Source: Geothrix oryzae (lineage in GTDB: Bacteria > Acidobacteriota > Holophagae > Holophagales > Holophagaceae). From it: a stretch of 64,000 nucleotides of DNA. Position 1 is the first letter of the stretch, and each line of letters starts with the position of its first letter. The position numbers and the translations under genes are program-made. The notes under the pieces were generated by a model, which had not been told where the DNA came from, did not search any database, and worked only from the letters and a program-made list of their open reading frames with translations. The stretch spans positions 2,480,001-2,544,000 of the forward strand of contig NZ_AP027079.1 of assembly GCF_030295385.1 (NCBI RefSeq), written 5' to 3'. This document shows, piece after piece, positions 1 to 64,000 of the stretch.

Positions 1-301
1 GGTGCGCGACCTGGCGGAGTCCGGCTTCATCCCCAGCTTCTGCACTGGCTGCTATCGCATGGGCCGTACCGGCGCCGACTTCATGGATCTCGCCAAGCCT
101 GGTGAGATCAAGCTCCATTGCCAACCCAACGCCCTCTCCACCCTCCAGGAGTTCGTGGAGGACCATGCCAGCCCCGCCACCCGCGCCGCGGCCGAAATCC
201 TGGTCGCGGGGAGCCTCGCCGCCATGGACGACCGGGCCCGCACCCGCGCCGGGGCCATGGTGGCGCGCGTGCGGCGCGGCGAACGCGATGTGTTCTGCTG
301 A
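1..301 (+). CDS. hydG: [FeFe]-hydrogenase maturase HydG, C-terminal end (partial)
   Basis: This is the last ~99 residues of HydG, cut by the window edge; the reading frame begins at base 2. HydG is a radical-SAM tyrosine lyase that makes the CO and CN ligands of the H-cluster. What remains is its C-terminal auxiliary-cluster domain: a CTGC pair followed about 22 residues later by a third cysteine in KLHCQPNALSTLQE, the CX2C-X22-C pattern that separates HydG from ThiH. hydF starts 15 bp downstream and hydE follows, so this is the first visible gene of a maturase operon. The radical-SAM core cannot be checked here. Confidence 0.93.
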   Translation, partial: VRDLAESGFIPSFCTGCYRMGRTGADFMDLAKPGEIKLHCQPNALSTLQEFVEDHASPATRAAAEILVAGSLAAMDDRARTRAGAMVARVRRGERDVFC

Positions 302-316
302 CGGATCGGAAACCCC

Positions 317-1537
317 ATGCAGCCCGCGCCCCGCACCCTCCGCCTCCACATCGGCCTCTTCGGGCGCCGCAATGTGGGGAAGTCCTCCCTGCTGAACGCC
401 CTCACGCGCCAGCAGGTCTCCCTCGTGTCCGAGCAGGCGGGCACCACCACGGATCCCGTGGAGAAGCCCATGGAGCTGCGGCCGCTGGGCCCGGTGCTCT
501 TCGTGGATACGGCGGGTCTGGATGACGAGGGCGCCCTCGGGGGCCAGCGCATGGCCCGCACCCGCGCCGTCTTCGAGCGGGTGGACCTGGCCCTCCTCGT
601 GGCCGAAGCCGGGGCCTGGGGCCCCTTCGAGGATGCCCTCCTGGCCGAGCTGAAGCAGCGGGACATCCCCACCGTGGGGGTCCTGAACAAGGCCGATCTC
701 GCGGCGCCCCCGGAATCCGAATGGGCCCGCATCGAGGCCCTGGGGACGCCCTGCGTGCCGGTCTCCGCCCAGAGCGGCGAGGGGCTGCCGGAGCTGAAGG
801 AGGCCCTGCTCCTGGCCGCGCCCGGCGGGTTCCTCGACTCCCGGCAACTGCTCGCGGACCTGGTCCCCGCGGGGCAGGTGGCGATCCTGGTGATGCCCAT
901 CGATTCGGAGGCCCCGAAGGGGCGCCTCATCCTGCCCCAGGTCATGGCCATCCGCGATCTGCTGGACGGCCACGGCCTGGCCCTGGTGGTGCAGGAAAAC
1001 GAGCTGCCGGCGGCGCTGGAGGGGCTGAAGCGCCCCCCCGCCCTGGTCGTCACTGATTCCCAGGCCTTCCAGGGCGTCTCCACCCGGGTCCCCGCCGACA
1101 TCCCCCTCACCTCCTTCAGCATCCTGTTGAGCCGGTTCCACGGCGACCTGCGGGCCCAGGTGCGTGGCACCGTCGCCATCGACCGCCTCCGCGGCGGCGA
1201 GCGCGTGCTGGTGGCCGAAGGCTGCACCCATCACCCCGGCGACGAGGACATCGGCCGCGTGAAGATCCCCCGCTGGCTCGAGACCAAAGTGGGCGCGCCG
1301 CTGCGCTTCGAGCACATCCAGGGGCGGGACTTCCCGACAGATCTCGCCCGCTACGCCCTGGTGGTCCACTGCGGGAACTGCATGGGCAACCGCCGCGAAA
1401 TGCTGTCCCGCATCCAGCGCTGCGAGAACGCCGGGGTTCCCATCACCAACTACGGGCTGGCCATCGCCCGCGCCAAGGGCATCCTCGACCGCGCGCTGCG
1501 CCCCTTTCCGGAAGCCCTGGAGGCCCTGCGTGGCTGA
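317..1537 (+). CDS. hydF: [FeFe]-hydrogenase maturation GTPase HydF
   Basis: HydF is the scaffold that receives the 2Fe subcluster precursor and delivers it to apo-hydrogenase. The 406-residue length is normal. The N-terminal GTPase domain shows a P-loop (GRRNVGKS, residues ~16-23), DTAGLDD and NKAD. The C-terminal third holds the Fe-S ligand set: CTHHPGDED near residue 300 and HCGNC near residue 353. The last codons overlap the start of hydE by 8 bp, indicating translational coupling. The ATG is preceded by a GGAA-type ribosome site. Confidence 0.97.
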   Translation: MQPAPRTLRLHIGLFGRRNVGKSSLLNALTRQQVSLVSEQAGTTTDPVEKPMELRPLGPVLFVDTAGLDDEGALGGQRMARTRAVFERVDLALLVAEAGAWGPFEDALLAELKQRDIPTVGVLNKADLAAPPESEWARIEALGTPCVPVSAQSGEGLPELKEALLLAAPGGFLDSRQLLADLVPAGQVAILVMPIDSEAPKGRLILPQVMAIRDLLDGHGLALVVQENELPAALEGLKRPPALVVTDSQAFQGVSTRVPADIPLTSFSILLSRFHGDLRAQVRGTVAIDRLRGGERVLVAEGCTHHPGDEDIGRVKIPRWLETKVGAPLRFEHIQGRDFPTDLARYALVVHCGNCMGNRREMLSRIQRCENAGVPITNYGLAIARAKGILDRALRPFPEALEALRG

Positions 1538-2612
1538 CCTCGACCAGGGCCGCGTGAAGGCCTGGCTCATGGAGGACGACCCCGCCGCCCTCGAACGCCT
1601 CTGGGCCGAGGCGGATGCGGTGCGCCGGGCCCGGGTCGGCGACGAGGTCCACCTGCGCGGCCTCATCGAAGCCTCCAGCTTCTGCGTGCGCGCCTGCCAT
1701 TACTGCGGGCTGCGGGCTCCCGCCCGGGGCCTGGACCGCTACCGCATGACGGGGGAGGAGATCCTCGAGGCGGCCCGGGAGGCCCACCGCCTCGGCTACG
1801 GCAGCGTGGTCATCCAGGCCGGAGAGGACCCGGGCCTCGATCAGGCCTTCATCGCGGAGGCGGTGCGGGCCATCAAGGCCGACACGCCCCTCGCCGTCAC
1901 GCTTTCCCTGGGGGAACGGAGCGACGAGGAGCTGGCCGCCTGGAAGGCCGCCGGGGCGGACCGCTACCTGCTGCGCTTCGAGACCGGCGATCCGGAGCTG
2001 TACCACCTCATCCATCCGGATCTGCCGGGCCGGCCCAGCGACCGCCTGGCCCAGCTCCGCCGCATGCGGGACATGGGCTACGAGATCGGCACCGGCGTGA
2101 TGGTGGGCATCCCGGGCCAGACCTGGGACATCCTCGCCGCCGACCTGCTCCGCTTCCGCGAATTCGACATGGACATGCTCGGGATCGGCCCCTTCCTGCC
2201 CAGCCCCCGGACGCCCATGGGCGGGCCGGATGCCCCGTCCTACCTGGCCCTGCGGGACCAGGTCCCCAATGACGAACTCACCACCCTCAAGGCCGTGGCC
2301 CTGACGCGACTGCTCTGCCCCGAGGCCAACATCCCCAGCACCACCGCCCTCGCCACCCTCGACCACGCCCAGGGACGCGAGCTGGCCCTGATGCGCGGGG
2401 CCAATGTCGTGATGCCCAATGTGACGCCCGTGGGCTATCGCATCCGCTACGAGATCTACCCCGGCAAGGCCTGCGTGAGCGAGACGGCGGAGGCCTGCCG
2501 GGGCTGCCTGGAAACCCGCATCCGCGCCCTGGGAAGGCAGGTCGGCCGGGGGCCTGGGGGCCGCCTCAGAACAGAGTGTAAAGATTTAGCCGGATGTGAT
2601 TTCCATCACTGA
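1530..2612 (+). CDS. hydE: [FeFe]-hydrogenase maturation radical-SAM protein HydE
   Basis: HydE is a radical-SAM enzyme of H-cluster assembly, acting with HydG and HydF. The 360-residue protein carries the CX3CX2C motif (CVRACHYC, residues ~51-58). The next segment, through YRMTGEEILE, and the downstream barrel with GIGPFLPSPRTPMG are typical of HydE. It overlaps hydF by 8 bp. Its last codons and stop coincide with a GTGA-N6-TCAC palindrome that probably serves the next operon. Three C-terminal cysteines (ACV, CRGC) may hold an accessory cluster. Confidence 0.97.
   Translation: MADLDQGRVKAWLMEDDPAALERLWAEADAVRRARVGDEVHLRGLIEASSFCVRACHYCGLRAPARGLDRYRMTGEEILEAAREAHRLGYGSVVIQAGEDPGLDQAFIAEAVRAIKADTPLAVTLSLGERSDEELAAWKAAGADRYLLRFETGDPELYHLIHPDLPGRPSDRLAQLRRMRDMGYEIGTGVMVGIPGQTWDILAADLLRFREFDMDMLGIGPFLPSPRTPMGGPDAPSYLALRDQVPNDELTTLKAVALTRLLCPEANIPSTTALATLDHAQGRELALMRGANVVMPNVTPVGYRIRYEIYPGKACVSETAEACRGCLETRIRALGRQVGRGPGGRLRTECKDLAGCDFHH
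2595..2610. promoter_or_regulatory. CRP/FNR-family operator candidate upstream of hydBAC
   Basis: TGTGATTTCCATCACT is an inverted repeat with half-sites GTGA and TCAC six bases apart, the CRP-family consensus geometry. It covers the last codons of hydE, 129 bp before the hydB start. Immediately beside it lies a second inverted repeat, TGACC-TATC-GGTCA (2610-2623). A similar GTGA-N6-TCAC site precedes the respiratory operon at 47.2 kb. I cannot identify matching -10/-35 elements, so use as an operator is inferred. Confidence 0.5.
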
Positions 2613-2706
2613 CCTATCGGTCATCAATGAGCAGACTCCCTGTGCAGCTGATGTCCGGTCCGCGGTGTCGGGTCCCCACCCCCCGCCGTCCTCCACATCT
2701 TTGAAT

Positions 2707-2727
2707 CCACCCGTCCCGAGCGGGTGG
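2707..2727 (+). other. Short stem-loop just upstream of the hydB ribosome-binding site
   Basis: CCACCCG and CGGGTGG form a 7-bp stem with a 7-nt loop, ending one base before the AGGAG that serves hydB. The position could influence translation initiation or mRNA stability of the hydrogenase operon. It is small and GC-rich, so chance is possible. Confidence 0.3.
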
Positions 2728-2738
2728 CAGGAGAGTTC

Positions 2739-4919
2739 ATGCCTCTTCCCGTGAGCGACTTCTACCGGTCCCTGGCGGACCGCGCCGTCCGGACCCTGGC
2801 CGACAGGGATCTGGAGAACCGGATCATCATCCAGGTGGGATCCGCCACCTGCGAGCACGCGGCGGGATCCCAGGCCGTGGCCGAGGAGTTCATCCGGCAC
2901 ATCCGGGCCTCCGGCCGGAAGGACATCGTCATCCATCGCACGGGCTGCACGGGCCGCTGCTCGCGCGAGCCCATCCTCGGCGTGCGCCTGCCCGGCCAGC
3001 TGCCCGTCAAGTACGAGCGGGTCAACCGCGATCTGGTCCATCGCATCTTCACCGAGCACATCCAGGGCGGCGCCCCGGTGATGAAGCATGTGCTGGACCA
3101 CAGTGGCGAGGTGCTGCCCGAGCGCGAGTTCCTGTTCTGCGAAGGAGACCGCTGCCAGCGGGGTGGCGTGGACCTCCGCGTCCGGTTCCTGGAGCTGCTT
3201 GCCGAGCACGGCGTCGAACCCCACCGCGTGGGCGTGGCCACCACCAGCTGCTTCGGGGCCTGCGGCCTCGCGGGCGGTCCCGCCGCCAACTATCTCCTGG
3301 TCCGCCCCGAGAAGATCCTCTATCGCGTGACTTCCGAGGCTGATCTGCTGGACATCCTACAGGACCATGTCCTCCAAGGCCGGGTGGTCACCCGCCTGCA
3401 GGTGCAGGAGGAGCCCATCGCCCTCGAGTTCCTGGAACGCTACGGGGATGTGGCGTTCTTCAACCGCCAGAGCCGCATCGCCCTGCGAAACGCGGGCGTC
3501 GTCGATCCCGAGAGCCTCGATGAATACCTCGGCTTCGACGGCTTCAAGGCCCTGGCCACCGCCCTGGAGCGCCGCGACCCCGACTGGGTGATCTCCGAAC
3601 TCACCAAGGCCCGGCTCCGGGGTCGCGGCGGCGGCGGCTTCCTCACGGCCACCAAGTGGACCCTGGCGCGCAAACAGGCCGACACCACCCGCTTCATCAT
3701 CTGCAACGGCGACGAGGGCGACCCGGGCGCCTTCATGGACCGCTCCATGCTCGAGAGCGATCCCTTCAACATCGTCGAGGGCATGATCATCGGCGGCTTC
3801 GCCATCGGCGCGCAGAAGGGGTTCTTCTACATCCGGGCCGAATATCCGCTGGCCATCAAGCGCATCGAACAGGCCATCGCCGCCTGCCGCGCCCAGGGGC
3901 TGCTCGGCCGGGACATCATGGGCTCCGGCTTCGACTTCGACCTGGAGATCCGGCTCGGCGCGGGCGCCTTCGTCTGCGGCGAGGAGACGGCCCTCATCCG
4001 CTCCATCGAAGGCGAGCGGGGCCAGCCGAAGGTGCGCCCACCCTACCCCACCGACCGCGGCCTGTGGGGCCACCCCACGGTGATCAACAATGTGGAGACC
4101 TTCGCCAATGTCTCCGCCATCCTGCGCTACGGCGGCGACTGGTATTCCCGCATCGGCACCGAGAAGAGCGGCGGGACGAAGGTCTTCGCCCTGGCGGGCA
4201 AGGTCCGGCATACGGGCCTCGTGGAGGTGCCGCTGGGCACGACGCTCTCCCGGGTGGTGAATGACATCGGCGGCGGCGTCTCCGGCGGCAAGCAGCTCAA
4301 GGCCATCCAGACCGGCGGCCCCGCGGGCGGCTTCATCCCCGCGGCCATGCAGGGCATGGAGGTGGACTTCGAGCCACTGCAGAAGGCCGGCTCCATCATG
4401 GGCTCCGGCGGCATGATCGTCCTGAGCGAGGACGACTGCATGGTCGACATCGCGAAGTTCTACATGGCCTTCAGCCAGGAGGAGAGCTGCGGGAAGTGCA
4501 CGCCCTGTCGGGAGGGCACCACGCGCATCCTCGAGATCCTGGAGCGCATCACCCTGGGCAAGGGAGAGCTGGCCGACCTGGACAAGCTCGAGCGCCTGTC
4601 CCGCCTCTGCCAGCGCACCAGCCTTTGCGGGCTGGGCCGCGCCGCGCCGAACCCCGTGCTCTCCAGCCTCAAGCACTTCCGCAGCGAGTTCCTGGCCCAC
4701 ATCCAGGACAAGCATTGCCCCGCGAAGAAGTGCGTGGCCCTGATCCGCTACGAGATCAACCCGGAGAAGTGCATCGGCTGCACCATCTGCGATCGCAACT
4801 GCCCCGTGGAGTGCATCTCCGGCGCCCGCAAGGAGGCCCATGTGATCGACCAGGCCGCCTGCATCAAGTGCGGCAATTGCTTCGATGTCTGCAAGTTCGC
4901 TGCAATCGACAGGGTGTAG
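2739..4919 (+). CDS. hydB: NADH-linked [FeFe]-hydrogenase beta subunit with two N-terminal thioredoxin-like domains (HndB-HndC type fusion)
   Basis: This flavin and Fe-S subunit oxidises or reduces NAD(H) and passes electrons to HydA; 726 residues. I chose the ATG with AGGAG five bases upstream over an earlier in-frame GTG. Domains: a first thioredoxin-like ferredoxin domain (~1-115; C38, C70, C74, one expected cysteine replaced), then a second with a full set (C134, C139, C171, C175). A NuoF-like flavin/NADH domain follows (GRGGGGF ~293-299; GDEGDPGAFM), then an SLBB segment, an ESCGKCTPCREGT cluster site (~583), and two C-terminal [4Fe-4S] motifs (CIGCTIC, CIKCGNC). The first domain resembles the separate HndB subunit of Desulfovibrio-type tetrameric enzymes, so this looks like HndB fused to HndC. 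hydA follows after 9 bp. Confidence 0.95.
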   Translation: MPLPVSDFYRSLADRAVRTLADRDLENRIIIQVGSATCEHAAGSQAVAEEFIRHIRASGRKDIVIHRTGCTGRCSREPILGVRLPGQLPVKYERVNRDLVHRIFTEHIQGGAPVMKHVLDHSGEVLPEREFLFCEGDRCQRGGVDLRVRFLELLAEHGVEPHRVGVATTSCFGACGLAGGPAANYLLVRPEKILYRVTSEADLLDILQDHVLQGRVVTRLQVQEEPIALEFLERYGDVAFFNRQSRIALRNAGVVDPESLDEYLGFDGFKALATALERRDPDWVISELTKARLRGRGGGGFLTATKWTLARKQADTTRFIICNGDEGDPGAFMDRSMLESDPFNIVEGMIIGGFAIGAQKGFFYIRAEYPLAIKRIEQAIAACRAQGLLGRDIMGSGFDFDLEIRLGAGAFVCGEETALIRSIEGERGQPKVRPPYPTDRGLWGHPTVINNVETFANVSAILRYGGDWYSRIGTEKSGGTKVFALAGKVRHTGLVEVPLGTTLSRVVNDIGGGVSGGKQLKAIQTGGPAGGFIPAAMQGMEVDFEPLQKAGSIMGSGGMIVLSEDDCMVDIAKFYMAFSQEESCGKCTPCREGTTRILEILERITLGKGELADLDKLERLSRLCQRTSLCGLGRAAPNPVLSSLKHFRSEFLAHIQDKHCPAKKCVALIRYEINPEKCIGCTICDRNCPVECISGARKEAHVIDQAACIKCGNCFDVCKFAAIDRV

Positions 4920-4928
4920 GAGTCTGCG

Positions 4929-6692
4929 ATGTCCCAGATGATCAGCCTCAAGATCGACGGCGAGCCCATCCTCGTTCCGGCCGGAACCACGGTCATGGAC
5001 GCGGCGGAAACCCTCGGCATCCACATCCCCCGCCTCTGCTACCACCCCGAGCTCAGCCTCGAGGGCAACTGCCGGGTCTGCGTGGTGCAGGTCGAGGGCT
5101 TCGACCACTGCCTGGCCTCCTGCGCCACCACCGCCTGGGAGGGCATGGAGGTCCAGACCAACAGCCCCGTCATCCGCGAGGCCCGCCGCGACATCGTGGA
5201 ACTGCTGCTGGACAACCACCCCAAGGACTGCCAGACCTGCGACCGCGATGGCATCTGCGAACTGCAGAACCTGGCCTACCGCATGGGCGTGCGCGAGCGG
5301 CACTTCGAGGGCAGGCGCAAGCAGTTCCCCATCGACGACGCCGGGGCCTCCGTGGTGCGCAACGCGGAAAAGTGCATCCTCTGCGGCCGCTGCATCCGGG
5401 TCTGCGGTGAGGTGCAGGGCGTGTTCAACCTCAGCCAGCACGGCCGCGGCTTCACCACCGTGGTGGGCCCCGCCAACCTGGCGCCCATGGACGAGAGCGC
5501 CTGCATCCAGTGCGGCCAGTGCGTGAGCGTGTGCCCCACGGCCGCCTTCCTCGAACAGGATCACACCGAGCGCGTGTGGAAGGCGCTCGGGTTCCCCCGG
5601 ACGGAAAAGCATGTGGTGGTCACCACCGCCCCCGCCATCCGCGCCGCCCTCGGCGAGGCCTTCGGCCTGCCCATGGGCACGCCGGTCACCGGGAAGATGG
5701 TCACGGCCCTGCGCCGCATGGGCTTCGACGCCATCTTCGATGTCAACTTCAGCGCCGACCTCACCATCATGGAAGAGGCCCACGAACTGCTGAACCGCCT
5801 CGATGGCGGCGGCCCCCTGCCCCTGCTCACCTCCTGCAGCCCCGGCTGGGTGAGCTTCCTGGAGAAGTTCTATCCGGAGCTCATCCCCCACATGTCGAGC
5901 TGCAAGAGCCCGATGCAGATGCAGTCCACCCTCATCAAGACCTACTACGCGCAGCAGAAGGGGCTGGATCCCAAGGACATCTATGTGGTGTCCGTCATGC
6001 CCTGCGTGGCCAAGAAGTTCGAAGCCGCCCGCCCCGAGCATGTCCTCGATGGAAGCCCCACCACGGACGCGGTCATCACCACGCGCGAGCTGGCCCAGAT
6101 GATCAAGTCCTACGGCATCGACTTCACCCGCCTGCCCGACAGCGACTTCGACCACCCCCTGGGGACCTCGTCGGGAGCCGGCGACATCTTCGGCGCCACC
6201 GGCGGCGTGATGGAGGCGGCACTGCGCACGGCGGCCTTCAAGCTCACCGGGAAGAACCTCGGAAACCTGGAACTGACCGAAGTCCGCGGCGTCACCGGCG
6301 AGATCCGGGAGGCCACCGTGACCCTGGCCGGAAAGACCCTGAATGTGGCCGTGGCCAACGGCCTCCAGAACGCCAAGATCCTCCTCGAGGCGGTGAAGCG
6401 CGGCGAGAAGGACTACCACCTCATCGAAATCATGGCCTGCCCCGGCGGCTGCATCTGCGGGGGCGGCCAGCCCTACCCGCCCATCGGCACCTACACCATG
6501 AACCACGACCTGGCCCGGGCCCGCGCCAAGGCCCTCTACAGCATCGATTCCGCCAAGACCCTGCGCTGCAGCCACGACAACCCCGATGTGCAGAAGCTCT
6601 ATGCCGACTTCCTCGGCGAGCCCCTGAGCCACCGGGCCCATGAGTTGCTCCACACCCACTACACCGCCCGCACGCCCCGGGGGATCCGATGA
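4929..6692 (+). CDS. hydA: [FeFe]-hydrogenase catalytic subunit HydA
   Basis: The H2-activating subunit, 587 residues, probably cytoplasmic since no signal peptide is seen. The N-terminus is a [2Fe-2S] ferredoxin fold (LCYHPELS...CRVC), then a His/Cys cluster region (CQTCDRDGIC), then two [4Fe-4S] motifs (CILCGRC and CIQCGQC). All three H-cluster signatures are intact: L1 TSCSPGW (C303) with C325, L2 MPCVAKK (C359), and L3 MACPGGCICGGGQP (C504, C508). With HydB and HydC it forms the trimeric NAD-linked, possibly ferredoxin-bifurcating, enzyme. AGGAG lies six bases before the ATG. The stop overlaps hydC by 4 bp. Confidence 0.97.
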   Translation: MSQMISLKIDGEPILVPAGTTVMDAAETLGIHIPRLCYHPELSLEGNCRVCVVQVEGFDHCLASCATTAWEGMEVQTNSPVIREARRDIVELLLDNHPKDCQTCDRDGICELQNLAYRMGVRERHFEGRRKQFPIDDAGASVVRNAEKCILCGRCIRVCGEVQGVFNLSQHGRGFTTVVGPANLAPMDESACIQCGQCVSVCPTAAFLEQDHTERVWKALGFPRTEKHVVVTTAPAIRAALGEAFGLPMGTPVTGKMVTALRRMGFDAIFDVNFSADLTIMEEAHELLNRLDGGGPLPLLTSCSPGWVSFLEKFYPELIPHMSSCKSPMQMQSTLIKTYYAQQKGLDPKDIYVVSVMPCVAKKFEAARPEHVLDGSPTTDAVITTRELAQMIKSYGIDFTRLPDSDFDHPLGTSSGAGDIFGATGGVMEAALRTAAFKLTGKNLGNLELTEVRGVTGEIREATVTLAGKTLNVAVANGLQNAKILLEAVKRGEKDYHLIEIMACPGGCICGGGQPYPPIGTYTMNHDLARARAKALYSIDSAKTLRCSHDNPDVQKLYADFLGEPLSHRAHELLHTHYTARTPRGIR

Positions 6693-7252
6693 GCGACTGC
6701 CGCCCCTGCTCCACCGACAACTGGCCCGAGCTGGAACGCGGTTTCCGCGCCATGCTGCCCGAGGACATCCTCGCCTTCATCGATGCCCACCGGCACCAGG
6801 AGCGCAGCGAGAGCCTGCTCATCGCCACGCTCCACCAGGTGCAGGCCCACTTCGGCCACCTGGGCCCCGGCCACCTCGAGGCCGTGGCCCAGCTCATGCA
6901 GATCCCCCTGGCCAAGGTCACGGGGGTCGCCACCTTCTACCACTACTTCCGGCTCCAGCCCCGCGGCAGGTACCTCATCAATGTCTGTCTCGGCACCGCC
7001 TGCTATGTGAAGGGCGCGGAGAAGGTGGCCCAGAAGCTCCAGGACGAGCTGGGCATCCGCTTCGGCGAGACCAGCAAGGACGGCATCTTCAGCCTCGAGA
7101 GCACCCGCTGCGTGGGTACCTGCGGCCTGGCGCCCGTGGTGATGATCGGTGACGAGGTCCACGGCCCGCTCACGCCCAGCCAGGTGCCCGGCCTGCTGGA
7201 GAGCTACCTCGCCCGCGCCGCCGAGGACCTGGTGGCCGAACCGTCCCGCTGA
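6689..7252 (+). CDS. hydC: NADH-linked hydrogenase gamma subunit HydC (NuoE-like)
   Basis: A 187-residue NuoE/HndA-family [2Fe-2S] protein, the third subunit of the hydrogenase. The family helix region (RSESLLIATLHQVQ, GVATFYHYF) precedes a thioredoxin-like domain with CLGTAC (CX4C) and CVGTC (CX3C) cluster ligands. The start ATG overlaps the hydA stop in an ATGA junction, so translation is probably coupled. The last 49 bp are antisense to the end of the convergent MFS gene. Operon order is therefore B-A-C rather than the frequent C-B-A. Confidence 0.95.
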   Translation: MSDCRPCSTDNWPELERGFRAMLPEDILAFIDAHRHQERSESLLIATLHQVQAHFGHLGPGHLEAVAQLMQIPLAKVTGVATFYHYFRLQPRGRYLINVCLGTACYVKGAEKVAQKLQDELGIRFGETSKDGIFSLESTRCVGTCGLAPVVMIGDEVHGPLTPSQVPGLLESYLARAAEDLVAEPSR

Positions 7253-8400
7253 GCCAGCCGCATCTCCACCACGCCGGTGCTCAGGGGCACCAGCAGCACG
7301 CCCGCCGCCAGCGCCACCACCCCATGCCAGCCCGCCAGGTGGTAGGCGTGGCCACTGAGGGTGATGCCCGCGGCGCCCCCCAGGTAGTAGAAGAGCACAT
7401 AGAAGGCGTTGGCCCGGCCCCGTCCGGCGCTGAGCTTGCGGTTCAGGGCTCCCGCCGCCGAGGCGTGGAGGGTGAAGAAGCCGGCGCAGATCAGGGCCAG
7501 GGCCACGGCCATGGCCCAGCCCCGGGGGACCAGGGTGACCGCGAGCCCCGCCCCGAAGGTCAGCGCCCCCACCACCATGGCCGTACCGTTGCCGACGCGG
7601 TTGCTGAGGCGCCCCGCCAGGGGCCCCGCCACCACGCCCACGAGGTAGGAGAGGTAGAGCAGGGTCACCGCCCGGGTGGACCAGTGGAAGGGCGCGCCGT
7701 GGAGGTAGAAGGGCATGTAGTTGAAGACCGACGAGAACACGAAGAAGGCCCCGGCGCTCACGCAGTAGAGGCGGAACAGGTCGTGCCGGAACAGCACATC
7801 GCGGAAGCGCACCGTCTCGGCCCCGCGGATCTCGTCGTGGCGCTCTCTGGGCAGCCCGGCATGGGCTGCCAGGGTGGCCACCAGCAGCAGGCCCGCCGCG
7901 ACGAGGAAGGCCCAGCGCCAGTGGGCCGGCGGCAGGACGAACCCGCCCAGCAGGCGACCCGAGAGCCCCCCGACGACCGTGGCGGACACATAGGAGCCCA
8001 TCACCACATTGAGCCGCTCCGCGGGCATCTCCCGGGCCAGGTAGGCGGCCAGGCAGGTGGTGAGAGCCGGCACGAAGAGCCCCTGCAGGAACCGCGCGGC
8101 CACCAGCAGCGGCAGGGTGGGCGCCAGGGCCGAGGCCACTCCCGCCGCCGAGACCACCAGGCCGCCCGTGAGCAGGATCGGGCGGATGGGCAGCCGGTCC
8201 GCCAGCGCCCCGAAGGGCAGGTTCGCCACGGCGATGCCCAGCACCACGGCCGACACCGTCATCGAGGCGGCACCCTCGCCCACCCCGAAGGTCTGCCGCA
8301 GCACCGGCAACACCGGCTGGGGGATGTAGACCGTGGTGAACACGGCACTGACCAGCGCGAACACCAGCCACTGGAGGCGGGTGGCGGGGTCCTTCGGCAT
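7204..8400 (-). CDS. MFS transporter (drug/sugar efflux type)
   Basis: A 398-residue major facilitator with about 12 hydrophobic helices. The signature RLPIRPILLTGG-like loop follows GALADR between helices 2 and 3. Typical N-terminal words include VYIPQPVLPVLRQTF, which resembles YnfM/arabinose-efflux type permeases. Substrate is unknown. It starts with ATG overlapping the rsmI stop by one base (TGATG), so the two are co-transcribed. Its 3' end overlaps hydC by 49 bp on the opposite strand, leaving no room for a terminator between the converging operons. Confidence 0.88.
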   Translation of the reverse strand: MPKDPATRLQWLVFALVSAVFTTVYIPQPVLPVLRQTFGVGEGAASMTVSAVVLGIAVANLPFGALADRLPIRPILLTGGLVVSAAGVASALAPTLPLLVAARFLQGLFVPALTTCLAAYLAREMPAERLNVVMGSYVSATVVGGLSGRLLGGFVLPPAHWRWAFLVAAGLLLVATLAAHAGLPRERHDEIRGAETVRFRDVLFRHDLFRLYCVSAGAFFVFSSVFNYMPFYLHGAPFHWSTRAVTLLYLSYLVGVVAGPLAGRLSNRVGNGTAMVVGALTFGAGLAVTLVPRGWAMAVALALICAGFFTLHASAAGALNRKLSAGRGRANAFYVLFYYLGGAAGITLSGHAYHLAGWHGVVALAAGVLLVPLSTGVVEMRLAQRDGSATRSSAARAR

Positions 8401-9248
8401 CAGAGCTCCGCCGCCAGCCGGTAGATCTCCGAGGCGGACACGCCCAGATGCTTGGCCAGGGGCTTCACGGCCTCGCGGAGGGTCATGCCGCCTTCCCGGG
8501 CGGCGGCGAGGTAGGCCTCGGCCCAGGCCGGCAACGCGCCCTCGAAAGTGGCCTCGCTTTCGGTGACCAGGCGCTTCGCATCGGCCCCCGCCAGCACCAG
8601 CACCATCTCCCCGCGGTCCTCGCGGCCGAGTTGGGCCTTCACCTGGGCGGGCGTGCCGCGATACCAGGTCTCGTGCAGCTTGGTCAGCTCCCGACCCAGG
8701 GCGATCTCCCGGTCCGGCAGCAGGGCCTCCAGGTCCGAAAGCGTCTCGTGGATGCGGTGGGGCGTCTCGAAGACCACGACGGTCTCCTCCTCCGCGCCGA
8801 GCTTCTTCAGCATGGTGCGGCGGGGCTCGCTGCGGTTGGGCAGGTAGCCCCAGAAGCTGAAGGCGTGGCTGGGCAGGCCCGAGGCCACCACCGCCAGCAG
8901 CACGGCCGAGGCCCCGGGCAGCACCGTCACCCTGGCTCCGGCGGCCCGGGCGGCCCGGGCGATCTCGAAGCCGGGATCGTTGATGCCGGGCATGCCCGCA
9001 TCGCTGCAGTAAGCCACCGTGCGGCCCGACATCAACTCCAGCCCCAGCCGCTCGAAGGCGGCGGCGCCGGCGTGGTCGTCGAAGCGCAGCATGGGCTTGT
9101 CGATGCCAAGGTGCTTGAGCAGGCCCCCGGTGCGCCGCGTATCCTCGCAGGCCACCAGGTCGGCCTCGGCCAGGGCCTCCTTGGCGCGATCCGTGAGATC
9201 GCCGAGGTTGCCGATGGGCGTGGGGACGAGAATGAGGTGGCCAGTCAT
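8400..9248 (-). CDS. rsmI: 16S rRNA (cytidine-1402 2'-O)-methyltransferase RsmI
   Basis: A tetrapyrrole-methylase-fold enzyme that 2'-O-methylates C1402 in the ribosomal P site using SAM. The 282-residue protein begins LILVPTPIGNLGD and shows CEDTRR, SDAGMPGINDPG and VLPGASA, all family hallmarks. A C-terminal helical extension ends LGVSASEIYRLAAEL, a small HTH-like segment usual in RsmI. I chose the ATG at MTGHL because homologues start there. An upstream in-frame start would add 13 unrelated residues. It is the first gene of a two-gene minus-strand unit with the MFS transporter. Confidence 0.95.
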   Translation of the reverse strand: MTGHLILVPTPIGNLGDLTDRAKEALAEADLVACEDTRRTGGLLKHLGIDKPMLRFDDHAGAAAFERLGLELMSGRTVAYCSDAGMPGINDPGFEIARAARAAGARVTVLPGASAVLLAVVASGLPSHAFSFWGYLPNRSEPRRTMLKKLGAEEETVVVFETPHRIHETLSDLEALLPDREIALGRELTKLHETWYRGTPAQVKAQLGREDRGEMVLVLAGADAKRLVTESEATFEGALPAWAEAYLAAAREGGMTLREAVKPLAKHLGVSASEIYRLAAEL

Positions 9249-9328
9249 GATCCATCCAGTCTGGCAGCCCTCCCTTCCTTGCGGCACCGAGGCGCCCCCC
9301 TCCCCCCGAACTCGCGTAGGCTGCTGTC

Positions 9329-9751
9329 ATGCGCCACCCATTCCTCACCGCCCTCTCCGTCGCACCCTTGGCGGCCCTGGTGGCCTGCGTCACCCCGGCC
9401 CACACGCCCACCTACCCCCGGGGCTACCCTGGCCTGAAGGGCGTCATGAACCACCTGCCCGACGGCCGATGGCAGTTCGTGCTGGAGTTGCCCAATCCTG
9501 ATCGCCGCCGCACCTACCGCCTGGAGACCGAGGAGCGCCTGGAGGTCCGCCTGGATCTGGACTCACCCAAGAGCTGGGCCACCTGGACGGTGGATGCGGC
9601 GCGGGTGGAGAACGGGAAGTCCTTCCAGATGAAGCTCTGGGTTGACGGCGACGACTTCCCGCTCAATGTGGCCTATCCCAAGGGCGGCCGGGACTACGGC
9701 CGGGAGGGGGCCAGCGCCCTCATCTACTTGAGCATCCTTCCCCGGCACTGA
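9329..9751 (+). CDS. Hypothetical lipoprotein
   Basis: A 140-residue protein with a short N-terminal signal ending in LVAC, a lipobox, so it is probably anchored to a membrane via Cys20. The mature part is a single small beta-rich domain (WQFVLELPNPDRRRTYRLE, SKSWATWTVDAAR-like strands) with no motif I recognise. It stands alone, divergent from rsmI and convergent with the DUF218 gene. No function is assigned. Confidence 0.75.
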   Translation: MRHPFLTALSVAPLAALVACVTPAHTPTYPRGYPGLKGVMNHLPDGRWQFVLELPNPDRRRTYRLETEERLEVRLDLDSPKSWATWTVDAARVENGKSFQMKLWVDGDDFPLNVAYPKGGRDYGREGASALIYLSILPRH

Positions 9752-9767
9752 ACCCCCGGGGCGGGCT

Positions 9768-10463
9768 TCAGGTCACCCGCTCCAGCTGCCGTTCGCTACG
9801 GATCAAGCGGCTGTAGGCCATGCCGGTGTGGTACCAGTGCAGCAGAAAGGCCTCCTGGAGGGCCCGCCCCCACCAGCGAAGGGTTCCGGCCAGCGGCGGA
9901 CAGCCGGGCGCGGGGCGGCAGCGCACCTCCAGGTCCAGCCCCCGGGCGGTGGCCCCGGCCCGGGTGAGGTGCAGCGGGTCCGTGACCAGCAGGAGGGTTC
10001 GCCACCCCTGGCCGCGCAGGTGCGCCCGCACATTGAAGAGGTTCTCGAGGGTGTGCTGGCTGCGGTCCTCCAGGAGGATCGCCCCTCCGGGGACGCCCCG
10101 GGCCAGCAGCCAGTCCCGGCCGGCCTCGGCCTCGCTGCGCAGCGCCGTTCCGGTGGTCCCCCCGGCCACGATGATCCGCGGGGCGAACCCCTGCCGCCAG
10201 AGCCCTTCGGCGTGGGCCAGCCGCGCCTCGAAGACTGGCGTCAACGCATTGGCCTCCAGCTTCCGGCCCAACACCAGGATCGCATCCGAGGCCACGGGTT
10301 CCTCGCCGTGGGCTCCCCGGAGCACCTGCCGCAGCCGGAACAGCACCGGCAGGCCCAGCAGGCCGAGGCTCGTGAGCAGCGCCAGCGCCAATGAAACCGC
10401 CCCACCGGGCCCCAGCTTCTGGCGGAAGCTGGCGCGGGGCGGGGCGTGGTAGGGGGCGTTCAT
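9768..10463 (-). CDS. DUF218 / YdcF-ElyC family membrane protein
   Basis: 231 residues with one N-terminal membrane helix (~18-45) followed by the DUF218 domain. Family words are visible: DAILVLGRKL, RIIVAGG, EAEAGRDWLL, SQHTLENLFN and LLVTDPLHLTRA. ElyC and SanA relatives act in envelope or peptidoglycan-precursor metabolism, but the biochemical role of this branch is not settled. The start ATG sits 10 bp downstream of the S9 peptidase stop, so the two may be co-transcribed. Confidence 0.88.
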   Translation of the reverse strand: MNAPYHAPPRASFRQKLGPGGAVSLALALLTSLGLLGLPVLFRLRQVLRGAHGEEPVASDAILVLGRKLEANALTPVFEARLAHAEGLWRQGFAPRIIVAGGTTGTALRSEAEAGRDWLLARGVPGGAILLEDRSQHTLENLFNVRAHLRGQGWRTLLLVTDPLHLTRAGATARGLDLEVRCRPAPGCPPLAGTLRWWGRALQEAFLLHWYHTGMAYSRLIRSERQLERVT

Positions 10464-10473
10464 CCCCCCCAGT

Positions 10474-12357
10474 CTAGGGCTTCAGGTGCTTGGCCAGGAA
10501 CCGTTCCATGGCCTCGTAGAAGGCGAACCGGTTCTCTTCGTTGCGGAACCCGTGTCCCTCGTTGTCCTTCACCAGGTACTCCACCTCGACGCCGCGCTTC
10601 TTCAGGGCCTCGACCATCTGGTCGCTTTCGGCCTTGTTCACGCGGGGATCCTTGGCTCCCTGGGCGATGAAGAGGGGGGTCTTGATCCGGTCGGCGTGGA
10701 ACACCGGACTGGCGGCCTTCAGCAGTTCCTTGTCCTTCTCGGGGTTGCCCACCATCTCGTACATCATGTCCAGGAACGGCTTCCAGTAGGGCGGGATGGT
10801 GGTCATGAAGGTGAAGAGGTTGGAGACGCCCACATAGTCCACCGCGGCGGCGTAGAGGTCCGGCGTGTAGGTGATGCCCGCCAGGGTGGCGTATCCACCG
10901 TAGCTGCCGCCGTAGATGGCCACGCGCTTGGGATCGGCGATGCCCTGCTTGATGAGCCACTGCACGCCGTCGGTGACATCATCCTGCATGCTGCGGCCCC
11001 ACTGCTTGAAGCTGGCTTCCCAGAACGACCGGCCGTATCCGGTGGAGCCGCGGAAGTTCATCTGGAACACCGCGTAGCCGCGGCTGGCCAGGAACTGCAC
11101 CTCGGGGTTGAACCGCCAGACATCGCGGGCCCAGGGGCCGCCGTGGGGATTCACGACCACGGGCAGGTTCTTGGCCTCCTTGCCCTTGGGCAGGGTCAGG
11201 TAGCCGTGGATCGTGAGGCCGTCGCGGGAGGCGTAGGAGACAGGCTTCATCTCGGTGAGGTCGGCTTCCTTGAGCCAGGGGGCCACCTCGGCCAGGAAGG
11301 TCAGCTTGCCCGTCGCCTTCTCGAACAGGTAGCGCTTGCCCCGGGTGCGGTCGCTGGTCGTGGAGACGATGACCTTGTCCTCGGCCTTGGTGTAGGGTCC
11401 GAGCACGATGTCGTAGCCCGGCAGCTGGGCCTGGACCTTGTCGAACACGGCCTTGGTTTCCGCGTCGAGGAAGTGCCGCTGGGTCTTCCAGGTGGTGTAG
11501 GAGATCTCCGTCAGGACCTTCCGCTTCTTCGAAAAGCTCAGCCCGGTGACATCCACATCGGAGCGCTCGAAGAGGAGCTTCCCCTCCTTGGCGGTGGCCG
11601 GGTCGAATTCGAAGATGGCCGCCTTGTCGCGTCCGCGGTTGGAGGCCACATAGAGCTTCTTGTTGTCGAAGGTGAAGAAGAGCGGCGCCAGCGTCTCCTT
11701 GAAGTTCGTGGTCAGGATCGGCTTGAAGGGATCCTGCTCCTTTTCCCGGTAGAGCAGCGAGCTGTTGACGCCATCGGTGGTCGTGGCGATCCGCACCCGT
11801 CCGGCGTGATCGGTCACCCAGCCCGTGATGTTCCCGGGGTTCTGGGCCACGAGGGTCTCCTTCCCCGTCTTCACATCCACCCGGTAGACATCGAAGACCC
11901 GGGCATCGCGGCGGTTGTGGGAGAGCAGCAGGTGCTGGTCGTCGTTCTCGAGGTCATCCACGATCTCGGCGCGGAGCTTGTCCCCGGGGGTCAGGTCCTT
12001 CAGGTCCTTCCCGGCCAGGTCGACGCTCACCACATGGAAGTTCTCGTCTCCTCCGAAGTCCTTCACATAGAGGATCCGGTCGCCCTTCCAGAAGTAGCCC
12101 GAGATGTCCCGGGCGGTTTCGGCGGTGACGCGGGTCTCGCTCCCTCCGGCCAGGGGCCGCACGAAGACATTCAGGCGGCTCTGATAGGGGGCCACCCAGG
12201 CCAGGTGCTTGCCGTCGGGCGAGATCGAGAATCCCGTCTTCTCGGGGTTGCGGAAGAAATCCTGGAGGGTGGGCGGCGCCGCCGTGGCGGGCATCGCGCC
12301 GATGGTGCAGCACAAAGCCAGGCCCACGAGAATGGACCGGATGGGAACCCGTTGCAT
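10474..12357 (-). CDS. Secreted S9-family prolyl oligopeptidase
   Basis: A 627-residue peptidase with an N-terminal signal peptide (ending near ATAAPP), a beta-propeller domain (~30-370) and a C-terminal alpha/beta hydrolase. The catalytic triad is visible: Ser485 in GGSYGGY, Asp570 in GAKDPRV and His602 in EGHGF. Members cleave short peptides, often after proline or alanine. I chose the ATG preceded by GGAGGT. Upstream in-frame starts would run through the typA terminator hairpin. Probably periplasmic peptide scavenging; specificity cannot be read from sequence. Confidence 0.93.
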   Translation of the reverse strand: MQRVPIRSILVGLALCCTIGAMPATAAPPTLQDFFRNPEKTGFSISPDGKHLAWVAPYQSRLNVFVRPLAGGSETRVTAETARDISGYFWKGDRILYVKDFGGDENFHVVSVDLAGKDLKDLTPGDKLRAEIVDDLENDDQHLLLSHNRRDARVFDVYRVDVKTGKETLVAQNPGNITGWVTDHAGRVRIATTTDGVNSSLLYREKEQDPFKPILTTNFKETLAPLFFTFDNKKLYVASNRGRDKAAIFEFDPATAKEGKLLFERSDVDVTGLSFSKKRKVLTEISYTTWKTQRHFLDAETKAVFDKVQAQLPGYDIVLGPYTKAEDKVIVSTTSDRTRGKRYLFEKATGKLTFLAEVAPWLKEADLTEMKPVSYASRDGLTIHGYLTLPKGKEAKNLPVVVNPHGGPWARDVWRFNPEVQFLASRGYAVFQMNFRGSTGYGRSFWEASFKQWGRSMQDDVTDGVQWLIKQGIADPKRVAIYGGSYGGYATLAGITYTPDLYAAAVDYVGVSNLFTFMTTIPPYWKPFLDMMYEMVGNPEKDKELLKAASPVFHADRIKTPLFIAQGAKDPRVNKAESDQMVEALKKRGVEVEYLVKDNEGHGFRNEENRFAFYEAMERFLAKHLKP

Positions 12358-12450
12358 GGGACCTCCGAAAAAGGAGCTGTTCATCGGGAGGACGAACCTC
12401 CGCTGGGGATACTCGGAAAGCCTACGCGCCTCCCGGCCGGGCCGGTTAGC

Positions 12451-12486
12451 CCCAAAAAAAGACGCGCCCGGAAATATCCGGGCGCG
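12451..12486 (-). terminator. Rho-independent terminator of typA
   Basis: On the minus strand a 10-bp perfect stem (CGCGCCCGGA / TCCGGGCGCG, 12463-12486) with a 4-nt loop is followed by a run of seven T. It lies 21 bp after the typA stop and before the S9 peptidase start. Confidence 0.88.
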
Positions 12487-12506
12487 AATCAATCATTTCC
12501 AAGTCT

Positions 12507-14330
12507 TCAGGCGTCGGAACGCTTCTCGGATTTTTTGCGCTCGTTGGTGTCCAGCACGCGCTTGCGCATGCGGATGAAGTTGGGGGTCACTTCCACCAGC
12601 TCGTCGGCCTCGATGTATTCCAGGGCCTGCTCCAGGGTGTGCTCCCGGGGCGGGGTGATGCGGGTGGCCTCGTCGCTGCCGCTGGAGCGCATGTTGGACA
12701 GCTTCTTGGCCTTGGCCACATTCACCACCAGGTCATTCTCCCGGGCGTGCTCACCCACGATCATGCCCTCGTAGCACTTGGTGCCGGGCTGGATGAAGAT
12801 GACACCGCGCTCTTCCAGGTTCATGAGGGCGAAGCCCACAGCCTCGCAGGTCTCCATGCTGATGAGCACGCCGTTCTTGCGGCCGACCAGCTCGCCCTTG
12901 TGGGGGCCGTAGTGGCTGAAGAGGCTGTGGATGAGGCCTTCGCCGCGGGTGTCGGTCATGAACTCGTTGCGGAAGCCGATGAGGCCGCGGCTGGGGATCT
13001 TGAAGTGCAGGCGCAGCCGCCCGCCCTCATTGGCCATGTCCTGCATCTCGGCCTTGCGGTTGCCCATGTGCTCCATGGTCACGCCCATGTAGGCCTCGGG
13101 AATGTCGATGGTGACATCCTCGTAGGGCTCGAGCTTCTCGCCCTGTTCGTTGGTGTGCAGGATGACTTCGGGGCGGCTCACGCACAGCTCGAAGCCCTCG
13201 CGGCGCATGCTCTCGATGAGCACCGAGAGGTGCAGCTCGCCGCGGCCGCTCACCTTGAAGGAATCGGGGCTGTCGGTGTCCTCCACCCGCAGGGCCACAT
13301 TATGCTGCAGCTCCTTCTGGAGGCGCTCGCGGATGCGGCGGCTCTGGATGAACTTGCCGTCCTGGCCGGCGAAGGGGCCGGCATTCACCATGAACATCAT
13401 GGTGATGGTGGGCTCGTCGATGTCCACATACTCCAGCGCCGCAGGGCTCGCGGCATCGGCGATGGTCTCGCCCACGCGGATGTCCTCGATGCCGGCCAGG
13501 GCCACGATCTCCCCGGCGCTCGCCTCCGCCTGCTGGATGCGGGAGAGGCCCTCGAAGCCGTAGAGCTGGGTGACCTTGTGCTGCTGGATGCTGCCATCCC
13601 GCTTCACCAGGGCCACGGTCTCGCCCACCTTGATGCGGCCGTTCACGATGCGGCCGATGCCGATCTGGCCGACGAAGTCGCTCCAGTCCATGAGGGTGAC
13701 GAGCATCTGCAGCGGCGCGTCGGGGCTGCCCGTGGGATGGGGGCAGTGCTTGACGATGGTGTCGAAGAGGGGATCCAGGTTCTCGCTGGCGTCGTTCATG
13801 TCCAGCATGGCGTAGCCCATCTTGGCGCTGGCGAAGACGCAGGGGAAATCCAGCTGCTCCTCGGTGGCGCCGAGCTCGATCAGCAGGTCGAAGACCTGGT
13901 CCTGGGACCACACGGGGCGGGCACCGGGGCGGTCCACCTTGTTGATGACCACGATGGGCCGCAGCCCCAGGGCCAGGGCCTTGCGGGTGACGAACTTGGT
14001 CTGGGGCATGGGGCCGTCGAAGGCGTCCACCACCAGCAGCACGGAGTCCACCATGCTCAGGACTCGCTCCACCTCGCCGCCGAAGTCGGCGTGGCCGGGG
14101 GTGTCCACGATGTTGAAGCGGTAGCCGCCCCAGTGCAGGGAGGTCGTCTTGGCCAGGATGGTGATGCCGCGTTCGCGCTCCTGGTCGTTGCTGTCCATGG
14201 CCCGTTCCTGGACGCGCTGGTTGTCCCGGAACATGTGGGCGCCCTTGAACAGGGCATCGACGAGGGTGGTCTTGCCATGATCGACATGGGCGATGATGGC
14301 GAGGTTGCGGATCTTTTCGAGAGGCGTCAT
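12507..14330 (-). CDS. typA: Ribosome-associated GTPase TypA/BipA
   Basis: A translational GTPase of 607 residues that binds ribosomes and aids assembly and stress growth. G1 is AHVDHGKTT (~14-22), G3 [14 protein letters not shown], and G4 [10 protein letters not shown]. The EF-G-like domains and TypA-specific C-terminal domain are complete, with [11 protein letters not shown], the [13 protein letters not shown] region, and the final [12 protein letters not shown]. The start is the ATG of MTPLEKIRN, with AGGAAG upstream. A longer open frame upstream is antisense to the pilT-like gene and is not credible. It is monocistronic with its own terminator. Confidence 0.97.
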
Positions 14331-14474
14331 CAGACTTCCTGGTTGGCCCGGGCAAAGGCCGGGCAGAACCCTCGATTTTACCAGACCTCGTGCTGTTTTC
14401 CGAGCATGGATTGCAAGCCCCTTCCTTTCGACAGCAGGGGGTCTAAGATAAGCGGACCCTCCCCGGGAGAAGCC

Positions 14475-15713
14475 ATGCATATCAATGAACTGCTCACCGT
14501 GGTCTGCGAGCAGGGCGCGAGCGACCTCCACCTCAAGGTCGGCAACCATCCCATCGCCCGCATTAGGGGCAAGCTCACCCCCATGACCCAGTTCAAGCGG
14601 CTGGTGCAGGAGGACACCATCGCCATGGCCTACGCCATCATGGCCAGCGATAAGCAGAAGGCGAAGTTCAAGGAGAACCTCGACCTCGACATCGCCTATT
14701 CCGTGCCGAGCCTGGGGCGTTTCCGCTGCAACATCTTCAACCAGCGGGGCACCGTGGGCCTGGTGCTGCGCGTCATCCCCCGGAAGATCTACACCATCGA
14801 CGACCTGATGCTCCCCAAGGTCCTGAAGACCATCTGCGAGGAGCAGCGCGGCCTGGTGCTGGTGACGGGCACCACGGGTTCGGGCAAGTCCACGACCCTG
14901 GCGGCCATGATCGACCTCATCAACGCCACCCGCACTGAACACATCCTCACCATCGAGGACCCCATCGAGTACCTGCACCGGGACAACCTCAGCATCGTGA
15001 ACCAGCGCGAAGTCGAGGCCGACTGCCGGACCTTCTCCTCGGCGCTGCGCGCCGCCCTGCGCCAGGACCCCGATGTGATCCTCGTGGGCGAGATGCGCGA
15101 CCTGGAGACCATCGAGACGGCCCTGCACGCAGCCGAGACCGGCCACCTGGTCTTCAGCACCCTGCACACCCTGGACGCCACGGAGACCATCAACCGCGTC
15201 ATCTCCGTCTTCCCGCCCCACCACCAGAAGCAGATCCGGCTCCAGCTGGCCGCGGTGCTCAAGGGCGTCATCTCCCAGCGCCTGGTGCCCCGGGCCGACG
15301 GCCAGGGCCGCGTGCCCGCCGTGGAGGTCATGGTGGCCACCGAGACCGTGCGCAGCTGCATCGAGGACAAGGACAAGACCAAGATGCTGAAGGATGTCAT
15401 CGCCTCCGGCACGGCCCAGTACGGCATGCAGACCTTCGACCAGAGCCTCTACTTCCTGTTGCGCCAGGGACTCATCACCGAGGAGGAGGCCCTCCTCCGG
15501 GCCACCAATGTCGGCGAGTTCAAGCTCCGCCTCGAGGGCGTCATGGCCACGGCGGACATGGCCCGATCGAACATGGAGCGGGGCATGTCCATCGCCCAGG
15601 GACAGGGACGCGAGGCCCCGGCGACCATGCCCCCCACCATCCAGACCCCGGCTCCCGGGATGCCCATGGCCATGCCCCCGACCACCGATGTGAAAATCAC
15701 CCTGGCACGCTAG
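14475..15713 (+). CDS. pilT: PilT/PilU-family type IV pilus retraction ATPase
   Basis: A cytoplasmic hexameric ATPase that powers pilus retraction. The 412 residues include an N-terminal PAS-like domain (ASDLHLKVGNHP), Walker A GTTGSGKST (~131-139), an Asp box (EDPIEYLH), Walker B (DPDVILVGEMRD) and a His box (TGHLVFSTLHT). After residue ~360 it has an extra Met/Pro-rich tail not needed for ATPase function. PilU is an equally possible family label. GGGAGA precedes the ATG. It is divergent from typA with a 144-bp shared upstream region; an HU-like gene follows on the same strand. Confidence 0.93.
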   Translation: MHINELLTVVCEQGASDLHLKVGNHPIARIRGKLTPMTQFKRLVQEDTIAMAYAIMASDKQKAKFKENLDLDIAYSVPSLGRFRCNIFNQRGTVGLVLRVIPRKIYTIDDLMLPKVLKTICEEQRGLVLVTGTTGSGKSTTLAAMIDLINATRTEHILTIEDPIEYLHRDNLSIVNQREVEADCRTFSSALRAALRQDPDVILVGEMRDLETIETALHAAETGHLVFSTLHTLDATETINRVISVFPPHHQKQIRLQLAAVLKGVISQRLVPRADGQGRVPAVEVMVATETVRSCIEDKDKTKMLKDVIASGTAQYGMQTFDQSLYFLLRQGLITEEEALLRATNVGEFKLRLEGVMATADMARSNMERGMSIAQGQGREAPATMPPTIQTPAPGMPMAMPPTTDVKITLAR

Positions 15714-15763
15714 ACGCACTTCCTCGTATTCTGGCTCTCCCAATCCCTGGCCCGAGGTCGCTG

Positions 15764-16039
15764 ATGATCAAGATTGACATCGCCAATTCGCTGATGAAGG
15801 TTCACCCCTGCTCCCGCGCCACCGCCCTCCAGGTGGTGGACCTGCTCACCGAGCGCCTCAAGGACGCCCTTCTCAACGGCCACCGCATCGAGATCCGCGG
15901 TTTCGGCGTCTTCGAGCCGCGTCCCCGCAAGCGCGGCATGGGCCGGAATATCAAGACCGGCGCCAGTGTCCAGATCCCCAAGGGCAAGAGCATCCGCTTC
16001 AAGCCGGGCAAGGACCTGCGGGAGATCGAAGTCAAGTAG
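15764..16039 (+). CDS. HU/IHF-family nucleoid protein
   Basis: A 91-residue DNA-bending protein matching the family throughout: an N-terminal helical dimer part, IEIRGFGVFEPRPRKRGMGRN, then IPKGKSIRFKPGKDLR. The arm reads RNIKTGASVQIP, closer to IHF than classical HU. GAGG lies six bases before the ATG. It sits 50 bp after the pilT-like gene on the same strand. Whether it acts as homodimer or with another subunit cannot be seen. Confidence 0.93.
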   Translation: MIKIDIANSLMKVHPCSRATALQVVDLLTERLKDALLNGHRIEIRGFGVFEPRPRKRGMGRNIKTGASVQIPKGKSIRFKPGKDLREIEVK

Positions 16040-16072
16040 AGCCCGGTCGAGCAGGGTCCGGACAAGCCGGAG

Positions 16073-17509
16073 TCAGGCCAGCTCGGCTGCCGCCGTCTGG
16101 AGCCTCTCCAGGGCCTCGTCCACCTGCTCGCGGTGGGTGCGGGCGGCCAGGATCGCCATGCGCAGGTAGAAGGCGCCGTTCAGCCGGGTGCCGCTGAGGA
16201 AGATCCGGCCCTCCGCCGTGAGCTGCTGCAGCAGGGCCTGGTTGAAGGCATCCGCCTCTCCGGCGGAGGGCAGGAAGCGGAAGGCCAGGACGCTCAGCTG
16301 GGGTTCCGGCCCCGGGTCCACACCCGGCATCTCCCGGAGCCGGGCATGGGCGTACCGGGCCAGCAGGAGCTTCTCGTCGAGGGCCGCGCGGAAGGCCGCC
16401 GCGCCGTGCAGCTGGAGGGGCAGCCAGAGCCGGAGGGCCCGGGCGTGCTTGCTGAACTCGAGGGTCGTTTCGGAGGGGCTCAGCTCCTCCAGGTCCTCGG
16501 GCGGAGAAGGCAGGTAGTCGGCCCTGAAGGCATGGGCCTTCCGCAGGGGATCCAGGTGGCGCACCAGCACGACGCCGAGGCCCAGGGGCGTGAACAGCCC
16601 CTTGTGCGGATCCAGCACCAGGCTGTCGCTGCGCTCCAGCCCGCGAAGCGCGGTCCGGCCGGACTCCGCCAGGGCGAACGAGGCTCCGTAGGCCCCGTCC
16701 GTGTGCATCCACAGGCCATGCCGCTGGGCCAAGTCGGCGCAGGCCTCCAGGGGATCCACGGCCCCCGTGTTGGTGGTGCCGGCGGTGGGCACCAGCAGCC
16801 AGGGGCGGAGACCGGCGCGGAGATCCTCCTGGATCGCGGCCTCCAGGGCCTCGGGCCGCAGACGGAAGTCGGCGTCCGTAGGGATACTCCGCACGGGGGC
16901 CTCATCCATGCCCGCCACCCGGAGGGCCTTCACGATGCAGTGGTGGGCCTGATCCGACAGGTACACGCAGGCCCTCGGATAGTCCGCAGCCTTCAGGCCC
17001 GCGGCTTCCCGGGCCGTGCAGACGCCCACCAGGTGCGCCATGCTGCCGCCGGCGGCCAGGTTGCCCGAGCTGCCCTCGGGGAGGCCCACCTCACGGGCCA
17101 GCCAGCTGATCACCTGGTTTTCCATCCGCACGGCGCCGGGCCCGGCGAAGAAGTAGGCCGCGTAGCGGTTGGTGATCGCCGCCAGCAGGTCGCCCAGGGC
17201 GCCGGCGAACAGCGATGAGGGCGGAATGAAGGCCAGATGCCGGCCCGAGGCCCCATTGGCACCCACGCCGTCCACATGCTCGGCCAAGGCCTCCAGCACC
17301 TGCGAGAAGGGCCGCTCCGCCTCAGGAATGGGGAATCCAGCCAGGCCCGCTCCGGGCCGATCCTTCAGCACGAAGGCGGGCGACTCCGGGAGCGCCTGCA
17401 GGAAGCCCTCGCCATACTGCCGGGCAGCCTCCCACAGCGGGGCGCGCTCCCCGGCGCCGGGGTCCAGCTTGCGGGACTGCGCTTCCAGGTCCTTCAGCCG
17501 TTCCAGCAC
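16073..17509 (-). CDS. Group II PLP-dependent amino acid decarboxylase
   Basis: A 478-residue fold-type I PLP enzyme of the aromatic-amino-acid/glutamate decarboxylase superfamily. Conserved items include SGNLAAGGSMAH, HHCIVKALR (base-stacking His), TAGTTNTGAVDP, MHTDGAYGAS (PLP-binding Asp) and the PLP lysine K303 in DPHKG. The substrate cannot be fixed. I chose the GTG start with GGAGGG six bases upstream; no ATG is suitably placed. The gene is convergent with the HU gene and divergent from the small DUF493 gene. Confidence 0.85.
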   Translation of the reverse strand: MLERLKDLEAQSRKLDPGAGERAPLWEAARQYGEGFLQALPESPAFVLKDRPGAGLAGFPIPEAERPFSQVLEALAEHVDGVGANGASGRHLAFIPPSSLFAGALGDLLAAITNRYAAYFFAGPGAVRMENQVISWLAREVGLPEGSSGNLAAGGSMAHLVGVCTAREAAGLKAADYPRACVYLSDQAHHCIVKALRVAGMDEAPVRSIPTDADFRLRPEALEAAIQEDLRAGLRPWLLVPTAGTTNTGAVDPLEACADLAQRHGLWMHTDGAYGASFALAESGRTALRGLERSDSLVLDPHKGLFTPLGLGVVLVRHLDPLRKAHAFRADYLPSPPEDLEELSPSETTLEFSKHARALRLWLPLQLHGAAAFRAALDEKLLLARYAHARLREMPGVDPGPEPQLSVLAFRFLPSAGEADAFNQALLQQLTAEGRIFLSGTRLNGAFYLRMAILAARTHREQVDEALERLQTAAAELA

Positions 17510-17599
17510 GGGCGTCCCTCCGAGGCGGCCAAGGCGGAAGGGCGCGGGAATCCCGCCCTCTCCCTGGACCTCGGACGCTCCAGCGTAGCAAACGGTAAG

Positions 17600-17878
17600 A
17601 TGGAGGCCATGGATGCCTGCCGCCGCCCCGAGATCACCTACCCCGTCCGCGTTCCCATGAAGATCATCGGGCGCCAGGAAGAACTGCGCCCCGACATGGT
17701 GATGGAGCTCATCCTCGCCCACCTCGGGCCCCAGGCCGAGGGCGACGAACAGCACACCGCCAACTGCAAGGGCAGCTTCATCAGCTACACCTTCTGGGTC
17801 ACCCTGCCCCACGACAGGGCCGAAACCCCGCTGCGGGAGGCGATCCAGAAGCTGCCTGGGGTGGTGATGCAGCTGTAG
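17600..17878 (+). CDS. DUF493 / YbeD-family small protein
   Basis: A 92-residue protein with the YbeD pattern: ITYPVRVPMKIIGRQEE, a central helix, then GSFISYTFWVTLP and a C-terminal LPGVVMQL strand, an ACT-like small domain. YbeD relatives are regulatory or structural; the role is not established. Two in-frame ATGs three codons apart are both possible; I used the first. It is followed by a long palindromic element. Confidence 0.78.
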   Translation: MEAMDACRRPEITYPVRVPMKIIGRQEELRPDMVMELILAHLGPQAEGDEQHTANCKGSFISYTFWVTLPHDRAETPLREAIQKLPGVVMQL

Positions 17879-17897
17879 TTCCTCTCCGGAAAAGAAT

Positions 17898-17984
17898 CTC
17901 CACGAAGGACACGAAGGGAACAGGCAAGGGCACCAAGAGATGACCTTGGTGCCCTTGGATTCTTTCTTCGTGTCCTTCGTGGAG
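17898..17984. repeat. Long palindromic extragenic element (87 nt) between convergent genes
   Basis: The outer arms are CTCCACGAAGGACACGAAG and its perfect 19-nt reverse complement (17966-17984). Inside lies a second perfect 12-bp pair (AAGGGCACCAAG / CTTGGTGCCCTT) around a 7-nt loop. The outer word resembles the widespread CTTCGTGTCCTTCGTGG palindromic repeats seen between genes in many genomes. It separates the DUF493 gene from asnS and could act as a bidirectional terminator, though there is no classic U-run. Confidence 0.82.
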
Positions 17985-17991
17985 GTATTTT

Positions 17992-19293
17992 CTACGGCCT
18001 GAGCGTCCCCATCATGCGGGGATAGGGGATGGTTTCGCGGACATGCGGCAGCTTGCAGATCCAGGCCACGGCGCGTTCGAGGCCCATGCCGAAACCCGCG
18101 TGGGGGACGCCGCCGTACTTGCGCACATCCAGATACCACTCGTAGTCGGCGCGGTTCAGGCCCTCGTGGTCGATCTGGTCCAGGAGGTACTGGAGGCTGG
18201 AGGCGCGCTCGCCGCCGCCGATGACCTCGCCGTAGCCCTCGGGGGCCAGCAGGTCGGCGCCCAGGGCCAGCTTGGGATCCAGGGGATCCGGCTCCATGTA
18301 GAAGGCCTTGAAGGCTTTGGGGAAGCGGTGCACCCACAGGGGCTTGTCCGTGGCGTTCATGAGGATGGTCTCGTCGTCGTTGCCGAAATCCTCGCCCCAC
18401 TGGATGTCGCTGCCCAGGGTCTTCAGCTTCTCCACGGCCTCGGTGTAGGTCATGCGGTCGAAGGTGGTGGTCAGGGCCGTCTCCAGGGGCGCGAGGTCGC
18501 GCTCGAGGATCTTCAGCTCCTCCTGGCGGCCCTCCAGCACGCGCTGGATGAGGAACTTGGTCATGCGCTCACCCAGCGCCATCACATCGTCCAGGTGGGC
18601 GAAGGCCACCTCGGGCTCCACCATCCAAAATTCCGTGAGGTGGCGGCGGGTCTTGCTCTTCTCGGCGCGGAAGGTGGGGCCGAAGCAGTAGGTCTTGCCG
18701 AAGGCGGCGATGCCCGGTTCCTGGTAGAGCTGGCCCGACTGGCTGAGGAAGGCCATGCCCTCGTGGAAGTACTCCGTGCCGAAGAGCGTGCTGGTGCCCT
18801 CGCAGGCGCTGGGCGTGAGGATGGGCGCGTCCAGCAGGGTGAAGCCGTCGCCGTCGAAGAAGTCGCGGATGCCCTTCACCAGGGTGTGGCGGATGCGGAG
18901 GATGGCCCACTGGCGCTTGCTGCGCAGCCAGAGGTGGCGGTTCTCCATGAGGAACTCGGTGCCGTGCTCCTTGGGGGTGATGGGGTAGTCCTGGCTGCCG
19001 CCGATGAGCGCCAGGGACTTCACCAGCAGCTCGGGCTGGCCGGTCTTGGGGTGAAGCTGCACGATGCCCGTCACCGTAATGGCGGATTCCTGCGTGAGCT
19101 TCCCCGCCAGTTCGTAACTCTCGGGATCCGCCTCGGCGGCGCCGACGACGCACTGGACGAAGCCGGAGCCGTCCCGGAGGTCGATGAAGCGGGTCTTGCT
19201 GGTGCGGGCATTGCGGACCCAGCCCCGCAGCCGGACGGTCTCGCCGACCTGGCCGGCGAGGAATCGGACTTCGGTGAAGGGCTGGCTGGTCAC
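17992..19293 (-). CDS. asnS: Asparaginyl-tRNA synthetase
   Basis: A class IIb synthetase charging tRNA-Asn, 433 residues. The N-terminal OB-fold ([20 protein letters not shown]) is followed by the class II core: motif 2 with [20 protein letters not shown], and motif 3 [13 protein letters not shown]. It ends GTLRP rather than the commoner PGRLYP-like tail. The start is GTG with AGGAG five bases upstream. Having AsnRS suggests Asn-tRNA is made directly rather than only by transamidation. Confidence 0.95.
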
Positions 19294-19358
19294 GGGGGCT
19301 CCTGAGCCTAAAACCCTATTGTGCCCGCGGATGGGCAGCGGCTCCAGGGCCGGGGAGG

Positions 19359-20297
19359 CTACTTGTCCTTCCGATCGGAGCGGAACTTCCCCGAGATCGC
19401 GACTTGCATGCCCTTCAGGTGCGCCATGACCCGCTCCAGCTTCTGGCGGGCGATGTCCTGGAACTGGACCTGCTGGATCAGCGAGAAGACCGCGTCCTGA
19501 AGGTCCTGGTTCGTCCGCTCCAGGTCGGCGATGGTCTGCTCGTGGCCCTTCAGCTTCCCGATGCCCGCCTCCTGCTTGAGGTAGGCGAGGCCCTGGAAGA
19601 CCTTGTCCGCGCCCGCCAGCATGGCCTCCACGCGATCCAGGACCTTGGCCATCTCCTGCTCGGTGTAGGAGACCGAGGACTCGATCTGGGGCAACACACG
19701 GTGTTCGCCCTGCTCCTTGGAAGGGGCCAAAGCGATGAGCCGGCGGAGATCCTCGTCCAGCCGCTCCTCCAGGTTCCGGGTGGCCAGGGCCTGCCGGCCC
19801 TGGCCGCGAACGGTTCCCTGGGCGGCCACCAGAGCCGCGTCCAGCAGGGTCACGACCCGCTCGCCCTGGACGATGAAGCCCGACACCCAGGCCCCATCGA
19901 GGCCGGCCAGCAGCGGGCTGGCCGGGACCAGGTCCTCCGCGGGCACGCTCACGACTGCATCCACCGCATCCACCAGCAGGCCGGTGGGCTGGCCTTCCAG
20001 ATCCAGCACGAGGATGGTGCCGACCTTGGAGGCGTCCAGGCGCGGAAGGGACATGCGCAGGCGCAGATTGACCACCGGCACCACCCGGCCCCGCAGGTCC
20101 AGGATGCCTTCCACGGATCGGGGCATGTGGGGCAGCTTGTTCAGCTCGCGGAAGGGGCAGATCTCCGCCACATGGTTCAGCGGCAGGCCGTAGGCCCGGT
20201 CATTCAGGAAGAAGGTCATGAACCGCTGTTGGGCGGTCTCGTGGCCCGAGGCGTGGGCCCGCGCCTCGGGGGGCGAAGGGGCGGCGCCCAGGTTCAC
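19359..20297 (-). CDS. CheW domain fused to CheZ-like C-terminal helix region
   Basis: 312 residues in two parts. Residues ~25-165 form a CheW fold ([48 protein letters not shown]). Residues ~200-305 are long helices ending in [18 protein letters not shown]. The latter contains D281-x3-Q285, the arrangement of the CheZ phosphatase Asp/Gln pair. If active it would couple an adaptor domain directly to CheY dephosphorylation. It starts by ATGA overlap with the cheA stop and is last in the operon. The CheZ assignment is motif-based and should be tested. Confidence 0.8.
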
Positions 20298-22384
20298 ACG
20301 GCCTCCTGGACGGCGAGCTGCAGGAGTTCCGCGGGGTCGAGGATCAGCACGACGCCGCCATCGCCCATGATGGACGCGCCGCTGATGCCCGGCAGGCTGG
20401 CGAGGTAGGGCGCCAGCGGCTTGATGACGACTTCCTGGCGGCGCACGAAGGCATCCACGATGATGCCCATGCGGCGTCCGGCGGAGGCGATCACCACCAC
20501 GGAGAGGCCATCCTCGTCCGCGGCATCGGCCGCCGTCGAGCGGAGCAGGGTCCGGAGCCGGGAGACGCCCAATACCTCGCCGCGCAGGTTGATGGCCTGA
20601 CGGCTGGTGAGGTGGGAGAGGCTCTCGGGAGGGACGATCAGGGTCTCCTCCACGGCCGTGCCGGGAATGGCGAAGACCTGGCCGCCGCTCTTCACCAGCA
20701 GGGCGTCGATGATGGCGAGGGTGAGGGGCAGCTTGATGGTGAAGATCGAGCCCTTGCCCACGGTCGAACGGACGCCGACGCGGCCGTTGAGCTTGCGCAC
20801 ATTGGAGCGCACCACATCCATGCCCACGCCCCGGCCCGAGATGTCGGTCACCTTGGCGGCCGTGCTGAAGCCGGGGGCGAAGATGAGCTCGATCACCTCG
20901 TCGTCGGCCATGGCGTCGGCCCGGTCCTGGCTGAGCAGGCCCTTCTCCACGGCCTTGGCGCGGATGACGGCGGGATCGATGCCCTTGCCGTCGTCCTCGA
21001 TCTCCACCACCACGCTGTCGCCCTCATGGCGGGCGCGCAGGATCACCGTGCCGACCTCGGACTTGCCGGATTTCACGCGGACTTCCGGGGACTCGATGCC
21101 ATGGTCCGCGCTATTGCGGATGAGGTGGATCATCGGATCGCCCAGCTCCTCGATGATGCTCTTGTCGATCTCGGTGTCCTCGCCGGTCATGTGGAGGTCG
21201 ATCTTCTTGCCGCTGGCCTTGGCCAGATCCCGGAGCATGCGGGGGAACTTGGAGAAGATGGTCTTCACCGGCACCATGCGGATGCCCAGCACGGAAGCCT
21301 GGATCTCCTTGCTCACATGATCGAGGTAGACGGAGGCGTGGGCCAGTTCCTTGGCCACGCCCGCGGCCGGATGGCCGTTGACCTGGGGCACCAGGCGCTC
21401 CACCAGGTGGCTGATCATGGTCTTGCTGATGATCAGCTCGGCCACGATGTTCATGAAGTGCTCGAGCTTGGCCTGGCTCACGCGGATGGTGTCGGAGGCG
21501 CCCTTGTCGTCCGCGGCGCGGCGCCCCGTCTTGCGGCGATCCTCCGCGGCGGGGGCGGCGGCCTCGGCCGAGCCCCCCAGCTCCAGGGGGAGGATGGTGA
21601 CCACGGCATGGGTCACCGCCCCGAAGACCTTGCGGATCTCCTCGAGGGGTTCGCTCGCCTCGATGACCATCACCAGGTCCAGGTGGAAGTCCCGGGGCTC
21701 GAAGCTGTCGAGGTCCACCAGGGGCTCCCGGGGGATCATCTGCCGGTACAGCAGCCGGCCCACCAGCTCCACCATCTGGAAGAGGGAGAGGGGATTGAAG
21801 GCCGTGCCGTAGATGGCGGTGTCCAGTTCCGCGTGGATGCCCACCACCGACTTGCCTTCGATCAGGGCGGCCTCGCCGGCCTTGCGTCCGGCCTCGTCCA
21901 GCCCCTGCAGGAGCGCGGGCAGGTGCAGGTTCCCCTGGGCCGCCGCCTGGGGCGCGGCCGCCGCCGCGGCAGCGCCGCCCTTGCGGATGACTTCCAGGCT
22001 GCGGATGAGCTCGCTGGGATCGGGATCCTCGGGCTCGCCCTGCTTCCGGACCTGGATGCGGACATCGTCCACCAGGACCTTGAGCATGTCCACGGTCTCG
22101 AAGAGCAGCTCCATCACGCGCTCGTTGAGCTCCATGCGGGACTTGCGGAGGTCGTCCAGCACGCTCTCGCCGACATGGGCCAGGGCCTGGACCTTCTGCA
22201 GGCCCAGGAAGCCGGCGGCGCCCTTGATGGTGTGCACGCTGCGGAAGATGGCATTCAGCAGGTCCAGGTCGCCCGGGGCTTCCTCGAGGGCGAGGAAGTT
22301 GGTCTCGATCTGCTCGAAGTGCTCCTGGGCCTCGACGAGGAAATCCTCGTAGAAGCTGGGATCGTCGAGGGCGAAGTCGCTCAT
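20294..22384 (-). CDS. cheA: Chemotaxis histidine kinase CheA
   Basis: A 696-residue kinase. HPt: H51 in SVHTIKGAAGFLGL. A middle region (~150-280) contains a CheY-binding-like part and an Ala-rich linker. Then come the dimerisation helices, the HATPase (NSADHGIESP, DDGKGIDP, SGRGVGMDVV), and a C-terminal CheW-like domain (~555-690). It phosphorylates the CheY encoded upstream. It overlaps both neighbours by 4 bp (ATGA), giving tight coupling of CheW3-CheA-CheW/Z. No cheR or cheB is nearby, so adaptation proteins must be elsewhere or absent from this pathway. Confidence 0.96.
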   Translation of the reverse strand: MSDFALDDPSFYEDFLVEAQEHFEQIETNFLALEEAPGDLDLLNAIFRSVHTIKGAAGFLGLQKVQALAHVGESVLDDLRKSRMELNERVMELLFETVDMLKVLVDDVRIQVRKQGEPEDPDPSELIRSLEVIRKGGAAAAAAAPQAAAQGNLHLPALLQGLDEAGRKAGEAALIEGKSVVGIHAELDTAIYGTAFNPLSLFQMVELVGRLLYRQMIPREPLVDLDSFEPRDFHLDLVMVIEASEPLEEIRKVFGAVTHAVVTILPLELGGSAEAAAPAAEDRRKTGRRAADDKGASDTIRVSQAKLEHFMNIVAELIISKTMISHLVERLVPQVNGHPAAGVAKELAHASVYLDHVSKEIQASVLGIRMVPVKTIFSKFPRMLRDLAKASGKKIDLHMTGEDTEIDKSIIEELGDPMIHLIRNSADHGIESPEVRVKSGKSEVGTVILRARHEGDSVVVEIEDDGKGIDPAVIRAKAVEKGLLSQDRADAMADDEVIELIFAPGFSTAAKVTDISGRGVGMDVVRSNVRKLNGRVGVRSTVGKGSIFTIKLPLTLAIIDALLVKSGGQVFAIPGTAVEETLIVPPESLSHLTSRQAINLRGEVLGVSRLRTLLRSTAADAADEDGLSVVVIASAGRRMGIIVDAFVRRQEVVIKPLAPYLASLPGISGASIMGDGGVVLILDPAELLQLAVQEAV

Positions 22385-23913
22385 GGCTCACCCGTCTTGT
22401 TGGCCGTGGTCCGGCGCCCCTGGAGTCCCTGGAGCTGTTCGGTCTCGGCGTCCGTCAGAAGCTGCTGCAGCTCGAGCAGGAAGATCATGCCGTTGTCGAG
22501 CCGCGCCACCTTTTCGATGTAGCGGTTGGCGCCCACGGCCGTGACGGAGGGCGGGGGTCCGAAGCGGTGCAGCTCCACCGGCCGCACTTCATCCACCGCG
22601 TCCACCACCAGGCCCGTGAACACCCCGCCGATGCTGGTGATGAGGATCCGGGAGATGGAGGTGGCCTCCACGCGCTCCAGGCCGAACCGGGTGCGGAGGT
22701 CCACCACGGGCATCACTTCGCCCCGGAGGTTCAGCACGCCATCCACGAACTGGGGGGCCCGGGGCACGGGGGTGACCTGGCCCACCATGATGATTTCGCG
22801 GACCTCGTGCAGACGCAGGCCGTAGTTTTCGGGGCCGAGGCGGAACACCACCAGCTCGAGGCTGGGAATCGATTCCTGGACGCGCGCGTCGGCGAGGCCG
22901 AGGCCCTGGCCCATGGCCGCGATCTTCTCCTGGTCGTCGCCCGTGATGATCTTCAGGACATTGATGAGGCTCACCATGCGGCCCGGCAGCAGCAGGATGC
23001 CCTCCAGGTGCTCCCGCTCGGCCTCGGACAAGGTCTGGGGCGGCGGCAGCGTCTGGCCGTCCTGCACGCGGAGGATCTCCTGGATCTCGTCCACCACCAC
23101 GCCGATCCGGGCGGAGCCGAAGGAAAGCAGCACCACCATGTCGCGCTTGCGTTCGGTGTCCCCCTGCTGGATGGACAGGATCTCGGACAGGTCGATCAGC
23201 GGCATGACCTGGTCCCGGAGGCAGATGACTCCGAGGACATAGTCCGGCGCGTCCGGAACCTTGGTGACCGCGGGCAGCTCGACGATCTCCTCCACCTGCT
23301 GGAGGGCGATGCCGAAGGATTCGACGCCGAGCCGGAAGGTGACGAAGGGGCGGCCGTCGGCTTCCGCCTCCTCCTCGAAGTCCTCGGAACCGATGGCCAG
23401 GGCCCCGGCCATGCCCAGATCCTCGAGTTCCGTCCGGCGGCTGAGCTCGGAGCTGTCCAGCAGCTTCTCCAGGTGGATCAGGGTGATCAGGCGGCTCCCC
23501 ACCGTGACCATGCCCGCCAGATATTCGGACCGGATGCCCGCGACCAGGGGCGGGGTCTCTCGGAGCGTGTGATCCTCCAGCCTCACCACCTCGGCCACGG
23601 AATCCACCTGCAGGCCCGTGGGCCCGCTGGCCAGGCGCAGCACGATGATGCGGGTCTTGGGGGTCGGTTCCTGGGGTGCCAGGTGGAAGCGGATCCGGCT
23701 GTCGATGACCGGGATGATGAGGCCCCGGAGGTTGATGACGCCCAGGATGAAGCTGGGGCTGCCGGGCACCGGAGTCACATCGGAGCGGTGGGTGATCTCC
23801 TGGACCCGGTCGATGTCCAGGCCGAACTCCACGCCATCCAGGGTGAAGGTCACCAGCTGGCCCGAAGGGACCAGTTCGCTGGCGAGAAGGGCCTGGGTGG
23901 TCTCGGCGGCCAT
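22381..23913 (-). CDS. cheW: Triple-CheW-domain coupling protein
   Basis: 510 residues made of three successive CheW domains: ~15-165 (FTLDGVEFGLDIDRVQEIT), ~185-335 (FRLGVESFGIALQQVEEIVE) and ~350-490 (FRLGPENYGLRLHEVREII). Each contains a GVI/LNLRG-type strand. CheW couples receptors to CheA; three domains in one chain could cross-link several receptor or CheA sites in an array. Only 3 bp separate it from the CheZ-like gene upstream, and its stop overlaps the cheA start. Confidence 0.93.
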   Translation of the reverse strand: MAAETTQALLASELVPSGQLVTFTLDGVEFGLDIDRVQEITHRSDVTPVPGSPSFILGVINLRGLIIPVIDSRIRFHLAPQEPTPKTRIIVLRLASGPTGLQVDSVAEVVRLEDHTLRETPPLVAGIRSEYLAGMVTVGSRLITLIHLEKLLDSSELSRRTELEDLGMAGALAIGSEDFEEEAEADGRPFVTFRLGVESFGIALQQVEEIVELPAVTKVPDAPDYVLGVICLRDQVMPLIDLSEILSIQQGDTERKRDMVVLLSFGSARIGVVVDEIQEILRVQDGQTLPPPQTLSEAEREHLEGILLLPGRMVSLINVLKIITGDDQEKIAAMGQGLGLADARVQESIPSLELVVFRLGPENYGLRLHEVREIIMVGQVTPVPRAPQFVDGVLNLRGEVMPVVDLRTRFGLERVEATSISRILITSIGGVFTGLVVDAVDEVRPVELHRFGPPPSVTAVGANRYIEKVARLDNGMIFLLELQQLLTDAETEQLQGLQGRRTTANKTGEP

Positions 23914-23916
23914 GAC

Positions 23917-24531
23917 TTACCCCTTCTTCTGCTGCTTGAAGGCCTCCACCACGGAATCCGCGTGGGCCTTGTTCTCGTCGGGTGTGGTACCGGTCTGGGC
24001 GATGGTGTGACTGATGGAGGGCCGTTCGGCGTCGCTCTTCAGGCCCGTGCCCAGCAGGTCCACGATGTAGTCGTGGATCTGGCGCAGGTGGTGGACGATG
24101 CGCTCCAGCTTCTGCCGGGTGATGTCCTGGAACTGCATCAGGTCCATGGCCTCGAAGACCTTGTCCTGGATCTCCTTGCCCGCGCTCATGACCTCGTGGA
24201 TGGCCTTCTGCACGCCCGGGGTCTGGGCGCCCTCGTGGCGCATCATGTCGGTGATCAGCTGCTGCTGCCGGGACACCAGGCGGCTGATCTGATCCAGCTG
24301 GTCCATGACCTTGTTGGACTCCCGCTCGGTCACGGCCGTGACCGTGTCCAGCTCGGAGATCACATGGCCGGCGCCATCCTTGTGGGGTTCGGAGCCCGGT
24401 TCAGAGGCCGGTGCAGGTGCGGGGACCGCGGCCGCCACGGGGGGTTCGGCCGGAGCTTTCGCCGCGGCCTTGGCTTTTTTGGGAGGCTTGCCGCCTCCGG
24501 CGAGGAGGGCGTCGATCTCAGACTGGTCCAT
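23917..24531 (-). CDS. CheZ-like protein with FliM-like N-terminal CheY-docking peptide
   Basis: 204 residues. The first residues, MDQSEIDALLAGGG, closely resemble the N-terminal CheY-P binding peptide of FliM (SQDEIDALL). After an Ala/Pro linker (~15-60) a helical region ends in MQFQDITRQKLERIVHHL, with D136-x3-Q140 as in CheZ (D143/Q147 in E. coli). The protein is therefore probably a CheY-P phosphatase that captures its substrate with a switch-like peptide. A GGAG site precedes the ATG. It lies between cheY and the triple CheW. A CheZ assignment by motif is fairly strong; activity is inferred. Confidence 0.82.
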   Translation of the reverse strand: MDQSEIDALLAGGGKPPKKAKAAAKAPAEPPVAAAVPAPAPASEPGSEPHKDGAGHVISELDTVTAVTERESNKVMDQLDQISRLVSRQQQLITDMMRHEGAQTPGVQKAIHEVMSAGKEIQDKVFEAMDLMQFQDITRQKLERIVHHLRQIHDYIVDLLGTGLKSDAERPSISHTIAQTGTTPDENKAHADSVVEAFKQQKKG

Positions 24532-24542
24532 AAGGCTGCTCC

Positions 24543-24899
24543 CTACCCCAGGAGGGATTCGATCTTTTCCTTGAGGGTCTCCGGGGTGAACGGCTTCACC
24601 ACGTAGTTGTTCACGCCGGCCTGGAGGGCCTCCACGATGTCCTCCTTGGCGGCATTGGTGGTCACCATGAGGATGGGAATGGCCGGATTCTGGCCACGCA
24701 CGGTCTTCACGAACTCGAGGCCATCCATCTCCGGCATGTTCCAGTCGGTGATGATCATCTCCACACCGCCCTGACCAAGCTTTTCCAGCCCGGACTTGCC
24801 GTTTTCACCTTCCACCACATCGGTGTAGCCGATGCGGGACAGGGTGTTGATGATGATGCGCCGCATCGTCGAGGAATCGTCCACGATGAGGATCTTCAC
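24543..24899 (-). CDS. cheY: Response regulator CheY
   Basis: A 118-residue single receiver domain. The acidic pocket D7/D8, phospho-acceptor D52 (TDWNMPEMDG), the T80/T81 switch residue and K102 (YVVKPF) are all present. It is the output of the CheA encoded downstream in the same operon. The target may be pili, flagellar motor or a c-di-GMP pathway; no motor genes are in the window, while a PilZ gene is 31 bp upstream. Confidence 0.96.
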   Translation of the reverse strand: MKILIVDDSSTMRRIIINTLSRIGYTDVVEGENGKSGLEKLGQGGVEMIITDWNMPEMDGLEFVKTVRGQNPAIPILMVTTNAAKEDIVEALQAGVNNYVVKPFTPETLKEKIESLLG

Positions 24900-24930
24900 G
24901 GGGGCCTCCTAACAGGGTGGGAAATCGGGG

Positions 24931-25326
24931 TCAGAGGGGGGACGGGGGGGCGGAGGCCGCCACGAACTTCATGAGGGCTTCGAGGTCATCCGGGTACACA
25001 TTCTGGAACTTGACGCCCAGTTCGTAGCCTCCTTCGTCCAACTGCTCGACGCGGACCACGGTGCCCAGGGCGACCAGGGGGCGGACATCAGCCTCCTGGG
25101 CGGGGCCGAAGTGATTCTGGAAGCGGCCCCAGCCGGGCACGCGGATCTCCAGCTTGAGGAGGGTCCCCAGGGGGTAGGCCCGGGGGGAGTCCACCAGGAG
25201 GCCCCCGATGGATACATCCCGATAGCTGCTGACGGCCGGGGTTTCGCCCTTGTGGAAGCTGAGCTCCTGGAAGCTCAGGGCGGCTTCCAGGGGAATCCTT
25301 TGGTAATGTCGCCTTTCCTGGCTCAT
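24931..25326 (-). CDS. PilZ-domain protein (candidate c-di-GMP receptor)
   Basis: 131 residues with a PilZ signature: an N-terminal RRHYQR (RxxxR type) and DVSIGGLLV (D/NxSxxG), which together bind c-di-GMP in the family. The rest is a beta-barrel with VKFQNVYPDDLEALMKFV at the end. I chose the ATG of MSQERRHY, with GAGGA five bases upstream. As first gene of the che operon it suggests c-di-GMP input to this chemosensory pathway, by analogy with other systems. Confidence 0.88.
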   Translation of the reverse strand: MSQERRHYQRIPLEAALSFQELSFHKGETPAVSSYRDVSIGGLLVDSPRAYPLGTLLKLEIRVPGWGRFQNHFGPAQEADVRPLVALGTVVRVEQLDEGGYELGVKFQNVYPDDLEALMKFVAASAPPSPL

Positions 25327-25364
25327 GGGCGTCCTCAGATGGGGCATCGGAGCGGGGGGAGCCC

Positions 25365-25435
25365 GACTTGAATCCTGCAAAAGCCGGCCTGCCTCATCCT
25401 CCGTCTTAAGGCCGGGCTCGGCTAGACTTGAATCC
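25365..25435. repeat. Direct repeat GACTTGAATCC, two copies 60 bp apart
   Basis: GACTTGAATCC occurs at 25365-25375 and 25425-25435 in the divergent PilZ/pyrR upstream region. It could be an operator pair, but two short copies are weak evidence. Confidence 0.4.
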
Positions 25436-25441
25436 GCGCGC

Positions 25442-25458
25442 GCGCCCCGCGGGGGCGC
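25442..25458 (+). other. Stem-loop in the pyrR leader
   Basis: GCGCCCC-GCG-GGGGCGC forms a 7-bp GC stem ending six bases before the pyrR Shine-Dalgarno. No U-run or recognisable PyrR-binding loop is seen, so attenuation is not supported. Confidence 0.3.
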
Positions 25459-25472
25459 ACCCCGGAGGTTCC

Positions 25473-26015
25473 ATGCCCGAAGCCCAAGGCCCCTGCCCCA
25501 TGGACCCTGGCCAGATGGACGCCGCCCTCAAGCGCCTCGCCGCCGATCTGATGGCCCGCCTCCGGTCCGAGGAGGAGGTGGTCCTCCTCGGCATCCGGTC
25601 CCGGGGCCTGCCCCTGGCCGAGCGCCTGGCCATCCTCCTCCGGGCCGCCACCGGGGCCCAGGTGCCCGTGGGTTCCCTGGACATCACCCTCTACCGGGAC
25701 GACCTCACCGAAATGGTGGGCAGCCCCATCGTCCGCCCCACGGAGATCCCCTTCACGCTGAAGGAACGCACGGTGGTGCTGGTGGACGATGTCCTTTACA
25801 CGGGCCGCACCGTCCGGGCCGCCCTGGACGCCCTGCTGGATCACGGACGGCCCCACCGGGTCATGCTCCTGGTCCTGGCGGACCGCAGCGGCCGGGAGCT
25901 GCCCATCCAGGCAGATCTGGCCGGGCTCCGGGTGGAGATCCCCCCTGGCCACCGCGTGGCGGTGAAGCTCAAGGAAATCGATGGTGAAGACAGCGTCACC
26001 GTGGAGGCCTGCTGA
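25473..26015 (+). CDS. pyrR: Bifunctional pyr regulator / uracil phosphoribosyltransferase PyrR
   Basis: 180 residues of the PRT fold. The PRPP-binding loop VVLVDDVLYTGRTVRAAL, GIRSRGLPLAERLA and DITLYRDD match PyrR closely. In Gram-positives PyrR regulates pyr mRNA by attenuation; here it leads pyrB, supporting pyrimidine-linked control, although no attenuator is evident. GGAGG precedes the selected ATG. The stop overlaps the pyrB start (TGATG). Confidence 0.93.
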   Translation: MPEAQGPCPMDPGQMDAALKRLAADLMARLRSEEEVVLLGIRSRGLPLAERLAILLRAATGAQVPVGSLDITLYRDDLTEMVGSPIVRPTEIPFTLKERTVVLVDDVLYTGRTVRAALDALLDHGRPHRVMLLVLADRSGRELPIQADLAGLRVEIPPGHRVAVKLKEIDGEDSVTVEAC

Positions 26016-26974
26016 TGACCGCGGAACGCTATGTCTTCCCCCACAAGCACTTGCTTGGCATCGAACCCCTCAGCCCCCAGGACATCACGGCCCTGCTGGA
26101 TCAGGCCCGGGCTTTCGAGGAGGTCTGCGAGCGCCCCAGCATCAAGATCGTTCCGGCCCTGCGCAAGAAGCTGGTGGTGAACCTCTTCTTCGAGAACAGC
26201 ACCCGCACCCGCAACAGCTTCGAGATCGCCGAGAAGCGCCTCTCGGCCGAAATCATCAACTTCGACGCCGACACCAGCAGCCTGAACAAGGGCGAGACCC
26301 TCATCGACACGGCCATGAACCTGGAGGCCATGCATCCGGACCTCATCGTCATGCGCCACAGCGCCCCCGGAGCCCATGCCCTCCTGGCGCGGCACATGAA
26401 GGCCAGCATCGTGAACGCCGGCGACGGCGCCCATGAGCACCCCACCCAGGCCCTGCTGGATGCCTACACCCTGCGCAAGCACTTCGGCAAGCTCGAGGGC
26501 CTGCGGGTGGCCATCGTGGGCGACATCCGCAACAGCCGGGTCGTGCGCTCGAACCTCTGGCTGCTCACCCGCATGGGCGCCAAGGTCACCCTGGTGGGCC
26601 CCCCGACCCTGGTGCCCCAGGAGATGAAGGCCACCTGGCCCTCCATCGACATCAGCCACGATTTCGACGCGGTGATCCCCAAACAGGACGCCATCATGAT
26701 GCTGCGCGCGCAGTTCGAGCGCGGCACCGGCGCCTACATCCCCGGCCAAGGCGAATACAGCCGCTTCTTCCAGCTCAATCCGGCCCGCATGCAGCGGGCG
26801 AAGAAAGATGTGGTGGTCCTGCACCCCGGGCCCATCAATCGGGGCCTGGAGATCACCAGCGAGGTGGCCGACGGCCCCCGGAACCTGATCCTCGACCAGG
26901 TGACCAACGGCGTGCCCGTCCGCATGGCCGTGCTCTACCTGCTGTCCCACCCCCACGGGGAGCAGGTGCCGTAA
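26015..26974 (+). CDS. pyrB: Aspartate carbamoyltransferase catalytic subunit
   Basis: Catalyses carbamoyl phosphate plus aspartate to carbamoyl-aspartate, the committed step of pyrimidine synthesis. The 319 residues include the carbamoyl-phosphate loop FFENSTRTRNSFE, MRHSAPGA, HPTQALLDAYTL and the late HPGPINRG. No pyrI regulatory subunit is next to it. It is coupled to pyrR upstream and to the ORF6N-like gene downstream (TAATG). Confidence 0.97.
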   Translation: MTAERYVFPHKHLLGIEPLSPQDITALLDQARAFEEVCERPSIKIVPALRKKLVVNLFFENSTRTRNSFEIAEKRLSAEIINFDADTSSLNKGETLIDTAMNLEAMHPDLIVMRHSAPGAHALLARHMKASIVNAGDGAHEHPTQALLDAYTLRKHFGKLEGLRVAIVGDIRNSRVVRSNLWLLTRMGAKVTLVGPPTLVPQEMKATWPSIDISHDFDAVIPKQDAIMMLRAQFERGTGAYIPGQGEYSRFFQLNPARMQRAKKDVVVLHPGPINRGLEITSEVADGPRNLILDQVTNGVPVRMAVLYLLSHPHGEQVP

Positions 26975-27465
26975 TGGCCGCCCCCGTCGAGATCCTCTCC
27001 CGCCTGCTCTGGCTCAGGGACGCGGCGGCCCTGCCGGATGCGGCCCTGGCGGGCCAGCTGGGCATCGAGCCCCAGGCCCTGGCCGCCCTGGTGAAGGCCC
27101 ATCCCGGGCGCTTTCCCGAAGCGCTGGTGTTCCACCTCACGGCGGCGGAGCGCCAGGCGATCCCTGAAGCCCCCGTGCTGGCCTTCACCGAGGCCGGGGC
27201 CGCCCTCCTGACCGGACTGCTGCCCGGATCGGAAGACCGGCTGCTGACCCTGCTGCCGGCCTTCGCCGAAGCCCGGCATGTCCTCACGGACCAGGCCGAG
27301 CTGTCCGCGCGCGTGGCGGCCATGGAGCAGAAACTGGATCTGGTCCTGAAGGCCCTCCAGGGCGAGGAGGTGGAGGGCGCCCCGCCGGAGCGGCCCATCG
27401 GATTCCTCGCCGATGACCTGCCCAAGGGCCTGAAGGCCAAGCAGCGCACCACGAAGAAGGGATGA
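26974..27465 (+). CDS. ORF6N/KilA-N-like small protein
   Basis: A 163-residue protein with an N-terminal half resembling the ORF6N DNA-binding domain: LPDAALAGQLGIEPQALAAL, FPEALVFHLT, then LAFTEAGAALLTGLL (compare AFTEQGVAML). A helical segment ARVAAMEQKLDLVLKALQ and a basic tail (KAKQRTTKKG) follow. ORF6N proteins are usually phage or mobile regulators, but this one overlaps pyrB by one base and gpmI by four, with neighbour-like composition. The resemblance is by eye and the function is unknown. Confidence 0.72.
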   Translation: MAAPVEILSRLLWLRDAAALPDAALAGQLGIEPQALAALVKAHPGRFPEALVFHLTAAERQAIPEAPVLAFTEAGAALLTGLLPGSEDRLLTLLPAFAEARHVLTDQAELSARVAAMEQKLDLVLKALQGEEVEGAPPERPIGFLADDLPKGLKAKQRTTKKG

Positions 27466-28997
27466 CCCGCCCCATGGTCCAAGGCCCCATCACCCTCCTC
27501 ATCCTCGATGGTTTCGGCGACGGCCCCCGGAACGGCTTCGACGCCACCTTTGTGGCCGCCATGCCGCGCTTCAATGCCTTGCGGAAGACCTACGCCACGA
27601 CACAGCTCCTGACCAGTGGCGAGGCCGTGGGTCTGCCCGAGGGACAGTTCGGCAACTCGGAAGTGGGCCACATGAACCTGGGGGCCGGGCGCGTGGTCTG
27701 GCAGGAGCTCACCCGCATCGACGCCGCCATCCGGCGCGGCACCTTCCGCGAGAACGCGGCCATGGGCGCCCTGCTGGCCGGTCTCAAGGCCTCGGGCCGG
27801 CGCCTGCATCTGATGGGCCTCGTGAGCGACGGGGGCGTCCACAGCCACCAGACCCACCTGGTGGCCCTGGCCCAGTGGGCCCAGGCGGAGGGCGTGCCGA
27901 CGACGATCCACGCTATCACCGATGGCCGCGACACGGGCCAGAAGAGCGCCGACGGTTACCTCCAGTGGCTCGCCTTCCAGCTGCGGACCTGCCCCCTGGT
28001 GACCATCGGCTCGGTTTGCGGGCGCTACACAGCCATGGACCGCGACCAGCGCTGGGAGCGCACGGAGCAGGCCTGGAAGCTCTATGTGGACGGCGAGGCC
28101 CCCCAGCAGGCCCCGGACGCCCTGGCCGCCCTCGCCGCCGCCTACGCCCGGGGCGAGACCGACGAATTCGTGGCCCCGACGAGGCTCGACGCCTTCCACC
28201 CCATCGCGGACGACGACGGGGTGCTGTTCTTCAACTTCCGCGCCGACCGGGCCCGCCAGATGTGCCATGCCCTGGTGCATCCCGCCTTCCACGGGTTCAA
28301 GCCGAGGCATCGGCCCGCGGTGAAGCTCGTCACCTTCACCGCCTACGACATCGAACTGGAGCCTTTCGTCTCGGTGGCCTACCCACCCCAGAGCCTCGAC
28401 CACATCCTCGGCGAGCTCGTCAGCGCCCAGGGCTGGAAGCAGTTCCGCACCGCCGAGACCGAGAAGTACGCCCATGTGACCTACTTCTTCAACGGCGGCC
28501 GGGAAGCCCCCTTCGCAGGGGAGGAGCGCCGCCTGGTGCCCTCGCCCAAGGTGGCCACCTACGATCTGCAGCCCGAGATGAGCCTGGCGGAGGTGAGCCA
28601 GGGCCTCGAGACGGCCATCCGCTCGGGCCAGTACCGCCTGCTGGTGTGCAACCTGGCCAACCCGGACATGATCGGCCACACAGGCGATCTGGCCGCCGCC
28701 GTCACCGCCTGCGAGGCCGTGGACGCCGCCGTGGGCCGCCTCGCCGACGCCACCCTGGCCATGGGCGGCGCCCTCTTCATCACGGCCGACCACGGCAACT
28801 GCGAGTGTATGCGGGATGAGGGCGGCAACCCCCACACGGCCCACACCCTGAATCCCGTGCCGGCGGTGCTGGTGGCGCCGGGCTTCGAAGCCCGCCAGCT
28901 TCGCAGCGGCGGGGCCCTCCGTGATGTGGCCCCCACCCTCCTGAAGCTCTTCGGGCTGGAGCAGCCCAGTGCCATGGATGGGATTAGTCTGATCTGA
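27462..28997 (+). CDS. gpmI: 2,3-bisphosphoglycerate-independent phosphoglycerate mutase
   Basis: Interconverts 3- and 2-phosphoglycerate in glycolysis and gluconeogenesis using a Mn-dependent phosphoserine route. 511 residues of the alkaline-phosphatase superfamily: D16 in LILDGFGD, catalytic S66 in GNSEVGHMNLGAGR, SDGGVHSH, DGRDT, FFNFRADRARQ, and the metal-site ITADHGNCE and HTAHTLNPVP. The start overlaps the preceding stop by ATGA; a second Met four codons on is also possible. Confidence 0.97.
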   Translation: MTRPMVQGPITLLILDGFGDGPRNGFDATFVAAMPRFNALRKTYATTQLLTSGEAVGLPEGQFGNSEVGHMNLGAGRVVWQELTRIDAAIRRGTFRENAAMGALLAGLKASGRRLHLMGLVSDGGVHSHQTHLVALAQWAQAEGVPTTIHAITDGRDTGQKSADGYLQWLAFQLRTCPLVTIGSVCGRYTAMDRDQRWERTEQAWKLYVDGEAPQQAPDALAALAAAYARGETDEFVAPTRLDAFHPIADDDGVLFFNFRADRARQMCHALVHPAFHGFKPRHRPAVKLVTFTAYDIELEPFVSVAYPPQSLDHILGELVSAQGWKQFRTAETEKYAHVTYFFNGGREAPFAGEERRLVPSPKVATYDLQPEMSLAEVSQGLETAIRSGQYRLLVCNLANPDMIGHTGDLAAAVTACEAVDAAVGRLADATLAMGGALFITADHGNCECMRDEGGNPHTAHTLNPVPAVLVAPGFEARQLRSGGALRDVAPTLLKLFGLEQPSAMDGISLI

Positions 28998-29006
28998 CGG
29001 AACCCC

Positions 29007-30638
29007 ATGAACGCCATGCTTCCAACCCGCCGGGTGACCCCCACGACCTTCGCGCGGGGCATGCGGGGCTTCCTGATCGCCTTCAACCTCCTGATGGTGG
29101 TCTTCGCCGCGTGGGCCCTCCACCGGTCGCGGAAGCACGAGGTCGAGCAGGCTTCGATCACCACCCTCAACCTCGCGCAGGTGCTGGAGGAGAGCATCAA
29201 GGGCCGGATCCGCCAGATCGACCTGGCCCTGCTGTCCATCAAGGAGCAGACCGAGCACAGCCCGGGCGGCCCCTTCAACAAGAGCCTGGGGGCCTTCGCG
29301 GAATCCCGCCTCGCCCGCCTGGGCATGGTCGATGCCCTCCGCATCACCGACCGCGAGGGCCGAGTCCTCCACGGAGCTTCCCCGGGAACCTCGGCCGAGG
29401 TGGGGCAGCGGGACTTCTTCCAGGCCCTGAAGATGGATCCCCAGGCCGGCCTGGTGGTCTCCCGGCCCGCCCAGGATGCCCGGGGCGGGGCCTGGGCCCT
29501 GACCTTGGCCCACCGGATCGAGGCCCCCGATGGGACTTTCGCCGGAGTGATCTGCGCCACCCTCACCCTGGAGCAGCTCGGCCGCGCCATGTCCCTCGTG
29601 GATGTGGGCCGGAAGGGATCGATCTCCCTGAGGGGGGAGGACCTCGACCTCCTGGTCCGCTACCCCGCCTTCGCGGGGCAGGAAAAGCTGATCGGCAGCA
29701 CCCAGGTCTTCGGCGACTACCTGACGGCCGTGAAGAGCTCCGCCGCCACCGCCCAGTTCTCCGCCACCTCGGTGGTGGACGGCCAGCGCCGCATCTACAC
29801 CCTGCGGAAGCTCGATGCCCCGAGGTTCTATGTCCTGGTGGGCCTCTCGGAAGAGGACTACCTCCGCACCTGGCGGCACCAGGCCGCCTTCGCGGCGGTG
29901 GCCGTCGCTGGTCTGGTGGGCCTCACCCTGGCCATGGGCTGGCTCGCCCGGGCGGCCTGGCTGCGCCAGCTCGCAGACCAGGAGCGCCTGGCGGCCCAGG
30001 AGGCGAAATACCGCCTGCTGGCCGAGAACGCCCTGGATGTCATCTGGACCATGGACCCCGACGGCCGGCTCACCTATGTCAGCCCCTCCGTGGTGCGCCA
30101 GCGCGGCTGGACCCCCGAGGAGTTCATGCACCTGGGCTCCGAGAGCAGGGCCCTCTCCGCCAATGGTGCGGCCATCATCCAGGAGCGGATGACCCGGTCC
30201 CGCCAGGCCCTCCCGGGCACCCAGCCCTTCGAGCAGGATCTGATCCAGGCGACCGTGAACCGGAAGGATGGCCAGCAGATCCAAGTCGAGGCCCAGTGGC
30301 GGATCGTCTGGGGCGAGGACGGCCGCCTGATGGGCTTCCAGGGCGTCACCCGGGATGTCACCGAGCGCAAGCGGTTGGAGGCCGACCGTGAGGACCTGAT
30401 CCGCGATCTGACGCAGGCCCTCACGGAAGTGAAGCAGCTCAGCGGCATGCTCCCCATCTGCGGCCAGTGCAAGAAGGTGCGCGACGACCAGGGCTACTGG
30501 AGCCAGATCGAGACCTACCTCTCCCAGCACACCGAAGCCACCTTCACCCACGGCCTCTGCCCCGAGTGCACCGCCGCCTTCCGGCAAGAGATGCAGGCCC
30601 GGCGGGACCAACGGAACCCCGACGAGCGTCAAGGGTGA
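29007..30638 (+). CDS. Membrane PAS sensor protein with C-terminal Cys-rich tail, no kinase domain
   Basis: 543 residues: transmembrane helix ~20-40, a periplasmic sensing domain (dCache-like, ~41-285) and a second helix ~290-315. A PAS domain (~335-455) opens YRLLAENALDVIWTMDPDG and ends GVTRDVTERKRLEADRE. A coiled-coil of ~25 residues leads to a C-terminal block containing CGQCKKVRDDQGYW and, ~35 residues later, CPEC. This CxxC pair is a recurrent sensor tail, presumably metal-binding. No HATPase, GGDEF or HD domain follows, so the output must be by protein contact. It ends just before the 74-bp repeat array. Confidence 0.85.
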   Translation: MNAMLPTRRVTPTTFARGMRGFLIAFNLLMVVFAAWALHRSRKHEVEQASITTLNLAQVLEESIKGRIRQIDLALLSIKEQTEHSPGGPFNKSLGAFAESRLARLGMVDALRITDREGRVLHGASPGTSAEVGQRDFFQALKMDPQAGLVVSRPAQDARGGAWALTLAHRIEAPDGTFAGVICATLTLEQLGRAMSLVDVGRKGSISLRGEDLDLLVRYPAFAGQEKLIGSTQVFGDYLTAVKSSAATAQFSATSVVDGQRRIYTLRKLDAPRFYVLVGLSEEDYLRTWRHQAAFAAVAVAGLVGLTLAMGWLARAAWLRQLADQERLAAQEAKYRLLAENALDVIWTMDPDGRLTYVSPSVVRQRGWTPEEFMHLGSESRALSANGAAIIQERMTRSRQALPGTQPFEQDLIQATVNRKDGQQIQVEAQWRIVWGEDGRLMGFQGVTRDVTERKRLEADREDLIRDLTQALTEVKQLSGMLPICGQCKKVRDDQGYWSQIETYLSQHTEATFTHGLCPECTAAFRQEMQARRDQRNPDERQG

Positions 30639-30700
30639 TCAAGGGCACATTCCCTCCCCAACCATCCCCTGGATACTGGAACCATGTGGATCCGAACCCC

Positions 30701-30823
30701 ATGAGCCCAGAGCAGAGCCGTAGGACGAGGCCCAAAAGGTGCCGAGTGAGCCTGCACCAGGAGCAGAGGGCCACCGCGCGCCGCGCGGCCCCGCAGGGGT
30801 TGGGCCCAGGAGGTGCCGAGTGA
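30701..30823 (+). CDS. Possible 40-codon leader ORF at head of repeat array
   Basis: ATG-initiated frame whose first residues MSPEQ match MSPQQ of the repeat-encoded peptides; it then reads in frame through the diverged repeat unit (internal GTG at 30746) and stops at TGA, overlapping the next GTG start by four bases. No strong ribosome site precedes the ATG. It is too short to judge by coding statistics; translation is unproven. Confidence 0.25.
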   Translation: MSPEQSRRTRPKRCRVSLHQEQRATARRAAPQGLGPGGAE

Positions 30824-31193
30824 GCCCGCAGCAGGAGCGGAGGGCCACCGTCGCGAAGCGATGGCCCGCAGGGCACGGCACAGGAGGTGCCGTGTGAGCC
30901 CGCAGCAGGAGCGGAGGGCCACCGTCGCGAAGCGATGGCCCGCAGGGCACGGCACAGGAGGTGCCGTGTGAGCCCGCAGCAGGAGCGGAGGGCCACCGTC
31001 GCGAAGCGATGGCCCGCAGGGCACGGCACAGGAGGTGCCGTGTGAGCCCGCAGCAGGAGCGGAGGGCCACCGTCGCGAAGCGATGGCCCGCAGGGCACGG
31101 CACAGGAGGTGCCGTGTGAGCCCGCAGCAGGAGCGGAGGGCCACCGTCGCGAAGCGATGGCCCGCAGGGCACGGCACAGGAGGTGCCGTGTGA
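30820..31193 (+). other. Chain of five identical 25-codon mini-ORFs, each GTGA-overlapping the next
   Basis: GTG starts lie at 30820, 30894, 30968, 31042 and 31116, each with AGGAGGT five bases upstream. Every frame encodes the same 25-residue basic peptide (begins MSPQQERRATVAKRW, ends GTGGAV) and ends in TGA overlapping the next GTG. The last stop (31191-31193) overlaps the GTG start (31190) of the P-loop gene. The frames could be real coupled leader peptides or a by-product of duplicating the start region of that gene. The diverged unit keeps the same length, frame and overlap, which mildly favours function. Confidence 0.4.
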
Positions 31194-31750
31194 AGATCGC
31201 CTTCATCGGCACGCACGGGGTCGGGAAGACCACCCTCTGCTATGAACTGGCCGCGGCCTTGAAGCGGGGCGGCGTCCATGTGGACATCGTCAAGGAAGTG
31301 GCGCGGCTCTCGCCCCTGCCCATCAACCGCAAGACCTCCCTGGAGGCGCAGACCTGGATCTTCATGACCCAGATCGCGGAGGAGATCCGCTCGGCCAGCC
31401 AGCACGATGTGGTGGTGTGCGACCGCAGCGTGCTGGACAACTACGCCTACATGCTGTTCGCCTTCGGACGCCAACGCTCCATCGAGAGCTTCATGTACCA
31501 CTGGATGAAGACCTACGACCTGCTCTTCAAAGTGCCCGTGTCCGGGGAAGTCTCCGCCGACGGCGTGCGCGACACCGATGACTTCTTCATCCGCTCCATC
31601 GACCAGCTGGTGGACAGCCTGCTGGAGGAGCGGAAGATCGCCCATGAACGGCTTCGCCCCGAGGAGCGGGCCACCTGGATCGACCGCGTGAAGGAGGTGG
31701 TGCTCGCACACCCCAAGGGGCAGCTCCCGCTGCTGTCCGAACCCCGCTGA
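31190..31750 (+). CDS. AAA_28/NadR-like P-loop ATPase or kinase
   Basis: A 186-residue P-loop NTPase: Walker A GTHGVGKTT (~7-15), a Walker-B-like VVVCDRSVLDNYAY (~75-90), and a C-terminal helical lid (RLRPEERATWIDRVKEVV). The arrangement matches the AAA_28/NadR kinase-like family, which includes nucleoside or nucleotide kinases; the substrate is not evident. The start is GTG with AGGAGGT at optimal spacing. Earlier in-frame starts would read through the repeat array and are rejected. Translation is probably shaped by the upstream repeat-encoded frames and the hairpin presenting its Shine-Dalgarno. Confidence 0.85.
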   Translation: MKIAFIGTHGVGKTTLCYELAAALKRGGVHVDIVKEVARLSPLPINRKTSLEAQTWIFMTQIAEEIRSASQHDVVVCDRSVLDNYAYMLFAFGRQRSIESFMYHWMKTYDLLFKVPVSGEVSADGVRDTDDFFIRSIDQLVDSLLEERKIAHERLRPEERATWIDRVKEVVLAHPKGQLPLLSEPR

Positions 31751-31832
31751 GCGACTTGTGATCCAGGTCCTCCACTCGGCGCTGGAGGGGGCCTGACTTC
31801 GGGTAGATGATCAGGAGGTCGGGAGGTCCGTT

Positions 31833-33578
31833 ATGGCCGAGACCAGCCTGCTGCCCGTGCGCGGTGGCAGTTTCATGTTCCACCCCGCGGGCTCTCTGCG
31901 GCAGTTCACGCCCGAGGACAGCAGCGAAGAGGCGCTCGCCATCGCCGAAGCCGCCCGGGACTTCATGAACGGCGAGGTCATGCCCCGGGACGAGGCCATC
32001 GACCGCCTCGACCTGGAGCTGAACCGGGAACTGCTCGGCAAGGCCGGCGAGCTGGGCATCCTGGGCATCGAGATCCCCGAGGCCTACGGCGGCCTGGACC
32101 TCGACAAGAAGACCGCCCTCCTGGTGCTGGAGGAGATGGCCAAGCAGGCCAGCTTCTCCACCAGCTACGGGGCCCACACCAGCATCGGCACCCTGCCCAT
32201 CGTCTACTTCGGGAACCACGCCCAGAAGTCGAAATACCTGCCGAAGCTGGCGAGCGGCGAGTGGGTGGCGGCCTACGCGCTGACGGAAGCCGGCAGCGGC
32301 TCCGACGCCCTGGGCGCCAAGGCCACCGCGGTGCTGGAGGACGGTCACTGGGTGCTGAACGGCACCAAGGCCTGGATCACCAATGCCGGTTTCGCCGATG
32401 TCTTCGTCGTCTTCGCCAAGATCAACGGCACCCACCTCAGCGCCTTCATCATCGAGAAGACCGATCCCGGCGTGAGCACCGGCGCCGAGGAGAAGAAGCT
32501 GGGCATCAAGGGCAGCTCCACCCGCACCGTCATCCTGGAGAACTGCCGCATCCCCGAGGACCGCCTGCTGGGCGGCAAGGGCAAGGGCGCCCGCATCGCC
32601 TTCGGCATCCTGAACATCGGCCGCTTCAAGCTGGGCGCCAGTTCCGCGGGGGCCGGCAAGCGGGTGCTGGAATACACCCTGAAATACGCCGGGGAGCGCA
32701 CCCAGTTCGGCAAGCCGCTCACGGCCTTCGGCCTCATCCAGCAGAAGCTGGCGAACATGGCCGTGCGGATCTTCGTGGGCGAGAGCATGAACTTCCGCAC
32801 CATCGGCTACCTGGACGAGGCCCTGGCCCGCACCAGCTGGGAGAGCGAGACCGCAGGCGCCGACAAGATGAGGGCCATCGAGGAGTACGCCGTGGAAGCC
32901 TCCATGGCCAAGGTGTGGGGCAGCGAGGCCCTCTTCGCCACCGCGGACGACGCCGTGCAGACCTTCGGCGGCGCGGGCTTCAGCGCCGAGTACCCCGCCG
33001 AGAAGATCTACCGGGACTGCCGCATCAACCGCATCTTCGAGGGCACCAACGAGATCAACCGCCTGCTTATCGCCGGCACCTTCCTCAAGCGCTGCGGCGG
33101 ACCCGAGGGGCTGCCGCTGGTCGAGACCGCCGCGGCCCCCCTGGATCTCCCCGAGGATCCCCTGCTCCGCACCATCGCCCTGGCCAAGGCCCGGGCCCTG
33201 AAGGTCATCGCCCTGGCCCAATCCGACTGGGGCCCGAAAATTCTGGACAATCAGGAGGCCTCCGCGCGCATCAGCAACCTGCTGCTGGAGATCTACGCCA
33301 TGGAATCGGCGGTCATCCGGGCCCGGCGCATGATCGAGGCCGGGCACCGGTGGGCCGCCCTCGCCCGGGACCTGGCTGAGGTCTACGCCCAGGAGGCCTG
33401 GAACCGCGTGCAGGGCGAGGCCCGGATGCTGGCCGCCGAACTGGCCTCCGACGCCGTCCTCGATGCCCTGGTCGCGGACCTGCTGGCCATGCACGCTCCC
33501 AGTCCCGCCCCCCTCTCCGTCCTGCGGAACCGCATCACCCAGGCCCTGATCGAGCAGGGGAGATACCCCCTCTCCTGA
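31833..33578 (+). CDS. Acyl-CoA dehydrogenase, long-chain type (paralogue 1)
   Basis: FAD enzyme that introduces the trans-2 double bond in acyl-CoA; 581 residues, longer than the ~380-residue core, as in VLCAD-like forms with a C-terminal helical extension. FAD/substrate words: YALTEAGSGSDALG, WITNAGFADVF, ERTQFGKPL, and the catalytic glutamate region RINRIFEGTNEINRLL. GGAGGT lies upstream of the ATG. A close paralogue is 4.6 kb downstream on the same strand. No ETF genes are in the window. Confidence 0.93.
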   Translation: MAETSLLPVRGGSFMFHPAGSLRQFTPEDSSEEALAIAEAARDFMNGEVMPRDEAIDRLDLELNRELLGKAGELGILGIEIPEAYGGLDLDKKTALLVLEEMAKQASFSTSYGAHTSIGTLPIVYFGNHAQKSKYLPKLASGEWVAAYALTEAGSGSDALGAKATAVLEDGHWVLNGTKAWITNAGFADVFVVFAKINGTHLSAFIIEKTDPGVSTGAEEKKLGIKGSSTRTVILENCRIPEDRLLGGKGKGARIAFGILNIGRFKLGASSAGAGKRVLEYTLKYAGERTQFGKPLTAFGLIQQKLANMAVRIFVGESMNFRTIGYLDEALARTSWESETAGADKMRAIEEYAVEASMAKVWGSEALFATADDAVQTFGGAGFSAEYPAEKIYRDCRINRIFEGTNEINRLLIAGTFLKRCGGPEGLPLVETAAAPLDLPEDPLLRTIALAKARALKVIALAQSDWGPKILDNQEASARISNLLLEIYAMESAVIRARRMIEAGHRWAALARDLAEVYAQEAWNRVQGEARMLAAELASDAVLDALVADLLAMHAPSPAPLSVLRNRITQALIEQGRYPLS

Positions 33579-33653
33579 CCACGGACCCCGAGGTCGTCAA
33601 AACTCACCCACCGGGCCCGAAACACCCGATACCAGTCGGGTGGAGACTCCCTC

Positions 33654-34175
33654 ATGAGCAGCAGGCCCCAGCCGACCCAGCAGGAGCGCGTCCTGGAAGA
33701 GGATGATTTCATCGTCTCCAAGACCGACCTGAAGGGTCTGATCACCTACGGCAACCGCATCTTCATCGGCATCTCCGGCTATTCGGAGGAGGAGCTGCTG
33801 GGCGCCCCCCACAACATCCTCCGGCACCCGGACATGCCCCGGTCGGTCTTCAAGCTCCTCTGGGACACCCTCCAGGCCAAGCGGGAGATCTGCGCCTATG
33901 TGAAGAACCTCGCCAAGGACGGCAGCTTCTACTGGGTCTTCGCGAACATCACGCCGTCCTTCGACCACCGGGGCGAGGTGATCGGCTACTACTCCGTGCG
34001 TCGCAAGCCCCGGACCGAAGCCGTGAAGGCCGTCAGCACCCTCTACCGGACCATGCTCGAGGCCGAGCGCAAGGCCGGAGACGGCCAGGCGGGCATGAAG
34101 GCCTCCCAGGCGATCCTCCACCGGACACTCGAAGAGAAGGGCATGGGCTATGAAGAATTTGTCCTTGGGCTCTAG
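33654..34175 (+). CDS. Aer-like PAS domain protein
   Basis: 173 residues, mostly one PAS domain (~15-125) with the Aer-type signature [18 protein letters not shown] and [13 protein letters not shown]. Aer PAS domains bind FAD and report redox or energy state. It has no membrane segment or signalling domain of its own. The last 26 bp overlap the start of the chemoreceptor gene, so the two proteins are probably made together as a split Aer-type receptor. GGAG precedes the ATG. Confidence 0.9.
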
Positions 34176-35610
34176 GGTCCACTACCTCGTCGCCGCGACC
34201 CTCGGCCTGTTCCTGGTCTTCGCCTACTTCGCGGTGGGCTCGAAGGGGCTGGATCTCCGATTGGGCCTCCTCCTGGGGCTGATCCTCGCCCTGCTCGCCC
34301 TCACGCTCTGGACGACCCACCGCATCCTGTACGCCATCGATCGGCTGGCCACGAACCTGCAGGAGGCGGCCCAGGGCAACCTGGACCAGCGGATCACCCA
34401 CATCAAGAAGGGCGGCGCCACGGAGAAGCTCTCCTGGGCCCTCAACGACCTCCTGGATCAGCAGGAGGCGTACTTCCGCGAGGTCGTGTCCGCCTTCGAC
34501 CACGCCAGCCGCGGCCAGACCTACCGCATGGCCATGGACCAGGGCCTCCACGGCGCCTTCAAGGACGGCATGACCCGCATCAATGTTTCGGTGGAGAGCC
34601 TGGGCCAGGTCCAGCAGATGGCCCTGAAGGAGAAGCTCATCGCCAAGGTCACCGACCTGAACAGCGGCAACCTCATCCAGAACCTGCGCTCCATCCAGGA
34701 CTACCTCCTCACCATGACGAAGGAGCTGGGCACCGTGGGCGACCTCTCCCGCGAGACGGCCGAGGACGCCGACGGCAGCCGCAGCACGATCGAGACCATC
34801 GTGGCGGACCTCGACCGGATGGCCGAGATGGTGGGCAGCACGAACGCGCAGATCGAACTCATCCACGAGAAGAGCACGGAGATCACCCAGATCGTCCAGG
34901 TGATCACCGATGTGGCGGACCGCACCAACCTGCTGGCCCTGAACGCCGCCATCGAGGCCGCCCACGCCGGGGATGTGGGCAAGGGCTTCGCCGTGGTGGC
35001 CGAGGAGGTCCGCACCCTCTCCGAGAACACCAAGGATGCCGCCGCCAGCATCGCCGCCACCCTCGACTCCTTCGCCCAGGCCACCACGCGGATGCTGGAC
35101 GAATCCCAGCAGGTGAAGGCGATCACCGAGAGCTCCCAGACCGCCGTCACGGCGTTCAGCAGCCGGGTCCGCCGCTTCGCGGACGCGGCGCGCACCTCGC
35201 TGCGGCAGGTGTCCCGGGCGCAGGATGTCAGCTTCGCCTCCCTGGTGAAGGTGGATCACTTCCTCTTCAAGCAGAACGGCTATCGGGCGGTGAACCAGGG
35301 CACGGATTCCGTGGAGGCTCGGGCCATCCAGACCGATCATCGCGGCTGCCGCCTGGGCCAGTGGTACTACGAAGGCCAGGGTCTGCAGCAGTTCTCCCAG
35401 GTGCCTTCCTACCCCCGGCTGGAGGCTCCCCACGCCCAGGTCCACGGGCACATCCACGAGGCCGTCGGCCTCCTCGCGCAGCGCTGGCAGAGCGACCCGG
35501 ACATCCAGCGGCGCGTGGTCTCCCACTTCGAGCAGGCCGAGCGGGCCAGCGAGGAGGTGGTGGCCGTCATCGACCGCATGGTGGAGGAACGCCACCAGCT
35601 GGGGGCCTGA
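34150..35610 (+). CDS. Methyl-accepting chemotaxis protein with C-terminal CZB zinc-binding domain
   Basis: 486 residues. Two close membrane helices (~10-27 and ~36-55) leave almost no periplasmic loop. A HAMP-like region and the cytoplasmic signalling hairpin follow ([33 protein letters not shown]). After residue ~365 comes a CZB-type domain: [19 protein letters not shown] and [10 protein letters not shown], with His/Cys spacing of zinc-binding chemoreceptor domains. Sensing is therefore cytoplasmic: zinc or thiol state via CZB, redox via the partner PAS protein. It is the only receptor in the window for the CheA operon. Confidence 0.93.
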
Positions 35611-35612
35611 CC

Positions 35613-36305
35613 CTACTTCAAGCCCGTGTGCAGGGCCACGATGCCCCCCGTGAGGTTCGTCCAGCCCACCTGGCGGAAGCCCGCGGCCTCCAGTTCGGTG
35701 GCCAGGGCCCGCTGGGCCGGGAAGCCCCGGATGCTCTCGGGGAGGTAGGTATAGGCCGAGGCGTCGCCGCTGATCCAGGCGCCGATGCGGGGCAGCACGC
35801 GCAGGCTGTACCAGTCGTAGAAGGCCTTGAGGCCCGGCAGCACGGGCGTGCTGAACTCCAGGATGGTGAGCTGGCCGCCGGGGCGCAGCACACGCAGGAA
35901 CTCGGCGTAGGCCCGGGTCCGGTCCTCCACATTGCGGATCCCGTAGCAGATGGTGAGGCCGTCGAAGCTGGCATCCCGGAAGGGCAGCCGCTGGGCATCC
36001 GCATCACTGGAGGCCCAGATCAGGCCCGCGAAGCCCTTCCGGCGGAACTTGGCCGGCCCCAGGCGCAGCATGGCGTGCGTGAAGTCCGTGCTGACCACCT
36101 CCGCCCCGCGGCGGGCCAGGGCCAGGCTGGAGTCGCCCGTGCCCGCGGCCACATCCAGGAAGCGCTTCCCGGGAGCCGCGCCCGACTTCCGCGCCATGCG
36201 CCACCACCACCAGAAGTCCACGCCGCCGGAGAGCACATGGTTCAAGACATCGTACTTCCCGGCGATGGCCGAGAACATCTGCTGCACTTGCCTGCCTTCC
36301 GGCAT
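35613..36305 (-). CDS. ubiE: Demethylmenaquinone/ubiquinone methyltransferase UbiE/MenG
   Basis: A 230-residue SAM methyltransferase that C-methylates the quinone ring. Motif I LDVAAGTGDSSLAL, SSDADAQRLPF, ICYGIRNVEDR and LRPGGQLTILEFS are diagnostic of the UbiE family; AYTYLPESIRGFP is also typical. In an anaerobe the product is presumably menaquinone. AGGAGGT lies three bases before the chosen ATG; an upstream frame adds unrelated residues. It stops 2 bp after the convergent chemoreceptor gene. Confidence 0.95.
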   Translation of the reverse strand: MPEGRQVQQMFSAIAGKYDVLNHVLSGGVDFWWWWRMARKSGAAPGKRFLDVAAGTGDSSLALARRGAEVVSTDFTHAMLRLGPAKFRRKGFAGLIWASSDADAQRLPFRDASFDGLTICYGIRNVEDRTRAYAEFLRVLRPGGQLTILEFSTPVLPGLKAFYDWYSLRVLPRIGAWISGDASAYTYLPESIRGFPAQRALATELEAAGFRQVGWTNLTGGIVALHTGLK

Positions 36306-36421
36306 TCGACCTCCTGGAACCTTCCATTGAAACAGACCCTGGCCGCGTTGACCGAAGGTAGAGGCTAGCCAAGCCGCCCCCTCCCGCCCATCGTGATCCC
36401 TACCCAATCTGGAGGACAGAG

Positions 36422-38206
36422 ATGAGCACCACCGCTGCAGAGCAGGTCAAGGGGGGCAGTTTCCTCATGACCCCCATCGGGGCCCTGCCCCAGTTCACCC
36501 CCGAGGAATTCGGCGACGATGCCAAGGAATTCGCCCGGGCCGCCCGGGATTTCATCCAGGGCGAAGTGCTGCCCCGGGATGAGCAGATCGACAAGCTGGA
36601 CCTCCCCCTCACCATCGAGCTCATGAAGAAGGCCGGCGAGCTGGGGCTGCTGGGTCTGGAGATCCCCGAGGCCTACGACGGCATGGATGTGGACAAGCGG
36701 TCCGCCATGCTCGTGCTCGAGGAGATGAGCAAGCAGGGCAGCTTCGCCGTGAGCTACAGCGCCAACACCGGCATCGGCACCCTGCCCATCGTCTACTTCG
36801 GCACCGAGGCCCAGAAGAAGCATTACCTCCCCAAGCTGGCCACGGGCGAATGGCTGGCCGCCTACGCCCTCACCGAGGCCGGCAGCGGCTCCGATGCCCT
36901 GGGCGCCAAGGCCACGGCCGTGCTGGATGGCGACAGCTGGGTGCTCAACGGCACCAAGATGTGGATCACCAACGCCGGTTTCGCCGATGTCTTCATCATC
37001 TTCGCCAAGGTGGACGGTCAGCACTTCAGCGCCTTCATCGTCGAAAAGAACGACCCCGGCATCAGCACGGGAGCCGAGGAGAAGAAGCTCGGCATCAAGG
37101 GCAGCTCCACCCGCACCGTCATCCTGGAGAACTGCCGCATTCCCAAGGACCGCCTGCTGGGCGAGCTGGGCAAGGGCCACAAGATCGCCTTCGGCATCCT
37201 CAACATCGGCCGCTTCAAGCTGGGCGTGGGCAGCCAGGGCGGCATGAAGCGGATCCTTGAATACGCCATCAAGTACACCTCGGAGCGCCAGCAGTTCGGG
37301 AAGCCCATCAACTCGTTCGGGCTCATCCAGCAGAAGCTGGCGGACATGGCCACCAAGATCTTCGTCTGCGAGGCCCTGAACTTCCGGACCACCGGCTACA
37401 TCGACGAGGCCCTGCACGCCACCAGCTGGGACAGCCCCACCGCCGGCGCCGACAAGATGGCCGCCATCGACCAGTACACCATCGAGTGCAGCATCTCCAA
37501 GGTGTGGGCCAGCGAAGCCCTCTTCTCCGTGGCGGACGAAGCCGTGCAGGCCTTTGGCGGCTACGGCTTCAGCGCCGAGTACCCCCCCGAGAAGGCCCTG
37601 CGCGACTGCCGCATCAACCGCATCTTCGAGGGCACCAACGAGATCAACCGCCTCCTCATCGCCGGCACGCTGCTCAAGCGCGCCATGAAGAACGAGCTGC
37701 CCCTCATGCAGTTCGGCCAGCAGGTGGCCAAGGAGATTTCGAACCCGCCCAAGGCCGAGAGCTTCACGGGTCCCCTGGCCCGCCTGAAGCACGGCGTCGA
37801 GCTCAGCAAGCGCCAGTGCATGCTGGCCGCGGGCCTCGCCGTGCAGGTGCTGGGCCAGAAGCTCATCGACAACCAGGAGGTCATGGCCCGCATGAGCAAC
37901 ATGCTCATGGAAATCTACGCCATGGAGAGCGCCGTGGTGCGCGCCGAGCGCATGGTCGAGTCCGGCCACCGCTGGGCCCAGATCGCCCGGGACATCACCG
38001 AACTCTATGTCAACGAGAGCTGGCACAAGGTCCACGGCGACGCCCGCATGCTCTGCGCGGATGTGGTCGAGGGCGAGGCCCTGCGGCACGCCCTGGCCGG
38101 CGTGAGGGCCTTCACGGAGTTCCACCCCACCAGCAGCGCCCGCCTGCGCGGCCGCATCGCCAGCGAACTGATCCAGAAGGGAAGCTACCCGGTCGATGTG
38201 ATCTGA
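36422..38206 (+). CDS. Acyl-CoA dehydrogenase, long-chain type (paralogue 2)
   Basis: 594 residues, strongly similar over its whole length to the dehydrogenase at 31.8 kb, sharing GGSFLM-like starts, YALTEAGSGSDALGAKATAVL, WITNAGFADVFIIF, and RINRIFEGTNEINRLL with the catalytic glutamate. The pair differs mainly after residue ~415. GGAGGACAGAG precedes the ATG. A perfect palindrome terminates the gene. The two copies suggest different chain-length preference or expression. Confidence 0.94.
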   Translation: MSTTAAEQVKGGSFLMTPIGALPQFTPEEFGDDAKEFARAARDFIQGEVLPRDEQIDKLDLPLTIELMKKAGELGLLGLEIPEAYDGMDVDKRSAMLVLEEMSKQGSFAVSYSANTGIGTLPIVYFGTEAQKKHYLPKLATGEWLAAYALTEAGSGSDALGAKATAVLDGDSWVLNGTKMWITNAGFADVFIIFAKVDGQHFSAFIVEKNDPGISTGAEEKKLGIKGSSTRTVILENCRIPKDRLLGELGKGHKIAFGILNIGRFKLGVGSQGGMKRILEYAIKYTSERQQFGKPINSFGLIQQKLADMATKIFVCEALNFRTTGYIDEALHATSWDSPTAGADKMAAIDQYTIECSISKVWASEALFSVADEAVQAFGGYGFSAEYPPEKALRDCRINRIFEGTNEINRLLIAGTLLKRAMKNELPLMQFGQQVAKEISNPPKAESFTGPLARLKHGVELSKRQCMLAAGLAVQVLGQKLIDNQEVMARMSNMLMEIYAMESAVVRAERMVESGHRWAQIARDITELYVNESWHKVHGDARMLCADVVEGEALRHALAGVRAFTEFHPTSSARLRGRIASELIQKGSYPVDVI

Positions 38207-38225
38207 TCCCGTCCACCCGCGGCGG

Positions 38226-38265
38226 CAATACAGAAGGGGCCCCGATCGGGGCCCCTTCTGTATTG
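38226..38265. terminator. Bidirectional terminator, 40-nt perfect palindrome
   Basis: A 20-bp inverted repeat with no unpaired bases at the centre, from CAATACAGAAGG to CCTTCTGTATTG, sits between the convergent acyl-CoA dehydrogenase and FecR-domain genes. RNA from either strand would form a long GC-rich hairpin. Confidence 0.85.
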
Positions 38266-38273
38266 CGGAGGGA

Positions 38274-40217
38274 TCAGCGCCGGATCTCGCGCCCCCCGCC
38301 CCGGCCCTCGCCGCCGGAGGGACGGGAAGGCGCCGGCTCCGAACGGGGCTCGGGAGCGGACTCCCGGGGCCTCTCCCGGGGCGGCTCGGCCCGGGGCGCG
38401 GGCCGGGATTCCCGTTCCACCTGCCGCGGCTGTGGATCGGGCCGCCGCTCTTCCCGGTTGATCTGGGGGCGGGATTCGATCGGGCGGGATTCTGCGGGCC
38501 GGGACCGGGGGGCCACCTCGATGCGCCGCTCTTCCGCGGGGCGCGGCTCGACGGTGCGTTCGCGCGGACGGGGCTCCACGGTCCGCTCCCGAGGGGCCGG
38601 ATCCACCCGCCGCTCCTCGGTCCGGGGACGGGATTCCACACCCCGGTCCCGGGGGGCCGGGTCGACGCGGCGATCCTGCGGCGTGGCGACCTCGCGGCTG
38701 CGGTCTGCGGGACGCTCCTCGTGGACGCGCTCGCGCGGGCCCAGGGGGCGCTCGGAACCCTGGATCCGGCTGCGATCTTCAAAGGGCGCCCGGACGCCGC
38801 CGCCCACCGGGGAACCGGGGCGGGCATCCCCGGCGGGTCCCACCGGCGCGGGGGCGCGTCGGATGATGGTGCGTCCTGTGGTGGCCTGGGCCTGGCGCTC
38901 GTAGGCCATCAGGCGGTCCCGGTTCACATCGCGCTGGAAGGCCGACTGCATCTGACCGGGATTGCGGAACTCGGCCTGGGAGACGACCAGGGGAGAGCGC
39001 TGCCAGGGCGCGCGGAGGTCCCGGCCGCCCCCTGTCCAGGTGGTGCCGCCGGTGGCGCCGTTGAAGCCCCGGAGGACCGTCGCGTCCGAGTAGATGCGCG
39101 TGTGCACATGCGGTGCGTTGATGTAGTTGATGGACACGACATTCCAGGCGTAGCCGCCGCCCCAGGCGCCGTAGCCCCAGTGGCAGGGCGTGTTGTAGTA
39201 GCCCAGGGGCGCCCAGCCGTAGTAGCCGGGCGTGTGGTTCCAGGCTACCCAGGCGGGACTGTAGTAGACGCCGGGGATCCAGAACCAGCCCACACCCAGG
39301 CTCCAGTGCCAGCGGCCGTGGTGGTAGGCCACATAGGCCCAGGGCTCGTCGGAGACCCAGGTCATGCCGCCCGAGTAGGGGGCCCAGCGGCCCTGGTAGT
39401 AGGGGCGCCAGTCCTCGGCGACGCCGTTGGGCTGCCAGACCCAGCCGAACTCGCCGGAATTGACCCAGCGGCCATGGTCGTCGAGGTCGTCGGCGTAGTA
39501 GCGGATCTCGGAGGGGACGCGGTCCCAGCTCTCGCCGCGCTTGATGACCACCGCGCGCTCGCTCCACCGGTCGAAGTCGTCGCCATCGTAAGTGTTGAAG
39601 CTGCGCACCCGGTCCAGGCCGTCCTGGGGGCTGTACACCGTCAGGCGCTCCCCGGCGGCGACGCGGGCTTCGCCCCGCTCATTGGCGAAGGTCACCCGGC
39701 CGGTGTGGACCTTCAGACGGACGATGCGGTCCCGCTCGGCCTCCACCGTGAAGGCGCCCTTGTCGAAGCAGGTGGCCGTGCCCGAGGGCGTGTCCACCCG
39801 GAAGCGCGCGTCGGACTGCCCGCCCAGCAGCACGCGGAGCCGGCCGTAGTCCAAGCGGAGCAGCACCTGTTTTTCGCCCTTGCGGTCGGTGAAGAGGGTC
39901 GCGACAGTGAAGCGCGTGGCGCCGCCGAAGGCGATCCGGGTGCCGTCCCCCAGTTGCAGAACGCCACGACCGCGGCTTTCCACGACATCGCCCTCGGCGA
40001 TGGGGGTGCCCCGGCTCAGGGTTTCATCGAGGTCGCCCTTCCGGATGCGGACATCCCCCTCCAGGGCCCGCACCATGGCGTAGCGTTCCGGGGCCTCGCC
40101 CTGGTAGGTGTCTTCGTCGGCCGGGGCCGAGACTGGGGCCTGGGGTGCGGCGCTCACGAAGGCCGCGGGAAGCAGGAGTGCCGCTGCGAGCCGGGTAGAG
40201 GTGAAGGTCGCGTTCAT
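38274..40217 (-). CDS. Exported FecR-domain / DUF6600-type protein with Pro-Arg-rich tail
   Basis: 647 residues with a signal peptide (cleavage near VSAAPQ). Residues ~50-195 are a FecR-like domain (GDVRIRKGDLDETLSRGTP, VDTPSGTATCFDKG). Residues ~230-380 are rich in Trp/Tyr/Gly (WVWQPNGVAEDWRPYYQGRW, YYGWAPLGYY), typical of DUF6600. The last ~200 residues are low-complexity Arg/Pro/Glu with repeated RTVEPRPRE-like words and are probably disordered. Likely periplasmic or outer-membrane associated. The real frame is supported by the signal peptide and domain content. Confidence 0.87.
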   Translation of the reverse strand: MNATFTSTRLAAALLLPAAFVSAAPQAPVSAPADEDTYQGEAPERYAMVRALEGDVRIRKGDLDETLSRGTPIAEGDVVESRGRGVLQLGDGTRIAFGGATRFTVATLFTDRKGEKQVLLRLDYGRLRVLLGGQSDARFRVDTPSGTATCFDKGAFTVEAERDRIVRLKVHTGRVTFANERGEARVAAGERLTVYSPQDGLDRVRSFNTYDGDDFDRWSERAVVIKRGESWDRVPSEIRYYADDLDDHGRWVNSGEFGWVWQPNGVAEDWRPYYQGRWAPYSGGMTWVSDEPWAYVAYHHGRWHWSLGVGWFWIPGVYYSPAWVAWNHTPGYYGWAPLGYYNTPCHWGYGAWGGGYAWNVVSINYINAPHVHTRIYSDATVLRGFNGATGGTTWTGGGRDLRAPWQRSPLVVSQAEFRNPGQMQSAFQRDVNRDRLMAYERQAQATTGRTIIRRAPAPVGPAGDARPGSPVGGGVRAPFEDRSRIQGSERPLGPRERVHEERPADRSREVATPQDRRVDPAPRDRGVESRPRTEERRVDPAPRERTVEPRPRERTVEPRPAEERRIEVAPRSRPAESRPIESRPQINREERRPDPQPRQVERESRPAPRAEPPRERPRESAPEPRSEPAPSRPSGGEGRGGGREIRR

Positions 40218-40298
40218 GGAGCCTCCGCTGGAATGGAATGCCGGGACCCTAAAGGTCGGTTCCGGGGAATGAGACAGCCAGGGTCGTGCCAGTTCCTA

Positions 40299-40326
40299 AG
40301 TCTTCAGTCTTCAGTCTTCAGTCTTT
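40299..40326. repeat. Heptanucleotide tandem repeat AGTCTTC x4
   Basis: Four 7-bp units (the last ends TTT) overlap the stop codon of the secreted hypothetical gene on the minus strand. Slippage here could change that protein's last residues. Confidence 0.8.
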
Positions 40327-41058
40327 GGGAAAGGGCGCGAGGGCGGTGCCGGCCTTGGGCGGATCCGGGTGGGGCCCCAGGGCGGCCAGCCGGGGCAGCA
40401 GGCCCATCCAGGGGATCGACCACTGCCGGGGCGCGCCCTTCTCCACATCGCCCGCCGCCACCTCCAGCCGATCGGGGAGGAAGCGGATCCGCAGGTCCCT
40501 CCCCGGGGGCAGCGGCAGGTGGATCACCCGGGCCGTGGCGGGATGCACCACGCTGAGAAATCCCTCGCCATCCTCCAGCACCCAGAGCAGGCCCCGGAGG
40601 AAGGGCCGGAAATCGTCCGCGCACCAACGCAGGTTGCCGAATCCCCCGGTCAGGGCGGAATCCGTGGGGAACCCCCAGGCGCCCGAGGGTGCCGCCAGGG
40701 GGACGCCCCCATCCCGCCAGGCCCGCAGGGGGCGACCGGGCAGGCCGATCTGCAGGCGGATCAGACCCCGCGCATCGCTGATCCGGAGGGTGCCGTCGCC
40801 GGACAGGTGGATGATCATGGGCCCGCTGGAGGCTTCGGGCAGGGCCGCCCCTCCCTGGATCGTTCCCTGGGGCGCCACCCAGGGCTCCGCCTGCCAGCCG
40901 AGGGGGGAGGCATGCTCCCACGGCAGCGAGGGGCGTCCCGGCACGGGGGCCGCCTCGCCTTGCCCTGACAGCGGCCCTGGCAGCGGAGGAGGGGCGGCCG
41001 CCAGAATCGGGCCGGCGGCCAGGGCCGCAGCGCTCAGGAAGAGGGTGCCCAGCCGCAC
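40318..41058 (-). CDS. Secreted hypothetical protein
   Basis: 246 residues with a clear signal peptide (GTLFLSAAALAAGPILAAAPP). The mature protein has a proline-rich start and a beta-rich domain (LSGDGTLRISDARGLIRLQI, WVLEDGEGFLSVVHP). I recognise no family. The GTG start has GGAGG five to six bases upstream, and the gene overlaps the end of tatD by 25 bp, so it is probably co-expressed. Confidence 0.7.
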   Translation of the reverse strand: MRLGTLFLSAAALAAGPILAAAPPPLPGPLSGQGEAAPVPGRPSLPWEHASPLGWQAEPWVAPQGTIQGGAALPEASSGPMIIHLSGDGTLRISDARGLIRLQIGLPGRPLRAWRDGGVPLAAPSGAWGFPTDSALTGGFGNLRWCADDFRPFLRGLLWVLEDGEGFLSVVHPATARVIHLPLPPGRDLRIRFLPDRLEVAAGDVEKGAPRQWSIPWMGLLPRLAALGPHPDPPKAGTALAPFPKD

Positions 41059-41813
41059 AGGGCCTCCAGGTTGCGGGTGGTGAGGTCGGCGAGCTTCCCC
41101 GCGGAGATGCCCCGCAGTCCGGCCACGGCTTCAGCCGTGAAGCGCACGAAGCCGGGTTCGTTGGGTTTCCCGCGGTACGGCACTGGGGCCAGGAAGGGGG
41201 CGTCCGTCTCCACCAGGATGCGGTCCTCCGGCGCCCAGGCCGCCACCTCGCGCACCGCTTCGGCCTTCTTGAAGGTGGCGATGCCCGAGAAGCTCAGGTA
41301 GAAGCCGAGGTCGAGGGCCCTGGCCGCGAAGGCGCGGTCTTCGCTGAAGCAGTGGATGATGCCCTTCACCCGATCGGCGCCCTCCTCCTCCAGGACCCGC
41401 AGGGTGGCCTCCGGCGCGGACCGCGTGTGGATCATGAGCGGTTTGCCCAGGGCCAGCGCCAGGCGGATCTGGGCCCGGAAGACGGCTTCCTGCTCGTCCC
41501 GGGGGCTCAGGTCGTAGTGCCAGTCCAGACCCGTCTCGCCGATGAAGCGGACCGAGGGATCCGCCGCCAGGGCCGCCAGGGCGGCCCCGGTTTCCGGGGT
41601 CCAGGTCTTCGCTTCGTGGGGATGCACGCCCAGGCTCGCCTGGACGCCTGGCAGCCGGTGGGCCAAGGCCAGCACCACGCTGGAGTCTTCCAGATCCGTG
41701 CCCACGGCGATGAACCCGGTCACCCCCTCGGCCCGGGCGCGGGCCAGCGTGGCCTCGATCTGGTCCTGGGCCAGGTAGCTCCCCGTGAGATGGCAGTGCG
41801 CGTCCACAAGCAT
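41034..41813 (-). CDS. tatD: TatD-family metal-dependent deoxyribonuclease
   Basis: 259-residue TIM-barrel hydrolase. Metal ligands appear in order: VDAHCHL near the start, GETGLDWHYD, HTRSAPEATL, IIHCFSED and VETDAPFLAP. TatD/YcfH proteins are 3'-5' exonucleases linked to DNA repair or RNA quality control. I chose the ATG of MLVDAHCHL because the family begins there; upstream codons are antisense to the kinase gene start. Confidence 0.95.
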   Translation of the reverse strand: MLVDAHCHLTGSYLAQDQIEATLARARAEGVTGFIAVGTDLEDSSVVLALAHRLPGVQASLGVHPHEAKTWTPETGAALAALAADPSVRFIGETGLDWHYDLSPRDEQEAVFRAQIRLALALGKPLMIHTRSAPEATLRVLEEEGADRVKGIIHCFSEDRAFAARALDLGFYLSFSGIATFKKAEAVREVAAWAPEDRILVETDAPFLAPVPYRGKPNEPGFVRFTAEAVAGLRGISAGKLADLTTRNLEALCGWAPSS

Positions 41814-41889
41814 GCTTTCATAGTCCCATGCCACACCGGAATCACGCCAAGCCCCTTGCGTGCCGATGGTGTCTCCACAGATAAGAACC

Positions 41890-44800
41890 ATGCTCCCTCG
41901 ACGCACCACCCTCCTCTGGCTTTGGCTGGGCTTCACCACGGTCATCCTGCCCCTCTTGGGACAGCAGCCCGCCTTCCGCCGCTATGGCCTGAGGGACGGC
42001 CTCCCCCAAAGCCAGGTCACCGCCCTGCTGGAGGATCGCCAGGGCTTCCTTTGGGTGGGCACCAACACCGGCGGCGTGGCGCGGTTGGGAGCCTCGGGGT
42101 TCCGGACCTTCGCCGGGCCCCAGGGGCTCAAGGCCCTGTTCATCCGGGGACTCATGGAAGATGCCTCCGGCGGCATCTGGGTCGCCAGCCAGGAGGGCGT
42201 CTCTGAAATCCGCGGTGAAACCGTCCTGAACTACGGCCCGGCCCAGGGGCTGGAGACTTCCGATGCCGTCGCCCTGGGCCTGGACGATCAGGACCGCGTG
42301 CTGGTGGGCACCCGCCGGGGCCTGTTCCGGCTGGAGGCGGGCCGCTTCCACACCGTGCAGCTGCCCGCGCCGTGGCCCGGCGGACCCATCCGGCGGCTGG
42401 CCCGGGACCACGCCAAGGGGCTTTGGATCGTGGGCCAGGACACCTTCGTCGCCCGCTGGGATGCCCAGGGCCTCCACCCGTATCCCCTGCCGCCCCTGCC
42501 CGCCGAGACCCGCATCCGCGACCTGCAGGTGGATCCGAAGGGGCGGGCCTGGCTCCTGCTGGACACGGCGCTTCTGCGCATGGAGCGAGGTCAGTGGGTG
42601 AAGGAGCCGCTGGAGGGCCTGCCGCCTTCCCCCCGCATGGTCAGCCTGCGCTTCGATGCGCGGGGGGGCGGCTACCAGATCACCCTTGGCGGCGATGGCG
42701 TGCTGGTGAAGGAGGACGGCCAGCATGCCCGGCTGCTGACCGCCGCCATGGGTCTGCCGAGAGACCGCATCTTCGTCGCCATGCGCGATCGCCGCGGGGT
42801 GCTCTGGGTGGGTTCCGACGGCGACGGCCTCGCGGCTCAGGCGCTGCCCGGGCTCTGGACCGTGGACGGCACCGCCCAGCTGGCGGGCAAGGACCTGGCC
42901 GCCGTCACCGCCGTGCAGGAACTGGGCGCTGGACGCTACCTCCTGGGCTCCAGCACGGGCCTCTACCAGGTGGACGAGGGGCGGGGGCTCACCGGGCACT
43001 GGACCACCGCCAACGGCATGCCGGCCAACCCGATCTGGGAGCTGCTCCAGGACGGGAGCGGCGGCGTGTGGGTGGGCACAGACCGCGGCCTCGCCCACTG
43101 GAAAGCGGGACGCGTGGCTTCGGCCGGCCCGAAGGAGATGTCCCGGGTGGCCGTCCTGACCCTGATCCACCATGCCGGAACGATCCTCGCCGGCACCGAT
43201 CAGGGACTCTTCGAACTCGACCTCCAGGGTCGCCTGCGGGCCCACCTCCGCCTGCCCCCGGAGATCGGAGAGGAGTCGATCCCCGACATCCTCCCCTACC
43301 AGGGCCGCCTGCTGCTGGCCACCTCGTCGGGCCTCTGGGAGCGCGTGGATGGCCGCCTCCAGCGCACCTTCACCGACGCGCCCTTCGCCGCCTCCACGGT
43401 GACGGCCATCAGCCTGGACGCGCGCGGGCGCCTCTGGATCGGCACCATGAAGGGCCTGCATGTCTGGATGGACGGCCACTGGGCGAGCTTCGGCATCGCG
43501 GACGGCCTGCCCGACGAAGGCATCAACTTCATCGTGGATGTGGGTCAGGGGCGCGTGGCCATCGGCCACAACAAGGGCGTGACCTTCCTCGAGGGCCGCT
43601 CCCTGCACCACCTGAGCCGAAGCCAGGGCCTGATCTCCGAAGAGACCAACCACGACGGGTTCCTGCTGGATTCCAAGGGGCGCTTCTGGATCGGCATGAT
43701 CGGCGGAATCTGCATCCTGCAGGATGTCCGGACCTTCCGGAACGCCCCCCTGCCCGCGCCCGCCCTGCTCGAGGTGCGCTGGCCGGGCGGATCCCAGGTG
43801 CCCCCGCTCACCGTCCAGGTGCCGCCCCGCCCCGACTTCCTCGATCTCAGCTTCGACACGGGGGATCCCCTGGTGCCCTCCCGGATCTCCTACCAGGCCT
43901 ACCTGCAGGGCGTGGACGACGGCTGGCGGCCCGTGAGCCAGAGCCTCACGCTCCAGTACCGGAACCTCAAGGCGGGCTTCTACCGGTTCCACCTCCGGGC
44001 CTCCACCGATGGCGTGACCTGGACCGAGGGCACCCCGGTCTCCATCGAGGTGGCGCCGGCCTGGTACGAGCGCTGGCTCGTGCGGGGCCTGCTGGGCCTC
44101 GCCCTCATCGCCCTGCTCGGCTGGATCCTCTGGCTGCGCGTCCACGCCCTCGCCCAGCGGGCCCGGAACCTGGAAGAGACCATCGAGGACCGCACCCTCC
44201 TGCTCGCCCGCCAGAACCGCGCCCTGGAGCAGGCCCACCAGCAGATCAAGCGCAGCCTGGAAGAGCGGCTGAAGCTGCTGGACATGGTCACGCACGATCT
44301 CCGCTCGCCGCTCACCACGATCCTCCTCACCCTCGACCGCCTGCACGACCTCGTCCCCGGCCACACCAATCTCCTCGATGTGATGGAGCGGGAGGCCAAC
44401 CGCATCGAGGCCCTGGCGCGGAACCTGCTCGACCAGAGCCGGTCCGAGGCGCTGCTCCAGAGCCTCAAGCTGGTGCCGATCCCGCCCGCGGAGGTCACCG
44501 AAGGCTTCGAGGAGGTGCTTCGGCTCAAGACGGAGGCCGCGGGCCTCCACTTCCACCTGGAGATCTCCCCCGAGACCGAGCGGGTCGACATCCTGGCCGA
44601 TCCCGCCACCCTCCAGCAGGTGATGCTCAACCTCTTCGAGAACGCCCTCAAGTTCACGCCGGAAGGCGGCCAGGTGGGCCTCCGGTCCACGGTGGACCGG
44701 GCCGGGGCCGCCTGGGTCCTCGAGGTCTGGGACACGGGCCGCGGCCTGGATCCGGCCAAGATCCAGGAGCTGCTCCAGCCCTTCGGACAGACCCAGGCCG

Positions 44801-44946
44801 GGGACGCCGCCAAGGGCTGGGGGCTGGGGCTCTCCATCTGCCAGAGCATCGTCGATGCCCACCACGGCGAGCTGAAGATCGACAGCGAACCCGGCCAGGG
44901 CGCGCGGTTCCGGGTGGTCCTGCCGCTCTGCCCCGAAACCCCCTGA
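41890..44946 (+). CDS. Two-component-propeller sensor histidine kinase
   Basis: 1018 residues. N-terminal membrane/signal helix (~6-24), a large periplasmic region of repeated propeller blades (LWVGTNTGGVARLG, IWVASQEGVSEI, RLWIGTMKGLHVW; ~30-620), and a Y_Y_Y-type domain (~640-715). A second helix (~718-740), coiled coil, HisKA with H802 in MVTHDLRSPLTT, and HATPase (NLFENALKFTPEGG, WGLGLSICQSIV) complete it. This is the HTCS-like architecture without receiver or AraC domain, so a separate response regulator is required. The ligand is unknown; polysaccharide sensing is typical elsewhere. Confidence 0.93.
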   Translation: MLPRRTTLLWLWLGFTTVILPLLGQQPAFRRYGLRDGLPQSQVTALLEDRQGFLWVGTNTGGVARLGASGFRTFAGPQGLKALFIRGLMEDASGGIWVASQEGVSEIRGETVLNYGPAQGLETSDAVALGLDDQDRVLVGTRRGLFRLEAGRFHTVQLPAPWPGGPIRRLARDHAKGLWIVGQDTFVARWDAQGLHPYPLPPLPAETRIRDLQVDPKGRAWLLLDTALLRMERGQWVKEPLEGLPPSPRMVSLRFDARGGGYQITLGGDGVLVKEDGQHARLLTAAMGLPRDRIFVAMRDRRGVLWVGSDGDGLAAQALPGLWTVDGTAQLAGKDLAAVTAVQELGAGRYLLGSSTGLYQVDEGRGLTGHWTTANGMPANPIWELLQDGSGGVWVGTDRGLAHWKAGRVASAGPKEMSRVAVLTLIHHAGTILAGTDQGLFELDLQGRLRAHLRLPPEIGEESIPDILPYQGRLLLATSSGLWERVDGRLQRTFTDAPFAASTVTAISLDARGRLWIGTMKGLHVWMDGHWASFGIADGLPDEGINFIVDVGQGRVAIGHNKGVTFLEGRSLHHLSRSQGLISEETNHDGFLLDSKGRFWIGMIGGICILQDVRTFRNAPLPAPALLEVRWPGGSQVPPLTVQVPPRPDFLDLSFDTGDPLVPSRISYQAYLQGVDDGWRPVSQSLTLQYRNLKAGFYRFHLRASTDGVTWTEGTPVSIEVAPAWYERWLVRGLLGLALIALLGWILWLRVHALAQRARNLEETIEDRTLLLARQNRALEQAHQQIKRSLEERLKLLDMVTHDLRSPLTTILLTLDRLHDLVPGHTNLLDVMEREANRIEALARNLLDQSRSEALLQSLKLVPIPPAEVTEGFEEVLRLKTEAAGLHFHLEISPETERVDILADPATLQQVMLNLFENALKFTPEGGQVGLRSTVDRAGAAWVLEVWDTGRGLDPAKIQELLQPFGQTQAGDAAKGWGLGLSICQSIVDAHHGELKIDSEPGQGARFRVVLPLCPETP

Positions 44947-45070
44947 CCCCGGGGCTGTGATCGAGGGCAAAACCGCCGCGCGGCTTCCGGCCACTCCGCG
45001 CATGCTGGATGGATCCGGAGCGCCCGTGCTTCCCCCCTTCCCCTTACCGCCGACCAGCCAGCCCCCCCGC

Positions 45071-46072
45071 ATGCTGCGGCTCAAGGACGGTCTCAAGGAT
45101 GGCCTGGACCGGGGCATCACCTACCTGCGCGTGTCGGTGACGGAGCAGTGCAACCTGGCCTGCGTCTACTGCAAGCCGCGGACCGGCGCCCTCGAGCGCG
45201 CCGAGCCCCCGGTCATGAGCCGCAACGAAGTGGTGCAACTGGTGAAGGTGTTCACCCGCCTGGGCATCCGCAAGGTCCGGCTCACCGGCGGCGAGCCCCT
45301 GATGCGCCGCGACCTGGAGACCCTCGTGGCGGGCATCAGCCCCGAGGTGGAGGGCCGCGTGCACCTCACCACCAACGGCATCCACCTGGCCCGCCGGGCC
45401 CGGGGCCTGCGCGATGCCGGACTCTGCGGGGTGAATGTGAGCCTGGACGCCGCGGAACGCGGCGCCTTCGAGCGCCTCACAGGGAAGGATGGCCTCGCCA
45501 AGGTGCTCGCGGGCCTCGAGGCCGCGCGGGCCGCGGGTCTCAAGGCCAAGCTGAACGCCGTGGTGCTGCGGGGCTGGAACGACGACCAGATCCTCCCCCT
45601 GGCGCGCCTCGCCCGGACCGAGGGGATCCAGGTCCGCTTCATCGAGTTCATGCCCTACCAGGGCAATGGCTGGGGCAAGGACCAGTTCATGCCCGCCGAC
45701 GAGATCCTCCGCACGGTCCAGGAAGGCCTGGGCACCGGGCTGGAGGAAGAGCCCGTCGTGGGCCTGGAGGAGGGCCCCGCGCGGATCTTCCGCCTGTCCG
45801 GGAGCGAAGGCAAGGTGGGCGTCATCTCCACCCTCAGCGCCGATTTCTGCGACCGCTGCAACCGCGTGCGCCTCACCAGCCGCGGGGAGCTGAAGGCCTG
45901 CCTCTTCGGGAACAAGCCCGTGGGCCTGCTGGAGCCCCTGCGGAACCACGCCTCCCACGAGGAACTCGCCCACCTCATCCGCCAGGCCCTCACCGAGAAA
46001 CTGGACTGCCACCCCATGCGCCGCGGACAGACGCCCGAGTTCGCCCAAGGCATGTGGCAGGTCGGCGGATGA
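45071..46072 (+). CDS. moaA: GTP 3',8-cyclase MoaA (molybdenum cofactor synthesis)
   Basis: A radical-SAM enzyme converting GTP to 3',8-cH2GTP. The CX3CX2C motif (CNLACVYC), GGEPLMRRDL, IEFMPYQGNGWG, the C-terminal second cluster (FCDRCNRVRL and a later ACLF cysteine) and the ending GG needed for activity are all present. The start is uncertain: the ATG used gives the usual N-terminus, while an ATG at 45002 or a GTG at 44957 would add a proline-rich stretch. It is coupled to mobA (ATGA) and lies next to a molybdoenzyme operon. Confidence 0.94.
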   Translation: MLRLKDGLKDGLDRGITYLRVSVTEQCNLACVYCKPRTGALERAEPPVMSRNEVVQLVKVFTRLGIRKVRLTGGEPLMRRDLETLVAGISPEVEGRVHLTTNGIHLARRARGLRDAGLCGVNVSLDAAERGAFERLTGKDGLAKVLAGLEAARAAGLKAKLNAVVLRGWNDDQILPLARLARTEGIQVRFIEFMPYQGNGWGKDQFMPADEILRTVQEGLGTGLEEEPVVGLEEGPARIFRLSGSEGKVGVISTLSADFCDRCNRVRLTSRGELKACLFGNKPVGLLEPLRNHASHEELAHLIRQALTEKLDCHPMRRGQTPEFAQGMWQVGG

Positions 46073-46668
46073 CCTCCGGAGAGGCCGGCCTGCTGCTCCT
46101 GAGCGGGGGGCGCAGCCGCCGCATGGGCGCCGCCAAGCACGCGCTGGCGCACCCGGAGGGAGGCACCTGGGGGGGGCACCTCGCGCGGGTCTTCGAGTCC
46201 GTGTTTCCAGGAGCGCCGATCCGGGTGCTCGGCGCCCCGCTGTCCGACCGGCCCGACCTGCCGGTCTTCGACGACCCCCGCCAGGGGCCGGCTGCGGCCC
46301 TGCGGACCTGGGCTTTGACCGAGGCCGCCTCGCCCCGGCGGTGGTGGGTGGTGGCCTGCGACCAGGTGCGCTGGACTCCGGAACGGCTCGCAGCCTGGGC
46401 GCGGCGGGCCGAAGCCGCGGATCCCGAGGCCACCCGCTGGGTGCTGGCGCAGCACGGGGGCCATCTCCAGCCCCTCGGCGGGTGGCTCCCGGACCGTTTC
46501 CGGCCCCGCCTCGCCGCCGCGCCGCATCGGTCCCTCATGGCCCTGACGGAAGCCCTGCCCCATCTCCTCCTGCCCTGTGACGGGCCCGAGTGGATCGATG
46601 TGGACACCCCGGAAGAGCGGCAGGAGTTCGAGGCGGAAAACCAGTCCGACCGCCAGTCCGGCCGCTAG
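46069..46668 (+). CDS. mobA: Molybdenum cofactor guanylyltransferase MobA
   Basis: Adds GMP to molybdopterin to give the guanine dinucleotide form used by the reductase encoded nearby. 199 residues with the nucleotidyltransferase signature LSGGRSRRMGAAKHAL (~11-26), FDDPRQGPAAAL and VVACDQV. It overlaps moaA by 4 bp. Its 3' end overlaps the convergent ferredoxin gene by 4 bp. Confidence 0.92.
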   Translation: MTSGEAGLLLLSGGRSRRMGAAKHALAHPEGGTWGGHLARVFESVFPGAPIRVLGAPLSDRPDLPVFDDPRQGPAAALRTWALTEAASPRRWWVVACDQVRWTPERLAAWARRAEAADPEATRWVLAQHGGHLQPLGGWLPDRFRPRLAAAPHRSLMALTEALPHLLLPCDGPEWIDVDTPEERQEFEAENQSDRQSGR

Positions 46669-47042
46669 CCCAGGCGCTTGCGCACCAGCCGCTCCACCGG
46701 CACGCCGCCCTTCAGGTGGCTTTCGATGATTTCGGGCACATCCGCGGGCGTGACATGGGCGTACCAGATGCCATCGGGGTAGACGAGCACCGCGGGACCG
46801 ATGGCGCAGAAGCCCACGGAGCCACAGTGCAGGCACTGCACCTCGCCCTCCCGGTTGCCCTTGTAGAACAGCAGCCCCTCGTCGATCAGGTGGGCCTTGA
46901 AGGCTTCCAGCACCGCCTCGGAGCCGTTGGCGGAGCAACTCTTGGAGGTGCACACCAGCACCTGCCGCTTCAGCGCCGGGCCCATCACGGGGGTCACGGC
47001 GGCATCCTGCTCGGGCGTGGGGAGGGAACGGGATTCATCCAT
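46665..47042 (-). CDS. Thioredoxin-like [2Fe-2S] ferredoxin
   Basis: 125 residues of the NuoE/HydB-N-terminal type thioredoxin-fold ferredoxin: VCTSKSC (CX4C) and a second cysteine group CLHCGSVGFC, followed by VTPADVPEIIESHLKGG as in HydB. The C-terminal pattern GVPVERLVRK also matches hydrogenase linkers. A free-standing electron carrier is likely. I started at the ATG of MDESRSLP since residues before it look non-coding. Confidence 0.88.
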   Translation of the reverse strand: MDESRSLPTPEQDAAVTPVMGPALKRQVLVCTSKSCSANGSEAVLEAFKAHLIDEGLLFYKGNREGEVQCLHCGSVGFCAIGPAVLVYPDGIWYAHVTPADVPEIIESHLKGGVPVERLVRKRLG

Positions 47043-47156
47043 GGGGCCAACCTCGGATCCCCACGATAGCAGCCCTGTCTCCGGCCGGCTGGAAGGCTCC
47101 AGATCCATGCCAATCGAGGGTTTGGAATCAAATTACTTAGTGGTTATTTAATTAAT

Positions 47157-47172
47157 AGTGATCATAGTCACG
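47157..47172. promoter_or_regulatory. CRP/FNR-family operator candidate before the respiratory operon
   Basis: AGTGATCATAGTCACG contains GTGA-N6-TCAC, the same half-site geometry as the palindrome before hydBAC. It sits in an unusually AT-rich stretch (47110-47215) 156 bp upstream of the cytochrome start. A TTGACC (47179) lies nearby, but I see no well-spaced -10 box. Confidence 0.5.
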
Positions 47173-47327
47173 AACGACTTGACCTCGTTGTCCACCCTAT
47201 CATCCTCAATGGCGAGATCCTTCCGCGTCCCTCCGCCGAGGCACCGCGGAAACCCTGAATTCAGCGTCTTCCCACCTCGGGATGGCGTCGCCCTGCCCCC
47301 AACTCTCCCCCAGAAAGGATGTGCTCC

Positions 47328-47648
47328 ATGCGGAACACCCTGAAGCTCCTCGCCGTGGTCGCGGCGCTATCGGCCTCGCTGGCCGCCCAGGGCGGCAGCG
47401 ACACCAAGGGCAAGTTCTTCTTCAAGAAGAACTGCAAGTCCTGCCACGCCCCGGGCGGCAGCGCCAAGGAGATCACGCCCCTCTCCAAGACCCAGGCCCA
47501 GTGGAAGGCCTACTTCGCCGCAGGCAAGCACAAGAAGGGCGCCGAGAAGCTCGACGGCCTGCTGAAGCCCGAGCAGGTCAAGGATGTCCAGACCTTCCTC
47601 GTGAACCACGCCTCCGACTCCCCGCAGCCCGAAACCTGCGGCGGCTGA
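47328..47648 (+). CDS. Small periplasmic mono-haem cytochrome c
   Basis: 106 residues: signal peptide (LLAVVAALSASLAAQGG), then one haem motif CKSCH (~30-34), and a distal region rich in lysine. A later methionine ligand is not obvious. The likely role is electron transfer in the periplasm for the reductase encoded downstream. AGGA lies nine bases before the chosen ATG; an ATG three codons earlier is alternative. Confidence 0.87.
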   Translation: MRNTLKLLAVVAALSASLAAQGGSDTKGKFFFKKNCKSCHAPGGSAKEITPLSKTQAQWKAYFAAGKHKKGAEKLDGLLKPEQVKDVQTFLVNHASDSPQPETCGG

Positions 47649-47689
47649 GCGTCTCGCGCCCCTGCCCTGAACCCTTCCCCGGAGCTTCC

Positions 47690-49420
47690 ATGAAACCCTC
47701 CCGCATCATGCTCGCCCTGGTCGCCATGCTGGCACCCGCGGCCCTGAGCGCCCAGTCCAACGAGGATCTGCAGAAGCAGATCGAACAGCTCAAGACGCAG
47801 CTGAAGGCCATCGAGGAGAAGGCCGCCACCGCGCAGGAAGTCGATGCCCGCCTGGTCAAGGTCGAGACCAAGGTCGCCGGCGACAACATCCAGTGGGGCG
47901 GCGATCTCCGCACCCGCTTCGAGTCCAGCGAGTGGCACTTCAAGCCCTACCAGCAGTTCATGGGCTTCGCCCAGAGCGCCGGCTATCCCGGCCCCCTGCC
48001 TCCGGGCTACGCGTACCCCTTCGTGCCCCTCACACAGAATTCCCCCGCCCAGGACTGGACCAACTCCGTCCAGTGGTCCACCCGTCTGCGCCTCAAGCTC
48101 GGCATCACCATCAACGAGCACGCCAAGATCATGGGCCGCCTGACGATGTACAAGGTCCACGGCGGCGCGGATGTCCCCACCTTCAACGGCTCGCCCAACA
48201 CCGTCCAGAACTCCTTCAACAGCGCCAAGGTGCCGGGCACGGATGTACTCCGCGTCGAGCGCGCCAGCCTCGTCTACGACTTCCCGGTGGGCGTCCTCTC
48301 CATCGGCCGCCAGAACACCTCGGACGGCCCCCCGTTTGAAGTGAAGGATGGCGTGGAGCGCCAGGCCACCCCGCAGGCCCTGGCCGTGAATGCCATGGTG
48401 GATGGCATCGGCTTCAAGTTCCACCTCGACAAGCTCGGCCTTCCCGAAGGAACGCTGCTGGGCCTCTGCTACGGCGTGGGCTACGAGTCCGGCTTCGGTG
48501 GCGGCGGCAATGTGAAGGCCAGCGCGGCCCCCGTGGGCTTCAACTTCACCAATGTGAACTGGACGCCCCAGGGCCCCAATGCCTCGGCCGCCACCCTGCA
48601 GGTCGCCAGCATCGGTCCCCTCAAGGACAGCACCGTGCTGGGCGCCATGTACGACATGCCCCTGCTCTTCCAGATCGGGGACACGGTCAGCAGCACGAAC
48701 CTCTACATCGGCTACAACCGCATGGGTAATCTCACGGACATCCCCTTCGGCAGCACCAACAACTTCCCCGTGCCCGCCATGCCCGGCATGGGCGGCATGC
48801 CCGCCATCCAATATGTCACCGCCACCAACAACCTGGGCGACATCGACCAGTGGACCGCCACCTGGAAGCATAAGGTCGGCGACAGCTTCACCTACTTCGC
48901 CAGCTACGGCCACATCAAGAGCCTGCCCAACGGGAAGATGAGCCAGTACGGCGCCTATTGGACCATGCCCGCGGCCTTCGGCGGCCAGACCCAGCAGCTC
49001 GCCGGCTTCGGCGGCCTCCTGGGCGACGCCAACAAGAGCCAGACCGCCAGCGCCTACTATGTGGGCATGCGCTGGGATGCCACCGAGAAGCTCGGCTTCG
49101 GCGCCGAGTTCAACCACGGGTCCCCGCGCTGGTGGACCTACAGCCCCGCCACCGGGGAAGCCACCGAGAAGCTCGGCACCCGCGGCGATGTGTGGGAAGG
49201 CTACATCCACTGGCAGTTCGCCAAGAACGCCGCCTTCCGCCTGGGCTTCCTGGACTACAAGTACAGCCACGCCTTCAGCGGGTGGCACATCAGCCCCGGG
49301 CCCTCCATGCCCGGCCAGAGCTGGGAAGATGCCTACGACCTGAACAAGAACCCGATGCTGCAGTACGGCTTCCCCGCCTCGGTGAAGTCCACCTACGCCT
49401 CCATCGAGGTCAAGTTCTAG
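47690..49420 (+). CDS. Outer-membrane porin-like beta-barrel protein
   Basis: 576 residues: signal peptide (LALVAMLAPAALSAQS), a short coiled coil (NEDLQKQIEQLKTQLKAIEE), then alternating amphipathic strands to a final aromatic residue (ASIEVKF), as in outer-membrane barrels. DUF3373-like proteins share this plan. Its place between a cytochrome and the reductase suggests substrate uptake or an electron conduit partner. GGAG precedes the ATG. Confidence 0.8.
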   Translation: MKPSRIMLALVAMLAPAALSAQSNEDLQKQIEQLKTQLKAIEEKAATAQEVDARLVKVETKVAGDNIQWGGDLRTRFESSEWHFKPYQQFMGFAQSAGYPGPLPPGYAYPFVPLTQNSPAQDWTNSVQWSTRLRLKLGITINEHAKIMGRLTMYKVHGGADVPTFNGSPNTVQNSFNSAKVPGTDVLRVERASLVYDFPVGVLSIGRQNTSDGPPFEVKDGVERQATPQALAVNAMVDGIGFKFHLDKLGLPEGTLLGLCYGVGYESGFGGGGNVKASAAPVGFNFTNVNWTPQGPNASAATLQVASIGPLKDSTVLGAMYDMPLLFQIGDTVSSTNLYIGYNRMGNLTDIPFGSTNNFPVPAMPGMGGMPAIQYVTATNNLGDIDQWTATWKHKVGDSFTYFASYGHIKSLPNGKMSQYGAYWTMPAAFGGQTQQLAGFGGLLGDANKSQTASAYYVGMRWDATEKLGFGAEFNHGSPRWWTYSPATGEATEKLGTRGDVWEGYIHWQFAKNAAFRLGFLDYKYSHAFSGWHISPGPSMPGQSWEDAYDLNKNPMLQYGFPASVKSTYASIEVKF

Positions 49421-49431
49421 ACACCGCCCCA

Positions 49432-49461
49432 CCGGGCCGGAGGGGCGACCCTCCGGCCCGG
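49432..49461 (+). terminator. GC-rich hairpin between porin and reductase genes
   Basis: A perfect 13-bp stem (CCGGGCCGGAGGG / CCCTCCGGCCCGG) with a GCGA loop. There is no U-run, so it is more likely a partial terminator or mRNA-stabilising structure than a full stop. Confidence 0.5.
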
Positions 49462-49486
49462 CCTTCGTCCTTCCTGGGAGACCCCG

Positions 49487-51676
49487 ATGGGAACCACTCG
49501 CATGGACCGCCGCCTGTTCCTGAAGGCCGCCGGCGCCACCGCCGCCGGAGCCGTCACCGCCAGCCAGGCGGGATGCCTCCGGTATTTCAAGAAGGGCCGG
49601 ACGGCTTCCGACGACCGCCGGGAAGTCCCGACGACCTGTGAGCTGTGCCCCAACAAATGCTCGGCCATCGCCGTGGTCGAGGGGGGCCTCGTCAAGAAGC
49701 TGAATCCCAATCCCGAGAACCCGAAGTCCCGCGACATGCTGTGCGCCCGCGGCAACGCGGCCATCAAGCAGGTCTACGATCCCGACCGCCTCAAACAGCC
49801 CATGATCCGCGTGGGCGCCCGCGGCGAAGGCAAGTGGAAACCCGTGAGCTGGGACGAGGCCTTCGATTTCGCTGCCAAGAAGCTGGCGGAAGCCAAGTCG
49901 AAGTACGGCCCCGAAAGCACCCTCTGGTCCTCCACCGAGGGCTTCCAGGAAGTCTTCTTCAAGAACCTGGGCCTGGCCTTCGGCTCGCCCAACCTCGTGC
50001 GCCACCCCACCCTCTGCCTGGCCTCGGTGAACCTGGCCTACAGCGCCACCTTCGGAACCGTCCCCAGCTTCGACCTGCTCAACAGCAAGTTCGTCATCAT
50101 GTCCGGCGCGAACCGCTTCGAGAGCATCATCACGCCCGACACCATGGATCTCATCGGCGGCGTGATGGAGCGCAAGGCCAAGCTGGTCTACCTCGATCCC
50201 CGCTTCACCGTCACCGCGGCCAAGGCCGACGAGTGGTACCCCATCAAGCCCGGCACCGACCTCGCGTTCATCCTCGCGATGATTCATGTGATCATCAAAG
50301 AGAACCGCCACAGCAAGGATTTCGTCGCCGCCTACACCACCGGCTTCGACCAGCTGGTCGAGCATGTGAAGCCCTACACCCCCGAGTGGGCCGAGCAGGA
50401 AACCGAGATCCCGGCGAAGGACATCATCCGCATCGCCCGCGAGTTCTCCGATGCCGCGCCGCGCGCCCTCTACTACGCCGGCCGGCGGTCCTCGTGGTAC
50501 CAGAACGACTTCCAGATGCGCCGCGCCCAGGCCATCCTCAACGCCATCGTGGGCAACTGGGACCAGCCCGGCGGCATGGTGCCCAACGCCAAGCTGCCCA
50601 AGGGCGAGTTCCTCTTCATGCCCTGGGACGAGCCCAAAGCGCCTCGCGTGGACGAGATCGAAAAGCACTTCCCCCTGGCCGCCAAGGGCGACGGTGTCTA
50701 CCTGAAGCTGCGCGAGAATGTGCTCAGCGGGAAGCCCTACCCCATCAAGGCCTGGATGGTCTACAAGCAGGATCCCCTGAACGCCATGCCCGACCAGGCC
50801 AAGACGATGAAGATGATCGAGCAGATGGACTTCATCGGCGTGATCGACGTCCAGATGAGCGACATGGCCTGGTATGCCGATGTGGTCTTCCCCGAGAGCG
50901 CCTACCTGGAGCGCACGGATCCGGTGGAAGTGATGCCCGGCATCTGGCCCGCCGTCGTCTACCGCCAGCAGGTGGTGAAACCCATCCACGACACCAAGCC
51001 GAACCTCGACATCGTCCAGGGCCTGGCCAAGCGGTTGGGCCTCAGCGACTACTTCGACTACACCATCGAGCAGTGGGTGGAGGCGGAGTTCAAGGAGCTG
51101 CCCATCCCCATGGCCGCCGAACACATGAAGAAGCACGGCGTGTGGGCCGCCAGCGGCCAGCCCAGCTACGGCAAGACCCTGACGCCCGACCATCGCTTCG
51201 TCACCAAGACCGGCAAGATCGAGCTCTTCTCGGAGCGCCTCCAGGAGGCCGGCCATGACCCGCTGCCCGTCTACGCCGCGCCGGTCCAGCCGCCCGGCGA
51301 CCGCTTCCGCCTCATCCTCGGCCGCGTGGGCTACTTCACCCACGCCAACCAGTCGAACAATGTCTGGCTGAACGAGTTCATGAAGGAGAACGACCTCTGG
51401 ATCAACCCGAAGCCCGCCGAGCGCCTCGGGATCAAGACCGGCTCCACCCTCACGGTCACCAGCAGTGTGGGCAGCGTGAAGCTCAAGGCCCGCGTCACGG
51501 AGGAGATCCGCCCCGACTGCGTGTTCATGCTCCACGGCTTCGGCAAGAAGTCGAAGATGCAGAGCCTGGTCTACCAGGTGGGCGCCAGCGATGCGGTGAT
51601 CCTCGAGACCGCCTGGGACAAGGTGTCGGGCAATGCCGCCTTCCACGAAACCTTCGTCAAAGTCGCGAACGCCTGA
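49487..51676 (+). CDS. Molybdopterin oxidoreductase catalytic subunit (Psr/Phs/Arr-type)
   Basis: 729 residues, exported by Tat (DRRLFLKAAG twin arginine). The [4Fe-4S] site CELCPNKC...CARGN is near 51-87, and C177 in HPTLCLAS is the likely Mo ligand, as in polysulfide/thiosulfate reductases. Other DMSO-reductase family words are MSGANRFES, YLDPRFTVTA and KTGKIELFSE. The substrate is not determined; candidates are polysulfide, thiosulfate, tetrathionate or arsenate. With the next three genes it forms a quinol-linked periplasmic reductase. Confidence 0.93.
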   Translation: MGTTRMDRRLFLKAAGATAAGAVTASQAGCLRYFKKGRTASDDRREVPTTCELCPNKCSAIAVVEGGLVKKLNPNPENPKSRDMLCARGNAAIKQVYDPDRLKQPMIRVGARGEGKWKPVSWDEAFDFAAKKLAEAKSKYGPESTLWSSTEGFQEVFFKNLGLAFGSPNLVRHPTLCLASVNLAYSATFGTVPSFDLLNSKFVIMSGANRFESIITPDTMDLIGGVMERKAKLVYLDPRFTVTAAKADEWYPIKPGTDLAFILAMIHVIIKENRHSKDFVAAYTTGFDQLVEHVKPYTPEWAEQETEIPAKDIIRIAREFSDAAPRALYYAGRRSSWYQNDFQMRRAQAILNAIVGNWDQPGGMVPNAKLPKGEFLFMPWDEPKAPRVDEIEKHFPLAAKGDGVYLKLRENVLSGKPYPIKAWMVYKQDPLNAMPDQAKTMKMIEQMDFIGVIDVQMSDMAWYADVVFPESAYLERTDPVEVMPGIWPAVVYRQQVVKPIHDTKPNLDIVQGLAKRLGLSDYFDYTIEQWVEAEFKELPIPMAAEHMKKHGVWAASGQPSYGKTLTPDHRFVTKTGKIELFSERLQEAGHDPLPVYAAPVQPPGDRFRLILGRVGYFTHANQSNNVWLNEFMKENDLWINPKPAERLGIKTGSTLTVTSSVGSVKLKARVTEEIRPDCVFMLHGFGKKSKMQSLVYQVGASDAVILETAWDKVSGNAAFHETFVKVANA

Positions 51677-51688
51677 GGAGGGTGGACC

Positions 51689-52240
51689 ATGGCCATCAAG
51701 AAGAAGCGCTACGCCCTCGTCATCGACTCGCGGAAATGCATCAACTGCAAAGCCTGCGCTGTCGCATGCAAGGCCGAGAACGAGGTTCCGATCGGGAACT
51801 TCCGCAACTGGATCAACGAAGACCGGCAGGGGGAATACCCCAAGCTCCGCATCGACTTCGAGCCGGAGCAGTGCCACCACTGCGAGCATCCCTCCTGCGT
51901 GCGGGTCTGCCCCACCGGGGCCTCCTGGCAGCGCAAGGACGGCATCGTGCTCGTGAACGATGACGAGTGCATCGGCTGCCGCTACTGCATGATCGCCTGC
52001 CCCTACGACGCCCGCTACTTCCACGAGGCGAGCGGCACGGTCCACAAGTGCACCCTCTGCAGCCACCGGATCGACAAGGGCACCATTCCGGCCTGCGTGG
52101 AGACCTGCCCCTCCAAGGTGCGCGTCTTCGGCGACCTGGAGGATCCCGCCAGCCGGGTACACGAACTGCTCGCCACGCGGCGCTACCGCGTGAAGGAACC
52201 CCAGACGGGCAACGGCCCCCAACTCTATTACCTGCTCTAG
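51689..52240 (+). CDS. Reductase Fe-S subunit with four cluster motifs (PsrB/PhsB type)
   Basis: 183 residues carrying four cysteine groups: CINCKACAVAC, CHHCEHPSC, CIGCRYCMIAC and CTLCSHRI...CVETC. This is the DmsB/PsrB-type electron wire between the membrane subunit and the Mo site. It has no signal peptide and should travel with the Tat-exported partner. The gaps to its neighbours are 12 and 9 bp. Confidence 0.95.
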   Translation: MAIKKKRYALVIDSRKCINCKACAVACKAENEVPIGNFRNWINEDRQGEYPKLRIDFEPEQCHHCEHPSCVRVCPTGASWQRKDGIVLVNDDECIGCRYCMIACPYDARYFHEASGTVHKCTLCSHRIDKGTIPACVETCPSKVRVFGDLEDPASRVHELLATRRYRVKEPQTGNGPQLYYLL

Positions 52241-52249
52241 GAGCGTGAT

Positions 52250-53230
52250 ATGCACGAGTTCAACTGGGGCCTCCTCATCGTGGTCTACCTGTTCCTCGGC
52301 GGCCTGTCCGCCGGGCTCTTCTTCGCCGCGGGCCTCGCCAACTACCTAGAGGTGGACGGCCAGCCCGCCTACCCCCGCATCGCCCGCATGGGGGCCCTGC
52401 TGGCGCCCTGGCCCGTGGCCATCGGCTCGGCCCTGCTCATCCTCGACCTGGGCAACTGGTACCGCTTCTACAAGCTGTTCATGCACTTCCGCTGGGAGAG
52501 CCCCATGTCCATCGGCAGCTGGCTCCTCACCCTCTTCACGGTGATCGCCTTCGTCTACGCCTTCGCCTGGCTGCCCGGGGACTGGCGGCAGAAGCTGTTC
52601 AGCCAGGTGCCGCCCGCCTGGAAGCAGGTCCACCGCCTGAATGTGGACCTCTCGGCCCACCGGAAGACCCTTGCCATGATCGGCTTCCCCTTCGCCATCG
52701 GCGTGGGCATCTACACCGGCGTGCTGCTGGGTGCCGTGTCCGCGCGCCCCTTCTGGAACACCAACCTGGTGGCCCAGATGTTCCTGTTCTCAGCCCTCTC
52801 CAGCGGTGCGGCGGCCCTGCTGCTGGCCATGGTGCTCGACCGGCGCAACCCCATCGAGGCCCACGAAACCAAGTTCCTCATCACCCTGGACATCGTGTTC
52901 ATCGTGCTGGAGCTCTTCATCATCCTGCCCTACCTCATCCACGGGACGCTCTCCGTGCTGGCCGTGAAGCAGGCCCTCTGGCTCATCCTGGGCGGCCCGT
53001 ACACAGTCGTGTTCTGGGTCTTCTTCCTGGGCCTGGGGCTCCTCACGCCGCTGGGCATCGAGGTCTACGAGCTGGCCCCCAGCCTGCTCAAGGGGCACAC
53101 CTTCCACGGCAGCCGGAACCTCGCCCTGGCCGCCTCGGGGCTCGTGCTCTTCGGCGGCTTCCTGCTGCGCTACATCTTCGTCTACGCTGGCCAGGTGAGC
53201 AGCTTCCACAAGATGGGGATGCTGCACTGA
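52250..53230 (+). CDS. NrfD/PsrC-type membrane quinol-binding subunit
   Basis: 326 residues with about eight hydrophobic helices. It opens FNWGLLIVVYLFLGGLSAG, and includes RFYKLFMHFRWESPMSIGSW and GVLLGAVSARPFWN, the NrfD/PsrC signature. The subunit exchanges electrons with menaquinol and anchors the complex. It follows the Fe-S gene directly. Confidence 0.95.
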   Translation: MHEFNWGLLIVVYLFLGGLSAGLFFAAGLANYLEVDGQPAYPRIARMGALLAPWPVAIGSALLILDLGNWYRFYKLFMHFRWESPMSIGSWLLTLFTVIAFVYAFAWLPGDWRQKLFSQVPPAWKQVHRLNVDLSAHRKTLAMIGFPFAIGVGIYTGVLLGAVSARPFWNTNLVAQMFLFSALSSGAAALLLAMVLDRRNPIEAHETKFLITLDIVFIVLELFIILPYLIHGTLSVLAVKQALWLILGGPYTVVFWVFFLGLGLLTPLGIEVYELAPSLLKGHTFHGSRNLALAASGLVLFGGFLLRYIFVYAGQVSSFHKMGMLH

Positions 53231-53241
53231 AGGAGCCCCCC

Positions 53242-53829
53242 ATGTCGCTCGCACGCCTGGCGGACCTCGCCCAGATCCTCGCGGAAGCCTTCCTGGAACC
53301 CGAGGCCGATCTGAAGGAGGCCCTGGGGGAGCTGCGGGACGGCCAGCCCGCAGATGCGCTCACCGGGCCCCTGGAGCGGATGACCCGACAGGCCCTGGCG
53401 CCGGAGGAGCAGCCCGTGGAATACGCGCGGCTCTTCCTCCACGCCAAGGATGCGGACACCATCCACCTCTTCGAGTCCGTCCAGACCCGGGGCCACCTCA
53501 TGGCCCCCGAAGTGCTCGGTCCCCTCCAGGCCCTCTACGACGAGGCCGACATCAGCCTCCAGGAGGATCTCACCGTCCCCCCGGACCACCTGGGCCTGGA
53601 ACTCGCCTGCCTGAGCTTCCTCCTGGGGCAGGTGATCGAGGGGGATCTGGCGGAACGCGATCAGTTCGTGGCGCTGGCCCGGCGCCTCCTCCGGGACCAC
53701 CTACGCCCCTTCGTTCAGGTCGTGGTCGAACAGCTGCCGCAGGTGGCCGCCCACCCCTACTACCTCGCTGCGGGGGAACTGGCGGCCGCCCTCCTGCCGG
53801 AAACCGAGAAGGCATTGGCAGAAATCTAG
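53242..53829 (+). CDS. TorD/DmsD-family assembly chaperone
   Basis: 195 helical residues with the TorD-like motifs VEYARLFLHAKD, LEDL-type aromatic-poor helices and PPDHLGLELACLSFLLGQ (compare E-x3-P-D-H). Chaperones of this family bind the Tat signal of the molybdoenzyme and aid cofactor insertion. It is the last gene of the structural operon and belongs to the reductase. Confidence 0.9.
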   Translation: MSLARLADLAQILAEAFLEPEADLKEALGELRDGQPADALTGPLERMTRQALAPEEQPVEYARLFLHAKDADTIHLFESVQTRGHLMAPEVLGPLQALYDEADISLQEDLTVPPDHLGLELACLSFLLGQVIEGDLAERDQFVALARRLLRDHLRPFVQVVVEQLPQVAAHPYYLAAGELAAALLPETEKALAEI

Positions 53830-53876
53830 GCAACCTACTGCTGGACAAAGGCTTGGCCCGCGTCCAGCATGGAATC

Positions 53877-55256
53877 ATGCGTGCCCCCATCACCATCCTC
53901 CTGGTGGATGACGAGCCGGGAATCCGGCGGTCCCTGGGCGAAGCCCTGAAGGACGAGGGCTATCAGGTGGTGAAGGCCGAGCGCGGCGAACAGGCCATCG
54001 ACCTGCTGCACAACCCCGACGGCGAGGGCATCCAGTTCATGCTGCTGGATGTGTGGCTGCCAGGGCAGGATGGCCTGGAGACGCTGAAGCAGGCCAAGCA
54101 GATCCGCCCCGACCTGCCCGTGGTCATGATCTCGGGCCACGCCAGCATCGACACGGCCCTGCAGGCCACCAAGCTGGGCGCCTTCGACTTCCTCGAAAAG
54201 CCCATCGACCTAGACCGCCTGCTCCTGGTGACCGGCAACGCCCTCCGTCAATCCCAGCTGGAGCGAGAGAACCAGCGCCTGCTCGCCGAGGTGGAAAGCG
54301 GCCGCTTCTTCCTGGCGGACAGCCCCGCCATGAAGCGCCTCATGGCCGATGTGGCGCTGGTGGCGCCCACCGAGGGCCGCGTGCTCCTCACAGGCGAGAA
54401 CGGCAGCGGCAAGGAGGAGGTGGCCCGCCTGTTGCATCTGCAGAGCCCACGCAAAGAGGCCCCCTTCATCGAAGTGAACTGCGCGGCCATTCCCGAAGAG
54501 CTCATCGAGAGCGAACTGTTCGGCCATCAGAAGGGCGCCTTCACCGGCGCCGTGCGCGACCAGAAGGGCAAGTTCCGCGAGGCGGACGGCGGCACCCTCT
54601 TCCTTGACGAGGTGGGCGACATGTCGCTGAAGACCCAGGCCAAGGTGCTGCGCGCCCTCCAGGAGGGCCGCGTGGAGCCGGTGGGCGGGGGCGGCGCCGT
54701 GGGCGTGGATGTGCGCGTGATCGCCGCCACCAACAAGGATCTGGCCAGCGAGATCACCCGGGGCCGCTTCCGGGAGGACCTCTACTTCCGGCTGGCCGTG
54801 GTGCCGTTGCGCATCCCTCCCCTGCGGGAGCGTCCCGAGGACATCCTGCCCCTGGCCGAGGCCTTCATCAGCCGCATCGGCCGCCAGTACGGCCGACCCC
54901 CCAAGCACCTGGGCCCCGAGGCCAAGGACACCCTGCTGCGCCACGACTGGCCCGGCAATGTGCGCGAGCTGAAGAACCTCATGGAGCGCGCCGTCATCCT
55001 GGGCCGCGGCAACGAGATCGGCCCCCGCGACCTAGGCCCTCTCGCCGCGCGCCATCTCGCGGAGCAGGACCCCTTCTCCTTCCCGGAATTCCCCAGCCTG
55101 AAAGAGGCCCGCGACTGGTTCGAGGCCCAATACCTCCAGCGGGAGATGCGCCTCCAGAACGGCAACATGACCCGCGTGGCCGAGCGCGTGGGCGTGGACC
55201 GCTCCAACCTCTACAAGCGCCTCAAGGCCCTGGGCATCGAGCCCAGGGAGAGCTAG
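53877..55256 (+). CDS. NtrC-family sigma-54 response regulator
   Basis: 459 residues: receiver domain (~5-120; D58 in LLDVWLPGQDG), AAA+ domain with Walker A GENGSGKEE and the sigma-54 contact GAFTGA, RLAVVPLRIPPLRER, and a C-terminal Fis-type HTH (NGNMTRVAERVGVDRSNLYKRL). No kinase is adjacent, so the partner is elsewhere. I see no -24/-12 promoter (TGGCAC-N5-TTGC) immediately upstream of its neighbours. The start could be a TTG eight codons earlier, but ATG is preferred. Confidence 0.95.
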   Translation: MRAPITILLVDDEPGIRRSLGEALKDEGYQVVKAERGEQAIDLLHNPDGEGIQFMLLDVWLPGQDGLETLKQAKQIRPDLPVVMISGHASIDTALQATKLGAFDFLEKPIDLDRLLLVTGNALRQSQLERENQRLLAEVESGRFFLADSPAMKRLMADVALVAPTEGRVLLTGENGSGKEEVARLLHLQSPRKEAPFIEVNCAAIPEELIESELFGHQKGAFTGAVRDQKGKFREADGGTLFLDEVGDMSLKTQAKVLRALQEGRVEPVGGGGAVGVDVRVIAATNKDLASEITRGRFREDLYFRLAVVPLRIPPLRERPEDILPLAEAFISRIGRQYGRPPKHLGPEAKDTLLRHDWPGNVRELKNLMERAVILGRGNEIGPRDLGPLAARHLAEQDPFSFPEFPSLKEARDWFEAQYLQREMRLQNGNMTRVAERVGVDRSNLYKRLKALGIEPRES

Positions 55257-55267
55257 GCGGTGCCGCG

Positions 55268-55669
55268 ATGACCGACAAGAAGTGGTTCAAGATCGGCGAA
55301 GCGGCTTCACTGATCGGCGTCGGCCCCAAGGACCTGCGCTACTGGGAGGAGGTCATCCCCGACATCAAGCCCCGGCGCAGCAAGGGCAACCTCCGCTACT
55401 ACCATGTCGACGAGCTGCCGCGCCTGAAGCGCATCAAGGCCTGGCTGGCCGAGGGCCTCACCGTGGCCGACTGCGCCGAGCTGCTGGCCCACGGCCACCT
55501 GGTGCAGCGCCTGGACCTGGGTCTCGAGGCCGACGAGCTGCCCGCCGCCCCCGTCCAGAAGCCCAAGGCCGCCTTTCCCAGGCTCCTCCGCACCAGCTCC
55601 GACCTGCAGCCCATCCTCAAGTCCGTGAAGGCCCTGTACGAACGCCTGTCCGCGCCACCCAAAGGTTGA
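55268..55669 (+). CDS. MerR-family regulator
   Basis: 133 residues with an N-terminal winged [47 protein letters not shown]. The end (~85-133) lacks the long metal-binding coiled coil of MerR/CueR and has no cysteine, so it may respond to protein or redox cues through another route. It is 11 bp after the NtrC gene, so the two are probably co-transcribed. A tRNA promoter overlaps its stop. Confidence 0.9.
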
Positions 55670-55694
55670 CCTGCCCCCCGGATGCGTCTACAGT
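55666..55694 (+). promoter_or_regulatory. Sigma-70 promoter of tRNA-Pro
   Basis: TTGACC (55666-55671) and TACAGT (55689-55694) with a 17-bp spacer, predicting transcription start ~55701, directly before the tRNA. The -35 overlaps the MerR stop. Confidence 0.75.
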
Positions 55695-55704
55695 CAATAG
55701 TTCA

Positions 55705-55758
<54 letters not shown>

Positions 55759-55781
<23 letters not shown>

Positions 55782-55850
55782 ACACACCAAAGGGGCCCTC
55801 GAAAGAGGGCCCTTTTGGTGTGTTGCCCCTTCGATCGAGAGGATTCGAAC
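55759..55850. repeat. Inverted repeat embracing the tRNA-Pro 3' end
   Basis: GGTTCGAATCCTCTCG of the tRNA (from ~55759) recurs inverted as CGAGAGGATTCGAACC (~55835-55850), centred on the terminator hairpin, with the acceptor segments in between diverged. The minus strand therefore carries a tRNA-like T-arm fragment. Confidence 0.7.
55781..55824 (+). terminator. tRNA-Pro terminator hairpin
   Basis: A 20-bp stem (one G-T pair) around a GAAA tetraloop, from AACACACCAA to TTGGTGTGTT, begins at the CCA end of the tRNA. The 3' arm carries TTTT. The hairpin is the core of a longer inverted repeat. Confidence 0.85.
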
Positions 55851-56148
55851 CACCCCCTTTGGCCTTCGGCCGAGTGGGATCGTGGAGGCGTGCCTTGATG
55901 GCATGCCGGAGCGAGACCGGCGGCTGGCGCAGCCAGACGCCGGTCGAATCCCCGCCCCGGTGAGTCGGCGCCAAATCTTGAGACTCCGGCTCTTTGCCTT
56001 TCCCGGCCCCCCGTCCTCCCTAAATGGGCGACAAAAGCCGACCGAAAGAGCGCCAATTGTCACCTGAGGCGGGGGCAGGTCCGAGAAGGAGGGGGTGAAG
56101 GCCGGATCTTCTGTGTTTTCATGAACCCTCTTCGTCAGGACACTACCC
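55851..56148. other. Non-coding interval with tRNA-derived remnants
   Basis: About 300 bp without a convincing gene. It holds another T-arm-like word (GGTCGAATCCCC, near 55942), several short inverted repeats (GGCCTTCGGCC; GGCTGGCGCAGCC) and the leader of the REC-HATPase gene. No protein-coding signal or clear promoter was found. Confidence 0.6.
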
Positions 56149-57039
56149 ATGGAATCCACCCGCGTACTGGTCGTCGAAGACGAGCCGATCAACCTCGAGG
56201 CCCTCGTCGAGAACCTCCAATTCGAAGGCTACGAAACGACCGGCGTATCGAGCGGCGCGGAGGCCTGGCGGGCCATCTCCGAGCATCCCGATGAATTCGA
56301 TGTGATCCTCCTCGACCGGGTGATGCCGGACATGGACGGCATCGAGATCCTGCGGCGGCTCAAGGCCCGGTCCACCCCCATCCGCGCCTCGGTCATCATG
56401 CAGACCGCGCTCTCCAGCGACCGGGACATCGTGGAAGGGTTGCGGGCGGGGGCCTACTACTACCTGACGAAGCCCTTCACCGCCCAGGCCCTGCTGGCCA
56501 TCGTCGGCGCCGCGGCCCGGGATCGCCGGGGCTACCGGAAGCTCCAGCTGGACGCCCAGCAGGCCACCCGCGCCCTGGCCTGCATGGCCACCGCCCAGTT
56601 CACCTTCCAGACCCCGGAGCAGGCCTGGGACCTCGCCACCGTGATCGCCAAGGCCACTCCGAACCCGGAGCGAGCCGTCGGCGGGCTCTCCGAGCTGATG
56701 CTCAACGCCATCGAACACGGCAACCTCGGCATCACCTACGCCGGGAAGTCCCGCCTCCTCGCCGAGGACCGCTGGAAGGAGGAGATCGCCCACCGGCTCG
56801 CGCTGCCAGAGCATGCGGGGAAGCGGGCCACGATCTCGTTCGAGCGGGTGGACGGCGAGATCCGGTTCCACATCCGCGACGAGGGCCCCGGGTTCGAGTG
56901 GCGGGACTACCTGGAACTGAGCCCGGAACGTGCCTTCCACCTCCATGGCCGGGGCATCGCCATGTCCAGGCAGGTCTGGTTCGATCGCCTGGACTACCTG
57001 GGGGCCGGGAACGAAGTCGTGGCGGTGATCCGCCTCTAA
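56149..57039 (+). CDS. Response regulator with RsbW-like HATPase output domain
   Basis: 296 residues: a receiver (E10/D11, D56 in [12 protein letters not shown]107 in LTKPF) joined to a HATPase of the anti-sigma-factor kinase type (~140-295). The latter has the N-box [11 protein letters not shown] (N185), DEGPGF (~243-248) and HGRGIAMS (~265-272). No HisKA domain exists. Such proteins can phosphorylate an anti-sigma antagonist in response to an upstream kinase. The convergent HPt gene 43 bp away may belong to the same relay. Confidence 0.87.
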
Positions 57040-57082
57040 TCCGGCTCCGGCTCGCGGGGCCCGCGCGTTCGAGCCCCCCGGG

Positions 57083-57472
57083 CTATTCCGGCGCGGGAAG
57101 GGCCCGGATCGCGGTGCAGACCCGGTCGTTCTCCCCTTCGAAGGCGGCCAGCAGGCCCTCGATCTCGTTAGCGGGTCCCTCCGGGCGGAGCGCCGCCTCG
57201 AGCGCGCTGGCGAGGGCCTGGATCGAGGTCAACCCCAGGAATCCGGCGGCCCCCTTCAGGGAGTGGGCCAGCCTCCGCGTGGTCTCGGGCTCCCCAACGG
57301 CAAGACCTTCTCTCAGAACCTGGATGTCGCCCGCGTGCAGCTGCTCGTATTTGCGGATCAAGCGCGCCAGGCTCTCCACCCGGCCGCCCACCGTCGTCAG
57401 CCCGACTTCGACCTCCAGGCCGGGGATGCCTTCGAGGAGCCGTCTCAGCTGATCCGCGGCATCCACCTGCAT
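57083..57472 (-). CDS. Stand-alone HPt phosphotransfer protein
   Basis: 129 helical residues with the HPt signature RRLAHSLKGAAGFLGL (H70), closely echoing the CheA HPt motif in this window (HTIKGAAGFLGL). It can shuttle phosphate between receivers. I chose the ATG with GGGAGGG about five bases upstream; a GTG 18 codons earlier is less likely. It converges on the REC-HATPase gene. Confidence 0.87.
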   Translation of the reverse strand: MQVDAADQLRRLLEGIPGLEVEVGLTTVGGRVESLARLIRKYEQLHAGDIQVLREGLAVGEPETTRRLAHSLKGAAGFLGLTSIQALASALEAALRPEGPANEIEGLLAAFEGENDRVCTAIRALPAPE

Positions 57473-57548
57473 TGCGCCCTCCCCGGTCGACTCTGGGTCG
57501 ATCCTGATCAAACCACAGTCGGACACTCCCCAGGCTGCCGAAAGCGCC

Positions 57549-58271
57549 TCAGGAGGGTCTCCCGGGCACCATCGGCACGAACCGGACGGGCAGCACGGCC
57601 TGGGTTTCGAGCCCGGCGGGCCGCTTCCGCAGCAGGTAGAGTTCCTGGGCCCCGAGCGCCCGGCCCACGGGGATGATCATCCGACCGCCCACCTTGAGCT
57701 GATCCACCAGAGTCTGGGGCACCTGGTCGGGCGCGCAGGTCACGATGATGGCGTCGAACGGCGCCGCCTCGGGCCAGCCGAGGTAGCCATCCCCGGCCCG
57801 GACCCTCACATTCCCATAGCCCAGGCGCTGAAGGTCCGCCTCGGCGCGGCGAGCCAGAGGAGGCACGATCTCGAGCGTGAAGACCTCCGCCACCAGACCC
57901 GACAGCACCGCCGCCTGGTAGCCCGATCCCGTGCCGATCTCCAGGACGCGGTCTCCGGGCTTCGGAGCCAGCGCCGCCGTCATGAAGGCCACGATGTAGG
58001 GCTGGGAGATGGTCTGGCCATGGCCGATGGGCAGGGGCCAGTCCTCGTAGGCCTCGTTCCGCTGACCGGCGGGTACGAACTCGTGCCGGGGCACCCGCGC
58101 CATGGCGGCCAGCACCCGCCCGTCCGTGACGCCGCGGGCGGCGATCTGCTCGCGCACCATGCGCACCCGGGCCTCGGCGAAGGCCGTCTCCGCCGGGGCG
58201 GCCGGCCGGGCCGGTTCCGGATCGCAGCCCCCGAAGGTGAGCATCAAGAGCACCCCCAGCTGCCTTCGCAT
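57549..58271 (-). CDS. pcm: Protein-L-isoaspartate O-methyltransferase, exported form
   Basis: Repairs isoaspartyl residues with SAM. 240 residues, of which the last ~205 are a complete PCMT: RVPRHEFVP, GHGQTISQPYIVA, LEIGTGSGYQAAVL, and RMIIPVG. An N-terminal hydrophobic signal ends in FGGC, an imperfect lipobox, and a Pro/Ala linker follows, so it seems to be sent to the envelope, unlike the cytoplasmic E. coli enzyme. Confidence 0.9.
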   Translation of the reverse strand: MRRQLGVLLMLTFGGCDPEPARPAAPAETAFAEARVRMVREQIAARGVTDGRVLAAMARVPRHEFVPAGQRNEAYEDWPLPIGHGQTISQPYIVAFMTAALAPKPGDRVLEIGTGSGYQAAVLSGLVAEVFTLEIVPPLARRAEADLQRLGYGNVRVRAGDGYLGWPEAAPFDAIIVTCAPDQVPQTLVDQLKVGGRMIIPVGRALGAQELYLLRKRPAGLETQAVLPVRFVPMVPGRPS

Positions 58272-58306
58272 GGTCCGAAGGTACCCCCTTCGGGGCCGTA
58301 CGCCAG

Positions 58307-58335
58307 CGCGCCCCCCTGGAAGCCGGAGGGGCGCG
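58307..58335 (-). terminator. GC-rich hairpin downstream of the VIT/vWA gene
   Basis: An 8-bp stem CGCGCCCC/GGGGCGCG with extra pairing in a 13-nt loop, between the VIT/vWA stop and the pcm start. It lacks a T-run, so assignment is weak. Confidence 0.3.
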
Positions 58336-58364
58336 GGTCGGCAGGCACACGTCCGCTGGGCTGA

Positions 58365-60740
58365 TCAGGGATTCAGGCTAAGGCTGAGTTCCAGGCTCCC
58401 CGCCAAGCCCCCGCTCCAGCTCTGCACGCGCCAGGCCAGGATCAGGGCCTTGGCTTTGGCGGCCCCGGGGAAGGTCTGGTCGAAGGCCACGGAGACCACC
58501 TGTCCGGTGGGGTCCACCTTCAAGGCCAGCTCGGTGCCGGCCGGAAGGCCCGCCAGGGCGGCCACCAGGGCCGGATCCTGCAGCCGGGCTTCCAGCTCGC
58601 CCCGAAGGCTCCTGGGATCCGAAGTCCCCGTGATGCCCGAGAAGGCCAGGATGCGAAGACGGGGAGCGGCCTGTTTCACCTCCCGCCGGGCCCGGTCCTG
58701 GGCCAGGACTTCCACCACCGCGGAGGCCGGGGAAGCCAGCTTCATCAGGGGCGCGGGCGCATAGGCCGCCGCCTGGACCTGCAGGCCACCCACGGCGGCG
58801 TCGGACACGCCTTCGGGCAGCGGCAGGGGCTGGGTGACCGTGGTGGAGGGTCCACCCGCGTTCCGGATCACCGTATCCACGGCCACGAAGGAGGTGTGGG
58901 CCGTGAGCAGGTGGTAGGCGAGGCCCAGGCGCGTGACCTCCGCCTTGCGGCCCTCGTCCTGGCCGAACTGCTCGTAGTCCGACAGCATCTGGATGCGCTG
59001 GCGGGCCCAGAGCTGGCGCAGGGCGCCGTGCTCGCGGCCCTTCACCTGGCCCACCTCGAAGGTCTGGCTCCAGGGCCCGGCGCCGCTCATGCCGGACAGC
59101 GTGACGGTGCCTTTCGCTTCGCCGGTCCATTTGCCGAGGCAGATCACGGGCCGGTCCGCCAGCACATCGGGCAGCTGCAGGGGCTCGAGGTCATGGATGC
59201 GGAAGCCGTTCACGGTGAGCTTCAGGTTGGTGAGCACGGGGGAGGAGACATAGGCCCGGAAGCGCTCGGCCTCGGCGGCGGCCTGCTCGGGTTTGGTGAT
59301 GACGAAGGCCTCGCCCTGCCCGGCGTGGGCCATCCCCTCGATGAGGTGGCGGTTCACGGAGGTGCCGATGCCGAAGGTGAAGAGGTTGGCCGAGCCGAGG
59401 TTCTTCCGGATGAGGTCGAACACCTGGCCGTCGGCGCTGATGTACCCGTCCGTGGACACCACGAAGGTGCGGGAGATGCCGGGCACCCGGGGCAGGCCCA
59501 GGGCCTTGCGCAAGGCGCTGCCGAGCTCCGTGCCGCCGCCGCCGTTCTGCGAGCGCACGAAGGCCAGGGCCTGCTGGGCGTTTTCGGGCGTGGCGTGCAG
59601 CGATCCGGAGGGGGACCAGAACGCCGAGCTGCCCTCGAAGACCATCACATTGAAGAGGTCCTGGGGCCGCAGGCCCTGGATCATCTCCTTCATGAGCACC
59701 TTCGACATCTCGATGGGAAAACCCATCTGGCTACCGGAGACATCCATGATGAAGACGAACTCGCGGGGCGGGATGTCCTTGGAAGCCACGCGCTTGGGCG
59801 GCTGGGCCATGAGCAGAAAGGTATTCTCCTCCCGCCCCTCATGGAGGCCCTGATCCAACAGCAGCCCGGATTGCACCGCACTCCCCACCAGCTGGTACTG
59901 GACGATGACATCGCGGTTGCCCCCCCGGCTTTCCGAGGGATCGAGCTTCAGGGTGGCCTCGGCCTTGCCGTCATAGGCGATGGCGGTCTTGTGGGTGCCG
60001 CAGACCATCCGCTGGATGGGCAGGCCCGCCGACAGCTTCAGCTCCAGGTCGAAGGTGGCCGCCGGCTTCTCGCCGGCATGCGTATAGGGGTTCGCCACCC
60101 AGGGTTCGCCCGTACTCGAATCCGTGCCCCCCTTCCCGGCATAGCGCGGGCCCACCACCGTGGGATAGACGAAGCGGTAGGTGCCGTCCGTGGGGACCAG
60201 CAGCTCCGTGTAGGCCAGCTCCACGCGGATCTCGTCGCCGGGCAGGATGTTCGCCACATTCATCTGGAAGACATTGGGCCGGTGCTGCTCCAACAGGGAG
60301 GTGCTGCGGCCCTGGGCCTTGGCCTGCTCGTAGTCGGCCCGGGCCTGGCCGCGCTCCTTGATCTGGGCCTTCAGCACCCGCTCGCCGATGCGCATGGTCA
60401 TGCCGTGGACGGCCGACCGCGTGGAGCCCGGGAAGACATAGACCGCCTCCAGGGGCTTTGTCCCGGTGTTCCGGTAGACCTGGGTCACCGTCACCTCGGC
60501 GATGACCCCCGCGATGGCCACCTTGGCCGAGGTGGCCTTCAGCGGTAGCTGGTCCACGGCGCCGCCCTCGCTCTTCACGAAGAAATAGGGGGAGAGGGTG
60601 GCATCGGCCGGCTCTCCGCCCTGGGGAGGGCTCTGGCGCACGGAGGAGGGCCGGCTGCGGGCCTGGGCGTCCCCCTGGACGGACACGGCGAGCCCGGCGC
60701 AGCAGGCGAGCAGGGTGGTGGTGGACCGGCGCAGCGACAT
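58365..60740 (-). CDS. Exported VIT/von Willebrand A domain protein
   Basis: 791 residues: signal peptide, a VIT domain (~50-180; YRNTGTKPLEAVYVFPGS, KAQIKERGQARADYEQAK), and a vWA domain (~320-490) with intact MIDAS DVSGSQ and STDGY. The C-terminal region includes LTAHTSFVAVDT and a Pro/Ala stretch. Marine-proteobacterial-sortase relatives share this plan; no sortase motif is seen. It lies directly downstream of the sigma/anti-sigma pair on the same strand and may be their target. Confidence 0.9.
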   Translation of the reverse strand: MSLRRSTTTLLACCAGLAVSVQGDAQARSRPSSVRQSPPQGGEPADATLSPYFFVKSEGGAVDQLPLKATSAKVAIAGVIAEVTVTQVYRNTGTKPLEAVYVFPGSTRSAVHGMTMRIGERVLKAQIKERGQARADYEQAKAQGRSTSLLEQHRPNVFQMNVANILPGDEIRVELAYTELLVPTDGTYRFVYPTVVGPRYAGKGGTDSSTGEPWVANPYTHAGEKPAATFDLELKLSAGLPIQRMVCGTHKTAIAYDGKAEATLKLDPSESRGGNRDVIVQYQLVGSAVQSGLLLDQGLHEGREENTFLLMAQPPKRVASKDIPPREFVFIMDVSGSQMGFPIEMSKVLMKEMIQGLRPQDLFNVMVFEGSSAFWSPSGSLHATPENAQQALAFVRSQNGGGGTELGSALRKALGLPRVPGISRTFVVSTDGYISADGQVFDLIRKNLGSANLFTFGIGTSVNRHLIEGMAHAGQGEAFVITKPEQAAAEAERFRAYVSSPVLTNLKLTVNGFRIHDLEPLQLPDVLADRPVICLGKWTGEAKGTVTLSGMSGAGPWSQTFEVGQVKGREHGALRQLWARQRIQMLSDYEQFGQDEGRKAEVTRLGLAYHLLTAHTSFVAVDTVIRNAGGPSTTVTQPLPLPEGVSDAAVGGLQVQAAAYAPAPLMKLASPASAVVEVLAQDRARREVKQAAPRLRILAFSGITGTSDPRSLRGELEARLQDPALVAALAGLPAGTELALKVDPTGQVVSVAFDQTFPGAAKAKALILAWRVQSWSGGLAGSLELSLSLNP

Positions 60741-60811
60741 GGGATTCTCCCGGGTGGGCCGCGCCGGGATGGCGCGGTTCAGGAGGGAATGCCGTCAGCC
60801 GGAGCTCCCTT

Positions 60812-61909
60812 TCAGCGGGGCGCGTCTTTTTTCTCGGCCGGATGGATCCGCGCCCGGAAACCCTCGACGGGGCCCGTTTCCGGCAGCTTCGCCGGGTCCG
60901 CCACCGGGCCCTTCATCAGGTACAGGTCGAGGACATCGCCCGGGCCCAGGCGGACCTGGCCGACCCAGCGGGCCGGGGCATCCGGGTGGTCCTGGATGAC
61001 CCGGAGCTTCAGCACCTCGACGCCGGAAGCCGTCCGCCTCAGGACCGAGACTTCCGCCCCGCGCGCGGCCGTGACCAGCACCCGGGTGATTCCGTCCGGC
61101 TGGGGCTCCAGGCTCCAGATCGGCGCCGGGCTGGCTCCCTCAGGCTCGGCCACCTTCCGTTCCGCCCGATCCGAAGCGATGGCCTTCGTCATCGCAGGGG
61201 CCCCGGCCACCTGACCCAGAACCTCCACCACGGCGGCCGCGGGAGCCGGAGCGGCGAGCGCGGCGACGGGACGGGACCGTTCGGCCTTTTTGGCCCGATC
61301 CTCCCGGGCGGCATCCTCCGCCCCAGCCGGGGCCTCCGCCGCGGCCACCCGTGAGGCTGGCAGCGGAGCTGGCGCCAGCGTCGGAACCGCCGCTGGAGTC
61401 GGGATCGGGCGGGGGGAGGCCGATTCCTCGGGTCCGGTGGCCGGGGGCACCTTCCGCGCGGGAGCCACCTGGGGTTGTAGCTGGGGTTGTAGCTGGGCCT
61501 GTGCCTGGGCCAGGGGTTGAGCCGGGACAGGCGCTTCGCCGACTTTCGCCGTACCGGTGGGGGCGGCCTTCGCCGTTTCCTGCCGCGCCGCCGGAAGCGG
61601 GGTTCCCGGACTGCGCAGGTAGGCCAGTCCGGCCGTGGCCGCGACGATCAGGCTGGCCGCGGCGCCGATGAGCCCCGGATGGCGGTAGAAGGGCACGACC
61701 TTCGGCGGAGCCCCCGGCGCCAGGGCCGACAGCAGGTGGGCCCGGGCCGCCGGATCGGCCAGCAGCTCCCGCAGGGCCTCCTCGTCCGCCAGGGCATCGA
61801 AGAGATCCTGGTGCTCGAGGGCCGCCTCGAACAGTGCGCGCCGCTCGGCTTCGGTGAGGGTCCCCGTGGCGTAGCCGCCGAGCAGCTTCTCGGCCTCGGC
61901 GTGCTTCAT
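60812..61909 (-). CDS. Membrane anti-sigma factor-like protein
   Basis: 365 residues. The first ~75 are helical and cytoplasmic, then one transmembrane helix (~77-97, GLIGAAASLIVAATAGLAYL). A long Ala/Pro/Gln-rich linker with repeated AQLQPQLQPQ follows, and a C-terminal beta domain (~275-365). The zinc HxxxCxxC of ZAS anti-sigmas is missing. It overlaps the sigma gene by ATGA, the normal layout of ECF pairs, which is the main evidence for its role. Confidence 0.82.
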   Translation of the reverse strand: MKHAEAEKLLGGYATGTLTEAERRALFEAALEHQDLFDALADEEALRELLADPAARAHLLSALAPGAPPKVVPFYRHPGLIGAAASLIVAATAGLAYLRSPGTPLPAARQETAKAAPTGTAKVGEAPVPAQPLAQAQAQLQPQLQPQVAPARKVPPATGPEESASPRPIPTPAAVPTLAPAPLPASRVAAAEAPAGAEDAAREDRAKKAERSRPVAALAAPAPAAAVVEVLGQVAGAPAMTKAIASDRAERKVAEPEGASPAPIWSLEPQPDGITRVLVTAARGAEVSVLRRTASGVEVLKLRVIQDHPDAPARWVGQVRLGPGDVLDLYLMKGPVADPAKLPETGPVEGFRARIHPAEKKDAPR

Positions 61910-62496
61910 GGCGTCCCCCTTCCGCCGGATCCGTCCCAGCTGCCGCCCAGCGACGCGAGCAGCTGCTTCCGGCAGCGGTGGTCCCAGGTGTAGATGGTGT
62001 TGAGGCTGGCGGCGCCCATCCTTCCCTGGATCTCGGGGAAGCTGTGCCCCTGCAGCTTGAGGCGGAACAGCTCCCGGCAGCGCTCCCCCATGCGGCCGAT
62101 GCCGCCCATGAGCCGGGCCAGCAGCTCTTTGCGCTCCAGGACCGCCGCGGGATCCGGCGCATCGGAGGCCGGGGGGAAGACCTCCACATCCACGGCGTCG
62201 AATTCGCCGCGCCGCGCGGCCTTGCGCCGGGCGGCCGCCAGCTTGAAGCGCAGGATCTGGAAGGCCAGGGGCAGCAGGTCCTCCAGGCGCTCCAGATGGC
62301 CGTACTTCGTGTGGATCAGCACCAGCACCTCCTGGGCCAGGTCCTCCGCCTGGGAGCCTGCATACCGGGATGCCGCGAAGGCCACGATCCTTTCACGGAG
62401 CCGGACCAGGATCGCCGCCCGGCCGTCGGCGGCGGCCAGGTCCGGCTGCGCGGCCGCCAGGGCGGGGAAGGGGTCGAGGGGGAGGTCGGAATCCAT
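61906..62496 (-). CDS. ECF-type RNA polymerase sigma factor
   Basis: 196 residues with a region-2-like segment (RERIVAFAASRYAGSQAEDLAQEVLVLI) and a region-4 HTH (CRELFRLKLQGHSFPEIQGRMG, NTIYTWDHRCRKQLL). The start is ambiguous between the ATG used and one 11 codons upstream. It is encoded immediately before its probable anti-sigma partner, with a VIT/vWA gene after that. Divergent from surE. Confidence 0.88.
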   Translation of the reverse strand: MDSDLPLDPFPALAAAQPDLAAADGRAAILVRLRERIVAFAASRYAGSQAEDLAQEVLVLIHTKYGHLERLEDLLPLAFQILRFKLAAARRKAARRGEFDAVDVEVFPPASDAPDPAAVLERKELLARLMGGIGRMGERCRELFRLKLQGHSFPEIQGRMGAASLNTIYTWDHRCRKQLLASLGGSWDGSGGRGTP

Positions 62497-62550
62497 GGGA
62501 ATGGCCCCATCCTCGCATCCTTCTTCCATCCCGGGCGATACACTGATTGC

Positions 62551-63300
62551 ATGTCCGAACGCCTGATCCTGCTCACCAACGACGATGGCCTCTGGGCCCC
62601 CGGCCTGTCGGCGCTCGCCCGGGCGGCCGCCCGCTTCGGCCGCGTGGTCACCGTGGCCCCGGACCGCAACCGCTCGGCCATCTCCTCGGCCCTCAGCCTC
62701 CACAACATCCTCCGCCTGCATGAGATCGGCCCCGACCGCCACGCCTGCGACGGCACGCCCGTGGACTGCGTCCTGCTGGGCGTCTGCGAGGTGCTCGACC
62801 GCAAGCCGGACTGGGTGCTGTCCGGCATCAACCACGGGTTCAACCTGGGGGAGGATGTCTTCTACTCGGGCACCGTGGGCGCCGCCTTCGAGGGCCGCCT
62901 CCAGGGCGCGCGGGCCGCGGCCTTCTCCATCCACCCCTCGGGCTCGCTGGAGCAGGCCGAGCCCTGGATCGGGCGCTTCCTCGAGCGCTGGGAGACCATG
63001 GATCTCCCCAGCAACCGCATCTGGAATGTGAACTTCCCGAAGGGCGAACCCAAGGGCTTCCGCCTCACGAGCCAGGACAGCCGCGCCTACCACGACCTGG
63101 TGGAGCGGCGCACCGACCCCCGCAACACGCCCTATTTCTGGATCGGCGGCGACGCGGGCCCCACCTACGCCAAGGCCCCCGGCAGCGATGCCGGCGCCGT
63201 GTTCGAGGGCTTCGCCAGCGTGACGCCGCTGCGGCTCGACCTCGGCTGCCCGGAAACCCTGGCGCGGCAGGCCGACTTCGATTCGGCGTTCAACGGGTAG
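62551..63300 (+). CDS. surE: 5'/3'-nucleotidase SurE
   Basis: Survival-protein E phosphatase acting on nucleoside monophosphates and polyphosphate. 249 residues with LLTNDDGLWAPG, VVTVAPDRNRSAISSALS, CDGTPVDCVLLG, SGINHGFNLGEDVFYSGTVGAAFEG. Metal ligands (DD, S, N) are intact. The ATG is divergent from the sigma gene, and the acylphosphatase gene follows after 2 bp. Confidence 0.96.
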   Translation: MSERLILLTNDDGLWAPGLSALARAAARFGRVVTVAPDRNRSAISSALSLHNILRLHEIGPDRHACDGTPVDCVLLGVCEVLDRKPDWVLSGINHGFNLGEDVFYSGTVGAAFEGRLQGARAAAFSIHPSGSLEQAEPWIGRFLERWETMDLPSNRIWNVNFPKGEPKGFRLTSQDSRAYHDLVERRTDPRNTPYFWIGGDAGPTYAKAPGSDAGAVFEGFASVTPLRLDLGCPETLARQADFDSAFNG

Positions 63301-63302
63301 CG

Positions 63303-63575
63303 ATGCGGATCGCCTTTCGCGTGCACGGGGCGGTCCAGGGCGTGGGCTACCGCCGCTTCGCCGCCCGGGAGGCCCAGGCCCTGGACCTGGCGGGCTGGGT
63401 GCGCAACGAGGCGGACGGCTCGGTGGCCGGGGAGGCCGAAGGTCCGGAGGCCGCCCTGGCCGCCTTCCGGGCGCGCCTGGCCCAGGGTCCGGCCTTCGCC
63501 GCCGTGGGACGGCTGGACTGGGGCGCCCTAGATGTGCGATCCTCCCTTCCCCATCCTTTTGAGATCTACAGGTAG
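63303..63575 (+). CDS. acyP: Acylphosphatase
   Basis: 90 residues: the phosphate loop region [18 protein letters not shown] (arginine in the loop), [15 protein letters not shown] with the catalytic asparagine, and a late EIYR. It hydrolyses acyl phosphates. Only 2 bp lie on each side, so surE-acyP-apt looks like an operon. Confidence 0.93.
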
Positions 63576-63577
63576 CC

Positions 63578-64000
63578 ATGTCCCTTTCCGCCCCCCTTGC
63601 CTCCTATGTCCGCGATGTGCCGGATTTCCCGAAAGCGGGGATCCTCTTCCGCGACATCACGCCCCTGCTGTCCAACGCCGAGGCCTTCGGCGTGGCCGTG
63701 GAGGCCATGGCCCAGCCCGTGCTCACCCTCCAGCCCACCCATGTGCTCGGCCTGGAATCGCGCGGCTTCATCTTCGGCAGCGCCCTGGCCCAGAAGCTGG
63801 GCGTGGGCTTCGTGCCCGCCCGCAAGCCCGGCAAGCTGCCCATGCCCACCCACAAGGAGGGCTACGGCCTGGAGTACGGCACCGATGCCCTGGAGATCCA
63901 CACGGATGCCTTCGGCCCCGGCGACCGCGTGCTCATCGTGGACGATGTCATGGCCACCGGCGGCACGGCGGCGGCGGCCCAGCGCCTGGTGCAGCGCACC
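63578..64000 (+). CDS. apt: Adenine phosphoribosyltransferase (3' end beyond window)
   Basis: Salvages adenine with PRPP. The first 141 residues are present: [43 protein letters not shown], and the PRPP loop [14 protein letters not shown]. The gene runs off the window end with no stop. It starts 2 bp after acyP. Confidence 0.95.

Follow-up and report, generated by a model that had tools for sequence, protein, structure and literature searches.

A tandem array of a dispersed, start-codon-associated 74-bp repeat precedes an ATPase gene in Geothrix oryzae

The array upstream of the ATPase gene

A gene for a NadR-like P-loop ATPase/kinase (AAA_28, PF13521; 186 aa, positions 31190..31750, plus strand) of Geothrix oryzae is preceded by tandem repeats in which each unit resembles a minute gene whose stop codon overlaps the next start, which raises the question of what such a chain is and how it came to stand there. 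Within the window, by which we mean the whole stretch of 64,000 nucleotides analysed, seven GTGA tetranucleotides (30746, 30820, 30894, 30968, 31042, 31116 and 31190) follow each other at spacings of exactly 74, and TRF gives the array a period of 74 with 6.2 copies and 96% matches, so that the GTGA-coupled 74-bp chain into the ATPase gene described in the first-pass annotation is borne out. From 30746 onward, every frame has 25 codons and a TGA overlapping the next GTG. The last five units, all on the plus strand (30820..30897, 30894..30971, 30968..31045, 31042..31119 and 31116..31193), carry AGGAGGT with the start codon five bases on, and the TGA of the final one overlaps GTG 31190, the start of its coupled target, the ATPase gene. 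The annotation had assigned AGGAGGT to every unit; it does stand ahead of every start in the range 30820-31190, but the one at 30746 is preceded only by AAAAGGT. Likewise, the diverged unit at 30746-30823 keeps its 25-codon frame and GTGA overlap, as had been claimed, but its peptide is part of a 40-codon leader ORF (30701..30823, plus strand), which opens at ATG 30701, ends with a TGA overlapping GTG 30820, and combines a shortened first unit and the diverged one in a single frame.

The chain is also longer than had been noted. It can be followed back from 31190 through ATGA and GTGA overlaps to a 6-codon mini-ORF of leaderless type (MWIRTP*, 30684..30704, plus strand), whose stop overlaps the next ATG as ATGA. 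A -10-like box, GATACT (30672..30677, plus strand), stands 6 nt before ATG 30684; the arrangement GATACT-N6-ATG is kept at empty and filled orthologous sites, and we regard the box as a putative leaderless-type promoter. From promoter to gene, the whole chain thus runs without a gap as 6 + 40 + 5 x 25 codons followed by the gene itself.

Arrays of this kind can mislead gene prediction. Under a longest-ORF rule the ATPase gene is stretched to GTG 31109 (213 aa), inside the array, instead of its true start at 31190, the position of the start codon being identical in relatives that do not have the element; annotators should be aware that gene callers may extend such genes in the same way. Antisense ORFs of 177, 229 and 360 aa also cross the array (30544-31711, minus strand) and look like by-products of the repeat. 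Elsewhere in the window, two acyl-CoA dehydrogenase-like ORFs, apparently paralogues, lie near each other on the same strand (31833-33578 and 36422-38206).

A dispersed family at gene starts

Searching the same genome with the 74-mer retrieved 16 matches, more than half of them outside the array. At these other places the general form is ATGAGCACGAAGCAGGAGCGGAGTGCCACTTTGGCGAAGCCGAAGCCCGAAGGGCGCGGCACAGGAGGTGCCGC followed directly by ATGA, immediately 5' of unrelated genes. An alignment of 27 units (A1) gave a model (R1) for genome searches, which yielded 17 strong hits in the own genome. These fall into 8 places, of which 7 are gene starts with the unit in the orientation of the gene. The model hit every one of the 47 genomes of the genus at least once (weakly in one of them) and was positive in 8 of the 11 genera of the family at E<=0.01, with no hits in 16 genomes from two other families of the class. 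The array unit is one member of a dispersed, genus- and family-wide repeat family of Geothrix-type soil bacteria, whose presence at many unrelated genes the first-pass annotation had missed.

We then traced the leader from its first start codon at each of 110 distinct sites that have a convincing reading frame downstream. At 99 of these sites, which are partly orthologous and hence not independent and were fetched as the best-scoring ones, the leader connects to the gene start through 4-nt NTGA overlaps. By comparison, the earlier idea of a coupled leader is therefore strongly supported and, because units with a Shine-Dalgarno (SD) sequence and a 4-nt overlap recur at so many sites, a single tandem duplication does not account for the coupling. 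The same-strand stop/start overlap characteristic of coupled ORFs is present at these 99 of 110 sites, and dependence of the downstream gene on translation of the leader is a prediction. Eight sites were scored as broken; four of them end merely 7-8 nt beyond the start, and most of the others have no convincing gene. A search in related genomes for homologous arrays that break the GTGA coupling, which the annotation had proposed as a way of refuting it, left the coupling standing.

The frame is kept even when the unit changes in length. Of the leader frames, 149 were followed; 100 are exactly 25 codons long, and the remainder are mostly longer (44, 46, 65, 66, 69, 87 or 88 codons) owing to other repeats nested inside, for instance a 57-nt palindromic insert in the loop of P4, the last hairpin of the unit. 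Leaders enlarged from 25 up to 88 codons by such in-frame inserts still end in a coupled NTGA. Units of +1 length (L011, L038 and L158) instead continue in frame into the one that follows, lengths that would break the frame hardly occur, and indel-bearing units keep the coupling frame, bar a few in-frame fusions and one or two exceptions. A good SD precedes nearly every overlap. The genes downstream fall into about 39 unrelated protein clusters and include murF, clpX, nadE, nnrD, hemC, nuoC, nuoB, dnaJ, ddl, prmA and an acrB-like gene, these names being given by sequence recognition and that of the ATPase gene (PF13521) alone by family search.

Some other repeats came to light at these loci. 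Another palindromic repeat (GGCTCCGCCTCGGCAAGCGGAGCGCGCCGGAGCACGCGCAGCGTGCGTTAGGCGGAGG), about 57-64 nt long and likewise dispersed, occurs both on its own between genes and as an in-frame insert within the P4 loop of leaders (L012, L129, L271, L279, L291, L292; 2271892-2271953 in the own genome), and a third type of insert, of 57-63 nt (GGCTCCATGTCCACGAG...CCGATACATGGAGG), lies in frame within the P1 part of leaders (L043, L051, L119, L020). There is also a subfamily (L198, L208, L214, L224, L105) that ends in GTCA instead of GTGA and lies away from gene starts, with its hairpins kept and the start codon gone; it may serve another role, and at L198 it is tandemly repeated with a unit of about 155 bp.

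Variation between orthologous sites and among units

Orthologous sites with and without the element reveal what precedes and follows its arrival. For an nnrD-like gene, 21 of the 28 genomes in which it could be placed are empty, with TAnACT, 6-7 nt and the ATG of the gene, and the other seven are filled, with the same box and spacing followed by ATGA, the unit, and RTGA at the same codon of the gene. The empty genes start with ATG in 21 of 21 cases and so do the leaders in 7 of 7, whereas five of the seven genes behind a leader start with GTG, as would be expected if the leader had inherited the leaderless start and the gene had become Shine-Dalgarno-dependent. The ATPase gene is empty in four relatives, with GATACT-N6-ATG directly on the gene, and filled in seven, in all of which the same GATACT box opens an unbroken leader chain; in further relatives, a unit lies inside the stop/start overlap with the preceding gene. 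In the fetched sequences TAnnnT peaks 6-7 nt before ATG, which suggests that many genes here have leaderless starts; elsewhere, e.g. in Deinococcus-Thermus, such genes with a -10 box next to them are known (PMC12340547). The ATPase gene of several species has a conserved GGGCACA or GAACACA block some 30 nt upstream of GATACT, and in element-free relatives this block lies about 50-55 nt before the start of the gene; it is possibly a promoter element or binding site.

The number of units also varies. There is one before murF in this genome and three (25, 66 and 25 codons) in another genome of the same species, while a sister species has one, of 66 codons. The ATPase locus is absent from the 64%-complete genome G044 of the same species. 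Similarly, nadE has two units here versus one in the sister species, and the ATPase gene ranges from 0 to about 5-6 across genomes. The variation implied by the copy-number-tunable control that had been suggested for the array thus exists, at murF even within a species, and its effect on expression is a prediction.

Each unit folds into four successive hairpins. In the last, P4, the loop contains AGGAG, the SD core, and the stem has the first base of the next start codon at its foot; in the last unit of the array P4 is formed by CACGGCAC-AGGAG-GTGCCGTG (31170..31190, plus strand). Folding, covariation and a control with shuffled arms all point to this hairpin: both sides have changed in 16 of 25 pairs among 27 units, 92.4% of cells can pair versus 80.8% when shuffled and 35-47% when slid, and the P4 region folds at -14.5 kcal/mol versus -8.6 with the left arm shuffled, a mean cost of about 6 kcal/mol. 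Among 35 units less than 92% alike, G-U exceeds A-C by 22 to 8, numbers that are small and not independent; this count leaves out the fixed pair 32-42 and pair 1-29, which involves the start-codon base (A or G) and had produced an artefactual equality of G-U and A-C. The excess favours folding of the coding-strand RNA, although DNA-level template switching, rather than selection on RNA, could be a partial source of the covariation. Rfam covariance models gave no match at E<=1 in the region 30300-31500.

In contrast to structure and frame, the peptide does not appear to be conserved. The ratio of nonsynonymous to synonymous changes in the leader is 2.68, against a neutral expectation of 2.66, which suggests that the peptide is coding-neutral, and its middle varies along with the hairpin stem (TLAKPKP, TVAKRWP, TGRRPAP, TVRSMAP). 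The family of basic peptides put forward in the first-pass annotation can thus be set aside almost completely: a functional 25-residue family would agree with the conserved first third (M-S-x-K/Q-Q-E-R) and the basic composition, but hardly with neutral change, with a middle that shifts with the stem, with inserts that triple the length of the peptide, or with the lack of any match of the leader peptides in NCBIfam. A leader-peptide attenuator, in which a conserved, gene-specific peptide senses a substrate, was rejected on the neutral ratio and the unrelated targets.

Origin of the array and relation to known systems

Position, conservation of frame, empty and filled sites, covariation and variation in copy number are all visible in the sequences compared, and the reading that we think probably accounts for them is that the array arose by tandem amplification of one copy of a dispersed, mobile 74-bp cassette that is transparent to translation and works by termination-reinitiation. 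A copy would enter exactly at an NTGA start codon, leaving NTGA on both sides, and the old initiation signal of the gene (a leaderless -10 promoter, a Shine-Dalgarno sequence or an overlap with the upstream gene) would now serve the 25-codon leader. A ribosome moving along this leader would unfold P4, whose loop contains the SD and whose base contains the next start codon; at the TGA it would terminate and then, helped by the SD, re-initiate on the overlapping ATG or GTG. Tandem copies would repeat this relay, so that copy number could change without the gene being cut off, and the leader peptide would be a by-product. As judged from sequence, the gene behind the cassette can be translated whatever the number of copies. 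The mobility of the cassette, like any benefit to the host, is something we infer; no PF01797 transposase is found in the own genome or in 42 of the 47 genomes of the genus, and a minority of related elements lie off gene starts (L105, L198, L208, L214, L224), both of which speak against this reading.

The same cassette and coupling might instead have been selected as an expression control, each unit providing a strong internal SD and a relay step whose number is tuned per gene, either as a ribosome-feeding booster or as a damping relay. We consider this unlikely, if still worth attention: unit number does differ between genes, between species and within one species, and expression rose up to 20-fold behind a short synthetic upstream ORF whose stop lies at a strong RBS (PMC13255528), but the target genes have no common function, the same gene is often empty in close relatives, and no copy number is conserved per gene. 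Because the targets are unrelated, the element is often absent from the same gene in relatives and the peptide is neutral, we favour a cassette tolerated as transparent over one kept as an expression tuner. Much less probable is a palindromic repeat that acts at the level of DNA and inserts at RTGA for reasons of its own, with untranslated leaders and overlaps that merely follow from the insertion site. NTGA does stand at both unit ends, the hairpins could be DNA structures and some copies lie outside gene starts; yet, ubiquitous as RTGA is, the element stands at a gene start and in the orientation of the gene in 7 of its 8 places in this genome, nested inserts are in frame, a good SD precedes nearly all overlaps, and G-U exceeds A-C on the coding strand. 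Slippage or misassembly of a single leader seems the least credible of all, since the five near-identical copies are one recent event, but many species have diverged units before this gene and the element recurs at dozens of others. A bolder and more tentative extension of the transparent cassette is that the element targets start codons as such, recognizing NTGA starts or stop/start junctions, duplicating NTGA and being built not to silence the gene. Leaderless genes would thereby come to be driven by a Shine-Dalgarno sequence and would gain ribosome relays open to amplification, and a mechanism not described so far, templated by RNA or DNA, may account for the spread of the element.

The element lacks defining features that we tested for MITEs, REPs, Rickettsia palindromic elements (RPEs), Rfam families and attenuator leaders. 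With bacterial MITEs, REP/BIME and BOX/RUP it shares being a small, hairpin-rich interspersed repeat of non-autonomous appearance; those are mostly extragenic, whereas this one lies at start codons in one orientation and has no terminal inverted repeats, its 5' end ATGAGCACGAAG not matching the reverse complement of its 3' end TCATGCGGCACC. As regards a target-site duplication, NTGA flanks the 74-bp insert and is single in most empty sites, but it is also functional as stop and start. Mobilization of the REP/RAYT or IS200 type was rejected on the absence of the Y1 transposase (PF01797) from the own genome and from 42 of the 47 in the genus. RPEs, as a review describes them (PMC10969869), are likewise dispersed palindromic repeats, translatable where inserted, in unrelated genes, but they lie in frame inside ORFs as part of the protein, whereas our unit sits at the start codon with its own SD and start as a separate cistron; an RPE was rejected, given that at nearly all sites the unit is a separate cistron ending in NTGA and in-frame fusion is rare.

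The coupling itself has closer parallels. ATGA-overlapping gene pairs (PMC6728339; reviewed in PMC12548453) share the 4-nt NTGA overlap, the internal SD and the inhibitory structure at the downstream start, with strict coupling established experimentally (PMC6728339) and the structure unfolded by the upstream ribosome (PMC12548453); there, however, the upstream partner is a real gene fixed in an operon (PMC6728339), and here it is a dispersed, tandemly amplifying, coding-neutral cassette. In uPPE2-ppe2 of M. tuberculosis (PMC11260477) an AUGA overlap also makes translation of a gene depend on a uORF, but of a single gene under a riboswitch, not in a repeat family without gene specificity. Our searches of the open-access literature gave no precedent for a dispersed start-codon or coupling repeat. 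We know of no earlier interspersed repeat whose niche is the start codon. The parts are known; as far as those searches reach, a start-codon-resident, self-coupling dispersed repeat is new. The case illustrates how essential genes (murF, clpX, hemC, nuoC) can take up a repeat and, it appears, not be silenced by it; it also offers a clear case of leaderless genes gaining Shine-Dalgarno starts, and the natural arrays of 1-6 relays before one gene could be used to determine over how many steps a ribosome is handed along. The closest likeness is with synthetic bicistronic designs and 'nonsense' upstream ORFs, in which a short, coding-irrelevant first cistron with a strong SD by its stop feeds any gene, in-frame and frame-shifted forms both being effective (PMC5995908, PMC13255528). 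Those are man-made, whereas the unit described here is natural, multi-copy and probably spreading by natural means; if our reading is true, it would be the self-spreading counterpart in nature of what synthetic biologists have designed.
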